Source: Sphingomonadaceae bacterium (GTDB lineage: Bacteria > Pseudomonadota > Alphaproteobacteria > Sphingomonadales > Sphingomonadaceae). From it: 64,000 bases of DNA. Position 1 is the stretch's first letter; every line of letters begins with the position of its first letter. Below are positions 1 to 64,000 of the stretch, piece by piece. Made by a program: the position numbers and the translations under genes. The notes under the pieces were generated by a model. That model worked only from the letters and a program-made list of their open reading frames with translations. It was not told where the DNA came from and did no database searches. The stretch is from positions 1 through 64,000 of the forward strand of contig CANJBY010000003.1 of NCBI GenBank assembly GCA_947472735.1, read 5' to 3'.

Positions 1-338
1 AGGAATTCGCGGAGCCCCGAAACCATGATTTCGCGAAGCAGGATCACCAGTGCGGCAATCAGGTGGACTCCATCGATCAGCCCCTTGCCCACCAGCACAA
101 GGATGACTGCGGCCACCATGATCTTGTCCGCGATCGGATCCAGGAACTGGCCCAGTTTCGACACGGTGCCATAGGAGCGGGCGAGGTAGCCGTCGAAATA
201 GTCGGTAATGCCCATCAGGCAGTAGACTGCGAACGCCAACAGGTATCCCGCCTCCCACCCCGGCCACCACATCAGCGCCAGCAGCGCCGGCACCGTAACG
301 ATCCGCGAAAGCGTAAGGAGGTTGGGAAGGTTCAGCAT
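1..338 (-). CDS. pgsA: CDP-diacylglycerol--glycerol-3-phosphate 3-phosphatidyltransferase (partial, 3' end off window)
   Basis: Reverse-strand translation MLNLPNLLTLSRIVTVPALLALMWWPGWEAG...DYFDGYLARSYGTVSKLGQFLDPIADKIM shows the CDP-alcohol phosphatidyltransferase motif (D..DG..AR....G..LD..AD). Confidence 0.9.
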   Translation of the reverse strand, partial: MLNLPNLLTLSRIVTVPALLALMWWPGWEAGYLLAFAVYCLMGITDYFDGYLARSYGTVSKLGQFLDPIADKIMVAAVILVLVGKGLIDGVHLIAALVILLREIMVSGLREF

Positions 339-451
339 CGCAGCTAGGGCATAGCGATTAACCGCTGTGCAAAAAAGACTAGTTGCGGGACTTGTTCGCA
401 AGCGCATCGCCGCTAGGGTCCGGCCCAACCAGAGGCTGCCGAAATTCCAGG

Positions 452-1756
452 ATGACCACCCAGACTCACCTGATCCATAGCCGGCGGTTTCTGCCGTTGT
501 TCGTCACCCAGTTGCTCGGCGCGTTCAACGACAATCTCTTCAAGAACGCGATGGTGCTGTACGTTGTCTACAGCGTTTACAATTCGGAAGCCGCGGAAGC
601 GAAATTCAGCGCGGTCGCGTCGGCCATCTTCATCTTGCCCTTCTTCCTGCTTTCGGCAATCTCGGGCCAGCTGGCCGACATGCGCGACAAGGCCCGCATC
701 ATCCGCATCGTCAAGGCCTGCGAGATCGGCATCATGCTGGTCGGCGCGGCGGGGCTGGTGCTGGCGTGGAAGGGCCTGGCCGTGACCACGGTGGCAATCC
801 CGCTGATGCTGCTGGCGCTGTTCGGGATGGGCGTGCACTCTACCTTCTTCGGCCCGATAAAGTACGCGATCCTGCCCCAACACCTGCACAAGGACGAAGT
901 GCTCGCCGGCACCGGGCTGGTCGAGGCCGGGACTTACATCGCGATCCTTGCGGGCACGATTCTGGCCGGTTGGATCCCGGTGGAATGGGCAGCAGCGGGC
1001 GTGATCATCACTGCGCTGATCGGCTATGTGACCGGGCGGCAAGTGCCGCCCGCCCTTCCGGAAGCCGAGGGCGTGCCGCTCGATTTCCACTTCGTGCGCT
1101 CCTCGATCGCCCTGGTGCGCAACACCATGCACGATCGCCGGGTGTTTCTTGCGATCATGGCGATCAGCTTCTTCTGGACCATCGGCTCGGTGCTGTTCAT
1201 CCAGTTTCCGCCACTCGCCAAGAACGTGCTGACTGCCAGCAAGGAAGTCGCGAGCCTGTTCCTGGTGATCTTCTCGGTCGGGGTGGCGGTCGGATCGGTC
1301 TCGATCAACGCCTTGCTCAAAGGCACGGTATCGGCGCGGTTTTCGCCGGTGGCGGTGATTGCGATGGGGCTGTTCGTTGTGCTGTTCTACGTGGTCTGCC
1401 GTCAGTGGACGACCGACGCGGAAGGCACCCTGCTCAACGTGCACCAGTTCATCCATCATCCCCTGGCGATACCGTTGATGCTGACGTTGCTGGGGATCGC
1501 GGTTTCGGGCGGGATGTTCGTGGTGCCGCTTTACGCCTTTCTGACGACTTTCGTGGACAAGTCGCAGACTGCACGGACCATCGCGGCCAACAACATCGTC
1601 AATTCCGGCGCGATGGTGGTGGGCTCGCTGCTCGCGGTGAGTCTTTCGGCGGCGGGTGTATCCATCACCGACCAGCTGTTGCTGAGCGCGGCAATGTGCC
1701 TGGTTTCCGCCTGGCTCGGCCGGTTGCTTTACCGCGCGGAATGCGCCGGCTGCTGA
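452..1756 (+). CDS. MFS transporter (lysophospholipid transporter LplT-like)
   Basis: 12-TM-like protein, N-term RRFLPLFVTQLLGAFNDNLFKNA typical of the LplT-like MFS group; start taken at internal ATG (MTTQTHLIHS). Confidence 0.8.
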   Translation: MTTQTHLIHSRRFLPLFVTQLLGAFNDNLFKNAMVLYVVYSVYNSEAAEAKFSAVASAIFILPFFLLSAISGQLADMRDKARIIRIVKACEIGIMLVGAAGLVLAWKGLAVTTVAIPLMLLALFGMGVHSTFFGPIKYAILPQHLHKDEVLAGTGLVEAGTYIAILAGTILAGWIPVEWAAAGVIITALIGYVTGRQVPPALPEAEGVPLDFHFVRSSIALVRNTMHDRRVFLAIMAISFFWTIGSVLFIQFPPLAKNVLTASKEVASLFLVIFSVGVAVGSVSINALLKGTVSARFSPVAVIAMGLFVVLFYVVCRQWTTDAEGTLLNVHQFIHHPLAIPLMLTLLGIAVSGGMFVVPLYAFLTTFVDKSQTARTIAANNIVNSGAMVVGSLLAVSLSAAGVSITDQLLLSAAMCLVSAWLGRLLYRAECAGC

Positions 1757-1768
1757 GGCTTCCGGGCC

Positions 1769-1960
1769 TCAGAAGATGAATAGCCCGACCACCACCACTC
1801 CGGCGATATAAGCCAGCAGGAACTCCTGAACCCAAGCCGTGCTGCGGGCCTGCGCGCGCAAGGTCGAAACGGCCGCCGAACCTTGCCGGATGTGCGGCGG
1901 CAAGCTGGCCAGAAACGGGTGATGCGCAGTATCGTCAGTCACGACCAGGGCTCTTCTCAT
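1769..1960 (-). CDS. small protein with C-terminal hydrophobic helix, hypothetical
   Basis: 63-aa ORF ending in VQEFLLAYIAGVVVVGLFIF; positioned between two convincing genes. Confidence 0.45.
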   Translation of the reverse strand: MRRALVVTDDTAHHPFLASLPPHIRQGSAAVSTLRAQARSTAWVQEFLLAYIAGVVVVGLFIF

Positions 1961-2124
1961 GAAACCTCTCCTCCTGTTTGATCGGGAGTAAGAATTTGTT
2001 CACCACCACACCAGCAGCAAAACCGTGGCAAAGCGGGACATCCCGTTTCGAGACGATAACGCCGGCAAGTGTTGCAGGTTCCACGATGGTTGCCCCTGCA
2101 ACCACCTGCGGTTAAGCTGCGGAA

Positions 2125-3792
2125 ATGACAGGAACCGAGTTGATCAACGGCGGCCGCCTGCTGGTGGACTGCCTCCTCGCACAGGGTTGCGACCGTATTT
2201 TTACTGTGCCGGGAGAGAGCTTCCTGGCGGTGCTGGACGCCCTGCATGACACACCCGAGATCGAAACCGTGGTCTGTCGGCAGGAAGGCGGGGCGACTTA
2301 CATGGCCTGCGCGGACGGCTCGCTGACCGGCCGTCCGGGGATCGCCTTCGTCACCCGCGGCCCGGGCGCAACCAACGGGTCGATCGGGGTGCACGTGGCG
2401 ATGCAGGATTCGCAGCCGATGATCATGTTCATCGGCGATGTGGATCGCGGCATGCGGGACCGGGAAGGCTTCCAGGAAGTGGACTTCCAGGCGATGTTCG
2501 CGCCCCTGTGCAAATGGGCCGCGCGGATCGACGATCCGGCGCGCATCCCCGAATATGTCGCACGCGCTTACCAGACCGCGATCTCGGGGCGGCCCGGACC
2601 TGTGGTTCTCGCGCTGCCCGAAGACATGCTGATGCAGCAACTGGAAGCGCTGACCCCGCGTCCGGCGGTGGTGCGCCCCGCCCAGGCCGCTTGTGCCGAT
2701 GCGGTCGGCACCCTGATGGCGATGCTGGGCGATGCCGCCGCACCGGTCGCGATCATTGGTGGGGCGGGCTGGAACGACAAGGCGCGCCATTACTTCACCC
2801 ATTTCGCAGAGAAGATCGGCATCCCGGTCGCCTGCGGCTTCCGCCGGCAGGATGCCATCGCCAATTCAAGCGAGGTCTGGGCCGGGAACCTGGGCTACGG
2901 GCCCGCGCAATCGCTGATCCGGCGGATCAAGGACGCCGATTTCCTGCTCGTCGTCGGCGCACGGCTGGGCGAGGCGACGACCGATGGCTACGAGCTCGTC
3001 ACCCCTGAGCATCCCGGGCAAGTGCTGGTCCACGTCCACCCCGACCCGGATGAGCTTGGCAGCGTCTATCGTGCTGATCTCGCGATCTGTGCCGGCGTGG
3101 ACGAATTCGCCGAAACCGCTTTCTTGCTGTGCGACGATGTCGTGCCGTTCGATGCCGGGAAGCAGGCCCATGCCGAATGGCTTGAGTGGCTGGAAGTGAA
3201 ACCCAACGGGGCGCAACTTGATGTAGGACAATGCGTTACGGCGATGCGCGAACTACTGCCGGCCGATACAATCATCTGCAACGGGGCGGGCAATTTCTCC
3301 AGCTGGTGGCACCGCCACTGGCCGTACGAGGCGTTCCCCTCGCAGCTCGCGCCTACCGCGGGGGCAATGGGCTATGGCGTGCCGGCGGCAGTCGCGGCGG
3401 CCAGACGCTTTCCGGACCGCACTGTGGTGGCTCTGGCTGGCGACGGCGATTTTCTGATGAACGGGCAGGAACTGGCGACGGCAGTGCAATACGGCGCGGA
3501 CATGATCGTGCTGGTCCTCGATAACGGCTGGTACGGCACCATCCGCGCCCACCAGGAACGTGAGTTTCCCGGGCGTCCATCAGGCACGCGGCTGGCCAAC
3601 CCGGACTTCGCCGCACTCGGCAAGGCCTACGGTTGCTGGTCCGCCCGGGTGGAACGAACCGAGGAGTTCGCCCCCGCACTCGCCGAGGCGGCGGCACAAA
3701 AGGGCGTGCGGCTGATCCACATGCTGACCGACATCGAATTTCTGGCCGCCACGGGAATCACGGTTTCAGCGCTGCGGGCGCGACCACGCTAG
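2125..3792 (+). CDS. thiamine pyrophosphate-dependent enzyme (acetolactate synthase-like large subunit)
   Basis: TPP enzyme N-term (GCDRIFTVPGESFLAVLDAL) and C-terminal TPP motif (GDGDFLMNGQELATAVQYGADMIVLVLDN). Confidence 0.88.
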   Translation: MTGTELINGGRLLVDCLLAQGCDRIFTVPGESFLAVLDALHDTPEIETVVCRQEGGATYMACADGSLTGRPGIAFVTRGPGATNGSIGVHVAMQDSQPMIMFIGDVDRGMRDREGFQEVDFQAMFAPLCKWAARIDDPARIPEYVARAYQTAISGRPGPVVLALPEDMLMQQLEALTPRPAVVRPAQAACADAVGTLMAMLGDAAAPVAIIGGAGWNDKARHYFTHFAEKIGIPVACGFRRQDAIANSSEVWAGNLGYGPAQSLIRRIKDADFLLVVGARLGEATTDGYELVTPEHPGQVLVHVHPDPDELGSVYRADLAICAGVDEFAETAFLLCDDVVPFDAGKQAHAEWLEWLEVKPNGAQLDVGQCVTAMRELLPADTIICNGAGNFSSWWHRHWPYEAFPSQLAPTAGAMGYGVPAAVAAARRFPDRTVVALAGDGDFLMNGQELATAVQYGADMIVLVLDNGWYGTIRAHQEREFPGRPSGTRLANPDFAALGKAYGCWSARVERTEEFAPALAEAAAQKGVRLIHMLTDIEFLAATGITVSALRARPR

Positions 3793-4208
3793 CCTTCCGA
3801 CAGTTCCAGAATGCGGGCCCATTCCTCAGGCTGCACCGCACAAACCGAAAGCCGGAACATCGTGATCAGCTCGGTCCCGGCGAGCTCAGGGTCAGCCTTG
3901 ATCGCCTTGAGCGTGACGGGCTTCGCCAGCTTGCGGACCGGCTTGACCTTGACCGAAGCCCAGCGCCCGGTGTCGTCAGTCGGATCGGGCAGGCCGGCCT
4001 TGCTGATGGTCACGATCCCGACGATCTCGAGCCCGACGTTGGAATGGTAGAAGAAAGCCTCGTCGCCCTCCTTCATCGCCATCAGGTTGTTACGCGCGCG
4101 GTAGTTGCGCACGCCATCCCAGGTGCCTTCTCCCTCCGCCACGAGGTCGTCCCAGCCGTAGACCTCAGGCTCGGACTTCATCAGCCAATAGGATTTGACT
4201 CCGCTCAT
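3789..4208 (-). CDS. EVE domain-containing protein
   Basis: YWLMKSEPEVYGWDDL...GVRNYRARNNLMAMKEGDEAFFYHS is characteristic of the EVE family. Confidence 0.92.
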   Translation of the reverse strand: MSGVKSYWLMKSEPEVYGWDDLVAEGEGTWDGVRNYRARNNLMAMKEGDEAFFYHSNVGLEIVGIVTISKAGLPDPTDDTGRWASVKVKPVRKLAKPVTLKAIKADPELAGTELITMFRLSVCAVQPEEWARILELSEG

Positions 4209-4270
4209 GCGCCGGCTCCCTGAATCGGATATAGCGCGCCCATAACGCCAACTTGCGGATTGCTCCACCG

Positions 4271-5212
4271 ATGCCACTCAAAACCTTGCCCGTACTCAGC
4301 CTGGCCGACGACAAGGCTCGGTTTTCCGAGGAAATCGGCAACAGCTTCAAGACCTTCGGCTTCGCCCTGGTCAAGGATTTCGGGATCGACCCCGCGCTCA
4401 TAGCCCGCGCGTGGGAGTTGACCGAGGCCTTCTTTGCCCTGCCCGAAGCGGAAAAGCGCCGGTACTACATCGCAGGTATTGCCGGCGCGCGCGGCTATAC
4501 ACCCTTCGGAACCGAAATCGCCAAGGGCGCCAAGGCGCATGACCTCAAGGAATTCTGGCACATCGGTCGCGATCTCGACCCGGGCAATCCGCTTGAGGAT
4601 TCGATGCCGCCCAATATCTGGCCCGACCGGCCGGAGGGTTTTCGCGAGGTATTCACGCGGCTTTATGCCGAGTTCGATCGCGTCGGCAGCGTGATCCTGT
4701 CGCGCATCGCCAATTATCTCGGCCTGGATGAGCACTGGTTCGACCCGGCGATCGACGAGGGCAACTCGGTGATGCGCCTGCTCCACTATCCGCCGCTGGA
4801 AGGAGTGACCGGCGAGGCGATCCGCGCCGGGGCGCATGGTGACATCAACCTCATCACCCTGTTGCTCGGCGCCGAGGAAGCCGGGCTCGAGCTGCTCACC
4901 AAGGAAGGCACATGGATTCCCGCTTCGCCCCCGCCGGGCGCGATGGTGATCAACGTCGGCGACATGCTGGAGCGGCTGACCAATCACGTCCTGCCCTCGA
5001 CCATCCACCGGGTCCGCAACCCCGATCCAGAGCGCGCGAAGTTCAGTCGCTATTCGATGCCGTTTTTCCTGCACCTGCGCAGCGATTTCCCTTTCGTGAC
5101 CCTGCCGCAATGCATCACCGCCGAGAACCCGGACCGCTACCCGGTCTCGATCACCGCAGACGAATTCCTCCAGCAACGACTGATCGAGATCGGGCTGAAG
5201 AAGAAGGGTTGA
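4271..5212 (+). CDS. isopenicillin N synthase family 2-oxoglutarate/Fe(II)-dependent oxygenase
   Basis: HGDINLITLLLG...GDMLERLTN...TIHRVRNP: HxD...H facial triad and R-x-S-like C-term. Confidence 0.88.
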   Translation: MPLKTLPVLSLADDKARFSEEIGNSFKTFGFALVKDFGIDPALIARAWELTEAFFALPEAEKRRYYIAGIAGARGYTPFGTEIAKGAKAHDLKEFWHIGRDLDPGNPLEDSMPPNIWPDRPEGFREVFTRLYAEFDRVGSVILSRIANYLGLDEHWFDPAIDEGNSVMRLLHYPPLEGVTGEAIRAGAHGDINLITLLLGAEEAGLELLTKEGTWIPASPPPGAMVINVGDMLERLTNHVLPSTIHRVRNPDPERAKFSRYSMPFFLHLRSDFPFVTLPQCITAENPDRYPVSITADEFLQQRLIEIGLKKKG

Positions 5213-5293
5213 TCCGGGTCCGGGCTATCCGAGTTGTTAGGATTTGGGCGCTAGACACTAAGCTCCCGACTTAACAGCAATCAAGGCATCCGC

Positions 5294-5779
5294 GTGTCAC
5301 AAGACGGCTTCGATCTCGCCTGCGACCGGCTTTCACAAGCCGTGGACGCAACGCAGTACGAGCAGCTGCGCTGGGCCCGAAACGAAGGGCCGAGACTGGT
5401 GCGCCTGGTCGAACTGCTGCGCGAGGCACTGGAGCAACGTCCCGAATTCGAACTGGCGGAAGAGGGCGCCACAAAGGACATCAAGCGCTTCGTCGTGAAG
5501 GTGCACGGCAACCGCGTGTTCGCCATGTCCATCCAGCTCAAGGGCGCCAGGGTGGTCATGGCGGCTGAGGCCATCGCCCGCAGCCGTTTCGAACTGGCGG
5601 ACAATGCCCCGATCGCCGCCGAGTTCGAGCGATTCGACGTGGCGCTGATGGCGGCTGCGCTGCGCGAACTGTTCAGCCGGGTGCGGCTGTATGGCCAGAC
5701 GGCCCCGGCAGAGGAAGTCAGCCCCCTCTCAGCAACTGAACTCCATAATCCCGCTCAAACAGATACAGCAGCAGCCTAG
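5294..5779 (+). CDS. hypothetical protein
   Basis: 161-aa ORF, GTG start; tail overlaps recG tail by 62 bp. Confidence 0.55.
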   Translation: MSQDGFDLACDRLSQAVDATQYEQLRWARNEGPRLVRLVELLREALEQRPEFELAEEGATKDIKRFVVKVHGNRVFAMSIQLKGARVVMAAEAIARSRFELADNAPIAAEFERFDVALMAAALRELFSRVRLYGQTAPAEEVSPLSATELHNPAQTDTAAA

Positions 5780-7772
5780 CGGCTTCGCCGCGCTCTCCGG
5801 TCAGCCCGCCATCGCGCTCCATCAGCAGCCTCGCATCATCGTGGGCGAGCGGAAGCAGGCGCTGGATCTGCTCGAGACTCGCAACGCGGAAGGGCGTGTC
5901 GCCCGATTGCCGCGTGCCAAGCAATTCTCCGCCGCCGCGCAGCTCGAGGTCTTCCTCGGCGATTCGGAACCCGTCCTGCGTCTCGCGCATCAGCGCCAGG
6001 CGGCGGCGAGCGGTCTCCGATAGCATGTCGGAGCGCAGCAGCAGGCAAGTGCTATTGTCCTCGCCCCGGCCAACCCGGCCGCGCAACTGGTGAAGCTGGG
6101 CAAGGCCAAAGCGCTCGGCCTGCTCAATCACCATCAGCGTGGCTTCGGGCACGTCAACGCCGACTTCGATGACCGTGGTGGCGACCAACAGCTGCGCCTC
6201 GCCCCGCACGAAGCGCTCCATCGCGGCATCCTTGGCCTCGGGCTTCATCTGGCCGTGGAGCAACTCCACGGCTGCACCGAAGCGCACCCTGAGCGCCTCG
6301 AACCGCGCCTCCGCTGCCGCCAGATCGTCAACCTCGTTTTCGCGAACCATCGGGCAGACCCAGTAGGCGCGATGGCCGCTTTCAATGTGCCGCCCGAGCG
6401 CACCGATCACATCATCCATCCGCTCGATCGCGACTACCCGGGTGTCAATCGGCTGGCGTCCCGGCGGCATCTCGTCGAGCCGGCTGACGTCCATCTCGCC
6501 GTACTGCGCCAGCGTCAGAGTGCGCGGGATCGGGGTGGCGGTCATCGCGAGGCAATGCGGCGTGCGCTTGCCCTTCTGCGTGAGCATCAGCCGCTGGCCG
6601 ACCCCGAAGCGGTGCTGCTCGTCGATCACCACAAGGGCCAGATTCCTGTAATTCACCGTGTCCTGGAAGATCGCATGGGTGCCCACAACCATCTGGATCG
6701 AACCGTCCATCAACCCCATCAGGATCGATTCGCGCGCCCGGCCCTTGTCGCGCCCGGTCAGCAGCGCGATCGTCGTCCCGGTGGGCGCAGCCATGCGGCG
6801 CAGCGTCTCGAAGTGCTGGCGGGCCAGGATCTCGGTCGGCGCGAGCAAGGCTGCCTGTGTTCCCGCCTCGACGGCGAGCAGCATGGCCTCCAGCGCGACC
6901 ACCGTCTTGCCCGAACCGACATCGCCCTGCAGAAGCCGCAGCATGGGCGCGCTTTGGGCCATGTCACCCTCGATCTCGGCAATCGCCCGGCGCTGGGCCC
7001 CGGTCAGCGCGAAAGGCAGGTGCAACTTGGTGCGCAAGTGCCCGTCGCCGGTCAGCGGCGTCCCGACTTTCGCCCGGTTGGCACCGCGTACCAGCATCAG
7101 CGCCAGGCTGTTGGCGAGCAGCTCGTCGTAGGCGAGGCGGTCGCGCGCTGCGGCGTGTTCGCCCCGATGCGCTTCAATCAGCGCCTCGCGCCATTTCGGC
7201 CAGCCCTCGCGCTCCAGCAGTGTCGGCTCGATCCACTCCGGCAAGTCTTCGGCATGTCCCAGTGCCTGCTGGACCAGCGCAGCGATCCGGCCTTGGGTCA
7301 GCCCGTCGGACAGCGGATAGACCGGCTCGCACAGCTGGCCCAGTCCCGCACCGGCGGGCTCGACATGGTCGGGATGGACGATCTGCAGCATCTGCCCGAA
7401 CTGGTCGAGCCGGCCGGCGATCCAGCGCTTCTCCCCCAGCGGCAACTGCTTCCTTGCCCAGCCCGCGTTGCGTCCAAAATAAGTCAATGCGCAAACGTTT
7501 CCGGCGGCATCCGAGGCCAGCACCCGGAACGGTCCGCGTCCGGCCGAACTGCGGTATTCCAGCGGGGTCAACGAAATGACGATGTTCTCGCCCACGCTGG
7601 CTTCGTCGAGATCGCTGACGGCGCGGCGCTGCACGAAGCGGTCGGGCAGATGGTAAGCGAAGTCCCGAATCCGGCTCAGCCCCAGCCGCTCGAGCGGGCG
7701 CGACAGATTCGGGCCAACGCCCTTCAGGCTGTCAGCTGCGGCAAACAGGGGGTTGAGCCGTTCGGGGCGCAT
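5718..7772 (-). CDS. recG: ATP-dependent DNA helicase RecG
   Basis: Wedge domain plus helicase motifs (LLQGDVGSGKTVVA, VVIDEQHRFGV, TATPIPRTL, QLRGRVGRG). Confidence 0.97.
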   Translation of the reverse strand: MRPERLNPLFAAADSLKGVGPNLSRPLERLGLSRIRDFAYHLPDRFVQRRAVSDLDEASVGENIVISLTPLEYRSSAGRGPFRVLASDAAGNVCALTYFGRNAGWARKQLPLGEKRWIAGRLDQFGQMLQIVHPDHVEPAGAGLGQLCEPVYPLSDGLTQGRIAALVQQALGHAEDLPEWIEPTLLEREGWPKWREALIEAHRGEHAAARDRLAYDELLANSLALMLVRGANRAKVGTPLTGDGHLRTKLHLPFALTGAQRRAIAEIEGDMAQSAPMLRLLQGDVGSGKTVVALEAMLLAVEAGTQAALLAPTEILARQHFETLRRMAAPTGTTIALLTGRDKGRARESILMGLMDGSIQMVVGTHAIFQDTVNYRNLALVVIDEQHRFGVGQRLMLTQKGKRTPHCLAMTATPIPRTLTLAQYGEMDVSRLDEMPPGRQPIDTRVVAIERMDDVIGALGRHIESGHRAYWVCPMVRENEVDDLAAAEARFEALRVRFGAAVELLHGQMKPEAKDAAMERFVRGEAQLLVATTVIEVGVDVPEATLMVIEQAERFGLAQLHQLRGRVGRGEDNSTCLLLRSDMLSETARRRLALMRETQDGFRIAEEDLELRGGGELLGTRQSGDTPFRVASLEQIQRLLPLAHDDARLLMERDGGLTGERGEAARLLLYLFERDYGVQLLRGG

Positions 7773-7882
7773 TGCGCATCCCTAGCGCATTTTCGCGAGA
7801 ATTTGACGCAACGCATGGAACAATCCGCAGCTTTGGCGTCGTTTGCGTTGTACCGGCCAGTCAAGCGTGCCGGGAGGAGACC

Positions 7883-8290
7883 ATGATGCTGCTACCCCAT
7901 GGCGCAATCGTCGCGCTGGTCGATGGCCAAAAGTTCGAACTCTATCGAAACGCCGGCAACGAAGCCGAGCCAGACCTGGCGGCGCTGCCCGCACCTGCGC
8001 TGGACACAAGCAATCATTCGGGCGGGAGCCACCACTCCAGTGCCGGCAACCACGCCGATCGGCTGGTTACCGAAGACGCCCACGCTGCGGCAGTCGCGGA
8101 TTGGCTCAACAGCCAGGTGCTTGGACACCAGATCGAGCACCTCGTGGTCATTGCCTCGCCCCGCACACTGGGCGAACTCCGCAAGAATTATCACAAGCAG
8201 ACCGCCGGCGCGGTGATCAAGGAACTGCACAAGGACCTGATCGGCAAGCAACCCACCGACATCCTCACCGCGCTGCGCGAGAAGCACTGA
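7883..8290 (+). CDS. host attachment protein family (baeRF-like)
   Basis: LLPHGAIVALVDGQKFELYRN...LVVIASPRTLGELRKNYHKQTAGAVIKELHKDLIGKQPTDI matches the 'protein required for attachment to host cells' family. Confidence 0.85.
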   Translation: MMLLPHGAIVALVDGQKFELYRNAGNEAEPDLAALPAPALDTSNHSGGSHHSSAGNHADRLVTEDAHAAAVADWLNSQVLGHQIEHLVVIASPRTLGELRKNYHKQTAGAVIKELHKDLIGKQPTDILTALREKH

Positions 8291-8328
8291 CCTTGCCTTG
8301 ATCGCCGCCGTATCCTACCGGCGGCGAC

Positions 8329-8595
8329 ATGGAATTCGAAGCCCGCCTCAAGCGCCTGAAGTTCCGCGCCTGGCATCGCGGCACGCGCGAGTCCGACTAC
8401 CTGATGGGCTGCTATTTCGATCGTTTCCATATGGAATGGGACGAAGCAGCAATCACCTGGTTCGAGTCACTGCTTGATGAGGAAGATGTGGACGTTCTCA
8501 GCTGGGTGCTGGGTTCTGAACCGGTGCCGGCCTCCTATGCCGGCGCGCTGATGGACCGGATGCGGCAGATGGATTACGTCGAAATCCCGCGCTGA
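8329..8595 (+). CDS. sdhE: succinate dehydrogenase assembly factor 2 (FAD assembly factor SdhE)
   Basis: RLKFRAWHRGTRESDYLMGCYFD (RGxxE motif) and genomic position next to mfd. Confidence 0.93.
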   Translation: MEFEARLKRLKFRAWHRGTRESDYLMGCYFDRFHMEWDEAAITWFESLLDEEDVDVLSWVLGSEPVPASYAGALMDRMRQMDYVEIPR

Positions 8596-8603
8596 CCGTT
8601 TCC

Positions 8604-8627
8604 TCTCCCGCTTGCGGGCAGGGGAGA
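8604..8627. repeat. short intergenic palindrome (ctctcccgc/gcgggcaggggag), possibly REP-like
   Basis: CCCGC-TT-GCGGG core flanked by complementary CTC/GAG arms between sdhE and mfd. Confidence 0.4.
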
Positions 8628-8727
8628 CTGTTCGACAACCCCGGTGGCTCCCGCTAAGACGCCAGCGAATCTCCTACCCCGCCGGCCCTGAAAACGCCCG
8701 CGGGGCAATTGCTGTTGCCCGGAAACC

Positions 8728-11700
8728 ATGCCTGACCTTTCGCAGCTTCTCTCTGCCAAGACCCCGCTGACCCTTGCTGCGCTGGCGCGGGGCGCACAGC
8801 CGCTGGTCATGGCCGATCTTGCCCGCGCGGCGCTCGGCAGTTCGGGCAAGGGTCGCGCGGTGTTCGTTGCGGCGGACGATGCGGCAATGCGCGGCGTGGC
8901 CGAAGCCGCCAGCTTTTTTGCGCCGGAACTGGAGGTTATCGACTTCCCGGCGTGGGACTGCCTGCCTTACGACCGGTCCGGTCCGGCCCAGGCGATCAGC
9001 GCGCGGCGGCTGGCGGCCCTGCATCGCTTGCAAGGCAAGGCCAGCGGTCCGCAGCTGCTGGTCACCACGATCAACGCCCTGCTGCAACGCGTGCTGACTC
9101 CGTTCCGCATCCGCGAATCCGTGCGGTTGCTCAAGCCCGGCATCGAGATCGGACGGGAGAGTCTCGTCGCGCTGCTGCAGCGGCAAGGCTACAGCCGCAC
9201 CGACACCGTCGTGGACGCCGGTGAATATGCCCTGCGCGGTTCGATCTTCGACATCTTCCCCTCGGGGCTCGAGCAGGGCCTGCGGCTTGATTTCTTCGGG
9301 GACGAGCTGGAGACGCTGCGGCTGTTCGATCCAGCCAGCCAACGCTCGACCGGCACGCTCGACCAGCATCTCCTGCTCCCCGCCAGCGAGACGCTGATCG
9401 ACGAGGATAGCGTCAAGCGCTTCCGCAGCCGTTATCGCGAGCAGTTCGGCGCCACGGCCACGTCCGACCCGCTGTACCAGGCGGTGAGTGACGGGCGGCG
9501 CCTTGCGGGGATGGAGCATTGGCTGCCGCTGTTTGAAGAGCGGATGGTCACCTTGTTCGATCACCTCTCGGCCGACGATCTGATGGTGATGGACGGTTCC
9601 GCCGTTGGCGCCGCGGACGAGCGGCTGGGCGACATTGCCGATTATCACACCGCTCGTGCGGACACATCGGGCAAGGCGCCCGGCAGTTACCGCCCGCTCG
9701 CTCCCGCCGCACTCTACCTGACGCGCGAGGAGTTCACTTCCGCGCTTGCCGCTCGCCCGATCCACCGGGCCGAGATCTTCGCCCAGCCCGAGGGACCGGG
9801 CGTGATCGACTTCGGCATGAGCGGCAGCCGCGATTTCGCGCCCGAGCGGGCGCGCGGCGACAACGTCTACGAAGCGGCGGCGCGATACCTCACGGGGCGG
9901 GCAAAGCAGGGCCGCAAGGCGATCATTGCCGCTTATTCCGAGGGCAGCCGCGCGCGCATCAGCGCAATCCTGGGCGAAGCGGTGAAGCCTGCCCCGGTCG
10001 CTGCCGAATCCTGGCAGGAAGCGCTCGGTCTGGCCGCCAAGGGGACGCCGGTCGCGCTGGTGCTGCCGATCGAGACCGGCTTTTCCAGCCCAGAGCTGGA
10101 ACTGGTTACCGAGCAGGACATTCTTGGCGACCGGCTGGTGCGCCGCAAGAAACGCCGCAAGGATGCTGATGCCTTCCTGGCAGAGCTGTCCGCGCTCACG
10201 CCCGGCGACCTGGTCGTCCACATGGACCACGGCATCGGCCGCTACGGCGGGCTGCAATCGATCCCGGTAGGCAAGAGCCCGCATGATTGCGTGATGCTGG
10301 AGTATGCCGGCGGGGACAAACTGTATGTCCCGGTCGAAAACATCGACGTGCTCAGTCGCTATGGCAGTGACAGCGAGACCGTTGCGCTCGATCGGCTCGG
10401 GGGTGAGGCCTGGCAGAAGCGCAAGGCCCGGCTCAAGGAGCGCATCCGCGAGATCGCGCACGAGTTGCTCAAGACCGCTGCCGCCCGTGCCCTGCGCCAG
10501 GCGCCGGTGCTGCTGCCCGACGATAGCGCCTACGGCCAGTTCACCGATCGCTTTCCCTGGGCCGAGACCGAAGACCAGGAGCGCTCTATCGAAGACGTGC
10601 TGGGCGATCTCGCTTCGGGCCGGCCGATGGACCGGCTGGTCTGCGGCGATGTCGGTTTCGGCAAGACGGAAGTCGCGTTGCGCGCCGCCTTTGTCGCGGC
10701 CATGGCCGGACAGCAAGTCGTCGTTATCGCGCCGACGACGCTGCTTGCCCGCCAACATTACGCTGGCTTCGTCGAACGGTTTGCCGGCTTCCCGCTGCAG
10801 GTCGGCCGGCTTTCGCGGTTGGTGACCGAAAAGGAGGCCACCGCCACGCGTGCGGGACTGGCCGACGGAACGGTCGACGTCGTGATCGGCACCCATGCCC
10901 TGCTGGCCAAATCGGTTAGCTTCAAGCGGCTCGGGCTGGTGATCGTCGACGAGGAGCAGCGCTTCGGGGTCAATCACAAGGAGCGGCTCAAGCAACTGCG
11001 CGCCGACGTCCACGTCCTGACCCTCACCGCCACCCCGATCCCGAGGACGTTGCAGATGGCGATGTCCGGCCTGCGTGAGCTTTCCACGATCCAGACTCCG
11101 CCGGTCGACCGCCTCGCGGTGCGCACCTATGTGATGGAATGGGACGACATGGTGATGCGCGAGGCTCTGTTGCGCGAACATCACCGCGGCGGGCAGAGCT
11201 TCATCGTCGTACCGCGCATCGCCGACATGCCCGATGTCGAGGAATGGCTGCGCAACACCGTGCCCGAGATCCGCTACGTTTCCGCCCACGGCCAGATGGC
11301 GCCGACCGAAGTGGAAGAGCGGATGAGCGCCTTCTACGAGAAGAAGTACGAAGTGCTGCTTTCCACCACCATCGTCGAAAGCGGGCTCGACATCCCCAGC
11401 GCCAACACGATCATCATTCACCGGGCCGACCGGTTCGGCCTGGCGCAGCTTTACCAGCTGCGGGGGCGGGTTGGCCGCGCCAAGCTGCGGGCCTACGCCT
11501 ATCTGACGACCCCGCCCGACACGCAGCTGTCGGTGGTTGCCGAAAAGCGCCTAAAGGTGCTGGGCGATCTCGATTCACTTGGCGCCGGGTTCCAGCTGGC
11601 CAGCCACGATCTCGATATCCGGGGCGCCGGCAACCTGCTGGGTGATGAGCAATCGGGCCATATCCGTGAGGTCGGGTTCGAACTGTATCAGTCAATGCTG

Positions 11701-12222
11701 GAGGATGCGATCCTCGCCGCCAAGGCGGGAGAGCTGGGCCTGGCCAAGGATCGCAGCGGACAATCGCCGCAGATCACAGTCGATGCGCCCATCATGATCC
11801 CTGAAGCATACGTTCCCGATCTGGCGGTGCGGATGGCGCTCTACCGGCGCCTCAACGATGCCGAGGACCAGGAAACCATCGACTCGCTTGCCGCCGAGAT
11901 GATCGATCGCTTCGGACCACTGCCCGATGCCACCGCCAACCTGGTCAAGCTCATCGAAATCAAGCGCCAGGCAATCGAAGCGCATATCGCCAAGATCGAC
12001 GTGGGCGCGAAGGGCTCGCTGGTCACGTTCCACGGCGACAGCTTCCCCGATCCGGCCGGGCTGGTCGCCTATGCCCAGCGGCTGGAAGGCACGATCAAAC
12101 TGCGCCCTGACAGCAAGATCGTGGTGACCCGCGTCTGGGGCGACCCACAAGCCCGGCTTAACGGGCTGTATCAGCTGACCAAGGGACTGAGCGCGATCGC
12201 GAAAAAGGCCAAGGCGAGCTAG
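8728..12222 (+). CDS. mfd: transcription-repair coupling factor
   Basis: 1164-aa protein with UvrB-like N-term, CarD-like RID (LTPGDLVVHMDHGIGRYGGL) and RecG-like helicase motifs. Confidence 0.97.
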   Translation: MPDLSQLLSAKTPLTLAALARGAQPLVMADLARAALGSSGKGRAVFVAADDAAMRGVAEAASFFAPELEVIDFPAWDCLPYDRSGPAQAISARRLAALHRLQGKASGPQLLVTTINALLQRVLTPFRIRESVRLLKPGIEIGRESLVALLQRQGYSRTDTVVDAGEYALRGSIFDIFPSGLEQGLRLDFFGDELETLRLFDPASQRSTGTLDQHLLLPASETLIDEDSVKRFRSRYREQFGATATSDPLYQAVSDGRRLAGMEHWLPLFEERMVTLFDHLSADDLMVMDGSAVGAADERLGDIADYHTARADTSGKAPGSYRPLAPAALYLTREEFTSALAARPIHRAEIFAQPEGPGVIDFGMSGSRDFAPERARGDNVYEAAARYLTGRAKQGRKAIIAAYSEGSRARISAILGEAVKPAPVAAESWQEALGLAAKGTPVALVLPIETGFSSPELELVTEQDILGDRLVRRKKRRKDADAFLAELSALTPGDLVVHMDHGIGRYGGLQSIPVGKSPHDCVMLEYAGGDKLYVPVENIDVLSRYGSDSETVALDRLGGEAWQKRKARLKERIREIAHELLKTAAARALRQAPVLLPDDSAYGQFTDRFPWAETEDQERSIEDVLGDLASGRPMDRLVCGDVGFGKTEVALRAAFVAAMAGQQVVVIAPTTLLARQHYAGFVERFAGFPLQVGRLSRLVTEKEATATRAGLADGTVDVVIGTHALLAKSVSFKRLGLVIVDEEQRFGVNHKERLKQLRADVHVLTLTATPIPRTLQMAMSGLRELSTIQTPPVDRLAVRTYVMEWDDMVMREALLREHHRGGQSFIVVPRIADMPDVEEWLRNTVPEIRYVSAHGQMAPTEVEERMSAFYEKKYEVLLSTTIVESGLDIPSANTIIIHRADRFGLAQLYQLRGRVGRAKLRAYAYLTTPPDTQLSVVAEKRLKVLGDLDSLGAGFQLASHDLDIRGAGNLLGDEQSGHIREVGFELYQSMLEDAILAAKAGELGLAKDRSGQSPQITVDAPIMIPEAYVPDLAVRMALYRRLNDAEDQETIDSLAAEMIDRFGPLPDATANLVKLIEIKRQAIEAHIAKIDVGAKGSLVTFHGDSFPDPAGLVAYAQRLEGTIKLRPDSKIVVTRVWGDPQARLNGLYQLTKGLSAIAKKAKAS

Positions 12223-12224
12223 CG

Positions 12225-13051
12225 CTATTTGCCGTACAGGGACGGAATTCCGCGGTTTGAAGTGCCCCAGGTGCCGATGGCCGCGGTGGCGAGCAGCTTG
12301 CCGCCTTCGCGGGTGATCGTCATCGGCGTGCTTTCCGCGCGCTTGAAGCCATAGTCATCGCCATTGCGCAGGCGTTTGACCTCCTGCGTCGAACCCGGCA
12401 CCCGGATCACGTTGCGCCCGCGATAAGGCTCCACTTCGGCATAGAGCCCGTCGATCAGGTCATCAGCAAAGTAGAGCTGGGTGTCAAAGATCTGCCACTC
12501 GTGGAATATCTTCACGTGGATGTGGGTAGTGCGCGCTGCATACATCAGCGGTGCGGCAGCCGAGACCACTTCCCACCCGGGAACGATCGTTTCGAATTCG
12601 ACAGTGCCGGTCGCATCGGCCTGCTGGTGCCCGCGCAGGAAGGTCTCGCCTGCAGTGATTCGATCCTGCAGGCCCGCGCCGACGTTGGAATATTCGCCCT
12701 TGGCGTTGGCGTGCCAGATATCGACGACGGCCCCGGATATCGGCGTGCATCCGACCCCGCCGCCCAGATTGCCCAGGCTTATACGCAAGGTCAGCGGTAC
12801 GCCGGCATGGTGCTCGGTGATATCGCGGCGCAGCGGCGAGACGGGGTTATAACGGGGTTATAGAAGGGCCCTTCTTCAGCCGGGCGAATCATCGCGCAGT
12901 TGAACCGCTGCGCAGTACGATTGCTCAAGAGCATTTCGTTGAACTGATCCCCCGTGACCGGAGGCCGGCCATCAGCCAGCGCAATCCCGCCTACCGTTGC
13001 CCCGATCAACGCGCTTGCGCCGCCGATGAATGTGCGTCTGCCGATAGTCAT
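12225..13051 (-). pseudogene. intradiol ring-cleavage dioxygenase-like protein with Tat-like signal, frameshifted by an 11-bp tandem duplication
   Basis: ORFs 12791..13051 (MTIGRRTFIGGASALIG...EEGPFYNP) and 12225..12788 (RISLGNLGGGVGCTPISGAVVDIWHANAKGEYSN...) are in different frames; ACGGGGTTATA occurs twice in tandem at 12841..12862; deleting one copy gives EEGPFYNPVSPLRRDITEHHAGVPLTLRISLG. Confidence 0.85.
12841..12862. repeat. exact 11-bp direct tandem duplication ACGGGGTTATA x2
   Basis: Read directly from the sequence. Confidence 0.97.
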
Positions 13052-13156
13052 GCCGGATCCTTCTCCCCTGGGGCCGCCGCAATTACGCAGGTCTTGTGCC
13101 GCCCCGGCGGATTATCACCCGCCTATTCTAGGGTCCAGACAAATTGGAGACGGCAT

Positions 13157-14479
13157 TCAACTAGCCAGTGCCACCAGCGCCGCGGAAGACATCGGATGCG
13201 CCCGGAGAAAGCCCTGGTAGAGCGCGCAGCCCTCACGGGCGACCAGTTGGCGCTGTTCCTCAACCTCAACGCCCTCGACGATTACTGCCAGCTCGAGCGC
13301 GTGGGCCATGGCGACGATCGCGCGCAGGACCGCCAGGTCGCGCGGATCCTCGCCGATCCCGTCGATCATCGAGCGGTCGAGCTTGAGGTAATGCAGTGGG
13401 AGCAGCTTCAGGTAGCGAAAGTTGCAGAAGCCCGCACCGAAATCGTCGAGCGCAATGCGGATTCCGTCACCGGCAAGCCGGCCAAGCTCCGCACTGGCAA
13501 CCTGAATGTCGGAAAGCAGGACTTGCTCGGTCACTTCCAGCGTCAAACGCCGTGGCGGGAAGCCCGATTCCGCCAGGACGGCCCGAAACTCGTCAGCGAA
13601 GCTGCCGCTGGCCAGATCGCTTGGGGTGACGTTGAGCGAAAGCCGCAGGTGCTCCGGCCAGTCCCGCGCCCCGGCCAGTGCCCGCATTGCGATGTGGCTC
13701 GAAAGCTGGGCGACGTAGTCCATCCGCTCTGCCACGGCGAACAGTGTGCCGGCCCCGATCCGGCCCAGCGCAGGATGGTTCCACCGGGCGAGCGCCTCCG
13801 CTCCGACCAGACGGTCGTCGGCCAGCGAGAATTGCGGCTGATAGACAATCTCGATCTCGTCGCGGTCGATCGTATCGAGCAAGTCGGCCTCGAGCTGCGC
13901 GGCGGTGCGACCCGCACGCAGTGCCTCACCGTCGGCCCAGGCGATCCGCCGTCCTTGCTGCCGCTGGACGCTGGTCAAGGTTTGCGCGAGCCGATCAAGC
14001 ACCGATTCGGCCCCTTCTCCCGGCAAGCCGCAAAGCAGGGCGATGCGCGGCGAGAGGCGCAACGACCCGCCGCCGGTGCGTGCCATCGGACGGGCGATGC
14101 GTTCAGCCAGCTGCTCGGCGAAGAACTGCCACCGTTCGCGGCTGCAGGCCTCGTCGGCGACCAGCAGGAAACTTCCCCCGCCGCCGCGCGCGGCCAGCCA
14201 GTGCCCGTCGAGCTCGCTTGCCGCGAAATGACTGAGCGTAGCGGCTACTTCTGCCAGCACGGCATCGCCGGTGGCCGCACCATAAGCGAGGTTGATCGTG
14301 TCGAACCGTTGCAGGCCCAGCAGCAGGGCGTGAACCGTGGCCGGTGATTCGCCCTCGTGCGCCTTGCTCCAAAGTTCGAGCCGGGCACGCGCCGTCTCGA
14401 GGTCCGGAAGCCCGGTCAAGGCATCGCGGGCCAGCTCGGGCGGGAGGAATTGCGGATCCAGCATCGTGCGCGCGATCAT
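13157..14479 (-). CDS. degenerate GGDEF + EAL domain protein (putative c-di-GMP phosphodiesterase)
   Basis: EAL catalytic signatures retained (GAEALARW, NVTPSDL, LEVTEQ, DDFGAG, LKLDRSMI, VEGVE, YQGFLRA); GGDEF site replaced by RGGGGSF. Confidence 0.9.
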   Translation of the reverse strand: MIARTMLDPQFLPPELARDALTGLPDLETARARLELWSKAHEGESPATVHALLLGLQRFDTINLAYGAATGDAVLAEVAATLSHFAASELDGHWLAARGGGGSFLLVADEACSRERWQFFAEQLAERIARPMARTGGGSLRLSPRIALLCGLPGEGAESVLDRLAQTLTSVQRQQGRRIAWADGEALRAGRTAAQLEADLLDTIDRDEIEIVYQPQFSLADDRLVGAEALARWNHPALGRIGAGTLFAVAERMDYVAQLSSHIAMRALAGARDWPEHLRLSLNVTPSDLASGSFADEFRAVLAESGFPPRRLTLEVTEQVLLSDIQVASAELGRLAGDGIRIALDDFGAGFCNFRYLKLLPLHYLKLDRSMIDGIGEDPRDLAVLRAIVAMAHALELAVIVEGVEVEEQRQLVAREGCALYQGFLRAHPMSSAALVALAS

Positions 14480-14543
14480 AATGACAAAGCCTGAAGCATT
14501 CCTTGCGTTGCCAACGGTGCGGTGCCGTGCTTATCAGCGCCCC

Positions 14544-15323
14544 ATGCGCAAGGATCTGAAGCTCGCCCTGCTGGTCTCCGACAGTGCCAAGGCGCAGGAC
14601 GGCGCCGAGCCGCTGCGCGATGCCCACGACTGGGTGAAGCCGGAGGATGCCGAAGCCTTTGTGGTACTCGGCGGTGATGGCTTCATGCTGCACGTGCTGC
14701 ACCAGATGCTTGACGAAGACCGGCTCTTGCCTTGCTACGGTTTGAACCTGGGCACAGTCGGCTTTCTGATGAACCGCAACCGGTCCACCCGGTCGATTGC
14801 CGAGCGGGTTGGGCGGGCCAGCAAGGTTTCGGTGCGCCCCTTGAAGATGACAGCGGTGACGCAGGACAACTACTCCTGCACTTTCTATGCGATCAACGAA
14901 GTTTCCCTGCTGCGCGAAACCCGCCAGTCGGCGAAGCTCGAGGTCAAGGTCAACGGCAAGGTGCGCATGCCGGAGCTGGCTGGTGACGGGGTGCTGGTGG
15001 CGACCCCGGCGGGCTCCACCGCTTACAATCTCTCCGCGAACGGGCCGATCCTGCCGATGGGCTCCAACATGCTCGCCCTCACCCCGATTTCCCCGTTCCG
15101 GCCCCGCCGTTGGAAGGGCGCGATCCTGCCTGATAGCGCCGAGGTGGAATTTCGCGTGCGCGAGCCCAGCAAGCGCCCGGTTGCTGCGGTGGCCGACCAG
15201 AAGGAAGTGCGCGACGTCAAGGACGTGAAGATCACCGCCGCGCGTGACAAGGAATTGACCTTGCTGTTCGATCCCGGCGCGAGTCTGGAAGAGCGCGTCT
15301 TCGCCGAGCAGTTTCAGGTCTGA
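14544..15323 (+). CDS. nadK: NAD kinase
   Basis: VVLGGDGFMLHVLHQML, GLNLGTVGFLMN, TPAGSTAYNLSANGPILP motifs. Confidence 0.93.
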   Translation: MRKDLKLALLVSDSAKAQDGAEPLRDAHDWVKPEDAEAFVVLGGDGFMLHVLHQMLDEDRLLPCYGLNLGTVGFLMNRNRSTRSIAERVGRASKVSVRPLKMTAVTQDNYSCTFYAINEVSLLRETRQSAKLEVKVNGKVRMPELAGDGVLVATPAGSTAYNLSANGPILPMGSNMLALTPISPFRPRRWKGAILPDSAEVEFRVREPSKRPVAAVADQKEVRDVKDVKITAARDKELTLLFDPGASLEERVFAEQFQV

Positions 15324-15398
15324 CGGGCTTGCCAAACTGCAATGCAGTGTTATAGGCGCACCCCTCTGCCCGGCATAAGCCGTCTTTGGCCGGGTTGC

Positions 15399-15473
15399 TC
15401 CCCGATAGCTCAGCGGTAGAGTAGGTGACTGTTAATCACTTGGTCGTTGGTTCGAATCCAACTCGGGGAGCCA
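15399..15473 (+). tRNA. tRNA-Asn (anticodon GTT), CCA encoded
   Basis: TCCCCGA...TCGGGGA acceptor stem, GGTTCGAATCC T-arm, GTGAC-TGTTAAT-CAC anticodon arm, genomic CCA. Confidence 0.97.
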
Positions 15474-15573
15474 CTTTCTTTCAGCGCCGGATCGGCCCGC
15501 ATCCGATTGCACGCTGCCCGGCGCGTGCATCGGCAAGGGTGGAATTCAAGGCGGCGCGCTTGGAGGACCTGCG

Positions 15574-16749
15574 ATGACAACTCCTGCTGCCGGCATGGAC
15601 GCCGGGAGTTTCGAGCAGTTCCTCGAACAGCTCCAGCGCTACGTGCGCGAGCGGCTGGTCCCGGCCGAACGCGAAGTGATCGCCGCTGACGCGGTCCCTC
15701 AGGCCATCCGTGACGAGTTGCGCGAAATGGGGCTGTTCGCGCTATCCACGCCCGAGGAATTCGGCGGCGCGGGGATGAACGCTGCGCAGTACGTCCGCAC
15801 GATCCACTGCATAAGCTATGCGATGCCGGCCTATCGCGCTGCGATCTCGATCAACACCGGGATGGTCTGCTCCGCCTTCAAGAACGGCGGCACGGCCGAG
15901 CAGAAAGCCGAATGGCTGCCGCGCCTGGCCAACGGGGAAATCGCCTGCTTTGCGTTGACCGAACCCGGCTCGGGCTCGGACTCGGCGGCGATGCAGACGA
16001 TGGCGGTAAAGACCGACAATGGCTGGGTGCTCAACGGCACCAAGCGCTACATCACCAATGCACCTTATGCGCGGGTCGCGATCGTGATGGCCCGCACCGC
16101 GAAAGAAACGCTGCCCAAGAACGCCCACGTCTCGGCCTTCATCGTGCCGATGGGCACGCCCGGCGTCGCGGTCGGGAAGCCCGACAAGAAAATGGGCATG
16201 GCCGGGAGCCAGATCGCCGACGTCATCCTGGAGGACGTTCACTTGCCGGACGCGGCCCTGCTCGGCGGGACCACCGGCACCGGCTTTGCCCTCGCCATGC
16301 GCAGCCTCGATACCGGGCGCATGTCGATCGGCGCGGCCGCCACCGGCTACGCCCGCCGCGCGCTCGACAGCGCACTGCGCTATGCCACCGAACGCAAGGC
16401 CTTCGGCGAGCCGATCGCGAATTTCCAGCTGATCCAGCAGATGCTCGCCGAAAGCGAGATCGAGATCTATGCCGCCGAGGCCATGATGGCCGACGTCACT
16501 GCCCGCGCCGATGCCGGCGAGAACGTGCTCCGCCGCGCCGCCGCCTTCAAGGTCTTCGCCAGCGAGATGTGCGGGCGCGTGGTTGACCGCTGCGTCCAGA
16601 TCCACGGCGGCGCGGGCTATCTAGCCGAATACGATGCCGAACGCTTCTTCCGTGATGCCCGGATTTTCCGCATTTACGAAGGCACCACCCAGATCCTGCA
16701 ATTGCAGATCGCCAAGCACATGCTGCGCGAATTCGCCGCCAGCGCCTGA
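15574..16749 (+). CDS. acyl-CoA dehydrogenase
   Basis: CFALTEPGSGSDSAAMQT, CVQIHGGAGYLAEYDAERFFRDARIFRIYEGTTQI. Confidence 0.95.
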   Translation: MTTPAAGMDAGSFEQFLEQLQRYVRERLVPAEREVIAADAVPQAIRDELREMGLFALSTPEEFGGAGMNAAQYVRTIHCISYAMPAYRAAISINTGMVCSAFKNGGTAEQKAEWLPRLANGEIACFALTEPGSGSDSAAMQTMAVKTDNGWVLNGTKRYITNAPYARVAIVMARTAKETLPKNAHVSAFIVPMGTPGVAVGKPDKKMGMAGSQIADVILEDVHLPDAALLGGTTGTGFALAMRSLDTGRMSIGAAATGYARRALDSALRYATERKAFGEPIANFQLIQQMLAESEIEIYAAEAMMADVTARADAGENVLRRAAAFKVFASEMCGRVVDRCVQIHGGAGYLAEYDAERFFRDARIFRIYEGTTQILQLQIAKHMLREFAASA

Positions 16750-16773
16750 CCGAACCCGAAGGAACCCCGCTCC

Positions 16774-17988
16774 ATGACCCTCCGGCGTGTCGCCATCGTC
16801 GATCCCGTTCGCACCGCTGTCGGCAAGTTCGGCGGCGGCTTGTCCGATCTGCCGGCGGGAGAACTTGCCGCTGTCGTGATCAAGGCCCTGGTCGAACGCA
16901 GCGGCATCGATCCGGAGCGCGTCGATGACGTCATCTTCGCGCAGGGCTATCCCAACGGCGAAGCGCCCTGCGTCGCGCGCTGGGCGTGGCTGGCGGCCGG
17001 CATGCCAATCACGGTTCCCGGCTATCAGCTCGACCGGCGCTGCGGATCCGGCCTGCAAGCCGTGATTGACGCAGCGATGATGGTCCAGACCGGGGCCGCG
17101 GATGTGGTCATGGCGGGCGGGGTGGAGTCCATGTCAAACGTGGAGCACTACACCACCAAGCTGCGCAAGGGTGTGCGCGCCGGCAATCTCGAGCTGCTCG
17201 ACAGGCTGACGCGGGCGCGGCTGATGTCGCAGCCGGCGGCGCGTTTTGGGGTGATTTCGGGGATGATCGAAACCGCGGAAAACTGCGCGAAGGATTTCGA
17301 CATCACGCGCGAACAAGCCGATGCCTATGCCTTGCGGTCGCATCAGCGGGCTGCAGCCGCATGGGAACGCGGCGCGTTCTCAGACGAGGTCGTTCCGGTT
17401 GCCATCCCCCAGCGCAAGGGTGACCCGGTCCTGTTCGCCCACGACGAAGGCTACCGCGCCGATACCACGCTGGAATCGCTCGCGGCGCTCAGACCGCTTG
17501 AAGGCGGAGTGGTCACGGCGGGCAATGCCAGCCAGCAGAACGACGCCGCAGCAGCCTGCCTCGTCGTCGCCGAGGATATGCTGGCCCCGCTCGGGCTCGA
17601 GCCCATCGCCTGGTTCCATAGCTGGGCGGCAGCGGGCTGCGAGCCGAGCCGGATGGGCATCGGGCCCGTTCCGGCTGTAGGTCGCCTTTTCCGCCGCAGC
17701 GGCCTGGGCTGGAATGACATCGATCTGGTCGAGCTGAACGAAGCTTTCGCGCCGCAAGTGCTCGCGGTGCTCAAGGGCTGGGGCTGGAGCGCAGACGACA
17801 GCCGCCTCGACATGCTCAACGTCAACGGCTCGGGCATCTCGCTCGGTCATCCGATCGGGGCCACGGGCATCAGGATCCTTGCCAATCTCACGCGCGAACT
17901 GGCGCGGCGCGGAGGGCGCTACGGGCTTGAGACGATGTGCATCGGCGGCGGACAAGGCATTGCTGCCCTGTTCGAACGCGCGGCCTAG
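16774..17988 (+). CDS. acetyl-CoA C-acetyltransferase (thiolase)
   Basis: DRRCGSGLQAV, NVNGSGISLGHPIGATGIRI, CIGGGQGIA thiolase signatures. Confidence 0.93.
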   Translation: MTLRRVAIVDPVRTAVGKFGGGLSDLPAGELAAVVIKALVERSGIDPERVDDVIFAQGYPNGEAPCVARWAWLAAGMPITVPGYQLDRRCGSGLQAVIDAAMMVQTGAADVVMAGGVESMSNVEHYTTKLRKGVRAGNLELLDRLTRARLMSQPAARFGVISGMIETAENCAKDFDITREQADAYALRSHQRAAAAWERGAFSDEVVPVAIPQRKGDPVLFAHDEGYRADTTLESLAALRPLEGGVVTAGNASQQNDAAAACLVVAEDMLAPLGLEPIAWFHSWAAAGCEPSRMGIGPVPAVGRLFRRSGLGWNDIDLVELNEAFAPQVLAVLKGWGWSADDSRLDMLNVNGSGISLGHPIGATGIRILANLTRELARRGGRYGLETMCIGGGQGIAALFERAA

Positions 17989-17997
17989 CGAACAGCC

Positions 17998-19203
17998 TCA
18001 GCGCAGCGAGACGACATTGTCCGTAACGCGCGGATCGCGGCGATCGCCGTAATACTGGCTCGCCATCGGTTCGTCCGCGGCTTCGACAGTCACGCCCTGA
18101 CCGAAACCATTGAATGCCGTGCGCATCGCGGCGCCATAGGCACCGAGCATGCCGATCTCGATGAAGTCGCCCGCCCGGGTATCCGCTGGCAGCATGAACG
18201 GACCTTCCATGTAGTCCATGTCATCGCAGGTCGGCCCGAAGAAGCTGAACTCGGCCTCGTCAGTGTCAGCCTCGTCCCGCAGCAGCTTGACCGGGAAGAC
18301 CCAGCCGACATGCGCCGCATCGAACAGTGCGCCATAAGCGCCGTCGTTGATGTAGAGCTCATCACCGCGCCGCTTCTCGACCTTGACCACCATCGAGTTG
18401 TACTCGGCACAGAGCGCGCGGCCTGGTTCGCACCAGAGCTCCGACGAATAGGAAATCGGCAGCGATTCAGACGCGCGGTGGATCGCCGCGAAGAAGTCCT
18501 CCAGCGGCGGCGGCTCCATGCCGGGATAGATCGAGGGGAAGCCCCCGCCGACGTCGATGATGTCGACCGTGACTGCCGCGTCGACAATCGCCGCGCGGAC
18601 CCGCTCCAGCGCCTGGACATAGGCGAATGGCGTCATCGCCTGCGAACCGACGTGGAAGCAGATGCCAAGCGCATCGGCGACCTGGCGGGTTGCTTGCAGC
18701 AGCGGGGCGGCATCGACCAGGTCGACGCCAAACTTGGCGGCAAGGCTGAGCTTGGAGTGGTCCGAAGACACCCGCAGGCGCACGCAGAGCGAAAGATCTT
18801 CCGCCCCGGTGCCGTCTTCGTTGCGCGTTGCAGCGACGATCTTCTCCAGTTCCTCGTGCGTATCGAGGCTGAAGGTACGTACGCCATGAACTTTGTACGC
18901 CTCGGTGATCGCGCTCGCGGTCTTCACCGGGTGCATGAAGCATAGCACGGCCGCGGGCAGTGTGGCGCGGACCAGCCGCACCTCGGCGATCGAGGCAACG
19001 TCGAAATGCGTTATTCCGGCATCCCACAGCACCCGCAGCAGAGCGGGCGAAGGGTTGGCCTTCACCGCATAGAGCGACTTGCCCGGAAACTTCTCGACAA
19101 AGAAGCGGGCAGCGCGCGCGGCGGCGTGCGGGCGATTCAGGATAACGGGTTCGTCGGGCGAAAGAGCGCGAACTACAGCCGATGCATCAGGAAAATGGTG
19201 CAA
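17998..19203 (-). CDS. fold-type III PLP-dependent ornithine/lysine decarboxylase
   Basis: SLYAVKANPSPALLRVL (PLP Lys), FHVGSQAMTP, DVGGGFPSIYPG, EPGRALCAE, FGPTCDDMDYM; start is TTG or further downstream. Confidence 0.92.
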   Translation of the reverse strand: MHHFPDASAVVRALSPDEPVILNRPHAAARAARFFVEKFPGKSLYAVKANPSPALLRVLWDAGITHFDVASIAEVRLVRATLPAAVLCFMHPVKTASAITEAYKVHGVRTFSLDTHEELEKIVAATRNEDGTGAEDLSLCVRLRVSSDHSKLSLAAKFGVDLVDAAPLLQATRQVADALGICFHVGSQAMTPFAYVQALERVRAAIVDAAVTVDIIDVGGGFPSIYPGMEPPPLEDFFAAIHRASESLPISYSSELWCEPGRALCAEYNSMVVKVEKRRGDELYINDGAYGALFDAAHVGWVFPVKLLRDEADTDEAEFSFFGPTCDDMDYMEGPFMLPADTRAGDFIEIGMLGAYGAAMRTAFNGFGQGVTVEAADEPMASQYYGDRRDPRVTDNVVSLR

Positions 19204-19400
19204 CTCAAGGGACCCCCAATAGGCCTTTCAGCCAGAACAACACTAAGACGAGGCTGCCTTGCGGTTATTGGAAGTCCCCTTGGGGCAGCGGGGGGTCGCT
19301 ATAAGCTGTCCCCCCTGAACTGCAAGTGAAAATGGGGCGGCGGTTTCTCAAAACTGCCGCCGCCGTGCCGGATGGACGAAAACAGGAATAATGGGTTGTT
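19204..19400 (-). promoter_or_regulatory. structured 5' leader of the decarboxylase gene, putative RNA switch
   Basis: 13-bp helix 19209..19221 / 19266..19278 (GGGACCCCCAATA vs TATTGGAAGTCCC on + strand; 11 Watson-Crick plus 2 G-U in RNA) ends 5 nt before the start codon; further hairpins at 19290..19315 and 19336..19364. Confidence 0.5.
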
Positions 19401-19524
19401 TCTAAAGTAAAATAATTATCCCCGGAATCCACCCCGATTTGCCGATTGAGTCCGTTTTGATGGTCTGTCCCGGCCCCAAACACCATCGTGCGAATCACCC
19501 CCAAACCGGGACGGTGGATTCGGC

Positions 19525-20457
19525 TCAGCCCAGCAGGCCCTCGGGGGTGGCGCCGCGAGACAGAGCGTGCGTCGGCCCGGCACTGAGGAACTGTTCCCCA
19601 CCTTGCGCCGCTGCGGCCAGTCCGGTCTCACGATAGAGCCGGGAACGAACGATCTCGCCAGCAAGGGGATTCACCGGAGCGCGGCCCTCGCGCGCAAAAC
19701 TGCGGAACGTGGCAATGTCGGCATCCCGGTCTGCGGTCACGTCGCCGAGGCGCTCCATGATGATCGGCACCGCCGCCGGGGTCCGCGCCGAATCCAGCGC
19801 CGATAGCAGCAGGATCCCGTCGAGCACGGCGGCCTTCGGCAGCGACACGCCCTTGAACAACACCGTCAGCGGAGTTCGCCCGGTGGAGTCGAACAGGAAG
19901 ACGTGGACATTGCCGGCCAAGGGAAACAGCCAGCCGCTGAAGTCCAGACCGGTGCCCTCCATCACCACTTCGATCATGCCGCCCGGCACGCGCCGGATCA
20001 TGCCGTAATCGTGAAACAGCTTGTCAGCCATCAGCAGCGAAGGGCGGGAGGTGCGCCAGAATCCCTCGTAGGCGCCGCCGCGATGCTCAAGCTCGGGCCG
20101 GGCCGCTTCGAGAAACGCGGCAAGCGGACCGGTGTCTGCCGGCAGGCCAGCGCCGGTGGTTTCCGGTATGGCTATGCCAAGTCGCGCGGCCAGCGACGAT
20201 GTTTATTCAAACCAGTCCGCCATGGAAAAATCGCTCAGCCGCTCATTCAGCAGGGCCGTGAGCCGGGTCAGATTGTGCTCGGTGGGATGGACAGCGCCGG
20301 AGAGCCATCGCCCCACCAGGGACTTGTCGACACCGAGCCGGCTGGCCAGCTCGACGCGGCTGAGCGAGGCTGCTCGCAGGCCAAGGGTGAGCTTGGCGGC
20401 CAGATCCCTGATCGGCTCCATTCGCACAAACTCTATGCCTCCCGGGCGCAAATGCAA
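19525..20457 (-). pseudogene. XRE-family HTH regulator with conserved C-terminal domain, interrupted by one in-frame TAA (20203..20205)
   Basis: ORF 20203..20457 (HTH: LASRLGVDKSLVGRWLSG) and ORF 19525..20031 are in the same frame, separated by TAA plus 57 open codons (TSSLAARLGIAIPETTGAG...GFWRTSRPSLL). Confidence 0.75.
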
Positions 20458-20570
20458 CCAGATGCAACGGGTGCAACGCGATGTGCGCGTCGCTGCGCCT
20501 CACCGCATCGCCTCGCCCCGCCCATCATCGCAAGCATCGGGTCGCACCGATGCATGAAGGGGGAAACATC

Positions 20571-21152
20571 ATGTACGCTTCAAGAACCACAATGGCGCTC
20601 GCACTTGCCGCTGTCGCACTGGGCGGCTGCTCGACCAAGGCGCGCAATTTTTCCGCGCAAGTCGCCACGCCGATTACCGACCGCACTGCCTTTGAAAACG
20701 ATTACCGCACCTGCCAGACGCTCGTTCGTGCAGGACACAAGTCCGGCTTTCAAGCCGCGGCAGGAGCAGCAGTCGTCAGTGCTGCGGTGATCGGCGGTGG
20801 AGTAGCGGTCGGAGCTAGCGCGGTGAGCGGCGCAGTTTACGCCGGTTGGTCAGAATGGGCCGCGGGACTCGGCACCGCGATGGGTGCCGCCACCGTCTTT
20901 GTTGGCGCGGCAGGCTTCGGGGTGACCCGTCTGATCCGCTCCGGAAACGAGCGCAAGTTCCGCCGGGCGATGACCACCTGCCTCTCCGAATATGGCTATT
21001 CGGTGGAAAGCTGGACCAAGCTGCGCAAGCGTGAAGATCCCGCCGCACACGCCGCTTCGGTCGCCGTGCTGGCCGCTCCCGCCCCGATCGCTCCGGCCAG
21101 TCCCGCGCCGGAAGCCGCGCCTGCGGCCGAAGCTGCGCCAGCCGCACAGTAA
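20571..21152 (+). CDS. putative lipoprotein with glycine-zipper-like hydrophobic segment
   Basis: Lipobox ALGGCSTKA; AAAGAAVVSAAVIGGGVAVGASAVSGAVYAG. Confidence 0.65.
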   Translation: MYASRTTMALALAAVALGGCSTKARNFSAQVATPITDRTAFENDYRTCQTLVRAGHKSGFQAAAGAAVVSAAVIGGGVAVGASAVSGAVYAGWSEWAAGLGTAMGAATVFVGAAGFGVTRLIRSGNERKFRRAMTTCLSEYGYSVESWTKLRKREDPAAHAASVAVLAAPAPIAPASPAPEAAPAAEAAPAAQ

Positions 21153-21198
21153 CCCCCCGCCCGAGGCCCGACCTGTCGCAGGTCGGCAGCCGAAGGCC

Positions 21199-21231
21199 AG
21201 ACCCCGTCCCGCTTTAATCGGGGCGGGGTCT
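21199..21231. terminator. bidirectional hairpin between convergent genes
   Basis: AGACCCCGTCCCG-CTTTAAT-CGGGGCGGGGTCT: 13-bp stem with one G-T pair. Confidence 0.55.
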
Positions 21232-22430
21232 CAGCTCAGACGGTTGCGGAAGTCCTCCCAACCGAAGCGCTTGATGCAGTCCAGCGCATCGCTCTCGCTG
21301 TCCCACAACCAGATCGAGGGCAGCGGCACCCCGTTGAAGGTCGTGGTCTTGACCATCGAGTAATGCGCCTGGTCGAGGAAGGCGAAGCGGCGGCCTGGTG
21401 CGACCTCACCAGCGAAGCGGTAATCGCCGATTACGTCCCCCGCGAGGCAGGACGGTCCGCCGAGCCGCACCGCGCCGCCATCGCCCTCGTCCACCGCTTC
21501 CGGGTCCGGCGTGAGCTCGCCGAGCATGGCGGGGCGATAGGGCGCTTCGATCACATCGGGCATGTGGCAAGTGGCCGATACATCGGTAATCGCCAGCGGC
21601 ATCCCGTTCCAGTGCGTATCGAGTATTGTCCCGACGAGGATACCGGCATCGAGCGCCACGGCCTCGCCCGGCTCAAGATAGACCTCGGCCCCGGTATCGT
21701 CCTTCAGGTCGAGCAGAAACTGGACCAGCTCGTCGCGCTGATAATCGGCTCTGGTAATGTGATGCCCACCACCAAGGTTGATCCACTTGAACTCACCAAA
21801 AAACGGCTCGAGATAATCGAAGGCGACGTCCCAGGTCCGGGCGAGCGGGGCGAAATCCTGTTCGCACAGCGTGTGCATGTGCAGCCCATCGACCAGCGCC
21901 ATATGCTCGTCGGTCAACTGATCGATCGGGAATCCGAGCCGCGAATGCGGGGCGCACGGATCATAGCGCGGTACTTCGCCCTCGGGATGGAGCGGGTTGA
22001 TCCGAAGGCCGATCTCGAAGCTCTCGCCCCGGCTGCGCGCCGCATCGATGATCGCGCTGCAGCGGATGATCTGCTGCGGCGAATTGAAGATCACGTGATC
22101 CGACAGGCGCAGGATCTCGTCGAGGTCTTCGGGCTTGTAGGCCGCGCAATACGTGCTGATCTCGCCATCATAGAACTCGCCCGCCAGCCGCGCTTCCCAC
22201 AGGCCCGAAGCGCAGGTCCCATCAAGATATTCGCCGATAATCGGCGCGGTAGACCACATCGAGAAGGCCTTGAGCGCCGCCAGCATCTTGACCCCGGCCC
22301 GGTCCCGGACATCGGCGAGGATCGACAGGTTCTGCCTGAGACGCGCTGCATCGACGACGAATGCGGGGCTATCGACGCGGGCGAGGTCAAATTGGGCGAA
22401 TGCGCCCGGGTCACCGGCTCTGGTTTCCAT
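21231..22430 (-). CDS. nspC: carboxynorspermidine (carboxyspermidine) decarboxylase
   Basis: SPAFVVDAARLRQNLSIL, AALKAFSMWS, LHMHTLCEQ, NLGGGHHITR, LEPGEAVALDAG; adjacent to saccharopine-dehydrogenase-like gene. Confidence 0.9.
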   Translation of the reverse strand: METRAGDPGAFAQFDLARVDSPAFVVDAARLRQNLSILADVRDRAGVKMLAALKAFSMWSTAPIIGEYLDGTCASGLWEARLAGEFYDGEISTYCAAYKPEDLDEILRLSDHVIFNSPQQIIRCSAIIDAARSRGESFEIGLRINPLHPEGEVPRYDPCAPHSRLGFPIDQLTDEHMALVDGLHMHTLCEQDFAPLARTWDVAFDYLEPFFGEFKWINLGGGHHITRADYQRDELVQFLLDLKDDTGAEVYLEPGEAVALDAGILVGTILDTHWNGMPLAITDVSATCHMPDVIEAPYRPAMLGELTPDPEAVDEGDGGAVRLGGPSCLAGDVIGDYRFAGEVAPGRRFAFLDQAHYSMVKTTTFNGVPLPSIWLWDSESDALDCIKRFGWEDFRNRLS

Positions 22431-22446
22431 GGCTAGGCAGCCTTTC

Positions 22447-23658
22447 TCAGAACGCCACCGGTCCCGGCAATTCCTTCACCTGCCAGGGCAGTCCGTGCTC
22501 ATTGAGCATCTCCATGAAGGGATCGGGGTCCATCTGCTCCATGTTGAACACGCCCTCTCCGGCCCATGCGCCGGTCAGCATCATCGCCGCGCCGATCATC
22601 GCCGGAACGCCAGTGGTGTAGCTGATCGCCTGATTACCGGTTTCGGCATAGGCCTCTTCATGGTCGCAGATCTGGTAGATGTAGAAGGTCTTTTCGCCCG
22701 ATCCATCCAGCGCCTCGCCGGTGGCGATGTCGCCGATATTGGTCTTGCCCTTGGTGGTCGGCCCCAGCGTTTCCGGCTTGGGCAGCACGGCGGCGAGGAA
22801 CTGCAGCGGGACGATCTGCTGGCCCTGGTATTCGATCGGCTCGATCCCGATCATGCCGACGTTCTTCAGCACAGTGAGGTGGTTGATATAGGCATCGCCG
22901 AAGGTCATCCAGAAGCGGGCGCGCTCCAGCTCGGGGATGAACCGGGCGAGGCTTTCAAGCTCCTCGTGATACATCATGTACATGTTCTTCGGGCCGACCG
23001 CCTCGAAGTCGAACGCCACTTTTTTCGCCAGCGGCGGGGTCTCGACGAACTGGCCGTTCTCCCAGTGCCGCGCATTGGCGGTGACTTCGCGGATGTTGAT
23101 TTCCGGGTTGAAATTGGTCGCGAAGGCCTGCCCGTGATCGCCGCCGTTGCAATCGAGTATGTCGAGCTGGCGGATAGTCTTCAGCTTGTGCTTCTTGAGC
23201 CACATCGCGAAGACGCTGGTCACCCCCGGATCGAAGCCGGAGCCGAGCAACGCCATAATCCCGCGTGCCTTGAAGCGGGCATGCAGGTTCCACTGCCAGG
23301 AATATTCGAACTTCGCGACGTCCTTCGGCTCATAGTTCGCGGTGTCGAGGTAATCGACGCCGGTGTTGAGGCACGCCTCCATGATCGTGAGGTCCTGGTA
23401 TGGCAGCGCCAGGTTGACCACCAACTTCGGACCGATCTGCTCGATCAAAGCAGACAGCGCGGGCACGTCCTCCGCGTCGATCGCATGGGTGGCGACGGTT
23501 ACCCCGCAGCGCTGCTTCACCGAATCGGCAATCGCATCGCATTTCGAAAGGGTACGGCTGGCGAGATGGATCTCGCTGAAGATGCCCGGATTGAAGGCCA
23601 TCTTGTGCACGCAAACCGAGCTGACCCCGCCCGCGCCGATCACCAGAACCTTGCTCAA
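22447..23658 (-). CDS. saccharopine dehydrogenase family protein (carboxynorspermidine/carboxyspermidine dehydrogenase)
   Basis: SKVLVIGAGGVSSVCVHKMA, FDPGVTSVFAMW, LDCNGGDHG; likely TTG start at 23658 preceded by a GGAG-type RBS. Confidence 0.9.
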   Translation of the reverse strand: MSKVLVIGAGGVSSVCVHKMAFNPGIFSEIHLASRTLSKCDAIADSVKQRCGVTVATHAIDAEDVPALSALIEQIGPKLVVNLALPYQDLTIMEACLNTGVDYLDTANYEPKDVAKFEYSWQWNLHARFKARGIMALLGSGFDPGVTSVFAMWLKKHKLKTIRQLDILDCNGGDHGQAFATNFNPEINIREVTANARHWENGQFVETPPLAKKVAFDFEAVGPKNMYMMYHEELESLARFIPELERARFWMTFGDAYINHLTVLKNVGMIGIEPIEYQGQQIVPLQFLAAVLPKPETLGPTTKGKTNIGDIATGEALDGSGEKTFYIYQICDHEEAYAETGNQAISYTTGVPAMIGAAMMLTGAWAGEGVFNMEQMDPDPFMEMLNEHGLPWQVKELPGPVAF

Positions 23659-23705
23659 TGCGCTTCTCCTTTGCAGCCGCAAGCAAGCGCAGATAGATCG
23701 CTGGC

Positions 23706-24683
23706 ATGACAGCACAACCGCAACGCAGCCCGACCGCCGCCGGGGTGGCCCGGGCCATGGACAAGATTGCGGCGCTGCTGCCGCGCACGCCCTTGCTCCC
23801 GCTCGAGATCGACGGGACGACCGTGTGGTGCAAGGCGGAGAGCCTCCAGCCCGTCGGCGCTTTCAAGATTCGCGGTGCGTGGCACCGCCTGAGCGACCTT
23901 TCGCAAGCCGAGCGCGAGGCCGGGGTGGTTGGCGTATCGAGCGGAAACCATGCGCAGGGCGTGGCCTGGGCGGCGAAGCGGCTGGGGATTCCGGCCACGA
24001 TCGTCATGCCGGTCGATGCCCCGCAGGTGAAGCTCGACGCGACCCGGGCCTACGGCGCCGAGGTGGTGCTTTATGACCGGCCCGGCGGGGAGGACCGCGA
24101 TGCCTTGGCGGAGACGCTGTGCGCCCAGCGCGGGGCGACGCTGGTCCACGCCTATGCCGATCCCTGGGTGATCGAGGGACAGGGGACCGCCGGGCTGGAG
24201 ATCGCTGCACAACTGGCCGAGCGCGGACTGGGTTTGCCGACCCGGATCGTCGCGCCTTGCGGCGGCGGCGGGCTTACAGCGGGCCTTGCCCTCGCCTGCC
24301 CGGATGCAGAGATCGTCCCGGTCGAGCCGGAAGGCTGGGACGACGTGCGCCTGAGCCTTGCGACCGGCGAGATCCAGCGTGTGCCCGTCAATGCCCCGCC
24401 TACGCCTTGCGATGCCTTGCAGACCCCCGCGACCTGGCCGATCAACTTCGCGGTCCTGAAGGAGCGGTGCGCCTATGGCCTGATGGTGACCCCGGCGGAA
24501 GTCCGGGCGGCCCAGCGACTGGCTTTTGCGCGGTTGCACCTGGTGATCGAACCCGGTGGCGCAGCAGCACTAGCCGCGGTGTTGGCGGGCAAGGCGGCGC
24601 ACGACGGCACAACCGCCGTGCTGCTGACCGGCGGCAACACCGACGCGGCGGCCTTTGCCAAGGTCATTGCTTCGACTGATTAG
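23706..24683 (+). CDS. threonine ammonia-lyase-like PLP-dependent dehydratase
   Basis: ESLQPVGAFKIRGAWHRL (PLP Lys), SSGNHAQGVAWAAK, CGGGGLTAG. Confidence 0.88.
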   Translation: MTAQPQRSPTAAGVARAMDKIAALLPRTPLLPLEIDGTTVWCKAESLQPVGAFKIRGAWHRLSDLSQAEREAGVVGVSSGNHAQGVAWAAKRLGIPATIVMPVDAPQVKLDATRAYGAEVVLYDRPGGEDRDALAETLCAQRGATLVHAYADPWVIEGQGTAGLEIAAQLAERGLGLPTRIVAPCGGGGLTAGLALACPDAEIVPVEPEGWDDVRLSLATGEIQRVPVNAPPTPCDALQTPATWPINFAVLKERCAYGLMVTPAEVRAAQRLAFARLHLVIEPGGAAALAAVLAGKAAHDGTTAVLLTGGNTDAAAFAKVIASTD

Positions 24684-24751
24684 TTGCAATTGACAACGCA
24701 ATAATCCCGTCGCACCTTCGCCGCCTCGTTTCCACGAGGGGGAGAATTGCA

Positions 24752-25201
24752 ATGCAGGCGCAAATGCTCGCACCAGCCGCGGTGCTGGTGCTGTGGTCGC
24801 TGATCGTGATGCTGTGGATGGCGCGGACGCGCTTTGCCGCTTTCGGCCAGGTCGGCGTCGACCTGAAGACCGCCAAGCCCGGTGGGCGCGGTCAGAACCT
24901 TGAAGGCGTGCTGCCCGACGAGGTGAACTGGAAAGCGCACAACTACGCGCATCTCATGGAGCAGCCGACGATCTTCTACCCGACAGTGGTGATCCTCGCG
25001 CTGACCGGCCCCGTCGCAGCCGATGTCGCCTTGGCTTGGGCCTATGTGCTGCTGCGGGTGGCCCATTCACTGTGGCAGGCGACCGTCAACCGCATCCCGG
25101 TGCGCTTCACGTTGTTCCTGCTGTCCAGCCTGTGTCTGATCGCCCTGGCGATCCGGGCGGCCATGGCCACACTGTTCGTCACGCCGGCGCTGGCCGGTTG
25201 A
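24752..25201 (+). CDS. MAPEG family membrane protein
   Basis: KAHNYAHLMEQPTIFYP and RVAHSLWQATVNRIPVRFTLF. Confidence 0.85.
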   Translation: MQAQMLAPAAVLVLWSLIVMLWMARTRFAAFGQVGVDLKTAKPGGRGQNLEGVLPDEVNWKAHNYAHLMEQPTIFYPTVVILALTGPVAADVALAWAYVLLRVAHSLWQATVNRIPVRFTLFLLSSLCLIALAIRAAMATLFVTPALAG

Positions 25202-25225
25202 TCACTGCAACAAGGGGATAATGAG

Positions 25226-25666
25226 ATGATCGGAATGGAAATCCTCCAGCCCGTGGTCGCGCTGGCCGCCTGGACCATGGTGATGTGGGTCTGGATGTAC
25301 GCCACCCGCATCCCGGCGATGCAGGCCGCCAGGATCGATCCTGACAAGCTTGCCGCCGACCCTTCAACCACGCTTGACGATATCCTGCCAGCCAAGGTCC
25401 AGTGGAAATCGCATAACTACAATCACCTGCATGAAGCGCCGACCGTATTCTATGCGGTCGCACTGGTGCTGGCGATTGTCGGTGCCGATGCGGGCGATGG
25501 CACCAATGTGGCGATTGCCTGGGCCTATGTCGGCCTGCGGGTGATCCACTCGCTGGTGCAGGCGATCGTCAACAAGGTGATGCTGCGCTTCATCATCTTC
25601 ACCCTGTCCAGCTTGTGCCTGATGGCCTTGGTGGTGCGGGCGGCGATGGTGGTGTTCGCGGCTTAG
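25226..25666 (+). CDS. MAPEG family membrane protein (paralogue of preceding gene)
   Basis: KSHNYNHLHEAPTVFYA and RVIHSLVQAIVNKVMLRFIIFTLSSLCLMAL, colinear with the upstream gene. Confidence 0.87.
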   Translation: MIGMEILQPVVALAAWTMVMWVWMYATRIPAMQAARIDPDKLAADPSTTLDDILPAKVQWKSHNYNHLHEAPTVFYAVALVLAIVGADAGDGTNVAIAWAYVGLRVIHSLVQAIVNKVMLRFIIFTLSSLCLMALVVRAAMVVFAA

Positions 25667-26898
25667 CGAACGAACAGGCTGGCCAGTTCCACGTGGGTCG
25701 ACCAGCGGAACTGGCCGACCGGGCGGACCTCGGCCAGCCGGTAGCCGCCCTCTATCAAGGTCTGTCCGTCGCGCGCCCAGCTGGAAGGGTTGCAGCTGAT
25801 GTAGACGATCCGTTCGACGCTGCTTTGCGCCAGCCGCTCAATCTGGTCGCGCGCGCCGGCGCGGGGGGGATCGAGCAGCACCGCGGCAAAGCGGTTCAGC
25901 TCGTCAGGCAGCAGCGGGTTGCGGAACAGGTCGCGATGCATGGCGTGGACCGGCAGGCCGGCCTGCGCCGCTGCGGCCTTGCAGGCGAGATGGGCGTCGC
26001 GTGCGGCTTCGACCGCCAGCACCTTGGTTACGGGGCCGGCCAGCGCAAAGGCAAACGTCCCGAGCCCGGCGAACAGATCGGCCACGGCAGGAGTGTCCGC
26101 CAGCCATTCGCGCGCAGCCGAAACCAGCGCCGCTTCGCCGTCCGCGGTGGCTTGCAAAAAGGAGCCCGGAGGGAAGGGCACGCTGATCCCGGACAGCGAA
26201 ACCGTCACGGGATGCGGCTCCCACACCACCTCGGCACCATATCCCTGATCGAGCACCAGCCGGGCTAGGCCATGTGCCTTGGCGAAATCCAGCAGTAGTT
26301 CAGTCGCAGCGAGGCCCTCTACCGTCACTCCCTTGATCCCGAGATCAAGGCCCTGCTCGGTCATCGCCAGCTCGATGTCGGCGGCGAGCCGGGCATGGGT
26401 GTGTCTGCCTTTGCCTTGCCCCTTGCCCTGCCCGACCCGGATCAGAAGCTTGCGTAGCGGCGGCAGGATCGCCACGAGTTCCGGCACCAGCACCGGGCAT
26501 TCACCCAGCTCCACCAGCCGGTGCGATTTCGCCTCGCGATATCCGATCACGATCCGCCCGGCGGAGCTTTCCGCCCGTAACGAGGCGCGGCGGCGACTGG
26601 CCGGCGGCGAGAGCTGTGGCGGCGTGATCAATCCTGCGCCCAGCCCGTGCGCGCTTGAAGCATTGGCGACCCGCGCCGCAACGAACTCGGCCAGCGATGT
26701 CTCGTCGAGTTGCTGCAACTGGCAACCGCCGCAGCGTCCGTAATGCCGGCACGCCGGGGCGACATGGTGCGGTCCCGGCTGGATCGTGCCATCGGGCAGC
26801 AGAAGGTCACCCGGCGCGCTGCCCCAGGCAAAGCGTCCCGAGGCGGTGACGCCGTCGCCCTTGGCGGCGATGCGGATGATTTCTTCAGGTTCGCTCAC
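25663..26898 (-). CDS. class I SAM-dependent RNA (uracil-5) methyltransferase, TrmA/RlmC/RlmD family
   Basis: CRHYGRCGGCQLQQL (Fe-S Cys), DLFAGLGTFAFAL, LLDPPRAGARDQI, VYISCNPSSWARD; GTG start. Confidence 0.9.
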   Translation of the reverse strand: MSEPEEIIRIAAKGDGVTASGRFAWGSAPGDLLLPDGTIQPGPHHVAPACRHYGRCGGCQLQQLDETSLAEFVAARVANASSAHGLGAGLITPPQLSPPASRRRASLRAESSAGRIVIGYREAKSHRLVELGECPVLVPELVAILPPLRKLLIRVGQGKGQGKGRHTHARLAADIELAMTEQGLDLGIKGVTVEGLAATELLLDFAKAHGLARLVLDQGYGAEVVWEPHPVTVSLSGISVPFPPGSFLQATADGEAALVSAAREWLADTPAVADLFAGLGTFAFALAGPVTKVLAVEAARDAHLACKAAAAQAGLPVHAMHRDLFRNPLLPDELNRFAAVLLDPPRAGARDQIERLAQSSVERIVYISCNPSSWARDGQTLIEGGYRLAEVRPVGQFRWSTHVELASLFVR

Positions 26899-28280
26899 AG
26901 GCAGGTCGCGTAGGCGCTCTGTACCTTGTCGGCAAGTTGCCCGGCGGAAAATGCGGGCGGGCAGAGCCGCGCTGCTTCGGCGTGGAGCCACACGCCCTGA
27001 CAAGCCGCCTCGAACGGTTCGACCCCGCACGCGAGGCGGCTGGCGATCGTCCCGGCGAGGACGTCCCCCGTTCCGGCGGTCGAGAGCCAGCTCGATGCGC
27101 GCGCAGCCAGACGGAGGCGGCCGTCGGGGGCGGCGATGACGGTGTCAGGTCCTTTGGCGACAATGATCATGCCGCTGGCCCGCGCAAGTTCAGCCGCACG
27201 ATCGGGTTTCGACCCGAAGCCAGTGCAATCGAATGTTCGCTCCAGCACCGTGAGCTCGCCCTCGTGCGGAGTCGCGATGACTGGCGCGATGTGCTCCGCA
27301 AGTTGGCGCGCACCGAGCAGCACCAAAGCGTCCGCATCGAGCACCGAGGCGATCCCGAATCCGAGCGCTAGGGCCAGCCGCTCGCGCGCTTCGCCATTGC
27401 GGCCCAGGCCAGGCCCGACCAGGAGCGCCGCAAAGCGCCCGTCATCCAGCGCATCAGCCAGCGGCGCCGTATCGACCACGAGGTCAGCGGGAGCCTGCAC
27501 AGAATGTTCAGCCAGCAGTTTCACATAACCAGCCCCAGCGCCTTGCGCTGCCCGGGCCGAAAGCATCGCCGCCCCGGGCATGGCTCCGCCGATCACGCCG
27601 AGCAGACCACGGACGTACTTGTGGGCATCGGCCGGCGGCGGGGGCAGGTGCGGCTTGCGAACCACCTCCGCAGCTCCCGGGACTGGCGCGGCACCGATGT
27701 CCACCAGCCGCAAGATGCCCATTGCTGCGCTCGCCGGCATCAGGAAATGCGCGAACTTCCACGCGCCCAGCGCGATAGTGAGCTGGTAGTCCGGCAGGCC
27801 GACGTTGAGCATCATGCCACTGTCGCTGTCGACCCCGCTCGGCAAGTCGATGGCGATGCGGTGGGGATGCGTTGCGCCTAGGTCGGTGAGCAGCGCCAGG
27901 TGCTCGGCTGACAAAGGCCGAACCAGCCCGCTGCCGAACAGGCAGTCGACCAGCACCTCGCCGCCGCTGCCGCCGATCTCGCCGCGATAAAGGGAGCGCG
28001 CATTGATCGCCGCCGGAGTGCCTGGCTCGGCTCCGGTCACGACCCGCACCGGAGTGCCCCGCCGGCGCAGCTCCTCGGCAATCACATACCCATCGCCGCC
28101 GTTGTTCCCCGGCCCGCACAGCACGGTGACCGGGCGGTGCCCTGCGATCCGCCAGACGTAATCCGCCGCACCTCGCCCCGCGACGTCCATCAGCGCCTCG
28201 ACGCTGGTACCCGCAGCAATCAGCGCCTCTTCGGCGACGCGCATCTGCGCCACGGTCAGGATCTGGTCAGCGGGTGGCAT
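26895..28280 (-). CDS. nnr: bifunctional NAD(P)H-hydrate epimerase / ADP-dependent dehydratase
   Basis: YjeF N-domain VLCGPGNNGGDGYVIA and C-domain LSTAGTGDVLAGTIAS. Confidence 0.93.
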   Translation of the reverse strand: MPPADQILTVAQMRVAEEALIAAGTSVEALMDVAGRGAADYVWRIAGHRPVTVLCGPGNNGGDGYVIAEELRRRGTPVRVVTGAEPGTPAAINARSLYRGEIGGSGGEVLVDCLFGSGLVRPLSAEHLALLTDLGATHPHRIAIDLPSGVDSDSGMMLNVGLPDYQLTIALGAWKFAHFLMPASAAMGILRLVDIGAAPVPGAAEVVRKPHLPPPPADAHKYVRGLLGVIGGAMPGAAMLSARAAQGAGAGYVKLLAEHSVQAPADLVVDTAPLADALDDGRFAALLVGPGLGRNGEARERLALALGFGIASVLDADALVLLGARQLAEHIAPVIATPHEGELTVLERTFDCTGFGSKPDRAAELARASGMIIVAKGPDTVIAAPDGRLRLAARASSWLSTAGTGDVLAGTIASRLACGVEPFEAACQGVWLHAEAARLCPPAFSAGQLADKVQSAYATCL

Positions 28281-28626
28281 CGGGCGCCCTCGCCACGATC
28301 GGGAAGCGATAGCGATCCGGCCCGACCCGCACTTCCAGAAGGTCTCCGGACAGTTGCTGCGCAGCGAGATCAGCCCCGTCGGCACTGGCGAGGCCTTTGC
28401 CATCGGGGAGTACCGAAAGACGCCGGAATCCGCCGTCAGGATGGCGCACCACGAGCACTTCCGTGGCCTTGTGTCGCGCCCGTTCCAGCGTGCAGACCGG
28501 CGCGAAATTCACCGCCTTGTCGATCGCGCACTGGACCATTTCGCCCGTGACAGAGCGTCCGGCTTCGCCCCCTTGCGAACAGGCGGCGGCGCAGAAGCAC
28601 AGGGCGACGGTCAGGCGCTGCATCAC
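28267..28626 (-). CDS. putative lipoprotein, hypothetical
   Basis: Signal/lipobox-like MMQRLTVALCFCAAACSQGG. Confidence 0.6.
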   Translation of the reverse strand: MMQRLTVALCFCAAACSQGGEAGRSVTGEMVQCAIDKAVNFAPVCTLERARHKATEVLVVRHPDGGFRRLSVLPDGKGLASADGADLAAQQLSGDLLEVRVGPDRYRFPIVARAPDATR

Positions 28627-28659
28627 CGGCTTGTCGCGCGCGGCGCCGCGCTTGGCAAG

Positions 28660-30516
28660 TCAGCGGCGCTTGAGCTGCGTCACATCCCGCACCGCACCGC
28701 GCGCGGCGCTGGTCGCCATGGCGGCATAGGCCTGCAACGCCGGCGAAACGGCGCGCTTGCGGGGATGGACCGGCGTCCATGCCTGATCGCCGCGCGCTGC
28801 CATTGCCGTGCGGCGGGCGGCGAGTACATCGTCGGCCACGGCCAGGCTGATGCTGCGTGCGGGAATATCGATGGCGATCGTGTCGCCGGTTTCGACCAGC
28901 GCGATCAGCCCGCCTTCGGCCGCTTCGGGTGAGACGTGGCCGATGGACAAGCCGGAAGTGCCGCCCGAGAAACGCCCATCGGTGATCAAAGCGCAGGCCT
29001 TGCCCAGCCCCTTCGATTTCAGATAGCTCGTCGGGTAGAGCATTTCCTGCATGCCCGGTCCGCCCTTGGGTCCTTCGTAGCGAATCACCACGACGTCCCC
29101 CGCCTTGACCTCGCCCCCCAGAATTCCGGCTACCGCCGCGTCCTGACTTTCATAGACCCGGGCCGGGCCGGTGTGGATCAGGTTTGCATCATCAACACCG
29201 GCGGTCTTCACGATACAGCCATCGACGGCGATGTTGCCAGTCAGCACGGCGATTCCGCCGTCCGTCGAGAAGGCATGCTCGGCGCTGCGGATCACGCCGT
29301 TCTCGCGGTCGAGATCGAGCTCGTCCCAACGGCGTGACTGGCTGAAGGCGGTCTGGGTCGGCACGCCGCCCGGTGCGGCCTTGAAGAAGGTCTGCACTTC
29401 GGGATCGTTGGTGCGCGAGATGTCCCAGGTGTTGATCGCATCGCGCATCGTCCGGCTGTGCACCGTCGGCACATCAGTGTGGAGCAGTCCGGCGCGGTCC
29501 AGCTGGCCGAGGATCGCAAATATCCCACCGGCGCGGTGGACGTCTTCCATGTGAACGTCGGCCTTGGCCGGGGCAACCTTGGACAGGCACGGCACCCGGC
29601 GCGAGAGCCGGTCGATGTCGGCCATGGTGAAGTCCACTCCGGCTTCATGCGCGGCCGCGAGCAGGTGCAGCACCGTGTTGGACGAACCACCCATCGCGAT
29701 GTCGAGGCTCATCGCATTTTCGAAGGCCTTGAAACCGGCGATATTGCGCGGCAGCGCGCTGGCATCGTCTTGTTCGTACCAGCGGCGGCACAGCTCGACC
29801 GCAAGCTCGCCGGCGCGCAGGAACAGCGCCTTGCGGTCCGAGTGGGTGGCCAGCTGCGAGCCGTTGCCCGGCAGCGAAAGCCCTAGCGCCTCGGTCAGGC
29901 AGTTCATCGAATTGGCGGTGAACATGCCGCTGCACGATCCGCAAGTCGGGCAGGCAGACCGCTCGATGGACGCGACTTCGGCGTCGGTATAATCCTCGTC
30001 CGCGGCGGCAACCATGGCATCGACCAGATCGAGCGCCACTTCCTTGCCGCGCAGCACCACCTTGCCGGCCTCCATCGGCCCACCCGAAACGAACACCACC
30101 GGAATGTTGATCCGTAGCGCCGCCATCAACATGCCCGGTGTGATCTTGTCGCAGTTGGAGATGCAGACCATCGCATCGGCGCAGTGCGCGTTGACCATGT
30201 ATTCCACGCTGTCGGCGATCAGTTCGCGGCTCGGCAGCGAATAGAGCATCCCGTCATGGCCCATGGCGATCCCGTCATCGACCGCGATGGTGTTGAATTC
30301 CTTGGCAACACCCCCGGCCGACTCGATTTCCCGCGCGACCATCTGGCCCAGGTCCTTGAGGTGGACGTGACCCGGCACGAATTGGGTGAAGCTGTTGACC
30401 ACAGCGATGATCGGCTTGCCGAAATCGCCATCCTTCATGCCCGTAGCGCGCCACAGCCCGCGCGCGCCGGCCATGTTGCGACCGTGAGTGGAGGTGCGTG
30501 AACGAAGGGCTGGCAT
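28660..30516 (-). CDS. ilvD: dihydroxy-acid dehydratase
   Basis: [55 protein letters not shown]. Confidence 0.97.
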
Positions 30517-30570
30517 GATCGGGCTCCGGAAGATTCTTGCGCAACGTGGCGCGGCCTCGCCCCTACGCGA

Positions 30571-31299
30571 CTATTCCCCCAGCTTCAACGCCACTTCATT
30601 GCAGATCCGATGTAACCGCTCGGCCCAGGCCAGGTGCTGCTGGGGGGTGGCAAGCTGATCCTGCCTGATCTCGATCCCGAGATAAGGCCGTCCATCAGCC
30701 TCGCAGTGGCGGTTCATCGTCGCGTTGAGCAAGACGCCGGAATAGGGCTCCTGGTCACCAACCACCAGACCTTCGGCCTCCAGCATTGGAATGGCGACCC
30801 GGGCCGCGCGATCGTCGCTGTTGTAGAGCACTCCGACATGCCAGGGCCGCGGCTCGTCGCTGCTGGCGAGGCGCGGGGTGAAGCTGTGGAGCGATAGGAT
30901 CAGCGCCGGCGGCACGTCCTCCAGCAGACTGGCCAGCGCCGCGTGATAAGGGCGGAAAAAGCGGTTGAGCCGCGCTTCGTGGCCCGCGTGATCCAGCGCA
31001 TTCCCGGGAATGGCGTGGCCATCACTGGCGATCGGCACCACGGCGGGCGCATGCTCGTCGCGGTTGTAGTCACACACGAGGCGGCTGACATTGCCTTGGA
31101 AGGCGGCCACACCATCACGCCGGGCCATGATCTCGCCCACCGGGCCCACTCCGATGTCGATGGCGACATGCTGATCGAGCAGGGCGGGGTCGATGCCGAG
31201 GTCGATGTCCTCGGGCACGCGGTTGCTGGCATGATCGGAGACGACCAGAATCCCGCCAAAGCGCGGCGTGCCGACAATGCGGTAGGGCGCGTCCTTCAT
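30571..31299 (-). CDS. N-formylglutamate amidohydrolase family protein
   Basis: GGILVVSDHASNRVPED, LSLHSFTP, EIRQD. Confidence 0.88.
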   Translation of the reverse strand: MKDAPYRIVGTPRFGGILVVSDHASNRVPEDIDLGIDPALLDQHVAIDIGVGPVGEIMARRDGVAAFQGNVSRLVCDYNRDEHAPAVVPIASDGHAIPGNALDHAGHEARLNRFFRPYHAALASLLEDVPPALILSLHSFTPRLASSDEPRPWHVGVLYNSDDRAARVAIPMLEAEGLVVGDQEPYSGVLLNATMNRHCEADGRPYLGIEIRQDQLATPQQHLAWAERLHRICNEVALKLGE

Positions 31300-32105
31300 C
31301 GCAGTTGCCCAGCCAGTTGCCACCAGTCCGGCCTTTCCTTGCGCACCAAGCCGGACGCTCCATCACGATCTGCATCGGATTCGTAAAGCGCAAAGCAGGT
31401 CGCGCCCGAACCGGACATCCGCACCAGCCACGCTCCGGTTTGCCGGAGTAAGGCCAGCACATCGGCGACCTCAGAACACAGAGCTGTCGCAGGACCTTCA
31501 AGATCGTTGCGCCCTGCCAGCGCTATCTGACGTGCCGTTCCTTCGGGCATCGGCCCGCGATCCAATCCGCCCCAGTCCTTGAACACCGGCCCGGTGGCGA
31601 GCGGCACTCGCGGGTTCACCAGCAACACCGGCGTGCCCGTCAGATCGTTCTCGATCGGCTCCAGGTCGATACCGGTGCCGCGCCCGATGCACGCCTGGCT
31701 GCGTACGCAGGCCGGTACGTCCGCCCCGAGCCGGGCGGCGCGCGCGGGCCAGTCGTCGGGAAGCCCATATCGGCTCTCGACCATACGAAAGATCGCCCCC
31801 GCGTCCGCCGAACCACCGCCCAGACCAGCAGCGACGGGCAGATTCTTCTCCAGCTCGACTTTCCAGCCCGGGCCGTGCGGCAACGCAGCCAGCGCGCTGG
31901 CGACGATATTGTCGAACAGATTGTCCAGCCCGCCGGCAAACTCGCCGAACACGCGAACTTCGTCCCGCGCGGCGGGGGCGGCGCTCAGTCGGTCGCCCGC
32001 CTCTATGAAGGCAAACAACGTCTCCAGCTCATGATAGCCATCCTCCCGCCGTCGCCGGACGTGCAGGGCGAGGTTGATCTTGGCGTAAGCGGTTTCCCGC
32101 ATCAT
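31296..32105 (-). CDS. ispE: 4-diphosphocytidyl-2-C-methyl-D-erythritol kinase
   Basis: ETAYAKINLALHVRRRREDGYHELETLFAF, NLPVAAGLGGGSADAGA, LVRMSGSGATCFAL. Confidence 0.95.
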   Translation of the reverse strand: MMRETAYAKINLALHVRRRREDGYHELETLFAFIEAGDRLSAAPAARDEVRVFGEFAGGLDNLFDNIVASALAALPHGPGWKVELEKNLPVAAGLGGGSADAGAIFRMVESRYGLPDDWPARAARLGADVPACVRSQACIGRGTGIDLEPIENDLTGTPVLLVNPRVPLATGPVFKDWGGLDRGPMPEGTARQIALAGRNDLEGPATALCSEVADVLALLRQTGAWLVRMSGSGATCFALYESDADRDGASGLVRKERPDWWQLAGQLR

Positions 32106-32129
32106 CGTCTCCCCGTGCCGGGAAGGAAC

Positions 32130-33779
32130 CTACATGTTCGGATAGTTCGGACCACCGCCGCCCTCCGGCGTTACCCATTCGATGTTCTGCATCGGGTCCT
32201 TGATGTCGCAGGTCTTGCAGTGGACGCAGTTCTGGGCGTTGATCTGCAGCCGCGGGCCGGAGCCATCGGGATCGACGAACTCGTAGACCCCCGCCGGGCA
32301 ATAGCGCGCCTCGGGGCCGGCATAGAGCGGGAGATTGATCTCTACCGGCACCGCCGCATCCTTCAGCCGCAAGTGGCAGGGCTGGTCTTCCTCGTGGTTG
32401 GTGAACGAGAAGGAGACGCTGGTCAGCCGGTCGAAGCTGATCACCCCGTCGGGCTTGGGATACTGGATCGGCTGGAACAGGTCGGCGCGCCTGGTGGCCG
32501 AGGCATCGGTGTGGTGCTTCATCGCCGGGAAGATCGGCAGCTTGAGATAGCGCAGCCACATGTCCGCATTTGCCAGCGCCGAACCGAACAAGTCGCCATC
32601 GAACTTCGCTGCCAGTGGCTCGGCATTCTGGACCAGCTTGAGCTCGCTGGCGATCCAGCTTTCACGCACGGCGGCATCGTATTCGGCCAGCTCGTCGCCC
32701 GAGCGGCTCGAGGCGACGGCGCCGGCAATTGCTTCGGCAGCAAGCATTCCGCTCTTCATCGCCGTATGGCTGCCCTTGATCCGGGGCACGTTGACGAATC
32801 CGGCCGAGCAACCCGCCAGCACCCCGCCCGGGAAGGCAAGGCGAGGGACTGATTGCCAGCCGCCTTCGTTGATCGCACGCGCGCCATAAGAAACACGCCG
32901 CCCGCCTTCCAGCACCGCACGGATCGCGGGATGCTGCTTCCAGCGCTGGAACTCCTCAAACGGGTGAACGTAGGGATTTTCGTAATCGAGCGCGGTGACG
33001 AAACCGAGCGCCACCTGGTTGTTGGCCTGGTGATAGAGGAAACCGCCGCCCCAGCTGTCGCTTTCCGAAAGCGGCCAGCCCTGGGTGTGGAGCACCCGGC
33101 CCGGCACGTGCCTGGCCGGATCGATGTCCCACAGCTCCTTGATGCCGAGACCGTAAACCTGCGGCTGGCAATCCCGCTCAAGGTCGTATCTCGCCTTGAG
33201 CCGCTTGGTCAGGTGGCCGCGGGCACCTTCGCAGAACACGGTATACTTGGCGAGCAGGTGCATGCCGGGTTGGTAATCGCCCCGCGGGTTACCTTCGCGA
33301 TCGACCCCCATGTCCCCGGTCTGCACGCCGATCACCGCGCCGGCTTCGTCGTAAAGCACTTCAGCGGCGGGGAAGCCGGGGAAGATCTCGACGCCCAGTT
33401 CCTCCGCTTTTCCGGCAAGCCAGCGGCAGAGGTTGCCGAGACTGCCGGTATAGGTGCCCTTGTTCGACATGAACGGCGGCATGAGGAGATGCGGGATCGA
33501 AAACTTGCCGCTTTTGGTCAGATACCAGTGCCAGTTATCGGTCACCGGCGTCTCGGCCATCGGGCAGCCATCGCCGCGCCAATCGGGCAGCAGCTCATCA
33601 AGCGCGCGCGGATCGACCACCGCACCCGAGAGGATGTGTGCGCCGATCTCCGATCCCTTCTCGAGGATGCAGACGGAGATGTCCGAATTGACCTGCTTGA
33701 GCCGGATGGCCGCGGCCAGTCCGGCCGGACCGCCGCCGACGACCACGACATCATAGGCCATCGATTCGCGTTCGCTCAT
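32130..33779 (-). CDS. electron transfer flavoprotein-ubiquinone oxidoreductase
   Basis: VVVGGGPAGLAAAIRLKQ, GCSAGFVNVPRIKGSHTAMKSGMLAAEA, C-term Fe-S (CPAGVYE...NCVHCKTCDIKDP). Confidence 0.96.
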   Translation of the reverse strand: MSERESMAYDVVVVGGGPAGLAAAIRLKQVNSDISVCILEKGSEIGAHILSGAVVDPRALDELLPDWRGDGCPMAETPVTDNWHWYLTKSGKFSIPHLLMPPFMSNKGTYTGSLGNLCRWLAGKAEELGVEIFPGFPAAEVLYDEAGAVIGVQTGDMGVDREGNPRGDYQPGMHLLAKYTVFCEGARGHLTKRLKARYDLERDCQPQVYGLGIKELWDIDPARHVPGRVLHTQGWPLSESDSWGGGFLYHQANNQVALGFVTALDYENPYVHPFEEFQRWKQHPAIRAVLEGGRRVSYGARAINEGGWQSVPRLAFPGGVLAGCSAGFVNVPRIKGSHTAMKSGMLAAEAIAGAVASSRSGDELAEYDAAVRESWIASELKLVQNAEPLAAKFDGDLFGSALANADMWLRYLKLPIFPAMKHHTDASATRRADLFQPIQYPKPDGVISFDRLTSVSFSFTNHEEDQPCHLRLKDAAVPVEINLPLYAGPEARYCPAGVYEFVDPDGSGPRLQINAQNCVHCKTCDIKDPMQNIEWVTPEGGGGPNYPNM

Positions 33780-33856
33780 GGTTTCCCCGCTTCCGGTCAA
33801 AAACTGCGCGTTGTGCCTTGATTGCTGCAGTCTGGCAGGTCAAGACCCGTCGGGCA

Positions 33857-34627
33857 ATGATCGCGGACCCCGAACCCAGCATCGCGGATGGAATCGCCGC
33901 AGCCCTCGCCTGGTGGCGCGAGGCCGGGGTTGAGAACGATTTCGCTGACGATCCGCAAAGCTGGCTGACCAAGCCGGTCGCAGCACCTTCTGCCCATGCC
34001 CCTGAAGCCATAGCGGCAACGCCGCCAAAGCCGGCGCAGGCCCCGGCTGTGCCCGAGGTGGAGCGGCTGCGTGGGCTGGATGCCTTGCCCGGCAGTCTTG
34101 CCGAATTTTCCGCCTGGTGGCTCTCTGAACCGTCGCTCGATCATGACCTGCCTGAGCGGCGCGTGGCGCCGCGGGGGCCGACAGGTGCACCGCTGATGGT
34201 CATCGTCCCCGAGCCCGAACCCGGCGATTCGCAGCGGCTCCTAACCGGGCCACACGGAAACCTGCTCGACGCCCTGCTGGCAGCGATGGGGATCGCGCCT
34301 GACACAGCCTACGTCGCCAGCGCCTTGCCGCGCCATACTCCGGCAGCGGACTGGCCCGCGCTGGATGCGGCCGGCTTCGGTACGGTGCTGCGCCATCATG
34401 TCCGTCTGGCGGCCCCGCAGCGGATCATGGTGTTCGGAGGGAGCATCCTGCCGCTTCTCGGCCACGATCCGACGCTTTCTGCTGAAACTTCACCCATTTT
34501 TAACCATGAGGGCTTCAGCGCAGCCTTGTTGCCCGCGCCTGACCTTGCCAGCCTGCTTGCCAGGCCGAGGGCCAAGGCCGGTTTGTGGCAGCGCTGGCTA
34601 GACTGGACGGGACGCAAAACAGCGTGA
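33857..34627 (+). CDS. uracil-DNA glycosylase superfamily-like protein, degenerate active site
   Basis: LMVIVPEPEPGDSQRLLTGPHGNLLDALLAAMGIAPDTAYVASALPRHTP resembles the type-4/5 UDG core; no cysteines; motif-B His absent. Confidence 0.6.
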   Translation: MIADPEPSIADGIAAALAWWREAGVENDFADDPQSWLTKPVAAPSAHAPEAIAATPPKPAQAPAVPEVERLRGLDALPGSLAEFSAWWLSEPSLDHDLPERRVAPRGPTGAPLMVIVPEPEPGDSQRLLTGPHGNLLDALLAAMGIAPDTAYVASALPRHTPAADWPALDAAGFGTVLRHHVRLAAPQRIMVFGGSILPLLGHDPTLSAETSPIFNHEGFSAALLPAPDLASLLARPRAKAGLWQRWLDWTGRKTA

Positions 34628-36411
34628 AACGATACGCGAGAGTGCTGAAATTCGGGGTCATCGGAGCAGCAGGTATCGCCTGCACGCTGCCCGCGCTCGC
34701 CCATGCCAACAGCGCTGCGCTCGATTATTTCCAGAGCCGGTCTGCGCGAACCGCCGTGCCCTCGCTGCTTAGCCAGGACGATCGCAGCTGGTATCGCGAC
34801 GTGTTCGCGGCAATCAAGAAGCAGGACTGGATCAAGGTGCAGGCGATGTTCGCACAGCGTCCGGACGGCCCCCTGCATCAGGTTGCCCGGGCTGAATATT
34901 TTCTTGCGGCCAACTCTCCCAAGGTTGAGCTGCCGGCCTTGCAGTCATGGCTTTCGGCCGGCACCGATCTCCCACAGGCCGAACAGATCGCTACTCTGGC
35001 AGTGAAGCGCGGTGCGGCGACGATGCCGTCCCTGCCGTCAAGCCAGGCGCTCTATGCCCAGCCCGGCATGCCCAAGCGGACCCGCCCGCGCGAAATCGCC
35101 GACGGGACCATGCCCAATGCGGTTGCCGCCAGCATCCTCGACAAGATCAAGAACGACGATCCGACCGGCGCGCGCATCCTGCTGGACGGGATCGATGCCA
35201 CCCTTTCGCCCGAGGCGCGGTCCGAATGGCGCCAGCGGGTGGCCTGGGCCTATTACATCGAAAATGACGATGCCACCGCTTACGCCTTGGGTCAAACCGT
35301 CGCGGACGGTGTCGGGCCGTGGGTGCCGGAAGGCCAGTGGACCGCAGGTCTGGCTGCCTGGCGGATGGGCGATTGCGCCGGAGCCGGGGACGCTTTCGGC
35401 AAGTCCGCTGCTGCCGCACAGAATCCCGAACTTCAGGCCGCCGCCTATTACTGGCAGGCCCGCGCACTGGTGCGCTGCCGCCAGCCCCAGAAATCCGGTG
35501 CTCCGCTGCGTGCGGCCGCCCGGCTGGACGAGACGTTCTACGGCATGCTCGCCGCCGAGGAGCTCGGTCTCAAGTTGCCCGAGACTCATGCCGCCCCTGA
35601 CTTCACCCAGGCAGACTGGCAGAAGCTGCGCGACACCGGCAACGTCCGCACCGCCGTGGCTCTGGCCGAGATTGGCGAGGACGGCCTGGCGGACGAAGTG
35701 CTGCGCCATCAGGCGCGGATTGGTGAACCCTCGCTCTATCAGCCGCTTTCGCGTCTGGCGCGCGACCTCGGTCTGCCTTCCACCCAGTTGTGGATGGCCC
35801 AGAATGTACCTTCCGGCGGCCGCGCCGAACCGGCCGCGCGTTTCCCCACCCCGAAGTGGACCCCGGCGACGGGATGGAAGATCGACCCGGCACTGGTCTA
35901 TGCTCACACCCTCCAGGAATCGGTGTTCCGCGCCCGCGCGGTCAGTCCAGCGGGTGCGCGCGGGCTGATGCAGATCATGCCTGCTGCCGCGCGCGACCAT
36001 GCCGGCGATCTTGGCGTTTCCGGCAATGCCGAGGACCTCTCCCGCCCCGAGATCAACCTCGCCTTTGGGCAGCAGCACTTGCAGATGCTGCGCGAATCCA
36101 CCGGCACCCAGGGGCTGCTGCCCAAGGTGATGGCCGCCTACAATGCGGGCCTCCAGCCGATCGGCCGCTGGAACACCGAAATCCGCGATCAGGGCGATCC
36201 GCTGCTGTGGATGGAATCGATTCCCTATTGGGAAACGCGCGGCTACGTTGCGATCGTGTTCAAGAACTACTGGATGTACGAGCGCCAGGCCGGCGGTCCC
36301 TCGGAAAGCCGCGAAGCGCTGGCCCAGGGCATGTGGCCGACCTTCCCGGGCCTTGCCGGAGCCAAGCCGGTGCGGATGGGTGCGAACGGAGCGATCCTGC
36401 GTGGCCGTTGA
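34624..36411 (+). CDS. soluble lytic murein transglycosylase
   Basis: C-terminal SLT domain QESVFRARAVSPAGARGLMQIMPAAA...VMAAYNAG; GTG start overlapping upstream stop. Confidence 0.93.
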   Translation: MKRYARVLKFGVIGAAGIACTLPALAHANSAALDYFQSRSARTAVPSLLSQDDRSWYRDVFAAIKKQDWIKVQAMFAQRPDGPLHQVARAEYFLAANSPKVELPALQSWLSAGTDLPQAEQIATLAVKRGAATMPSLPSSQALYAQPGMPKRTRPREIADGTMPNAVAASILDKIKNDDPTGARILLDGIDATLSPEARSEWRQRVAWAYYIENDDATAYALGQTVADGVGPWVPEGQWTAGLAAWRMGDCAGAGDAFGKSAAAAQNPELQAAAYYWQARALVRCRQPQKSGAPLRAAARLDETFYGMLAAEELGLKLPETHAAPDFTQADWQKLRDTGNVRTAVALAEIGEDGLADEVLRHQARIGEPSLYQPLSRLARDLGLPSTQLWMAQNVPSGGRAEPAARFPTPKWTPATGWKIDPALVYAHTLQESVFRARAVSPAGARGLMQIMPAAARDHAGDLGVSGNAEDLSRPEINLAFGQQHLQMLRESTGTQGLLPKVMAAYNAGLQPIGRWNTEIRDQGDPLLWMESIPYWETRGYVAIVFKNYWMYERQAGGPSESREALAQGMWPTFPGLAGAKPVRMGANGAILRGR

Positions 36412-36928
36412 TACTGCCCGTACCTTCCGCCCGATCGCTATCGCGGTCCTGACCATTTCCGATACCCGCACGCTCGAAACAGACACCTCCGGCGCATTGC
36501 TGGTGGAGCGGATCAAGGCCGCCGGCCACACGCTCGCCGAACGCGCGATCGTGGTCGACGACGTCCCGCGCATCGTCAGCCGTCTCAATGACTGGATTGA
36601 CGACCGCAAGGTCGATTGCATCATCACCACCGGCGGCACCGGCCTGACCGGGCGCGACGTAACCCCCGAGGCGCTTGACCGCGTGAAGGACAAGGACATC
36701 CCCGGCTTCGGCGAGCTGTTCCGCTGGATCAGCTACCAGACCATCGGCACCTCGACCGTGCAAAGCCGCGCCATGGCCGTGCTGGCGCGGGGGACTTACA
36801 TCTTCGCCCTGCCCGGATCGAACGGGGCCGTAAAAGACGGCTGGGACAAGATCCTCGCCGAGCAGCTCGATAGCCGGAACCGGCCGTGCAATTTCGTCGA
36901 GCTGATGCCGCGGTTGCGGGAGGTTTGA
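36401..36928 (+). CDS. moaB: molybdenum cofactor biosynthesis protein B
   Basis: IAVLTISDTRTLETDTSG, IITTGGTGLTGRDVTPEA, FALPGSNGAVKDGWD; GTG start inside preceding gene's 3' end. Confidence 0.94.
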   Translation: MAVDTARTFRPIAIAVLTISDTRTLETDTSGALLVERIKAAGHTLAERAIVVDDVPRIVSRLNDWIDDRKVDCIITTGGTGLTGRDVTPEALDRVKDKDIPGFGELFRWISYQTIGTSTVQSRAMAVLARGTYIFALPGSNGAVKDGWDKILAEQLDSRNRPCNFVELMPRLREV

Positions 36929-37005
36929 GGGCGAGGGCCTCACACCAGTCGTCCAGACGCAAAACCCGAATCTGAATCCCGAAATCCGGAACCTCGGCCC
37001 GCTCA

Positions 37006-37091
37006 TGCTGAGCTTGTCGAAGCACTGTCCTTGTCTTCGTGCCGCCGGATGCAACCTCAAGAAGACGGACGGTGCTTCGACAAGCTCAGCA
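37006..37091. repeat. long hairpin: 20-bp perfect inverted repeat plus inner complementary arms (REP/MITE-like)
   Basis: TGCTGAGCTTGTCGAAGCAC (37006..37025) and GTGCTTCGACAAGCTCAGCA (37072..37091); inner GTCC/GGAC and GTCTTC/GAAGAC pairs. Confidence 0.9.
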
Positions 37092-37112
37092 CGGACGGAG
37101 TTTTGGTTCAGG

Positions 37113-37784
37113 TCACAGGCACGATGCCGCCTCGATGAGTTTCCGCACGGCATGCAGATCTTTGGCGATGCCGCTGCACAGGGACTCCATTTCAGGCGTA
37201 GGGCCTAGTAAATCGGGTACCATGAAAGTGATCATCCCGGCCGCTGCTGCGGATCGGACACCATTGTGGGAATCCTCCAGTGCCAGACAGAGGGCAGGCT
37301 CTACACCGAGGTGCTGCGCAACCATCAAAAAGGGGTCCGGCGAGGGCTTGCCCGCAACATAATCCCCATGACCAATTACCCCTTGAAACCGGTCGGACAA
37401 GCCATGGGCACCGAGGTGGCTTTGCACGGTGGAATGAGCAGACGATGTCGCAATGCATCGTGGTATTTCGAATTGATCTAGACAATCGAGAAGTTCGAGA
37501 ACGCCAGGTTTAAGCCTCAACTGCGTTGCGGCCAGCAGATCGAAATGATCGATCATCAGTGCAAAATATTGATCCACCGGAAAATCCGGCCCCATGTGTT
37601 CCAGGATCAACAATCGGCTCTGGGCCCAAGGCACGCCAATCGTTCGTTCTACGACTGCCCTAGGCAAGTCATGCCCTCCTTGGCTTCCCGCTGCCTTGAA
37701 CGCATCTTGATAGAGCGTTTCCGTATCGAAGATCAGTCCGTCCATGTCGAAGATCACGGCGGCAGGCATACGCGGTAGCATCAT
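37113..37784 (-). CDS. HAD superfamily phosphatase/phosphoglucomutase-like
   Basis: AVIFDMDGLIFDTETLY, ATSSAH, GKPSPDPFLMVAQHLGVEPALCLALEDSHNGVRSAAAAGM. Confidence 0.92.
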   Translation of the reverse strand: MMLPRMPAAVIFDMDGLIFDTETLYQDAFKAAGSQGGHDLPRAVVERTIGVPWAQSRLLILEHMGPDFPVDQYFALMIDHFDLLAATQLRLKPGVLELLDCLDQFEIPRCIATSSAHSTVQSHLGAHGLSDRFQGVIGHGDYVAGKPSPDPFLMVAQHLGVEPALCLALEDSHNGVRSAAAAGMITFMVPDLLGPTPEMESLCSGIAKDLHAVRKLIEAASCL

Positions 37785-37879
37785 CGACTTCGCATAGTTT
37801 GCACGGGTCGTCGCAGCAATGACGGATTCCGTCCGTTTCTTCCTTGCAACTCTGTTCTCTCTATGTTCCAGTCCACCCC

Positions 37880-38956
37880 ATGCCAACCCCCATCCACGGT
37901 CGCGGCGCGCAGTCTGCGCAGGTGCCGCAGCGCTTCGGCCTCGCCGCACGCGAGGTGGATGGGGATTGGCTGGATGCGCGGGGGGAGGTTGATGGCGGGG
38001 CGCCGCGCATCGCCACCACGGTGACCGAGGAACATCCGAAGAGCATCATCAGCTTCAATCAGTCGCCCGATGTTCCCTTTGACCGCTCGATCAACGCCTA
38101 TCGCGGCTGCGAGCATGGCTGCGTCTACTGCTATGCACGGCCGACGCACGCTTTCCATGATCTCTCGCCGGGGTTGGACTTCGAGACCAGGCTCTTCGCC
38201 AAGCCCGACGCCGCGCGGCTGCTGCGCGAGACGCTGGCGAAGCGTGGCTACAAGCCCGCGCCCATCGCCATGGGGACCAACACCGATCCCTACCAGCCGA
38301 TCGAAGCGCGCTACCGCATCACACGGCAAGTGCTGGAGGTCTGCCTGGAGACGGGGCACCCGGTGACGATGACCACGAAGTCCGACCGGGTGCTGCACGA
38401 TCTCGATCTGCTGGCCGAGCTGGCGCGGCGCAATCTGACGGCGGTCAGCATTTCGGTCACCAGCCTCGATCCGAAGCTCTCCGGCTTGCTCGAACCGCGC
38501 GCCGCCGCGCCGGCCAAGCGGTTGGCGGCGCTGGGACGGCTGGTCGAGGCCGGGGTGCCGGCGCATGTCTCGGTCGCGCCGATCGTACCGGCGATCACGG
38601 ACGAGTTCCTGGAAGCCATTCTCGAGGACGCCGCCGCGCGCGGGGTCCGTTCCGCCAGCTGGATCGTGCTGCGCCTGCCGCATGAGGTCGCGCCGCTGTT
38701 CCGCGAGTGGCTTTCGGTCCATTTTCCGGACCGGGCGGACAAAGTCATGAACACGGTGCGTTCGATGCGGGAAGGCAAGGACAACGATGCCGATTTCTTC
38801 ACCCGGATGAAACCCAATGGCGTCTGGGCCGATCTTTTCCGCCAGCGCTTCCGCAAGACCTGCGCGCGGCTGGGGCTCAACGCCGACAGTCACGCGGCGC
38901 TGGACTGCGCGCAGTTCCGGGCGCCGGACCGGGGCGGTCAGCTCAGCTTGCTCTGA
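37880..38956 (+). CDS. PA0069 family radical SAM protein
   Basis: YRGCEHGCVYCYARPTH (CxxxCxxC), MGTNTDPYQPIE. Confidence 0.93.
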   Translation: MPTPIHGRGAQSAQVPQRFGLAAREVDGDWLDARGEVDGGAPRIATTVTEEHPKSIISFNQSPDVPFDRSINAYRGCEHGCVYCYARPTHAFHDLSPGLDFETRLFAKPDAARLLRETLAKRGYKPAPIAMGTNTDPYQPIEARYRITRQVLEVCLETGHPVTMTTKSDRVLHDLDLLAELARRNLTAVSISVTSLDPKLSGLLEPRAAAPAKRLAALGRLVEAGVPAHVSVAPIVPAITDEFLEAILEDAAARGVRSASWIVLRLPHEVAPLFREWLSVHFPDRADKVMNTVRSMREGKDNDADFFTRMKPNGVWADLFRQRFRKTCARLGLNADSHAALDCAQFRAPDRGGQLSLL

Positions 38957-39018
38957 AGCGGCATGCAACAAAAGCCCGCCTCGCGCGTTTCCCTTGCAAG
39001 CGCAACCAGGAGGCTACC

Positions 39019-39300
39019 ATGCCAGAGGAACGTGTTACCCGTGTGTCATCGCCGGAAAGCAACGCCAGAGACACCATCGTAGTCACCGACGGGGGCGGCC
39101 GCAGTTCTGGCGGGGGCGGTTGGGCAATCGCCCTGGTCCTGCTCGTCGTGCTGGGCCTCGCGCTTTACTATTTCGCCGACATGAACTCCAGCCGGTCGGC
39201 CAAGGACCGTGCCATCGCAGGCGCGGCGGAAGACGTCGGGGCTGCGGCGCAGGACGTCGGGAAGGCCGCCAAGGATGCCGCCGACAGCGTCAAGAAATAA
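39019..39300 (+). CDS. small single-TM protein with Ala/Asp/Lys-rich amphipathic tail
   Basis: WAIALVLLVVLGLALYYFADM then DRAIAGAAEDVGAAAQDVGKAAKDAADSVKK. Confidence 0.65.
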   Translation: MPEERVTRVSSPESNARDTIVVTDGGGRSSGGGGWAIALVLLVVLGLALYYFADMNSSRSAKDRAIAGAAEDVGAAAQDVGKAAKDAADSVKK

Positions 39301-39308
39301 GCCTGAGG

Positions 39309-40910
39309 TCAGCCTTCCAGCCGGTAGTCCCGGAACTGCTCGCGCAAGTCTTTCTTGCTGATCTTGCCGGTTCCGGTGTGGGGTAGCTCGTCGACGAATT
39401 CCACGGCGTCGGGCAGCCACCATCTGGCGACCTTGTCGGACAGGAAGGCGATAATTTCCTGTGCCGAGACATCCGCATCCGGTTTTCGCACGACCACCAG
39501 AATTGGCCGCTCATCCCACTTGGGATGGGCAATGCCGATTGCCGCCGCCTCGGCCACGGCGGGGTGGCCGACTGCGACGTTTTCAAGCTCGACCGAACTG
39601 ATCCATTCCCCGCCTGATTTGATCACGTCCTTGGTACGATCCGTCAGCTGGAGGTTGCCGTCCGGGTGGATCACCGCGACATCGCCAGTGTCGAACCATT
39701 GATCGGGTGAGGGGGCGGCATCCGCGTCGGCCTTGAAGTAGCGTTTGATGACCCATGGCCCGCGCACTTGCAGCGCGCCCGCCGTCTTGCCGTCACGCGG
39801 AAGCACCTTGCCGGCATCATCAAGATTCACGCAGCGTAGCTCAACCCCGAACGGCACGCGGCCTTGCAAGGCCTTGGCATCGACCTGCTGGTCGAAGTCC
39901 AGCTGTTCCCAGTTCCACGGCCGCGAGCCGGTGGTGCCGATCGGGCTGGTCTCGGTCATCCCCCACGCATGGGCGGCATTGGCGCCGCGCTGCATGAACC
40001 AGGCGATGACCGAACGGGGCATCGCGGATCCGCCGCAGACCACATGGCGAAGCTTGCCGATATCGCCGCCGCCCGCTTCGAGATGCTGCATCATGCCGAG
40101 CCAGACAGTCGGCACGCCCGCCGCGTGAGTCACGGCTTCGCGCTGCATCAGGTCGCACAAGACCGCCGGATCGTTTACCGCGGAGAAGACGAACTTCACC
40201 CCGCAGGCCGCTCCGGCCCAGGGCAGGCCCCAGCTCGCGGCATGGAACATCGGCACGACCGGGAGCATCACCGAGGTCGCATCAAAGTTGAAGATCGCCG
40301 GCTGAACCGCCGTGATCGCGTGCAGCATCGTCGATCGATGCTCGTACAGCACGCCCTTGGGATTGCCGGTGGTGCCGCTGGTGTAGCACAGCATGCAGGG
40401 ATCGCGCTCATCGCCGGACGCCCACGCGGCGTCGCCATCCTCGGCACCGATCCAGTCCTCGAAGTGCAATTCTTGAGCGCCAGAATCAAAGCAGATGTAG
40501 TGCTCGACCGTCGGCCAGCGATTGCGCATGCGATCTACGATTGGCTGGAAGGCTACGTCGTAGAGCAGCACCCGGTCTTCGGCATGATTGACGATATAAT
40601 CGAGCTGATCATCGAACAGCCGAGGGTTGAGAGTGTGGAGGATGCCGCCAACGCCTACCGCGCCGTACCAGCTGACAAGGTGGCGGGTGTGGTTCATCCC
40701 CAGCGTGCCGATCCGGTCACCCTGACCGATCCCCAGTCGCCGGAGCGCCTGAACCATGCGCAGCGCATCGTGGCGGATATCCGCCCAGCTGGTGCGGGTT
40801 TCGCTGCCATCCGCCCAGCGTGAGACCAGCTCCCGCCCGCCGTGTTCCCGCGCGGCATGATCGACGAATCGCGTGACCCTGAGATCCCAGTCCTGCATCG
40901 CTCCCAGCAT
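39309..40910 (-). CDS. AMP-binding fatty-acyl-CoA synthetase
   Basis: CYTSGTTGNPKGVLYEHRS, WGMTETSPIGT, GEWISSVELEN. Confidence 0.94.
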   Translation of the reverse strand: MLGAMQDWDLRVTRFVDHAAREHGGRELVSRWADGSETRTSWADIRHDALRMVQALRRLGIGQGDRIGTLGMNHTRHLVSWYGAVGVGGILHTLNPRLFDDQLDYIVNHAEDRVLLYDVAFQPIVDRMRNRWPTVEHYICFDSGAQELHFEDWIGAEDGDAAWASGDERDPCMLCYTSGTTGNPKGVLYEHRSTMLHAITAVQPAIFNFDATSVMLPVVPMFHAASWGLPWAGAACGVKFVFSAVNDPAVLCDLMQREAVTHAAGVPTVWLGMMQHLEAGGGDIGKLRHVVCGGSAMPRSVIAWFMQRGANAAHAWGMTETSPIGTTGSRPWNWEQLDFDQQVDAKALQGRVPFGVELRCVNLDDAGKVLPRDGKTAGALQVRGPWVIKRYFKADADAAPSPDQWFDTGDVAVIHPDGNLQLTDRTKDVIKSGGEWISSVELENVAVGHPAVAEAAAIGIAHPKWDERPILVVVRKPDADVSAQEIIAFLSDKVARWWLPDAVEFVDELPHTGTGKISKKDLREQFRDYRLEG

Positions 40911-40933
40911 CTGCTGTCCCCTCCCGCGGAGGG

Positions 40934-43900
40934 TCAGGCCACCAGTCGCAAATGGGACGGGCCGCGCCTCGCGCTTAGCGATACATTATGCACGCCCTCG
41001 ATTTCGGCAAGCCGTTCCGCGAGCATCCCGTCGAGCTGGAAATCGCGCCCCAGCCGGAGCGTCGGCTCCGTTTCGCTGCCGGTGCGCAGGCGAACCAGAA
41101 CTTCTCCGCGTCCTTCGGCTCCGCCCTGGAGCAGGAGCGCCAGCTCAGCCACGGCTTCCGGACTTTCGACATCGAGCTTGAGCACCATCTGCGCCGCGCT
41201 GGTGACTTCCGTCAGTGGCCGCGCCCCGCGCACCGTGACGCGGGGAGGCTCATCGGCACTGGGCGCGTCGAGCTCGACATTGAGCAGCACGCAGACTCCC
41301 TCTGCCGCCCAGCGAGTCATCGGATCAACCAACGATTCCTCGAAGCACGAAGCGGAGAACTGCCCGCTCGAATCGGAGAACTCGGCGATGACGAAGTCGC
41401 TGCCCCGGCGGGTCTTGCGGCGCTGCACACCTTCGACCATTGCCGCCATCACTGCCGGCTGGCGCCCGCCTCCGGGTACACCCTGGCTCATCAGCGAGGC
41501 ATAGGAGCGCGCGCCGTTGGCCGATGCCACCGTGCGGTATTGCTCCACCGGATGCGCCGCGAAGTAGAAGCCGAAATTCTCGCGCTCCTTCGCCATCTGC
41601 TCGGCCCGCGACCAGGCTTCAGCCTCGGCAAGACGCAGCGCCCCCGTGCCTTCCTCGGGACCGCCAAACAAGGCGGCCTGCCCGCTGGTGCGGCTGCGTT
41701 CCGCCTCGTCGGCAGCGGCAAGCAGCAGGTCGGCGTTGGCGATTACCTTTGCGCGGTTCGTCTCAAGACTGTCGAAGGCGCCGGCTGCCGCCAGCCCTTC
41801 TATGGCGCGGCGATTCATGGAGCCGGGCGGCACCCGGCGGAACAAGTCCTCGAGGCTCGCGAACCAGCCATGCCCTTCGCGATCGGTGACGATCGCGTCC
41901 ATGGCTTTCTCGCCGACGTTGCGGATGCCGGCCAGCGCGTAGCGCACTGCGTGACCCTCGTCGGTCCGCTCGACCGTGAACTCGGCTTCGGAGCGATTGA
42001 TGTCCGGCCCTTCCAGGGCAACCCCGTTGCGGCGCATGTCATCAACGAAAATGCTGAGCTTTTCCGACTGGTGCATGTCGAAGCACATCGACGCCGCGTA
42101 GAACTCGTGCGGATAATGGGTCTTCAGCCAGGCGGTCTGGTAAGCCAGCAGGGCATAGGCGGCGGCGTGGGACTTGTTGAAGCCATAGCCGGCAAACTTG
42201 TCGATCAAGTCGAACAGTTCGCCCGCCTTGGCCTTGTCTATCCCCGAGTTGTCCTTGCACCCGGCAATGAAGCGCGCGCGCTGCGCGTCCATTTCCTTCT
42301 GGTCCTTCTTGCCCATGGCCCGGCGCAGCAGGTCGGCATCGCCGAGCGAGTAGCCGGCGAGAATCTGCGCGGCCTGCATCACCTGTTCCTGGTAGACGAA
42401 GATCCCGTAAGTCTCGGAGAGGATGCCCTCGAGTTTCTCGTGCGGATACTCGATGCTCTCGGTGCCGTTCTTGCGCCGGCCGAACAGCGGAATGTTGTCC
42501 ATCGGACCGGGACGATACAGCGAAACCAGCGCGATGATGTCGCCGAAACTGGTTGGCTTCACCGCCGCCAGGGTGCGGCGCATGCCTTCGGATTCCAGCT
42601 GGAACACGCCCACCGTGTCGCCCGACTGGAGCAGGCGGTAGACCGCCTCGTCGTCCCACGCCAGCGTATCGAGATTGATCTCGACCCCGCGCTTTTCGAG
42701 CAGCTGCACCGCCTTCTTGAGCACCGACAGCGTCTTGAGGCCAAGAAAGTCGAACTTGATGAGGCCGGTATCCTCGACATACTTCATGTCAAACTGGGTG
42801 ACCGGCATGTCGGAGCGGGGATCGCGGTAGAGCGGGACCAGCTGCTCCAGCGGGCGGTCGCCGATCACCACGCCCGCAGCGTGAGTCGAACTGTTGCGCG
42901 GCAGACCTTCAAGCTGGACTGCAAGGTCGATCAGCCGGCGCACCTCGGCATCGGTATCGTACTCGCGCTTGAGTTCGGCCACCCCGTTAAGCGCACGCGG
43001 CAGAGTCCAGGGGTCGGTCGGATGGTTGGGCACCATCTTGCACAGCCGATCGACCTGGCCGTAGCTCATTTGAAGGATGCGGCCGGTGTCACGCAGTACC
43101 GCACGGGCCTTGAGCTTGCCGAAAGTGATGATCTGGGCGACGTGATCGACGCCGTACTTCTGCTGGACATAGCGGATCACTTCGCCGCGCCGTGTTTCGC
43201 AGAAGTCGATATCGAAATCCGGCATCGAGACGCGTTCCGGGTTGAGGAAGCGTTCGAACAGCAGGCCCAGCCGCAGCGGATCGAGATCGGTGATCGTCAG
43301 TGCCCAGGCCGCAACCGAACCTGCGCCGGAACCGCGCCCCGGACCAACCGGGATATCGCTTCCCTTCGCCCACTGGATGAAGTCAGCCACGATCAAGAAG
43401 TAGCCCGCGAAGCCCATCCGGTTGATAATGCCGACCTCGAAATCGAGCCGGTCGAAATAGGCCTGGCGTTCTTCGGAGGCCAGCTCGCCGTAAGGAGCGA
43501 GGCGCTTTTCCAGTCCGGCGCGGGCGTGATCCGCCAGCATCGCCGCTTCGCCTTCCTTGTCCCCGGCGAGGCTGGGGAGCAGCGGCTTACGCCTGGGCGG
43601 GGCAAAGGCGCAGCGTTGGGCAACGACCAGCGTGTTGGCCAGCGCTTCGGGCAGGTCCGCGAAAATGTCGGCCATCATCGGCCCGGACTTGACCCAGGCG
43701 TGAGGAGACGAGCGCACGCGGTCCGCCGCGTCGATGTGAGTTGAGGCGGCGATGCACAGCATGGCATCGTGCGCGGCGAAGAACTGCGGTTCGCCGTAAT
43801 GCGCTGGATTGGTGGCGACCAGCGGCAGGCCCCGGGCATATGCAAGGTCGATCAGGGCGTCTTCGGCGGCATCCTCCGCCGGATCGCCGCGCCGGGCCAC

Positions 43901-44404
43901 TTCGAGATAGAGCCGCCCGGGGAACAGTGCCTCGAGCCTTGTGCACAAGTCCTCGGCCGCCTCCTGCCGCGCTTCCGACAGCAACCGGACCAGTCCGCCC
44001 TCTCCTGCCCCGGACAAGGCAATCAGCCCGTCGGTATGGCCTTCCAGGTCCGCCAGTGCGACATGCGGATCGAGTTCCAAGGGACGGTCGAGGTGGGCCC
44101 GGCTAACCAGACGGCACAGGTTATCCCAGCCCGTTTCATTCTGCGCATAAAGCGCCAGCGCGTCGATCGTATCGCCGCCTTCGCGCCGCACACCCAGCAG
44201 CGTACCGATAATCGGCTGGATTCCCGCGTCCTTGCAGGCCGAGGCAAAGGCAATCGCACCGTAGAGTCCGTTGCGGTCCGCAATGGCGATCGCCGGGAAA
44301 CCGCGTTCCTTTGCCAGCTTCGCGATGGCCTTCGGATCAATCGCACCGTCGAGCATCGTGTAGCTCGAAAAGACGCGCAAGGGGACGAAAGGAGTGTAGG
44401 CCAT
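40934..44404 (-). CDS. dnaE: DNA polymerase III subunit alpha
   Basis: PHP domain (FVPLRVFSSYTMLDGAI), DFDIDFCETRRGEVIRYV, GPGRGSGAGSVAAW, FNKSHAAAYALLAYQTAWLK. Confidence 0.97.
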   Translation of the reverse strand: MAYTPFVPLRVFSSYTMLDGAIDPKAIAKLAKERGFPAIAIADRNGLYGAIAFASACKDAGIQPIIGTLLGVRREGGDTIDALALYAQNETGWDNLCRLVSRAHLDRPLELDPHVALADLEGHTDGLIALSGAGEGGLVRLLSEARQEAAEDLCTRLEALFPGRLYLEVARRGDPAEDAAEDALIDLAYARGLPLVATNPAHYGEPQFFAAHDAMLCIAASTHIDAADRVRSSPHAWVKSGPMMADIFADLPEALANTLVVAQRCAFAPPRRKPLLPSLAGDKEGEAAMLADHARAGLEKRLAPYGELASEERQAYFDRLDFEVGIINRMGFAGYFLIVADFIQWAKGSDIPVGPGRGSGAGSVAAWALTITDLDPLRLGLLFERFLNPERVSMPDFDIDFCETRRGEVIRYVQQKYGVDHVAQIITFGKLKARAVLRDTGRILQMSYGQVDRLCKMVPNHPTDPWTLPRALNGVAELKREYDTDAEVRRLIDLAVQLEGLPRNSSTHAAGVVIGDRPLEQLVPLYRDPRSDMPVTQFDMKYVEDTGLIKFDFLGLKTLSVLKKAVQLLEKRGVEINLDTLAWDDEAVYRLLQSGDTVGVFQLESEGMRRTLAAVKPTSFGDIIALVSLYRPGPMDNIPLFGRRKNGTESIEYPHEKLEGILSETYGIFVYQEQVMQAAQILAGYSLGDADLLRRAMGKKDQKEMDAQRARFIAGCKDNSGIDKAKAGELFDLIDKFAGYGFNKSHAAAYALLAYQTAWLKTHYPHEFYAASMCFDMHQSEKLSIFVDDMRRNGVALEGPDINRSEAEFTVERTDEGHAVRYALAGIRNVGEKAMDAIVTDREGHGWFASLEDLFRRVPPGSMNRRAIEGLAAAGAFDSLETNRAKVIANADLLLAAADEAERSRTSGQAALFGGPEEGTGALRLAEAEAWSRAEQMAKERENFGFYFAAHPVEQYRTVASANGARSYASLMSQGVPGGGRQPAVMAAMVEGVQRRKTRRGSDFVIAEFSDSSGQFSASCFEESLVDPMTRWAAEGVCVLLNVELDAPSADEPPRVTVRGARPLTEVTSAAQMVLKLDVESPEAVAELALLLQGGAEGRGEVLVRLRTGSETEPTLRLGRDFQLDGMLAERLAEIEGVHNVSLSARRGPSHLRLVA

Positions 44405-44467
44405 CGGAATCACGCTAGCCGCCTTGCGGCGGCAATCAAGCAGCGCCGGCTTGCGCTTGGGGAAAAG

Positions 44468-45646
44468 CTAGCGGCTTGCGACTTTCATTTCGGTGCTGGC
44501 GTGAAACCGGCTGAGCGCGGCCATGACCTCGTGCATCATCTTCATCCGTTCCGGTATCGGCTGGCGGGTCTGGCCGATCATCACCGCGACCGCATAGAAC
44601 GTCCCGTCCGGCGCCTGGACGATTGCCACGTCGTTATATCCGGTTGCGGTCCCCGCCAGTTCCTGACCGGTGCCGGTCTTGTGGAAGATCTTCCACCCCG
44701 GAACCAGCCCGCCCTTGAGCCGGCGCGGACCGCTGTGCGTGCGCGAGAGGATATCCATAATCACGGCAGTCGACTGCGGCGAAAGCAGTTCCCCGGCAGC
44801 GAGCCGAGCCAGCGCGCGCGCCATGCCCGCCGGCTGCGCACCGTCCATGGGATCGGCCACGTATCGATCAAGTGAAGCGACCCGGTCTGCCTTGGGCAAG
44901 CGGGCGCGGGCCTGTTCGAAATTGCTGCCGAGCGAGTATGACGGATCCCAGCGCAGCCCGGAGATCGCGCTTTGCAGCAGCCGCTCACCCGGGCCAAAGC
45001 GGATACCGGAAATACCCTTGTCGGCCATCATCGCCCGCACCCGGTCAGGTCCGCCGGCGGTCCACAGCAGCCGATCGTTCGCGGTGTTGTCGGAAAGCGA
45101 CAGCGCGTTCTGCATCAGGTCGTGCACCGGCAACGTGACCGAGCCTTGCTCCAGCACCTGCCAGCGCAGAGGCTGGTTGAACAGCGTCAAGTCTTCCGGA
45201 CGGATCGTCAGCGGCTGGTCGAGCCGCAGGCTTCCCTGATCAACCGCGTCAAGCACAGTGAGCGAGACCCACAGCTTCGATACGCTCTGCTGCGGAAAGA
45301 AATCGTTCAGCCGCGCGCCGACCGTCCAGTCACATCCCGCCTTGGCGACCGCGATGCCGACCTTGCCGCTGAACGATTCCGCTATTCCGGAAAGCTCCTG
45401 CTGCAACTGCGTCGGGCGGGCGCTGCAATCGGCATGGTAGTGCGGCGCGGCTGCCTGGGCAGGGCGAATGCCGGTAGCCAGCAGCTTCGACGGCGCATCC
45501 GATATCGGCGGCCCGGCCAGCGCGAACGCACCGGCCAGCCCCGCCACCACACCGGCCAGCGAAAAGCGTTTGCGCCATGGCGAGCGCCGTGGGCCAAGTC
45601 TACGGCCGAGGGAAACCGGCGTATCGCGATAAAGTCGGATGCTCAT
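44468..45646 (-). CDS. class A beta-lactamase-like serine hydrolase
   Basis: SVSK (SxxK), SDNTAND (SDN), GERLL with Glu 34 residues after the SDN Asn, FHKTGTG (KTG). Confidence 0.88.
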   Translation of the reverse strand: MSIRLYRDTPVSLGRRLGPRRSPWRKRFSLAGVVAGLAGAFALAGPPISDAPSKLLATGIRPAQAAAPHYHADCSARPTQLQQELSGIAESFSGKVGIAVAKAGCDWTVGARLNDFFPQQSVSKLWVSLTVLDAVDQGSLRLDQPLTIRPEDLTLFNQPLRWQVLEQGSVTLPVHDLMQNALSLSDNTANDRLLWTAGGPDRVRAMMADKGISGIRFGPGERLLQSAISGLRWDPSYSLGSNFEQARARLPKADRVASLDRYVADPMDGAQPAGMARALARLAAGELLSPQSTAVIMDILSRTHSGPRRLKGGLVPGWKIFHKTGTGQELAGTATGYNDVAIVQAPDGTFYAVAVMIGQTRQPIPERMKMMHEVMAALSRFHASTEMKVASR

Positions 45647-45786
45647 GATCGATGCGAATGTAACTTCGACCTTTCGCCCATGCAATCGCGAACCCGCGCT
45701 TAGGCATGGCTATCCCCAAAGGGATGCGACGAGGCGCATTGCACGCGGGATTGCCCGATTGTGGCGGCGCGCGTAGGGGGAACCGC

Positions 45787-47121
45787 ATGTCCGTCACCAC
45801 CCGCTTTGCACCTTCGCCCACCGGTCTGCTGCATATCGGCAACATGCGCATGGCGCTCCACAATTGGCTGCTGGCCAAGCAGCATGGCGGGCGATTCCTT
45901 CTGCGGATCGACGATACCGACACCGCGCGGAGCCGTGAGGACTATGTCACCGCGATCCGCGCTGATCTTGCCTGGCTGGGGCTTATGCCCGAAGGGGAAG
46001 AGCGCCAGTCGGCCCGGTTCGATCTCTACGAGCGCGCGTTCGGCAAGCTGGTCGCGGCGGGGCGGGTCTACCGCTGTTACGAAAGTTCGCAGGAGCTGGA
46101 GCTCAAGCGCAAGGTCCTGCTTTCGCGCGGGCTGCCCCCGATCTATGACCGGGCAGCGCTAGACCTCAGCGAAGCCGATCACGCCGCCCGCGCCTCCGCG
46201 GGCGAACAGCCGCACTGGCGCTTCCTGCTCGACCGCGACAGCGCAATCGCCTGGGACGATGGGATCAGGGGGCCGCAGCATTTCGATCCGGCGCAAATGT
46301 CCGATCCGGTGGTGCGGCGCGGTGACGGTAGCTGGCTTTACATGTTGCCATCAGTGATCGACGACATCGCCATGGGCGTCACGGACGTGCTGCGAGGCGA
46401 AGACCATGTTTCGAACACCGCATCGCAATTGCAGATGTTCCTTGCGCTTGAAGCCGCGCCGCCCCGCTTCGCTCACGAGGCGCTGATCACGGGGGCGGAA
46501 GGCAAGCTGTCCAAGCGGCTCGGCTCGCTGGGTGCGGCAGAACTGCGCGAAGCCGGCATTGAGCCGGAGGCCGTGGTCGCTTTGCTGGCCCGGCTGGGGA
46601 CATCGGACCCCGTCGACCCTGCGCTGGATGCCGATGCACTGGCTTCCGCCTTCAATCTCGCCCATTTTGGCCGGGCACCGGCGCGGTTCGACGAGGCCGA
46701 GCTGGCCCGGGTCAACGCCGCGGTGATCCATCGCTTGCCATTCGAACGAGTCCGCGCGGCACTGCCAGAGGGCATGGACGAGGCGGCCTGGCTGGCGATC
46801 CGGCCCAATCTCGCTACGCTCGCAGAGGCGAACGAATGGTGGCAGGTAGTCACCGGCCCGGTCAATTGCCCGCCGCTCGAAGCCGACGATTGCGCCTTTC
46901 TGGCCGAGGCGGCAAAGGCTCTGGCGAGCATTGCCTGGGATGAGAATCCCTGGAGTGCGCTGACGAGCACCTTGAAGGAAACGACCGGCCGCAAGGGCAA
47001 GCCTTTGTTCCTCCCGCTGCGCCAGGCGCTGACCGGCCACGATCACGGCCCCGAAATGGCCGCGCTGCTGCCGCTGATCGGGCGCGAAGCGGCTGTCGCC
47101 CGGCTTAACGCAGCGGCCTAG
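45787..47121 (+). CDS. gltX: glutamate--tRNA ligase
   Basis: RFAPSPTGLLHIGNMRMALHNWL (HIGH-like) and KLSKRLGSLG (KMSKS-like). Confidence 0.95.
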   Translation: MSVTTRFAPSPTGLLHIGNMRMALHNWLLAKQHGGRFLLRIDDTDTARSREDYVTAIRADLAWLGLMPEGEERQSARFDLYERAFGKLVAAGRVYRCYESSQELELKRKVLLSRGLPPIYDRAALDLSEADHAARASAGEQPHWRFLLDRDSAIAWDDGIRGPQHFDPAQMSDPVVRRGDGSWLYMLPSVIDDIAMGVTDVLRGEDHVSNTASQLQMFLALEAAPPRFAHEALITGAEGKLSKRLGSLGAAELREAGIEPEAVVALLARLGTSDPVDPALDADALASAFNLAHFGRAPARFDEAELARVNAAVIHRLPFERVRAALPEGMDEAAWLAIRPNLATLAEANEWWQVVTGPVNCPPLEADDCAFLAEAAKALASIAWDENPWSALTSTLKETTGRKGKPLFLPLRQALTGHDHGPEMAALLPLIGREAAVARLNAAA

Positions 47122-47915
47122 CTCATGAACGCAATCGTTCGGATCTCGATGCTCTGGCGCGGCCGGGCATCCGGCGGCGAGGTCGGGTCGTTGAACGCCG
47201 TATGCGCGGTGAACTGCACTCGCGACGGATCGCTGTCGAACAACTTGAACACGAACACCTCCTCGGGGCGCATCCGGGGTACGTAGTACCAGCGCTGCCG
47301 CTCGGTGTGAGCGAGATTGAAGCCGAACAGCGACTTGCGCCCGGCATCGCCCAGGCCGCCCCGGATTTCGCTTTCGAACAAATCCTCGGCGCCGATGGTG
47401 CTGGCATCGCACAGTGCCAGCGGGGTTCGCTCCACAGTGCGGATCGGGCGCCAGACGTTGATCAGCACGTGCCGCCCGGCAAGCCGCCGCTCGCCCTCCT
47501 CCTCGCCCAGGATCCGCAGCGCCTGGTCCCGCACGGTGCGCGCGCCATAGTCAATGTGCGCGCCGAACGCCGGCTGATTGCCATCACCTGCAGCTGGATC
47601 GTCGGTGCGCATCATCAGCCCGAAGCTGATCACTTTGGCGGCGCCGGTCAGCCGGGCGACCAACGCCTCCACTTCGGGAACGTAACGGGCATCGACTTCC
47701 GCACGATCGGCGAGATCGCCCACCGCGGTGGGCTGGTCCAGCATCAGGAAGCCGTTGCGGTCGAACGCCAGCTTGTCCGCGATCGGGCGCACGTCGTGAA
47801 TCGCCACGGTATGCGGATCGGCCGGCCAGTAGGACCGCGCACGGTCAGCGGCATAGAAGATCGACTTCTCTCCCCGCACCACAAAGCGCAGCTCGGCCAT
47901 CACCGCATCCGTCAT
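47118..47915 (-). CDS. CmcJ/NvfI-like oxidoreductase family protein
   Basis: AHIDYGARTVRDQALRIL, VLINVWRPIRTVERTPLALCDAST, WYYVPRMRPEEVFVFKLFDS. Confidence 0.75.
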   Translation of the reverse strand: MTDAVMAELRFVVRGEKSIFYAADRARSYWPADPHTVAIHDVRPIADKLAFDRNGFLMLDQPTAVGDLADRAEVDARYVPEVEALVARLTGAAKVISFGLMMRTDDPAAGDGNQPAFGAHIDYGARTVRDQALRILGEEEGERRLAGRHVLINVWRPIRTVERTPLALCDASTIGAEDLFESEIRGGLGDAGRKSLFGFNLAHTERQRWYYVPRMRPEEVFVFKLFDSDPSRVQFTAHTAFNDPTSPPDARPRQSIEIRTIAFMS

Positions 47916-47998
47916 GCCAGATCCCTCTCCGGTTTGACTTCGATTCCTGCAGCCAATAGCCCCTGCGCGCAAGAGCATGAGATACAGGGGAGAATAGC

Positions 47999-49294
47999 AT
48001 GGATCCGCGTCAGGAACTGCGCGAGCGAAAGATGAGCGCGGGGCAACACCTGATCGTGGCGATCTGCGTCATGGTCAACCTGATCGACGGCTATGACATC
48101 CTCGCCCTGGCCCAGGCCGCGCCGCGACTGGCGGAGGAATGGCAGCTACCGCCCGAACGGCTTGGGCTGCTGTTCAGCATGGGTCTGGGCGGCATGGCGA
48201 TCGGCGCGCTGGCGGTTTCGCCGCTGGCGGATCGCAACGGCCGACGCCCGGCGATCCTCACGTGCCTGCTGCTGATGTCAGCCGGCATGGCCGGCGGCGC
48301 GCTCTCGACCGGCTTCGGCGAGATGGCGGCGGCGCGGTTGCTGACCGGGATCGGGATCGGCGGGATGACCAGCACGGTCGGCACCCTGGCGCTGGAATAT
48401 GCCTCAGCCCGCGCCCGCGAATTCGCGCCGAGCGTGGTCGCATCGGCCTTTCCGGTCGGCACGATCATCGGGGGTTCGGTGGCGATCCTGCTGATGGGCG
48501 GGTTTGGCTGGCAGGGAATTTTCTGGGGCGGCGCACTGCTTTCGGCGGCGCTGTTCCCACTGGCGTGGTTCTACCTGCCCGAGTCGCTGGATTTCCTGCT
48601 CTCGCGCCAGCCTGCCGGAGCGCTGCAAAAGACGAACCGGATCCTGGAGCGGCTGCATCTTACCCCGATCGCCGCACTGCCGCCGCTCCCCGATGGCGTG
48701 GAAAGCGGAGGCGGTTCGATCCGGGAAATAGCCTCGCGCCGCCACTGGCCGACGCTGGCTCTGCTGTGCTGCGCGCACCCGCTCAACATGTTCACTTTCT
48801 ACTTCATCCTCAACTGGTCGCCGAAATGGATCGCCGAACTGACCGGTTCGGCCGAGCGCGGCATTTCCTATTCGATGACGGTCAGCGTCGGCGGCATCGC
48901 CGGCGCGCTTCTGGCCGGAGCGGTGGCGCAAGTGATCGGGGTGAAGCGGCTGATGCTGATCACCCTGCTTGGTCTGGCGGCGCTGACTGCGCTGTTTGGC
49001 TTCCTGCCCGACGTGCCGGTGTTGCTGGCGGGGAGCGGGATGCTGCTGGGTGCTTCGCTGTTTGGCTCGGCCGCGGCCTGCTGGCTGACGGTGGCTTACG
49101 CCTTCCCGCCGCAACTGCGCGCAACCGGGTTGGGCCTCGCCACCACCGCGGGCCGGATCGGCTCAATCTTCGGGCCGCTCGCCGCCGGCTATCTGCTGGC
49201 AATGGGCGCGACCAAGCTGGCCATCTGCGTAGTGCTGGCGTTGCCGGCGGTAGTCGCAGCCGCGCTGTATGCGCAGGCGCGGTCGGTTGACTAG
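47999..49294 (+). CDS. MFS transporter, aromatic acid:H+ symporter-like
   Basis: NLIDGYDILALAQAAPRLAEEW (DGYD motif), GIGIGGMTSTVGTLALEY, LADRNGRRPA. Confidence 0.88.
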   Translation: MDPRQELRERKMSAGQHLIVAICVMVNLIDGYDILALAQAAPRLAEEWQLPPERLGLLFSMGLGGMAIGALAVSPLADRNGRRPAILTCLLLMSAGMAGGALSTGFGEMAAARLLTGIGIGGMTSTVGTLALEYASARAREFAPSVVASAFPVGTIIGGSVAILLMGGFGWQGIFWGGALLSAALFPLAWFYLPESLDFLLSRQPAGALQKTNRILERLHLTPIAALPPLPDGVESGGGSIREIASRRHWPTLALLCCAHPLNMFTFYFILNWSPKWIAELTGSAERGISYSMTVSVGGIAGALLAGAVAQVIGVKRLMLITLLGLAALTALFGFLPDVPVLLAGSGMLLGASLFGSAAACWLTVAYAFPPQLRATGLGLATTAGRIGSIFGPLAAGYLLAMGATKLAICVVLALPAVVAAALYAQARSVD

Positions 49295-49304
49295 ACGGGT
49301 TGCC

Positions 49305-50378
49305 TCAAATCTCGGAAGCGATCGCCTTGCCGCAGGTAACGGTGTCGGCCTGACCCTTGAGATCACGGGTGCGACCGGAATCGGACGACAGCACCGTTTC
49401 GATCGCCCTCATCACGTCGGCCGCTGCTTCCGCTTCGCCGAGATGCTCCAGCATCATGGCTGCGGACCAGATCTGCCCGACCGGATTGGCCACGCCCTTG
49501 CCGGCGATGTCCGGCGCAGAGCCATGGACCGGCTCGAACAGCGATGGCCCGGTGCCATCCGGGTTGATGTTGCCCGAAGGCGCGACGCCGATCGTGCCGG
49601 TGCAGGCCGGGCCGAGATCGGACAGGATGTCCCCGAACAGGTTGGAGGCTACCACCACGTCGAACCACTGCGGGTTCATCACGAACTGCGCGGTGAGGAT
49701 ATCGATGTGAAACTTGTCGACCGCCACGTCCGGATACTGCGGAGCCATCGCCTCGACCCGGGTATCCCAGAACGGCATGGTGATCGAGATGCCGTTCGAC
49801 TTGGTCGCGGAAGTGAGCTTCCGGCGCGGGCGCTTCTGCGCCATCTCGAAGGCGAACTTCAAGACCCGGTCGACCCCGTGGCGGGTCATCACGGTTTCCT
49901 GGATCACCACTTCGCGGTCGGTCCCGGCGAAGATGTGCCCGCCGATCGAGCTGTATTCGCCCTCGGTGTTTTCGCGCACTACCCAGAAGTCGATGTCGCC
50001 AGGCTCGCGCCCGGCCAGCGGGCAAGGGACGCCAGGCATCAGGCGGACGGGACGCAGGTTGACGTACTGATCGTACTCGCGGCGGAACTGCAGCAGCGAA
50101 CCCCACAGCGAGACGTGGTCGGGCACGATCTCGGGCCAGCCGACCGCACCGAAGAAGATCGCGTCAACCTCGCCGATCTGGGCCTTCCAGTCTTCGGGCA
50201 TCATCCGGCCGTGCTTGGCGTAGTATTCGCAGTTGGCGAAATCGTGCCATTGCAGGTCGAGCGTGAAACCGTGCTTGCCGGCCACCGCTTCAAGCGCGCG
50301 CAGTCCTTCCGGGACCACTTCCTTGCCGATGCCGTCTCCGGCGATCACCCCGATCGAATAGCTGCGGGTATTGGTCAT
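49305..50378 (-). CDS. tartrate/isopropylmalate-type dehydrogenase
   Basis: IGVIAGDGIGKEVVPEGLRAL, VRENTEGEYSSIGGHIF, NLFGDILSDLGPACTGTIGVAPSGNINPDG, EPVHGSAPDIAGKG. Confidence 0.92.
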   Translation of the reverse strand: MTNTRSYSIGVIAGDGIGKEVVPEGLRALEAVAGKHGFTLDLQWHDFANCEYYAKHGRMMPEDWKAQIGEVDAIFFGAVGWPEIVPDHVSLWGSLLQFRREYDQYVNLRPVRLMPGVPCPLAGREPGDIDFWVVRENTEGEYSSIGGHIFAGTDREVVIQETVMTRHGVDRVLKFAFEMAQKRPRRKLTSATKSNGISITMPFWDTRVEAMAPQYPDVAVDKFHIDILTAQFVMNPQWFDVVVASNLFGDILSDLGPACTGTIGVAPSGNINPDGTGPSLFEPVHGSAPDIAGKGVANPVGQIWSAAMMLEHLGEAEAAADVMRAIETVLSSDSGRTRDLKGQADTVTCGKAIASEI

Positions 50379-50494
50379 GGCGCGTCTCCCTGCCGTTGGA
50401 CGGGCGCCTATGGCCCCCACACCGTGCAGGCAAGTATCAACGCGGCCGCGCACGGCGGGGGATATTTGTTTTTCCGCCTAGTGAAAGTTACCCT

Positions 50495-51067
50495 TCAGAC
50501 GACCCGCCAGACCCACAGCTTGATGCTCGCCGCATAGCGCGCGCCGGCGCAGACGAAGACCGAGCGGTTGAGCCAGTCGTATTTGCCGGTGGGGGCTATG
50601 AATTCGGGGATGGTGCGGAAGTAGTATTCCGCCGGATCGACCACGTCCCCTGCCGCCAGCCGCGCGATCACCTCGGGCGGACCGTGACGCAGTCCGCGGT
50701 TGCGGATCTGGATCACCGCGCCATCGTCGGTCTGCAGCGCATAGGTCGCGTCGGCGACCGTAACTCCGTCATGCCGGGTCAACTGCCAGTCTGCCGCGTT
50801 GCCGAGGAGTTTACCGCGGATCAACGGGCCAACCACAGAGCCGCCTTCGTAGATCGGGATGATCCGGCGCGTACCGTCCGGCGTTGCGCCGATCGGAACC
50901 GGTGCGCCGAGATTGCCGGTCGCTTCGTAGACGAATTCTAGATCCGGCTTGATCATTCTATGCTCCTCTTGACCCGTATTGGTTTTGCCACCACCCAACG
51001 CTGGCATTGCGCCGAGGGCGCCCGCCGCAACCATGGCTCCCATTGCTTCCCGCCGACCGGTAATCAT
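50495..51067 (-). CDS. DUF3237-like protein with possible N-terminal signal
   Basis: LEFVYEATGNLGAPVPIGATPDGTRRIIPIYEGGSVVGPLIRGKLL...GGADW-like, plus GRREAMGAMVAAGALGAMPALG. Confidence 0.8.
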   Translation of the reverse strand: MITGRREAMGAMVAAGALGAMPALGGGKTNTGQEEHRMIKPDLEFVYEATGNLGAPVPIGATPDGTRRIIPIYEGGSVVGPLIRGKLLGNAADWQLTRHDGVTVADATYALQTDDGAVIQIRNRGLRHGPPEVIARLAAGDVVDPAEYYFRTIPEFIAPTGKYDWLNRSVFVCAGARYAASIKLWVWRVV

Positions 51068-52281
51068 TTCGCGTTCACGATGCGGTGAAAGTAATCAACG
51101 GTCTCGGGAAGGACATAGGCCGGCTCGGCCGGTGGATAATAGCTTAACTTGACGATCACCGTCCGCGTTGCAGGGTGAACGTAGATGAACTGGCCGGCCA
51201 GCCCCACCGCAGCATAGGCACCTGGCTCGTCATCGAGCTGCCAGAACTGGAAGCCGTATCCCTTCCTGACCGGACTCCTGGTTTCTTCAGGGTAACGCAG
51301 GGGCACCATGCGCGTGGCCTGGGAAAGCCAGCCCTTCGCCAGAACCCGCGGCTTGCCGCGCACCCCGTCGTCGAGCATGAGCTGGCCAAGTCGGCCGAAG
51401 TCCCGCAGCGTGGCGTTGAAGCCCATGCCGGCCAGCTCACGGCCGGAACCGGGTGGACCGTCTGCCATCCACCAAGCGTCGGCTTCCATCCCGGCAGGGC
51501 GCCACAGGACTTCCTCGGTATAGGCGGTCAAGCTCTTGCCGGTCGCTTTCTCGAGGATCCAGCCGAGCACAGCGGTGTCGAGCGTAGCGTAATTGAATGT
51601 GCTTCCCGGCGGCGTGCGGCGTCCGATCGTTTTGGCCGGATCGGCAAAGCGCCACTTGTTGAGCACGATCGCATTCTGGTGGATCTGCGCGGCGAGGCTG
51701 GGGTTCTGGCCGAAGTCATACCGCTCCTCGATGTCCGCCCCGGAGCGCATCTGGAGGATGTTCCGGATCGGCACGTCGCCATAGGCTCCGCCCTTGAGTT
51801 CAGGCACATACTTGCCCGCCGGATCATCCAGCGAGGCGATATGCCCCTGTTCGAGTGCCTTCCCGATCAGCAGCGAGGTGATCGACTTGGCCATCGAGAA
51901 GGAGATGAAATGCGTCTCGGGGGCCGAACGGTTGCGATAGTCCTCGAACACGATCTTGCCGTCCCGGATAACCAGTAGGGCATTGGTAAAAGTCCGTTCC
52001 GCCCAGGCCTGATAGTCACGCTCCTCACCGGCGATTTTGGCCGCCGGCGTGGCCAGCGCTGGCCCGCGCGGCAAGGGCCTGACTGGTCCGGCCCGGTGCA
52101 CCATGCGGTATTCGAACACCCTGTTGGTATCGCGGAAGGTGAACGAATTGACGGCCGGCGAAAGCCACTGCTCGCGCATGGCCACCACGGCCGGAGAAGG
52201 CCCGCTTTCCTCCCCCGCCAGCGACGTGGGTGCGGCCGCGATTGCAGCAACGCACACGAGCGCCACCAATGATCTTTTCAT
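51064..52281 (-). CDS. serine hydrolase (class C beta-lactamase/PBP family)
   Basis: FSMAKSITSLLIG (SxxK), YATLDTAVLGW (YxT), signal peptide MKRSLVALVCVAAIAAAPTSLA. Confidence 0.9.
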   Translation of the reverse strand: MKRSLVALVCVAAIAAAPTSLAGEESGPSPAVVAMREQWLSPAVNSFTFRDTNRVFEYRMVHRAGPVRPLPRGPALATPAAKIAGEERDYQAWAERTFTNALLVIRDGKIVFEDYRNRSAPETHFISFSMAKSITSLLIGKALEQGHIASLDDPAGKYVPELKGGAYGDVPIRNILQMRSGADIEERYDFGQNPSLAAQIHQNAIVLNKWRFADPAKTIGRRTPPGSTFNYATLDTAVLGWILEKATGKSLTAYTEEVLWRPAGMEADAWWMADGPPGSGRELAGMGFNATLRDFGRLGQLMLDDGVRGKPRVLAKGWLSQATRMVPLRYPEETRSPVRKGYGFQFWQLDDEPGAYAAVGLAGQFIYVHPATRTVIVKLSYYPPAEPAYVLPETVDYFHRIVNAK

Positions 52282-52307
52282 CTGTCCCTCCCGCTGGCTT
52301 TCCAAGC

Positions 52308-53777
52308 TCAGGCCGCCAGCCCGATCTGATCCGCGTTAGCCCAGTTGCCGTGGAGGCCGAAGCGCAGGCGGATTGGAATGTTGATCGTCGCGATCGGACC
52401 CTTTTCGATGTCGAGCGCGTCAAATAGCAGCAGGTCGCTGCGCTTTTCCTCGAGCCGGTTGCAGACCATCACGATCCAGCCATCGCCTTCCGGCGCATCC
52501 TTGCTTCGCGGTATGAAGCAGGGCTCCTGCAGGGTGCTGACCGGGCCGGCCCACCAGTGCTGCTCGGCCTTGGTCTGGTGATCGATCAGGCACAGGCAGT
52601 TCATCAGCAAGCCGCCGGCGCTGCCGCCTTTGAGCTCGACCGGGCGCTTGTAGTCCATCTCCAGCATCCAGCCGTAACGATAAGGCAGGCCGGTGAAACG
52701 ATCGTCGATCCGGGGGAATTCGCCGGGCGTGTCGGTCAGGCGGGTGACGGCATCGAACTCGTCCGAATTGGACGCCATGTCGACCGTCCAGCGGGTCAAC
52801 TTGCTCATCGCCTGCTGCGGGTTGAACGGGGCGCCGTGGACGTCCGGGAAGAACGGGAACATGTTGTTCTCGGCTTCGGGCACGTCAATGTGCACCTTGG
52901 TGCCTTCCTGGAATGCATTCATCACGTGGCTGGCGAAGCAGTTGTCGCGCTTGAACCAGCGGATGTCCTCCTGCGTCACCCCGTCGCGGCGCGGGATGAT
53001 GCCGAGGTAAACCGGCATGGTGGTGTCAAAGCCGAAATGCGGCTTGCCCTGCTCGAGCCGCTCCCAGCTGCCGATCGAGGGGACGATGTGCAGCACGAGA
53101 TAGTCCTCGGTTACGCCGAAATCGTGCATCATGCAGTAGTAGGGCGCCTTGAACCACACTTCGCGGACCAATTCACCGGACGGAGCGATCTCCATGTAGG
53201 TGACGTCATCGGTGCACAGCCCCGAGGCGGCATAGCCGATGGCGACCATGTTGCCGGTCTTGGGATCGATCTTCGGGTGGGCGGTGAAGGTTTCGCCGGT
53301 CATCTTGCCGCCGAACTTTTCGAATCCGAACGTCTCCATCGTCACCGGGTCCATCAGCAGGCTGGGGCTGTCTTCCTTCATCGCCCAGAGCTTGCCCGCA
53401 AAGACGAAGGCGTTGGTATTCGCTGTCGAACGGATACGGCCCTTCACGCTCTCATCGTCGGTAAGCGGATTGCGGTAGCTGCCGAACAGAGCATGGCCGG
53501 CCTCGTTCTCCAGCTTCCACTTGTCGGTCTTTGCCCAGCGCTGGCGGAAATCGCACTGGCCGTCGTGGATGTGGAAGCGGGTGATCATCCCGTCGCCGTT
53601 GAACGAGATGTCGACGCTCAGGCGGGGGGGGAATTGCGGGTCTGGCTGCACGCGATAAAACGCGCCGTTGAGCTGCGCCGGAATCGTGCCGGTATGAGCA
53701 AGATCGGCGATGTCCGCCTCGATACGCGAAGGCGTGTTGAATCCGGTGTAATTGGGGGTATTCGGGAATTCGGCCAT
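52308..53777 (-). CDS. carotenoid/lignostilbene cleavage oxygenase family protein
   Basis: Four candidate Fe-ligand His contexts (TAHPKID, MMHDFGVT, SHVMNAFQEG, RFGLHGNW); SFNGDGMITRFHI. Confidence 0.92.
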   Translation of the reverse strand: MAEFPNTPNYTGFNTPSRIEADIADLAHTGTIPAQLNGAFYRVQPDPQFPPRLSVDISFNGDGMITRFHIHDGQCDFRQRWAKTDKWKLENEAGHALFGSYRNPLTDDESVKGRIRSTANTNAFVFAGKLWAMKEDSPSLLMDPVTMETFGFEKFGGKMTGETFTAHPKIDPKTGNMVAIGYAASGLCTDDVTYMEIAPSGELVREVWFKAPYYCMMHDFGVTEDYLVLHIVPSIGSWERLEQGKPHFGFDTTMPVYLGIIPRRDGVTQEDIRWFKRDNCFASHVMNAFQEGTKVHIDVPEAENNMFPFFPDVHGAPFNPQQAMSKLTRWTVDMASNSDEFDAVTRLTDTPGEFPRIDDRFTGLPYRYGWMLEMDYKRPVELKGGSAGGLLMNCLCLIDHQTKAEQHWWAGPVSTLQEPCFIPRSKDAPEGDGWIVMVCNRLEEKRSDLLLFDALDIEKGPIATINIPIRLRFGLHGNWANADQIGLAA

Positions 53778-53799
53778 TGCATACTCTCCTTGAATAGGA

Positions 53800-53814
53800 T
53801 TGTATGCGATACAA
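53800..53814. promoter_or_regulatory. perfect palindrome TTGTAT-GCG-ATACAA, candidate MarR operator
   Basis: Located between divergent carotenoid-oxygenase gene and marR-family gene, 18-23 bp from each start codon. Confidence 0.7.
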
Positions 53815-53831
53815 ACGAATAGGCAAGGCGG

Positions 53832-54305
53832 ATGCGCGTGAAGGGGGAGAAGCTGGAGATCGTGACCACCGATGATTCCGGCGGCGGTGATATTGGCGCG
53901 ATCAAGGATATCGTCGGCTTTCACATCCGGCTGGCGCACGGCGCCTGCTACCGCCATTTCACAGAGACTTTTGCCGAACTGGACCTGACCCAGAAGCAGG
54001 TTTCGGTGCTGTGGCTGGTCGACGATCACCCCGGCATCTCGCAGATCGACCTGGGCCAGCGCCTGCGGATGGACCGCGCCACGACCATGACCATTGTCAA
54101 CCGGCTGCAGGCGCGCAATTACCTGCGCCGTGAAAAATCGGTCACCGATGGGCGCAAGCAGGCGCTTTATCTGGAACCTGAGGGTGCGGCGGCGCTGGTC
54201 GAGGCAAAGCGTGCGATCCAGGAGCACGAGGCCTGGGTCAAATCGCGCTTTACGGACCGGGAAGTGAAGACGCTGCTAGACCTTTTGGCGCGCATCCACG
54301 AATAG
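53832..54305 (+). CDS. MarR family transcriptional regulator
   Basis: VSVLWLVDDHPGISQIDLGQRLRMDRATTMTIVNRLQARNYLRREKSVTDGRKQALYL. Confidence 0.93.
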   Translation: MRVKGEKLEIVTTDDSGGGDIGAIKDIVGFHIRLAHGACYRHFTETFAELDLTQKQVSVLWLVDDHPGISQIDLGQRLRMDRATTMTIVNRLQARNYLRREKSVTDGRKQALYLEPEGAAALVEAKRAIQEHEAWVKSRFTDREVKTLLDLLARIHE

Positions 54306-54339
54306 AACAGACCCAACCGGGACAAGGGATTTTCACACG

Positions 54340-55692
54340 ATGAGCGCAACCCAAGGCATCGATCCGCAGCGGATCGTCGACGATAACCCGATGAACTGGC
54401 GTCAGCTGGTCGTCGTCGGGCTGATGGTCGCGCTCAACGCGCTCGATGGGTTCGATGTTCTGTCCAGCGCCTTCGCCTCGCCTGGCGTAGCCAAGGAGTG
54501 GGGCGTCCCGCGCGAAGCGTTGGGCATCATGCTTTCGGCCGAACTGGTCGGCATGGGCTTCGGTTCGGTGCTACTGGGCGGCATGGCGGACAAAAAGGGT
54601 CGCAAGCCGACCATGCTTGTGTGCCTCGCCATCATGGCGGTGGGCATGTACATGGCCCACGCCGCCAGCGGCATCAGCGAACTCTCGATCTGGCGCTTCG
54701 TCACCGGCCTCGGGATCGGCGGGATGCTGGCCGCGACGAACGCGGTAACCGCCGAAAGCACCAGCAAGGCTGGTCGCAGCCTGTCGATGGCAATCTATGT
54801 GATCGGCTATCCATTGGGCGGCGTGATCGGCGGTTTTGTCGCGCAAACCTGGCTGCTCCAGGTCTATGACTGGCGCGCCGTATTCCTGTTCGGCGCGGTC
54901 GTGACCGCGGCGATGATCCCCCTCGTGATGATCTTCGTGCCGGAAACTCCGGCCTTCTTCGCCGCGACCCGGCCGGCCGACGCGGTCGAGCGGATCAACC
55001 GCTCGCTGAGCGCCTTCGGCAAGCCGGTAATCGGTGCGCTGCCGCAGCGCGATCCCGGCGCGGCCCAGCCAAAGGTCATGGAGATCCTCTCAAACCCGCG
55101 GCTGCGTCCGGTCACGCTGCTGCTGGCCTTCGGATACATGTTCCACACGATCACCTTCTACTACATCCTGAAGTGGGCGGTGAAGATCGTGGCCGACTAT
55201 CCGCCCGGCTATGCCCAGCCCGAAGCGGCGAGCGTGCTGACTTACGCCAACATCGGCGGGGCCCTGGGCGGTTTGCTGCTCGGCTTCCTGATGAAGCGCT
55301 GGCACATCAAGGGTCCGACCGTGGCGATGCTTCTGCTCGCCGTCGTGGCGGTCACCGTGTTCGGGCTCGGCTATGGCAGCATCGGCGCATGGCGCGCGGC
55401 GGCATTCGCGGCGATGTTCTTCGGCAACGGTGCCGTCGTCGGCTATTATTCCGCTTTCTCGCTCGGCTTCCCTGCCTTCGCCCGCGGGACCGGGACCGGC
55501 TTCGTCCTTGGCGTCGGGCGGTTCGGTGCGGCAGGCTCGCCGATTCTGGCCGGCTATCTGTTCAAGCTGTTCGGCAGCGATGAACTGCTGCTTGTCTCGT
55601 TCTGCATGGCGCTCGGCTCGCTGGTCGGCCTGGGGCTGTTCCTGCTGCTGCCGATGCGCGATGGAGATGCCGTCATGGCCGAGCGAGCCTAG
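54340..55692 (+). CDS. MFS transporter, aromatic acid:H+ symporter-like
   Basis: ALDGFDVLSSAFASPGVAKEWG, GLGIGGMLAATNAVTAE, MADKKGRKPTM. Confidence 0.9.
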   Translation: MSATQGIDPQRIVDDNPMNWRQLVVVGLMVALNALDGFDVLSSAFASPGVAKEWGVPREALGIMLSAELVGMGFGSVLLGGMADKKGRKPTMLVCLAIMAVGMYMAHAASGISELSIWRFVTGLGIGGMLAATNAVTAESTSKAGRSLSMAIYVIGYPLGGVIGGFVAQTWLLQVYDWRAVFLFGAVVTAAMIPLVMIFVPETPAFFAATRPADAVERINRSLSAFGKPVIGALPQRDPGAAQPKVMEILSNPRLRPVTLLLAFGYMFHTITFYYILKWAVKIVADYPPGYAQPEAASVLTYANIGGALGGLLLGFLMKRWHIKGPTVAMLLLAVVAVTVFGLGYGSIGAWRAAAFAAMFFGNGAVVGYYSAFSLGFPAFARGTGTGFVLGVGRFGAAGSPILAGYLFKLFGSDELLLVSFCMALGSLVGLGLFLLLPMRDGDAVMAERA

Positions 55693-55757
55693 CCGAAGAT
55701 TGACCACGGCGGGCGAACTCTTAGACGTGGGCGGCCGCAACTTAATCGGGAGATATC

Positions 55758-56138
55758 GTGATGTTCTCGCACATGATGGTCGGCAGCAATGACCTCGACC
55801 GCTCGAAGGCCTTCTACGATGCCTGCTTCAAGGCGATCGGCGGCAAGGAAGCGATCGTCGATCCCAAGGGCCGGCTGATCTACATGCACCGGGACGGTCT
55901 GTTCCTGGTGACCCGGCCGATCGATGGAGAGCCGGCCACTCACGCCAATGGCGTCACCATCGGATTCACCGTGGACAGTCCTGAACAAGCCGATGCCTGG
56001 CACGCCGCCGGGGCTGCAGCGGGGGGCACCGCGATCGAGGATCCTCCGGGCGTCCGTGAGAACCCGATGATGAAGCTATACCTTGCCTACTTGCGCGATC
56101 CGGACGGCAACAAGCTCTGCGCCTTGTACCGAATGTGA
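55758..56138 (+). CDS. VOC family (glyoxalase-like) protein
   Basis: MFSHMMVGSNDLDRSKAFYDACF...YLAYLRDPDGNKLCALYRM. Confidence 0.92.
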   Translation: MMFSHMMVGSNDLDRSKAFYDACFKAIGGKEAIVDPKGRLIYMHRDGLFLVTRPIDGEPATHANGVTIGFTVDSPEQADAWHAAGAAAGGTAIEDPPGVRENPMMKLYLAYLRDPDGNKLCALYRM

Positions 56139-56917
56139 TGTCCAGCCCGGTCGCCATCGGGCGCGACGGCAGCCGCAGGCCGACCGAGCGCGAATGGGTG
56201 CCCGAGGCGCCAGTTGCGCTTGAGTTCAATGGGCTTGCCTATGCGGTAATGATGGCCACCCCCGATGCGCTGGAGGATTTCGCCACCGGCTTCGCGCTGA
56301 CCGAAGGCCTCGCGTCTACACCCGGCGACGTTACGGATCTGGCCGTCGCCGAAGTCGAACTTGGCTGGATAGTGCGCGCCACGCTCTCCGGCCTGGGGAT
56401 CGAGAAGCTGACCGACAGGGTCCGGGCACGGGTTGCGGAGTCTAGCTGCGGGCTGTGCGGGATCGAGAACCTTGCCGAAGTTGCCCGTCCGCTCCCGCCG
56501 GTCGCTGCGCATGCGCCGATCACCGCCGAGGCGATCTTCACCGCGCTCGGCACCCTGCGCGACTTGCAGGAGCTGGGCCGCCGCACCGGCGCAGCCCATG
56601 CTGCCGCTTTCGTCGCACCCGACGGGCAGATCATTGCCCTGCGCGAAGACGTTGGGCGGCACAACGCTATGGACAAGCTGGTCGGGGCGCTGGCCCGCTC
56701 CGGCACGGCGCCGACCCCTGGCTTCTTCCTTTCGACCGCGCGTTGCAGCTATGAGATCGTCGAAAAGGCGGTTCGCGCCGGAGCAACCAGCCTTGTCACC
56801 GTCTCACTGCCGACCTCGCTGGCCGTCTCGCGCGCGAAAGCCGCCGGCCTTTCGCTCTGGGTTCTCGCCCGCGAAGACAGCGTAATTCTCGCCAACGACG
56901 CCGCACGCGGTGGCTGA
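56138..56917 (+). CDS. fdhD: formate dehydrogenase accessory sulfurtransferase FdhD
   Basis: DFATGFALTEGL, SSCGLCGIE (CxxC), LREDVGRHNAMDKLVG, GATSLVTVSLPTSLAV. Confidence 0.94.
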   Translation: MSSPVAIGRDGSRRPTEREWVPEAPVALEFNGLAYAVMMATPDALEDFATGFALTEGLASTPGDVTDLAVAEVELGWIVRATLSGLGIEKLTDRVRARVAESSCGLCGIENLAEVARPLPPVAAHAPITAEAIFTALGTLRDLQELGRRTGAAHAAAFVAPDGQIIALREDVGRHNAMDKLVGALARSGTAPTPGFFLSTARCSYEIVEKAVRAGATSLVTVSLPTSLAVSRAKAAGLSLWVLAREDSVILANDAARGG

Positions 56918-56997
56918 GCGGTTTTCCACCTGATTCCTTGCCCGGCCGGTATGCTTTCGGGTGGACTCACCCCGGCGCCTTGGGCAACGCAATACGC

Positions 56998-57669
56998 ATG
57001 TGGCAGCTTTATCAGTTTCCTCTCTGCCCCTTCAGCCGCAAGGTCCGTCTCCTGCTGGGCGAGAAGGGCGTCGCATATGAATTGTGGCGTGAAAATCCCT
57101 GGGAAGGGCGCGACGAATTCCTCAACATGAATCCGGCCGGCCGTACCCCGGTGCTCCGCAATTCCGAGCGCGGCATCACGCTGGCTGACAGCCGGGCGAT
57201 CTGCGAATATTTTGAGGAGACCGTCGAGAACAACGCGATGATCAACGGAACGGCGGCCAATCGTGCCGAAATCCGCCGGTTGGTCGCGCTGTTCGACGAG
57301 AATTTCTTTTCCGACGTAACCGGCCCGCTGCTGATCGAGCGGATGAAGAAGCGCCTGTTCCTGCGCCAGTCCCCCGATTCGAAAGCGCTGCGGGAAGCCA
57401 TGCGGCTGGCGCACGAGCATCTTGAGTACATCGACTGGCTGATCGACAACCAGCGCTGGCTCGCCGGCGCGACGATGAGTCTGGCGGACCTCGCCGCAGC
57501 GGCGCAGATCTCGGTCGCGGACTATCTCGGCGGGCTCGACTGGTCTGGCCATGAACAGTCGCGCAGCTGGTACGCGGTGATCAAAAGCCGGCCGAGTTTC
57601 CGCCCGCTGCTGACTGAACGCATGGAAGTGATCCAGCCGCCCAGCCATTACGCGCAAGTCGACGGCTAA
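56998..57669 (+). CDS. glutathione S-transferase family protein
   Basis: WQLYQFPLCPFSRKVRLLLGEKGVAYELW, GRTPVL, ADSRAICEYFEE. Confidence 0.92.
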   Translation: MWQLYQFPLCPFSRKVRLLLGEKGVAYELWRENPWEGRDEFLNMNPAGRTPVLRNSERGITLADSRAICEYFEETVENNAMINGTAANRAEIRRLVALFDENFFSDVTGPLLIERMKKRLFLRQSPDSKALREAMRLAHEHLEYIDWLIDNQRWLAGATMSLADLAAAAQISVADYLGGLDWSGHEQSRSWYAVIKSRPSFRPLLTERMEVIQPPSHYAQVDG

Positions 57670-57671
57670 AT

Positions 57672-59594
57672 TCAGGCCCGAACTTCACTCACTCCGGCGT
57701 CATTCCAGCGCAGCGCCTTGAGCACGGTCTCGATGATTTGCGGGGCGTTCAGCCCGGCCTGATCGTACTGCTTGTCAGGGCTGTCATGGTCCTGGAACAG
57801 ATCCGGCAAGCGCATGGTGCGGATGCGCAGGCCGGCGTCGGTCAGACCTTCGTCGCTGGCCATGGTCAGAACATGCGCGCCCAGCCCGCCGATACTGCCT
57901 TCCTCGATGGTGACGACCACTTCGTGCGTGGTGATGAGCTTGCGGATCAGCTCTTCGTCAAGCGGCTTGGCAAAACGCAGGTCGGCCACCGTGGTGGACA
58001 AGCCCTTGGCCTCCAGGTGGTCGGCCGCCTTGAGTGCCTCGGCCAGGCGGGTGCCCAGCGAGAGCAGCGCAATCTTGCTCCCTTGCCGCACGATCCGGCC
58101 CTTGCCGATCTCCAGCTGGAGCGGAACTTCCGGCAGGGCCACCCCTGTCCCGTTGCCGCGCGGGTACCGGAATGCAATCGGCCCGGAGTCATGCAGCGCC
58201 GCGGTGTGCGTCATGTGTACCAGCTCGGCCTCGTCCGCCGCGGCCATCACCACCAGGTTGGGCAAAGTGGCGAGGTAGGTCACGTCAAACGAACCGGCGT
58301 GAGTCGCCCCGTCGGCACCGACCAGCCCGGCGCGGTCGATCGCGAAGCGCACCGGCAGGTTCTGGATCGCAACATCATGCACCACCTGGTCGAAGGCGCG
58401 CTGCAGGAAGGTCGAATAGATGGCGCAGAACGGCCGCATCCCCTGTGCCGCGAGTGCGGCAGCAAAAGTCACCGCATGCTGTTCGGCAATGCCGACATCG
58501 AAGAACCGCTCCGGATGGGTCGCCGCAAACTTGTCGAGCCCGGTGCCCGAGGGCATGGCCGCAGTGATGGCGCAGATCCGGGGGTCGGCCTCCGCTTCCT
58601 TGACCAGCTGCGCGCCGAACACGTTCTGATAGGCCGGCGGTCCCGCCGCGCTCTTGGCCTGTTCGCCGGTGATCACGTCGAACTTCTGGACGCCGTGGTA
58701 CTTGTCTGCGCTGGCCTCGGCCGGGCCGTAGCCCTTGCCCTTCTGTGTCACCACGTGAATCAGGCACGGCCCCTCGGCTGCGTCGCGCACGTTCTCGAGG
58801 ATCGGGATCAGCTGGTCGAGATTATGCCCGTCGACCGGACCGACGTAATAAAAACCGAGTTCCTCGAACAGCGTCCCGCCCATGGCCAGGCCGCGAGCGA
58901 ACTCGTCGGTCTTCTTGGCGGCGCGGTGCAGCGCCTCGGGCAGCTTGCGTGACAGGCGCCGCGCTATGTCGCGCAGCGAGAGGAACGGACCCGATGAAAC
59001 CAGCCGCGCGAGGTAGGCGGAAAGCCCGCCCACCGGCGGCGCAATCGACATGTCGTTGTCGTTGAGGATCACCACCAGCCGGTTGCCGGCCTGCTTGGCA
59101 TTGTTCATAGCCTCATAGGCCATGCCGGCGCTCATCGCGCCGTCGCCGATCACCGCGATGCCTTTGCCCGGAGTGCCGGCCAGCTTGTTGGCCACCGCAA
59201 AACCCAGTGCCGCTGATATCGACGTGGACGAATGCGCCGCGCCGAAGGGATCGTATTCGCTTTCGCTGCGCTTGGTGAAGCCCGACAGGCCCCCGCCCTG
59301 GCGCAAGGTACGAATCCGGTCGCGTCGGCCGGTGAGAATCTTGTGGGGATAGGCCTGGTGACCGACGTCCCAGACCAACCGATCAGCCGGCGTGTTGAAA
59401 ACGTAGTGGATCGCCACGGTCAGCTCGACCACGCCGAGGCCCGAACCAAGGTGCCCGCCGGTCTGCCCGACCGCGCTGATCATCTCGGCGCGCAATTCGT
59501 CCGCCAGCTGGCGCAACTGCGCGGGCACAAGCTTTCGCAGGTCTTCGGGAAGATCGACGGTGTCGAGCAGCGGTGTCGCCGGGTTGGCACTCAT
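57672..59594 (-). CDS. dxs: 1-deoxy-D-xylulose-5-phosphate synthase
   Basis: [57 protein letters not shown]. Confidence 0.97.
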
Positions 59595-59629
59595 AGTGTG
59601 GCCTTACACGCCTTTGAATATGCTGTCGA

Positions 59630-60088
59630 TCACGAGCAATCCCCGCAAATGCCCCGCAGTTCCACCACCGGTCGCACATCGGCAAAGCCGGCCTGCCTCG
59701 CGGCGCCGATCAGCGCCCCGGTCAGGCTGTCATCGTCGATGTGCTGCGCCCGGCCGCAGCTATCGCAGATCAGGAAGATGCAATCGTGGCGGCAGCCTGG
59801 GTGGGGATTGGCTACGTAGGCATTGGCGCTCTCGACCCGGCGGGCGAGGTTGGTAACAACGAACAGATCGAGAATGCGGTAAACGCTGTTCGCCGCGACC
59901 CGCTTTCCCCGCCGGCGCGAGACGCTTTCAGCGATGTCGTAGGCCGAGGCGGGGCGCTCCAGCGCGGCAAGCGCTTCGAACACGTCGCCGCGCATGTCGG
60001 TCCACTGTTCGCCCGCGGCAGTCAGCGCGCCGCGTGCCGCATCGATCAGTCCGTGACCCGAATGCTCATGATGGTTATGCCCGCTCAT
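59630..60088 (-). CDS. Fur family transcriptional regulator (Zur-like) with His-rich N-terminus
   Basis: MSGHNHHEHSGHG N-term; KRVAANSVYRILDLF; CDSCGRAQH and CGDC zinc-site cysteines. Confidence 0.88.
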   Translation of the reverse strand: MSGHNHHEHSGHGLIDAARGALTAAGEQWTDMRGDVFEALAALERPASAYDIAESVSRRRGKRVAANSVYRILDLFVVTNLARRVESANAYVANPHPGCRHDCIFLICDSCGRAQHIDDDSLTGALIGAARQAGFADVRPVVELRGICGDCS

Positions 60089-60108
60089 CCGCCCCATATA
60101 GGGCAGGG

Positions 60109-60786
60109 TCAGCCGCGGGTGAAGCTTTGCCGGTAAAGACCCGGGTAGAGCCGCTGCAGCGCCGCGATCTTTTGCACGTCCCACGCCAGGATATAGGGGT
60201 GGCGTGGGTTCTTCGCCATGAAGTCCTGGTGGTATTCCTCAGCCCGGGAAAAGCGCCGATAGGCCTCGATCCGCGTGACAATCGGCCGCTTCCACACCCG
60301 CGATGCCGCCATCTGGGCAAGATAGGCGCTGGCGACCTGGCGCTGCTCCTCGCTCAGCGGCACCAGTGCCGAACGGTACTGCGTGCCGGCGTCGGGACCC
60401 TGACGGTTGAGCGTGGTGGGATCGGCGCCGACGGAGAAGAACACCTGCAACAACTGGTCATAGCGCACCCGCGCCGGGTCGTAAGTGACTCGCACGGCTT
60501 CGGCGTGGCCGGTATCGCCCTGGGAGACCCGCTCATAATGCGCCGTACCCCCGGACCCGCCATGGAACCCTGAGACGGCGCTGGTCACGCCGTTAATGTG
60601 GCTGAACACCCCTTCGATGCCCCAATAGCAACCCCCGGCGAAGACCGCGACCTTCAGGCCGGCGGGCTCATGCGCGACGCGCGCGGGGACCGGTGCTTTG
60701 ACGGCCTCTTCGCTGGCAATAGCAGGTTGCTGGCAGGCGGCGCAGAGCGCCAGAAGCGAAACGAACGCGGCCCGAATGGCCCTCAT
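60109..60786 (-). CDS. msrA: peptide-methionine (S)-S-oxide reductase
   Basis: VFAGGCYWGIEGVFSHINGV, GDTGHAEAVRVTYDP, EEYHQDFMAKNP. Confidence 0.95.
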   Translation of the reverse strand: MRAIRAAFVSLLALCAACQQPAIASEEAVKAPVPARVAHEPAGLKVAVFAGGCYWGIEGVFSHINGVTSAVSGFHGGSGGTAHYERVSQGDTGHAEAVRVTYDPARVRYDQLLQVFFSVGADPTTLNRQGPDAGTQYRSALVPLSEEQRQVASAYLAQMAASRVWKRPIVTRIEAYRRFSRAEEYHQDFMAKNPRHPYILAWDVQKIAALQRLYPGLYRQSFTRG

Positions 60787-60932
60787 TCGACCGGCGCGGC
60801 AACCGCCGTGGGCATCACGCTGTCGCCCACCGACTTGCCCGCCCAGCCGCCCAGCGTGGAAAATACCACGACCGCCCCAAGCGCAAAGCCGATGGCAAAG
60901 GAACGGTAAAGGTCAGGCTTGAACAGGCCCAT
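60783..60932 (-). CDS. 49-aa membrane protein translationally coupled (ATGA) to msrA
   Basis: Translation MGLFKPDLYRSFAIGFALGAVVVFSTLGGWAGKSVGDSVMPTAVAAPVE; stop overlaps msrA start; too short for the supplied ORF track. Confidence 0.65.
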   Translation of the reverse strand: MGLFKPDLYRSFAIGFALGAVVVFSTLGGWAGKSVGDSVMPTAVAAPVE

Positions 60933-61114
60933 GAAAGGTGAATCGCCTTGGTTGATTCGCTACGCGGCTTCCCTCGCAGGAAATCACTTTCCGTCGAGTG
61001 AATGGCCGCCAATTGTGCGCTGCAACACGGCGAGTTGCTCTGCCGTTGCGACGAGTTGAGGGAACGCACTCGACCGAATGAGAAACATCACCAAATATTA
61101 GGGGCAATGCGAGC

Positions 61115-61687
61115 TTAATCGATGCTCGCAGCCAGCACATAGATGTGCCGATCGCTCAGGCAATCGACGACAATGAAGTCGTCCCAGTCCTTCCAGCCAT
61201 CGAACTCTCGGACCTTTCGATTTACGCATCTTCTTCGACTGACCAATTCCGAACCCGCCTTGAACCAGTCTGGCGCAGTACCTTCGTCGTCAACCAGCGA
61301 ATCGACGAAATCGGTCGTATGCTTTTCCTTGGCACCAGCCATCTTCGATTCTAGCGCGGCTCGGGCTTGGGGCGATCCGTCGAATGCCAGGTAAATGCTC
61401 CGAAAATCGGATTCGGCCTGGGTTTCCCCGCGCAGATTGGTGAATTCAGGTCCAGGCGGCCAACCGAAGGCCTCAGTGAAATCCGAAGTTGCGGGCCGCA
61501 ATATCGCCAAGGTCGGGACACCGACTGAAACAGCCAGCAACAAAAAGAACGGCAAGGCCATACAGCCTGTGATCCGCATGCCCCGTCGCCGGGCACTCCG
61601 ATCGCCACCCACCCAAATTGCCAAGCCGACTATCAGTCCGATCAACGCGATCGGGAGGCTCAACAGAAGGAGAAAGGTGGCAGGCAT
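61115..61687 (-). CDS. hypothetical protein with two N-terminal hydrophobic segments
   Basis: 190-aa ORF, TM-like [26 protein letters not shown] and [21 protein letters not shown]. Confidence 0.65.
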
Positions 61688-61689
61688 CG

Positions 61690-63279
61690 TCAGTGCCGGA
61701 AGTGCCGCATGCCGGTAAACACCATGGCCAGGCCAGCCGCGTCCGCCGCCGCGATTACTTCATCATCGCGCATGGAGCCGCCCGGCTGGATCACCGCGGT
61801 CGCGCCGGCTTCGGCGGCGGCGAGCAGGCCATCGGCAAAGGGGAAGAAGGCGTCGGAGGCGACCGCGCTGCCGACCGTGCGGGCCGAGGGCCAGCCGAAC
61901 TTCTCCGCCCCTTCGGCTGCCTTCATGGCGGCAATGCGCGAGGAATCGCGGCGGTTCATCTGGCCCGCGCCGATCCCGGTAGTGATCCCGTCCCTGGCAT
62001 AGACGATGGCGTTCGACTTGACGTGGCGGGCCACGGTCCAGGCGAAGAGGCAGTCCTTGAGTTCCTGCTCGCTGGGCGCGCGCTTGGTGACCACCTTGAG
62101 GTCGGCGGGGGATATCACCCCGTTGTCACGGCTCTGAACCAGCAGACCGCCGGTGATCTGCTTGACCTGCAGGCCGCCCCGACGCGGATCGGGCAACTCG
62201 CCGGTGAGGAGCAGGCGCAGGTTCTTCTTGCGCGCGAAAGCCGCGATGGCGGCCTCGTCAGCATCGGGAGCAACCACCACTTCGGTGAAGATTTCGCAGA
62301 TCGCCTCGGCAGTCGCGCCGTCGAGCTTGGTATTGACAGCGACGATCCCGCCGAAAGCCGAAACGTCGTCGCATTGCAGCGCGCCATGCCAAGCCTCAAG
62401 CAGACTTGAGCTTTGTGCCACGCCGCACGGGTTGGCGTGCTTGACGATCACCACGGCGGGGTCCTGCCCGCGGAACTCGGCGGCGAGTTCGAAGGCGGCA
62501 TCGGCGTCGTTGTAATTGTTGTAGGACAGCTCCTTGCCCTGCACTTGTCGCACTTGCGCCAGTCCGCGAACGTGCGGGCCCACCGGTGTGTAAAGCGCTG
62601 CCTGCTGGTGCGGGTTCTCGCCATAGCGCAGTTCGGTCGCCAGCCGGCCGTTAACTGCCAGCATCTCGGGAAACTGGCGCTGCTGGTCGGCGAAAGCAAA
62701 CCACTGGCTGATCATTGCGTCGTAAGCGGCGGTCGCGGCGAAAGCGCGCGCGGCCATCAGCTTGCGGAACGGCATGCGCGTTGCTCCGGCGGTTTCCTCA
62801 AGTTCGGCGAGCAGTGCAGGATAGTCCGCCGGGTCGGTGACGATGGTCACATAGGCGTGGTTCTTCGCCGAGGATCGGACCATCGAGGGTCCGCCGATAT
62901 CGATGTTTTCGATGATCTCGTCCCGCTCCGCGCCTTTGGCCACGGTGGCTTCGAACGGGTAGAGGTTCACCACCACGAGGTCGATCGCGCCGATCTGATG
63001 CTCGGCCATGGCCCGGGCATGCTCGGGATCGTCGCGCACCGCCAGCAGCCCACCGTGCACCTTGGGGTGGAGGGTCTTGACCCGTCCGTCCATCATCTCG
63101 GGAAAGCCGGTCAACTCGGAAATGTCCATGACCGCAAGGCCAGCTTCGCGCAGCGTCTTGGCGGTGCCCCCGGTCGAGACCAGCTCTACCCCGCGCGCCG
63201 CCAGCGCCTTGCCGAGATCGACAAGCCCGCCCTTGTCGGACACCGAAAGCAGCGCCCGGCGGATGGTTACGTCAGTCAT
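61690..63279 (-). CDS. purH: bifunctional AICAR transformylase / IMP cyclohydrolase
   Basis: [65 protein letters not shown]. Confidence 0.97.
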
Positions 63280-63286
63280 TGCGATG

Positions 63287-64000
63287 CTATCCCATCTTCT
63301 TCAGCAGCCAGGCGAAATTACCGCCCCCGCGCGAAACCAGCCCCTGGACCAGCATTTGCTGGATCGGCTGCGGGCGACCTTGCGCATCGGCCCAGATACT
63401 TTCCTCGATCGAGACCTCGGCGCCGGCGCGGAATTGCCAGTAACTGCCATCGGGCAGCGCAAGACCCGCGCCTTGCCGGTCTTCCGAGAGCCCGGCCTCA
63501 ATCCCCGGCCCGAGGTGGAAGCGCAGCGCATAGCCGACCTTGCCGCGCTGGCCCTTGCGCCCGGTCGGCACCAGCATGTCCTCGCCGCGCAGTTCCGAGC
63601 CGTCGTCGCGCAGGATAAGGATGCGGCGGTGGATCAGGCCATAGCGCGCGGCATAACCATCGTGGCTGGCTTCGAGCCGGGTGGCGCCGCTGTTGCCGCG
63701 GTCAGCGGCCATTGAACGCCGGTCAACTTCAACCTCGGAAACCCCGCTGCCGATCTTGCCGTTGATCAGCACCGCGGTGGAATTGACGTCATCCAGTGTC
63801 AGCGTGGAATGCGCCGCAGTAGCGCGCAGCCCCTGCTCGAGCCGCACCGGCATGATCCCGCCGGCACAGCCCGATCCGCCGCAGTTGACCACGATCCGTT
63901 GCCCGGCGCAGCTCAGCTCGAAGGCAAGCGTGGAGGCACATCCGGTCCGCGCGTGTTTCGCCAGCGGCGGCGGTGCGGCATCAAACTGGAGGATCGACTT
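63287..64000 (-). CDS. heparinase II/III family protein, C-terminal part (5' end off window)
   Basis: VVNCGGSGC...[25 protein letters not shown]...[22 protein letters not shown]; frame open to window edge. Confidence 0.85.

Follow-up and report, generated by a model that had tools for sequence, protein, structure and literature searches.

A probable odc1-motif leader with overlapping start codons upstream of an ornithine/lysine decarboxylase gene in Sphingomonadaceae

The leader of a lysine/ornithine decarboxylase (ODC) gene from a Sphingomonadaceae bacterium is very probably a representative of the odc1 (uORF-25-1) motif, a cis-acting element for translational control of ODC mRNA; membership was judged from the text description of that motif (PMC8632094). 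The element is therefore already described, having been reported in 2021 in RNA Biology as the odc1 motif. The match to it was made after the anatomy of the leader had been read from the sequences of the window (the whole 64,000-nucleotide stretch of DNA analysed) and its relatives.

As published, the odc1 motif comprises 272 alphaproteobacterial examples with ODC genes downstream, and it carries a ribosome-binding site (RBS) within helix P1, a pseudoknot at the 5' end, two UUG codons two nucleotides apart and an upstream ORF (uORF) of 11 amino acids (PMC8632094). The same features are present in the window. An extended P1 with a large loop (19278-19266 paired with 19221-19209) holds the RBS GGGGGU in its 3' shoulder; a pseudoknot (GCUGCC/GGCAGC), for which compensatory changes are observed, can form between the 5' end and the loop of P1; two UUG codons are separated by two nucleotides (UUG AG UUG); the uORF encodes MSCTIFLMHRL followed by a stop; and Pfam and PDB matches mark the downstream gene of this sphingomonad, and hence alphaproteobacterial, leader as ODC. 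No later paper on the odc1 motif was found in the literature searched, and no family in Rfam 15 matches the motif in the leader. The only Rfam match within the window is a tRNA at 15399-15470 on the plus strand.

The main ORF (17998-19203, minus strand) encodes a member of the lysine/ornithine decarboxylase family (PLP fold III). Its product matches Pfam Orn_Arg_deC_N, its best PDB matches are the lysine/ornithine decarboxylases 5gjm and 2plj, and 147 of the 150 genus genomes encode relatives of the protein. The start codon is UUG in 169 of 170 sequences and AUG in the other.

Two adjacent genes on the ODC strand, at 21231-22430 (Pfam Orn_DAP_Arg_deC) and 22447-23715 (Sacchrp_dh), resemble those for carboxynorspermidine decarboxylase and carboxynorspermidine/saccharopine-type dehydrogenase, and likely form a polyamine cluster with ODC. 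Also upstream of ODC is a minus-strand HTH gene (19525-20457) with an in-frame stop at codon 85, which leaves an 84-amino-acid HTH part and an open part downstream in the same frame. This split gene may be a pseudogene, a sequencing error or two genes.

Structure and conservation of the leader

The feature that first drew attention to this region was a helix of 13 base pairs with two G-U pairs, formed on the minus strand by GGGACUUCCAAUA (19278-19266) and UAUUGGGGGUCCC (19221-19209) and ending five nucleotides ahead of the UUG at 19203. Both the helix and its distance from the start codon are as the earlier note gave them. The 5' strand of this helix, P1, is an anti-Shine-Dalgarno sequence whose GGGAC/GUCCC core is paired in nearly all of 83 sequences sampled across the family, and pairing of the 3' strand is likewise seen in the window and in the alignments. 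Inside the 3' strand lies the Shine-Dalgarno (SD) sequence GGGGGU (19212-19217), 3 nucleotides from the uORF UUG and 8 from the main UUG. Many family members have GGAGGTCCC at this site, and in one clade of the family the SD reads GGAGGU, with a U-A pair in place of U-G. When this 197-base stretch was shuffled 1000 times with dinucleotides preserved, only 7 of the shuffles gave a helix of at least 13 base pairs with no more than two G-U pairs. Because its base pairs hardly vary (10 of the 11 counted pairs are invariant among 56 genus sequences), covariation support for P1 is weak relative to its conservation.

The true second helix, which was absent from the original list of pairings, is a pseudoknot between GCUGCC (19289-19284) and GGCAGC (19258-19253). 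Relatives carry the compensatory pairs GCAGCC/GGCUGC, GCCGCC/GGCGGC and GUCGCC/GGCGAC. Between the pseudoknot 3' strand and the P1 5' strand is the joining segment ACCGCAA (19259-19265), which is almost invariant family-wide. The pseudoknot and the 13-bp P1 may be sterically tight together, or may be mutually exclusive.

Direct reading of the family sequences also reveals a CCCC-AA-GGGG segment at 19276-19285. In several relatives (among them L174, L176, L188, L194 and L201) this region, CCCCAUGGGG, is swapped for a longer hairpin with extra Gs. The longer hairpin and P1 can form at the same time, as would be expected of a loop located between P1 and the pseudoknot strand.

Aligning the leader across relatives, a check proposed in the earlier note, gave pairing well above controls, in addition to the alternative pseudoknot pairs. 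Among the 83 family-wide sequences, 95.9% of the cells in P1 and the pseudoknot are paired, compared with 38-58% (maximum 57.5%) when the strands are slid. These sequences contain 14 double changes versus 3.4 in shuffles, a control that ignores relatedness. In the genus alignment of 56 sequences, 99.9% of helix cells are paired. Conservation and these pairing statistics are the real evidence for the element. The folding energy of the whole 261-nucleotide stretch is better than that of shuffles (z -3.09), and that of the likely transcript by itself does not stand out from shuffles (z -0.76). Energy is thus weak evidence, and relatives are needed. The ordinary folding of the transcript is what might be expected if P1 were a chance GC-rich helix without function. 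However, a chance helix would not be expected to recur once per genome in 241 of the 251 family genomes, to keep a core that hardly varies and to show compensatory changes, so that we consider this explanation negligible.

The claim that a structured leader controls translation by hiding the ODC ribosome-binding region is therefore supported by the conserved helix over the SD, the compensatory changes, the conserved UUG and the reporter results published for this motif (PMC8632094).

Promoter and distribution

Leaders from 90 genomes of the genus, the window included, were compared. A near-invariant part running from CGCUGCCCCANGGGGACUUCCAA to ACCGCAAGGCAGC is followed by a variable stretch of ~15 to 35 nucleotides and then by UUGGGGGUCCCUUGAG-UUG. 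In a long form of the leader, the variable stretch additionally contains a GGCCgaaaGGCC hairpin. The small hairpin GGCUGAAAGGCC (19222-19233 in the window) is optional, being confined to the long form and found in some genus members and missing from others.

A promoter is the sole block conserved upstream of the element; positions -150 to -61 carry hardly any information (0.09 bits per position). The promoter consists of a -35-like TTGCAG (19320-19325, minus strand) of the alphaproteobacterial CTTG type, conserved across the 90 leaders, and a -10-like TATAGC (19298-19303), which lies 6-9 nucleotides before CGCTGCC in all 85 leaders in which both elements were recognised. The spacing in TTGnnn-16-TATnnn is 16 nucleotides in 83 of the 90 leaders, and it is the length of the spacer, not its sequence, that is conserved. 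A scan for the strict sigma-70 consensus missed this promoter; strict sigma-70 and terminator scans returned no match. The position of these boxes suggests a transcription start near 19291 (+/-3), just ahead of the pseudoknot strand. In the main text of papers on Zymomonas 5' UTRs and transcription starts, the gene does not appear.

This promoter changes how the region 5' of P1 is to be read. A set of competing helices had been proposed there, built from GGGGGG (19315-19310), CCCCCC (19295-19290) and GGGGACAGC/GCUGCCCC, with a GC hairpin GGCGGCGG/CCGCCGCC further 5'. These sequences exist as written, but they are not conserved. GGGGGG and GGGGACAGC are probably untranscribed because they lie in the promoter spacer, between TTGCAG and TATAGC, and the GC hairpin, which the closest relative (L003) lacks, is upstream of the promoter. 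Judged from sequence, GGGGGG, GGGGACAGC and the GC hairpin are probably not part of the RNA, and the competing helices appear to be mostly an artefact of promoter DNA.

The distribution of the element was searched with a covariance model built here and strict filters, which may have passed over strongly diverged copies elsewhere. Matches were obtained in 241 of the 251 genomes, and in 94 of the 96 genera, of Sphingomonadaceae, including Novosphingobium, Sphingomonas, Sphingobium, Sphingopyxis, Erythrobacter, Zymomonas, Qipengyuania and Blastomonas. There was one copy per genome among the matches listed, and no second copy was found elsewhere in the genome that contains the window. Among sampled genomes from other families of the order there was no match, all 213 hits being Sphingomonadaceae. 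In a sample of the class, 5 of 385 genomes matched, and all five belong to the same family. A few near-complete genomes of three family genera (g209, g222 and g242) lack a match, including all four sampled from g242.

A short gene overlapping the ODC start

The earlier note missed a uORF on the minus strand (19173-19208) that begins five nucleotides before the main UUG and is read in a different frame from ODC. Its UUG at 19208-19206 forms the first half of a double start, UUG AG UUG (19208-19201), and its 11 codons, MSCTIFLMHRL, end at a TAG (19175-19173) located inside the ODC gene, at nucleotides 29-31 of the ODC frame. The UUG/UUG arrangement is found in 169 of 170 sequences. In one relative (L208), AUG-AG-AUG replaces UUG-AG-UUG. 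A uORF starting from an AUG in CCCCAUGGGG was also considered and rejected: the window has AAG at this codon, as do about one quarter of the genus relatives, and its frame differs between short and long leaders.

Codon 12 of the uORF is a stop in all 170 sequences (TAG in 161, TAA in 5, TGA in 4), and stops occupy 1.8% of later codons in this frame. In the main frame, codon 10, which overlies the uORF stop, is GTA in all 90 genus members; GTA accounts for 13 of 127 nearby valine codons. The universal stop, the rarity of stops further on and the fixed GTA make selection in the uORF frame the simplest explanation for the preserved stop position. Because that position survives changes among all three stop codons, comparison of the sequences marks the uORF as a genuine short gene.

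The peptide is most constant at positions 2-4 (S/N-C-T). Its C-terminus varies by clade (HRL, HWL, LCP, PGL, RWG), with H-R/W-L or A-R-W-G conserved within clades. Part of this conservation follows from the overlapping ODC frame. Synonymous variation is reduced in main codons 2-12 (0.22 versus 0.36). The uORF has 11 codons in 168 of the 170 sequences; in the other two (L156 and L161) it also stops at codon 10, giving a peptide of 9 amino acids, and the stop at codon 12 is kept.

Start selection, candidate sensors and related RNAs

In E. coli reporters both starts of an odc1 RNA are used, the uORF start about threefold more, and the difference between rich and minimal medium is modest (PMC8632094). 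Mutations beside the pseudoknot abolish main-ORF expression, and two of the three spare the uORF. These mutants, M4-M6, alter positions immediately before the pseudoknot nucleotides (PMC8632094), and thus point to a role of pseudoknot-adjacent nucleotides for the main start.

Most likely, the element controls translation, and the choice between two starts sets ODC output. Transcription would begin just upstream of GCUGCC, so that the first nucleotides of the transcript could form the pseudoknot with GGCAGC in the P1 loop, while P1 buries the SD. With P1 closed, both starts would be off, and SD masking would set overall expression. With P1 open, the single SD would serve two overlapping starts, 3 and 8 nucleotides away, and tertiary structure around ACCGCAA, together with the pseudoknot, would bias the ribosome to one of them, such that only the proper conformation yields ODC. 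The uORF would either drain initiation or act as the sensor. Because the single gene target is ODC, the natural guess for the trigger, and the one we favour, is a cue from the polyamine pathway, which the uORF peptide possibly senses.

Two proposals for the sensor, both compatible with odc1 identity and rivals only in this respect, can be weighed. In the first, which we consider possible but less likely than not, the RNA is a metabolite-binding riboswitch, as proposed by the authors of the motif (PMC8632094). Its aptamer, built from the pseudoknot and the conserved segments ACCGCAA and CCCCANGGGG, would stabilise the masking of the SD. A small pseudoknot with the SD inside, almost invariant unpaired segments and a single biosynthetic target gene are all consistent with this proposal. 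However, P1 is strong without any ligand, the speF RNA found before this type of gene showed no binding to any of six pathway compounds (PMC1273637), and a riboswitch would leave the conservation of the uORF unexplained.

In the second, the uORF peptide is an arrest peptide: a polyamine or ornithine would stall the ribosome at the uORF stop and block both starts, so that the pathway product represses ODC, with the RNA setting basal access. A ribosome halted at this stop, ~26 nucleotides downstream of the ODC start, would hypothetically exclude a new initiating ribosome, and stalling would therefore be repressive. The codon-12 stop kept through TAG/TAA/TGA changes, the conserved residues 2-4 and clade-specific C-termini, and the reduced synonymous variation argue for this reading. 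Precedents are the polyamine-responsive AMD1 uORF, MAGDIS (cited in PMC9648851), and arginine/ornithine-dependent leader control of Salmonella speF (PMC6386406). Against it, the C-termini differ between clades, unlike those of most arrest peptides, the overlapping ODC frame accounts for part of the peptide conservation, two relatives have the 9-amino-acid version, and no stalling was reported in the 2021 paper (PMC8632094). We regard an arrest peptide as possible but doubtful, and the complete scheme, in which the 11 residues of the uORF product act as an arrest peptide that responds to a polyamine or ornithine, a stall at codon 12 occludes the ODC start and the pseudoknotted RNA decides between two starts sharing one SD, as rather unlikely to hold in all its parts.

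Although the element is known, its signal and mechanism keep it of interest. The comparative data make it possible to test whether the sequence of the uORF peptide matters beyond its length, and whether it is the pseudoknot that directs the choice between the two starts with one SD. If the arrest-peptide reading were true, the leader would be a bacterial counterpart, confined to a single family, of the polyamine uORFs of eukaryotes. Sphingomonad genera differ in their polyamine make-up, and what a near-universal family element senses would accordingly matter for this lineage. The element is absent from Rfam 15 and merits addition.

Compared with the published odc1 motif (PMC8632094), nothing essential is different. 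Added here are the family-wide distribution, the promoter position, the turnover of stop codons, the GGAGGU variant, the AUG/AUG variant and the hairpin insertions beside the pseudoknot. The uORF peptide length was stated never to vary (PMC8632094), and the two 9-amino-acid uORFs of L156 and L161 contradict this.

The alphaproteobacterial speF leader (RF00518), of which the leader was earlier suggested to be a member or diverged member, also precedes ornithine decarboxylase genes in this class of bacteria. However, it differs in sequence, architecture and, in the samples searched, host families, and no overlapping uORF start is described for it. The Rfam covariance-model search that had been suggested, speF included, gave no match in the leader, either to RF00518 at its gathering threshold or at E<=10, and none to RF00518 in the genome. 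In neither sequence nor uORF layout is there an evident resemblance between the leader and genuine speF RNAs of other alphaproteobacteria. Despite the shared gene type and class, membership in speF is thus highly improbable and was rejected. The alternative raised at the same time, a different RNA, proved right, though that RNA was already described.

The gammaproteobacterial speF leader of Salmonella and E. coli (leader peptide SpeFL) is likewise reported to use a short leader ORF to control an ODC gene (PMC6386406). That ORF lies well upstream, whereas the uORF here starts 5 nucleotides before the main start and overlaps it. Finally, the spermidine riboswitch, a SAM-I variant (PMC10853860), shares with this leader RNA control of polyamine biosynthesis, but it has another fold, acts by transcription termination and is found in Gram-positive bacteria.
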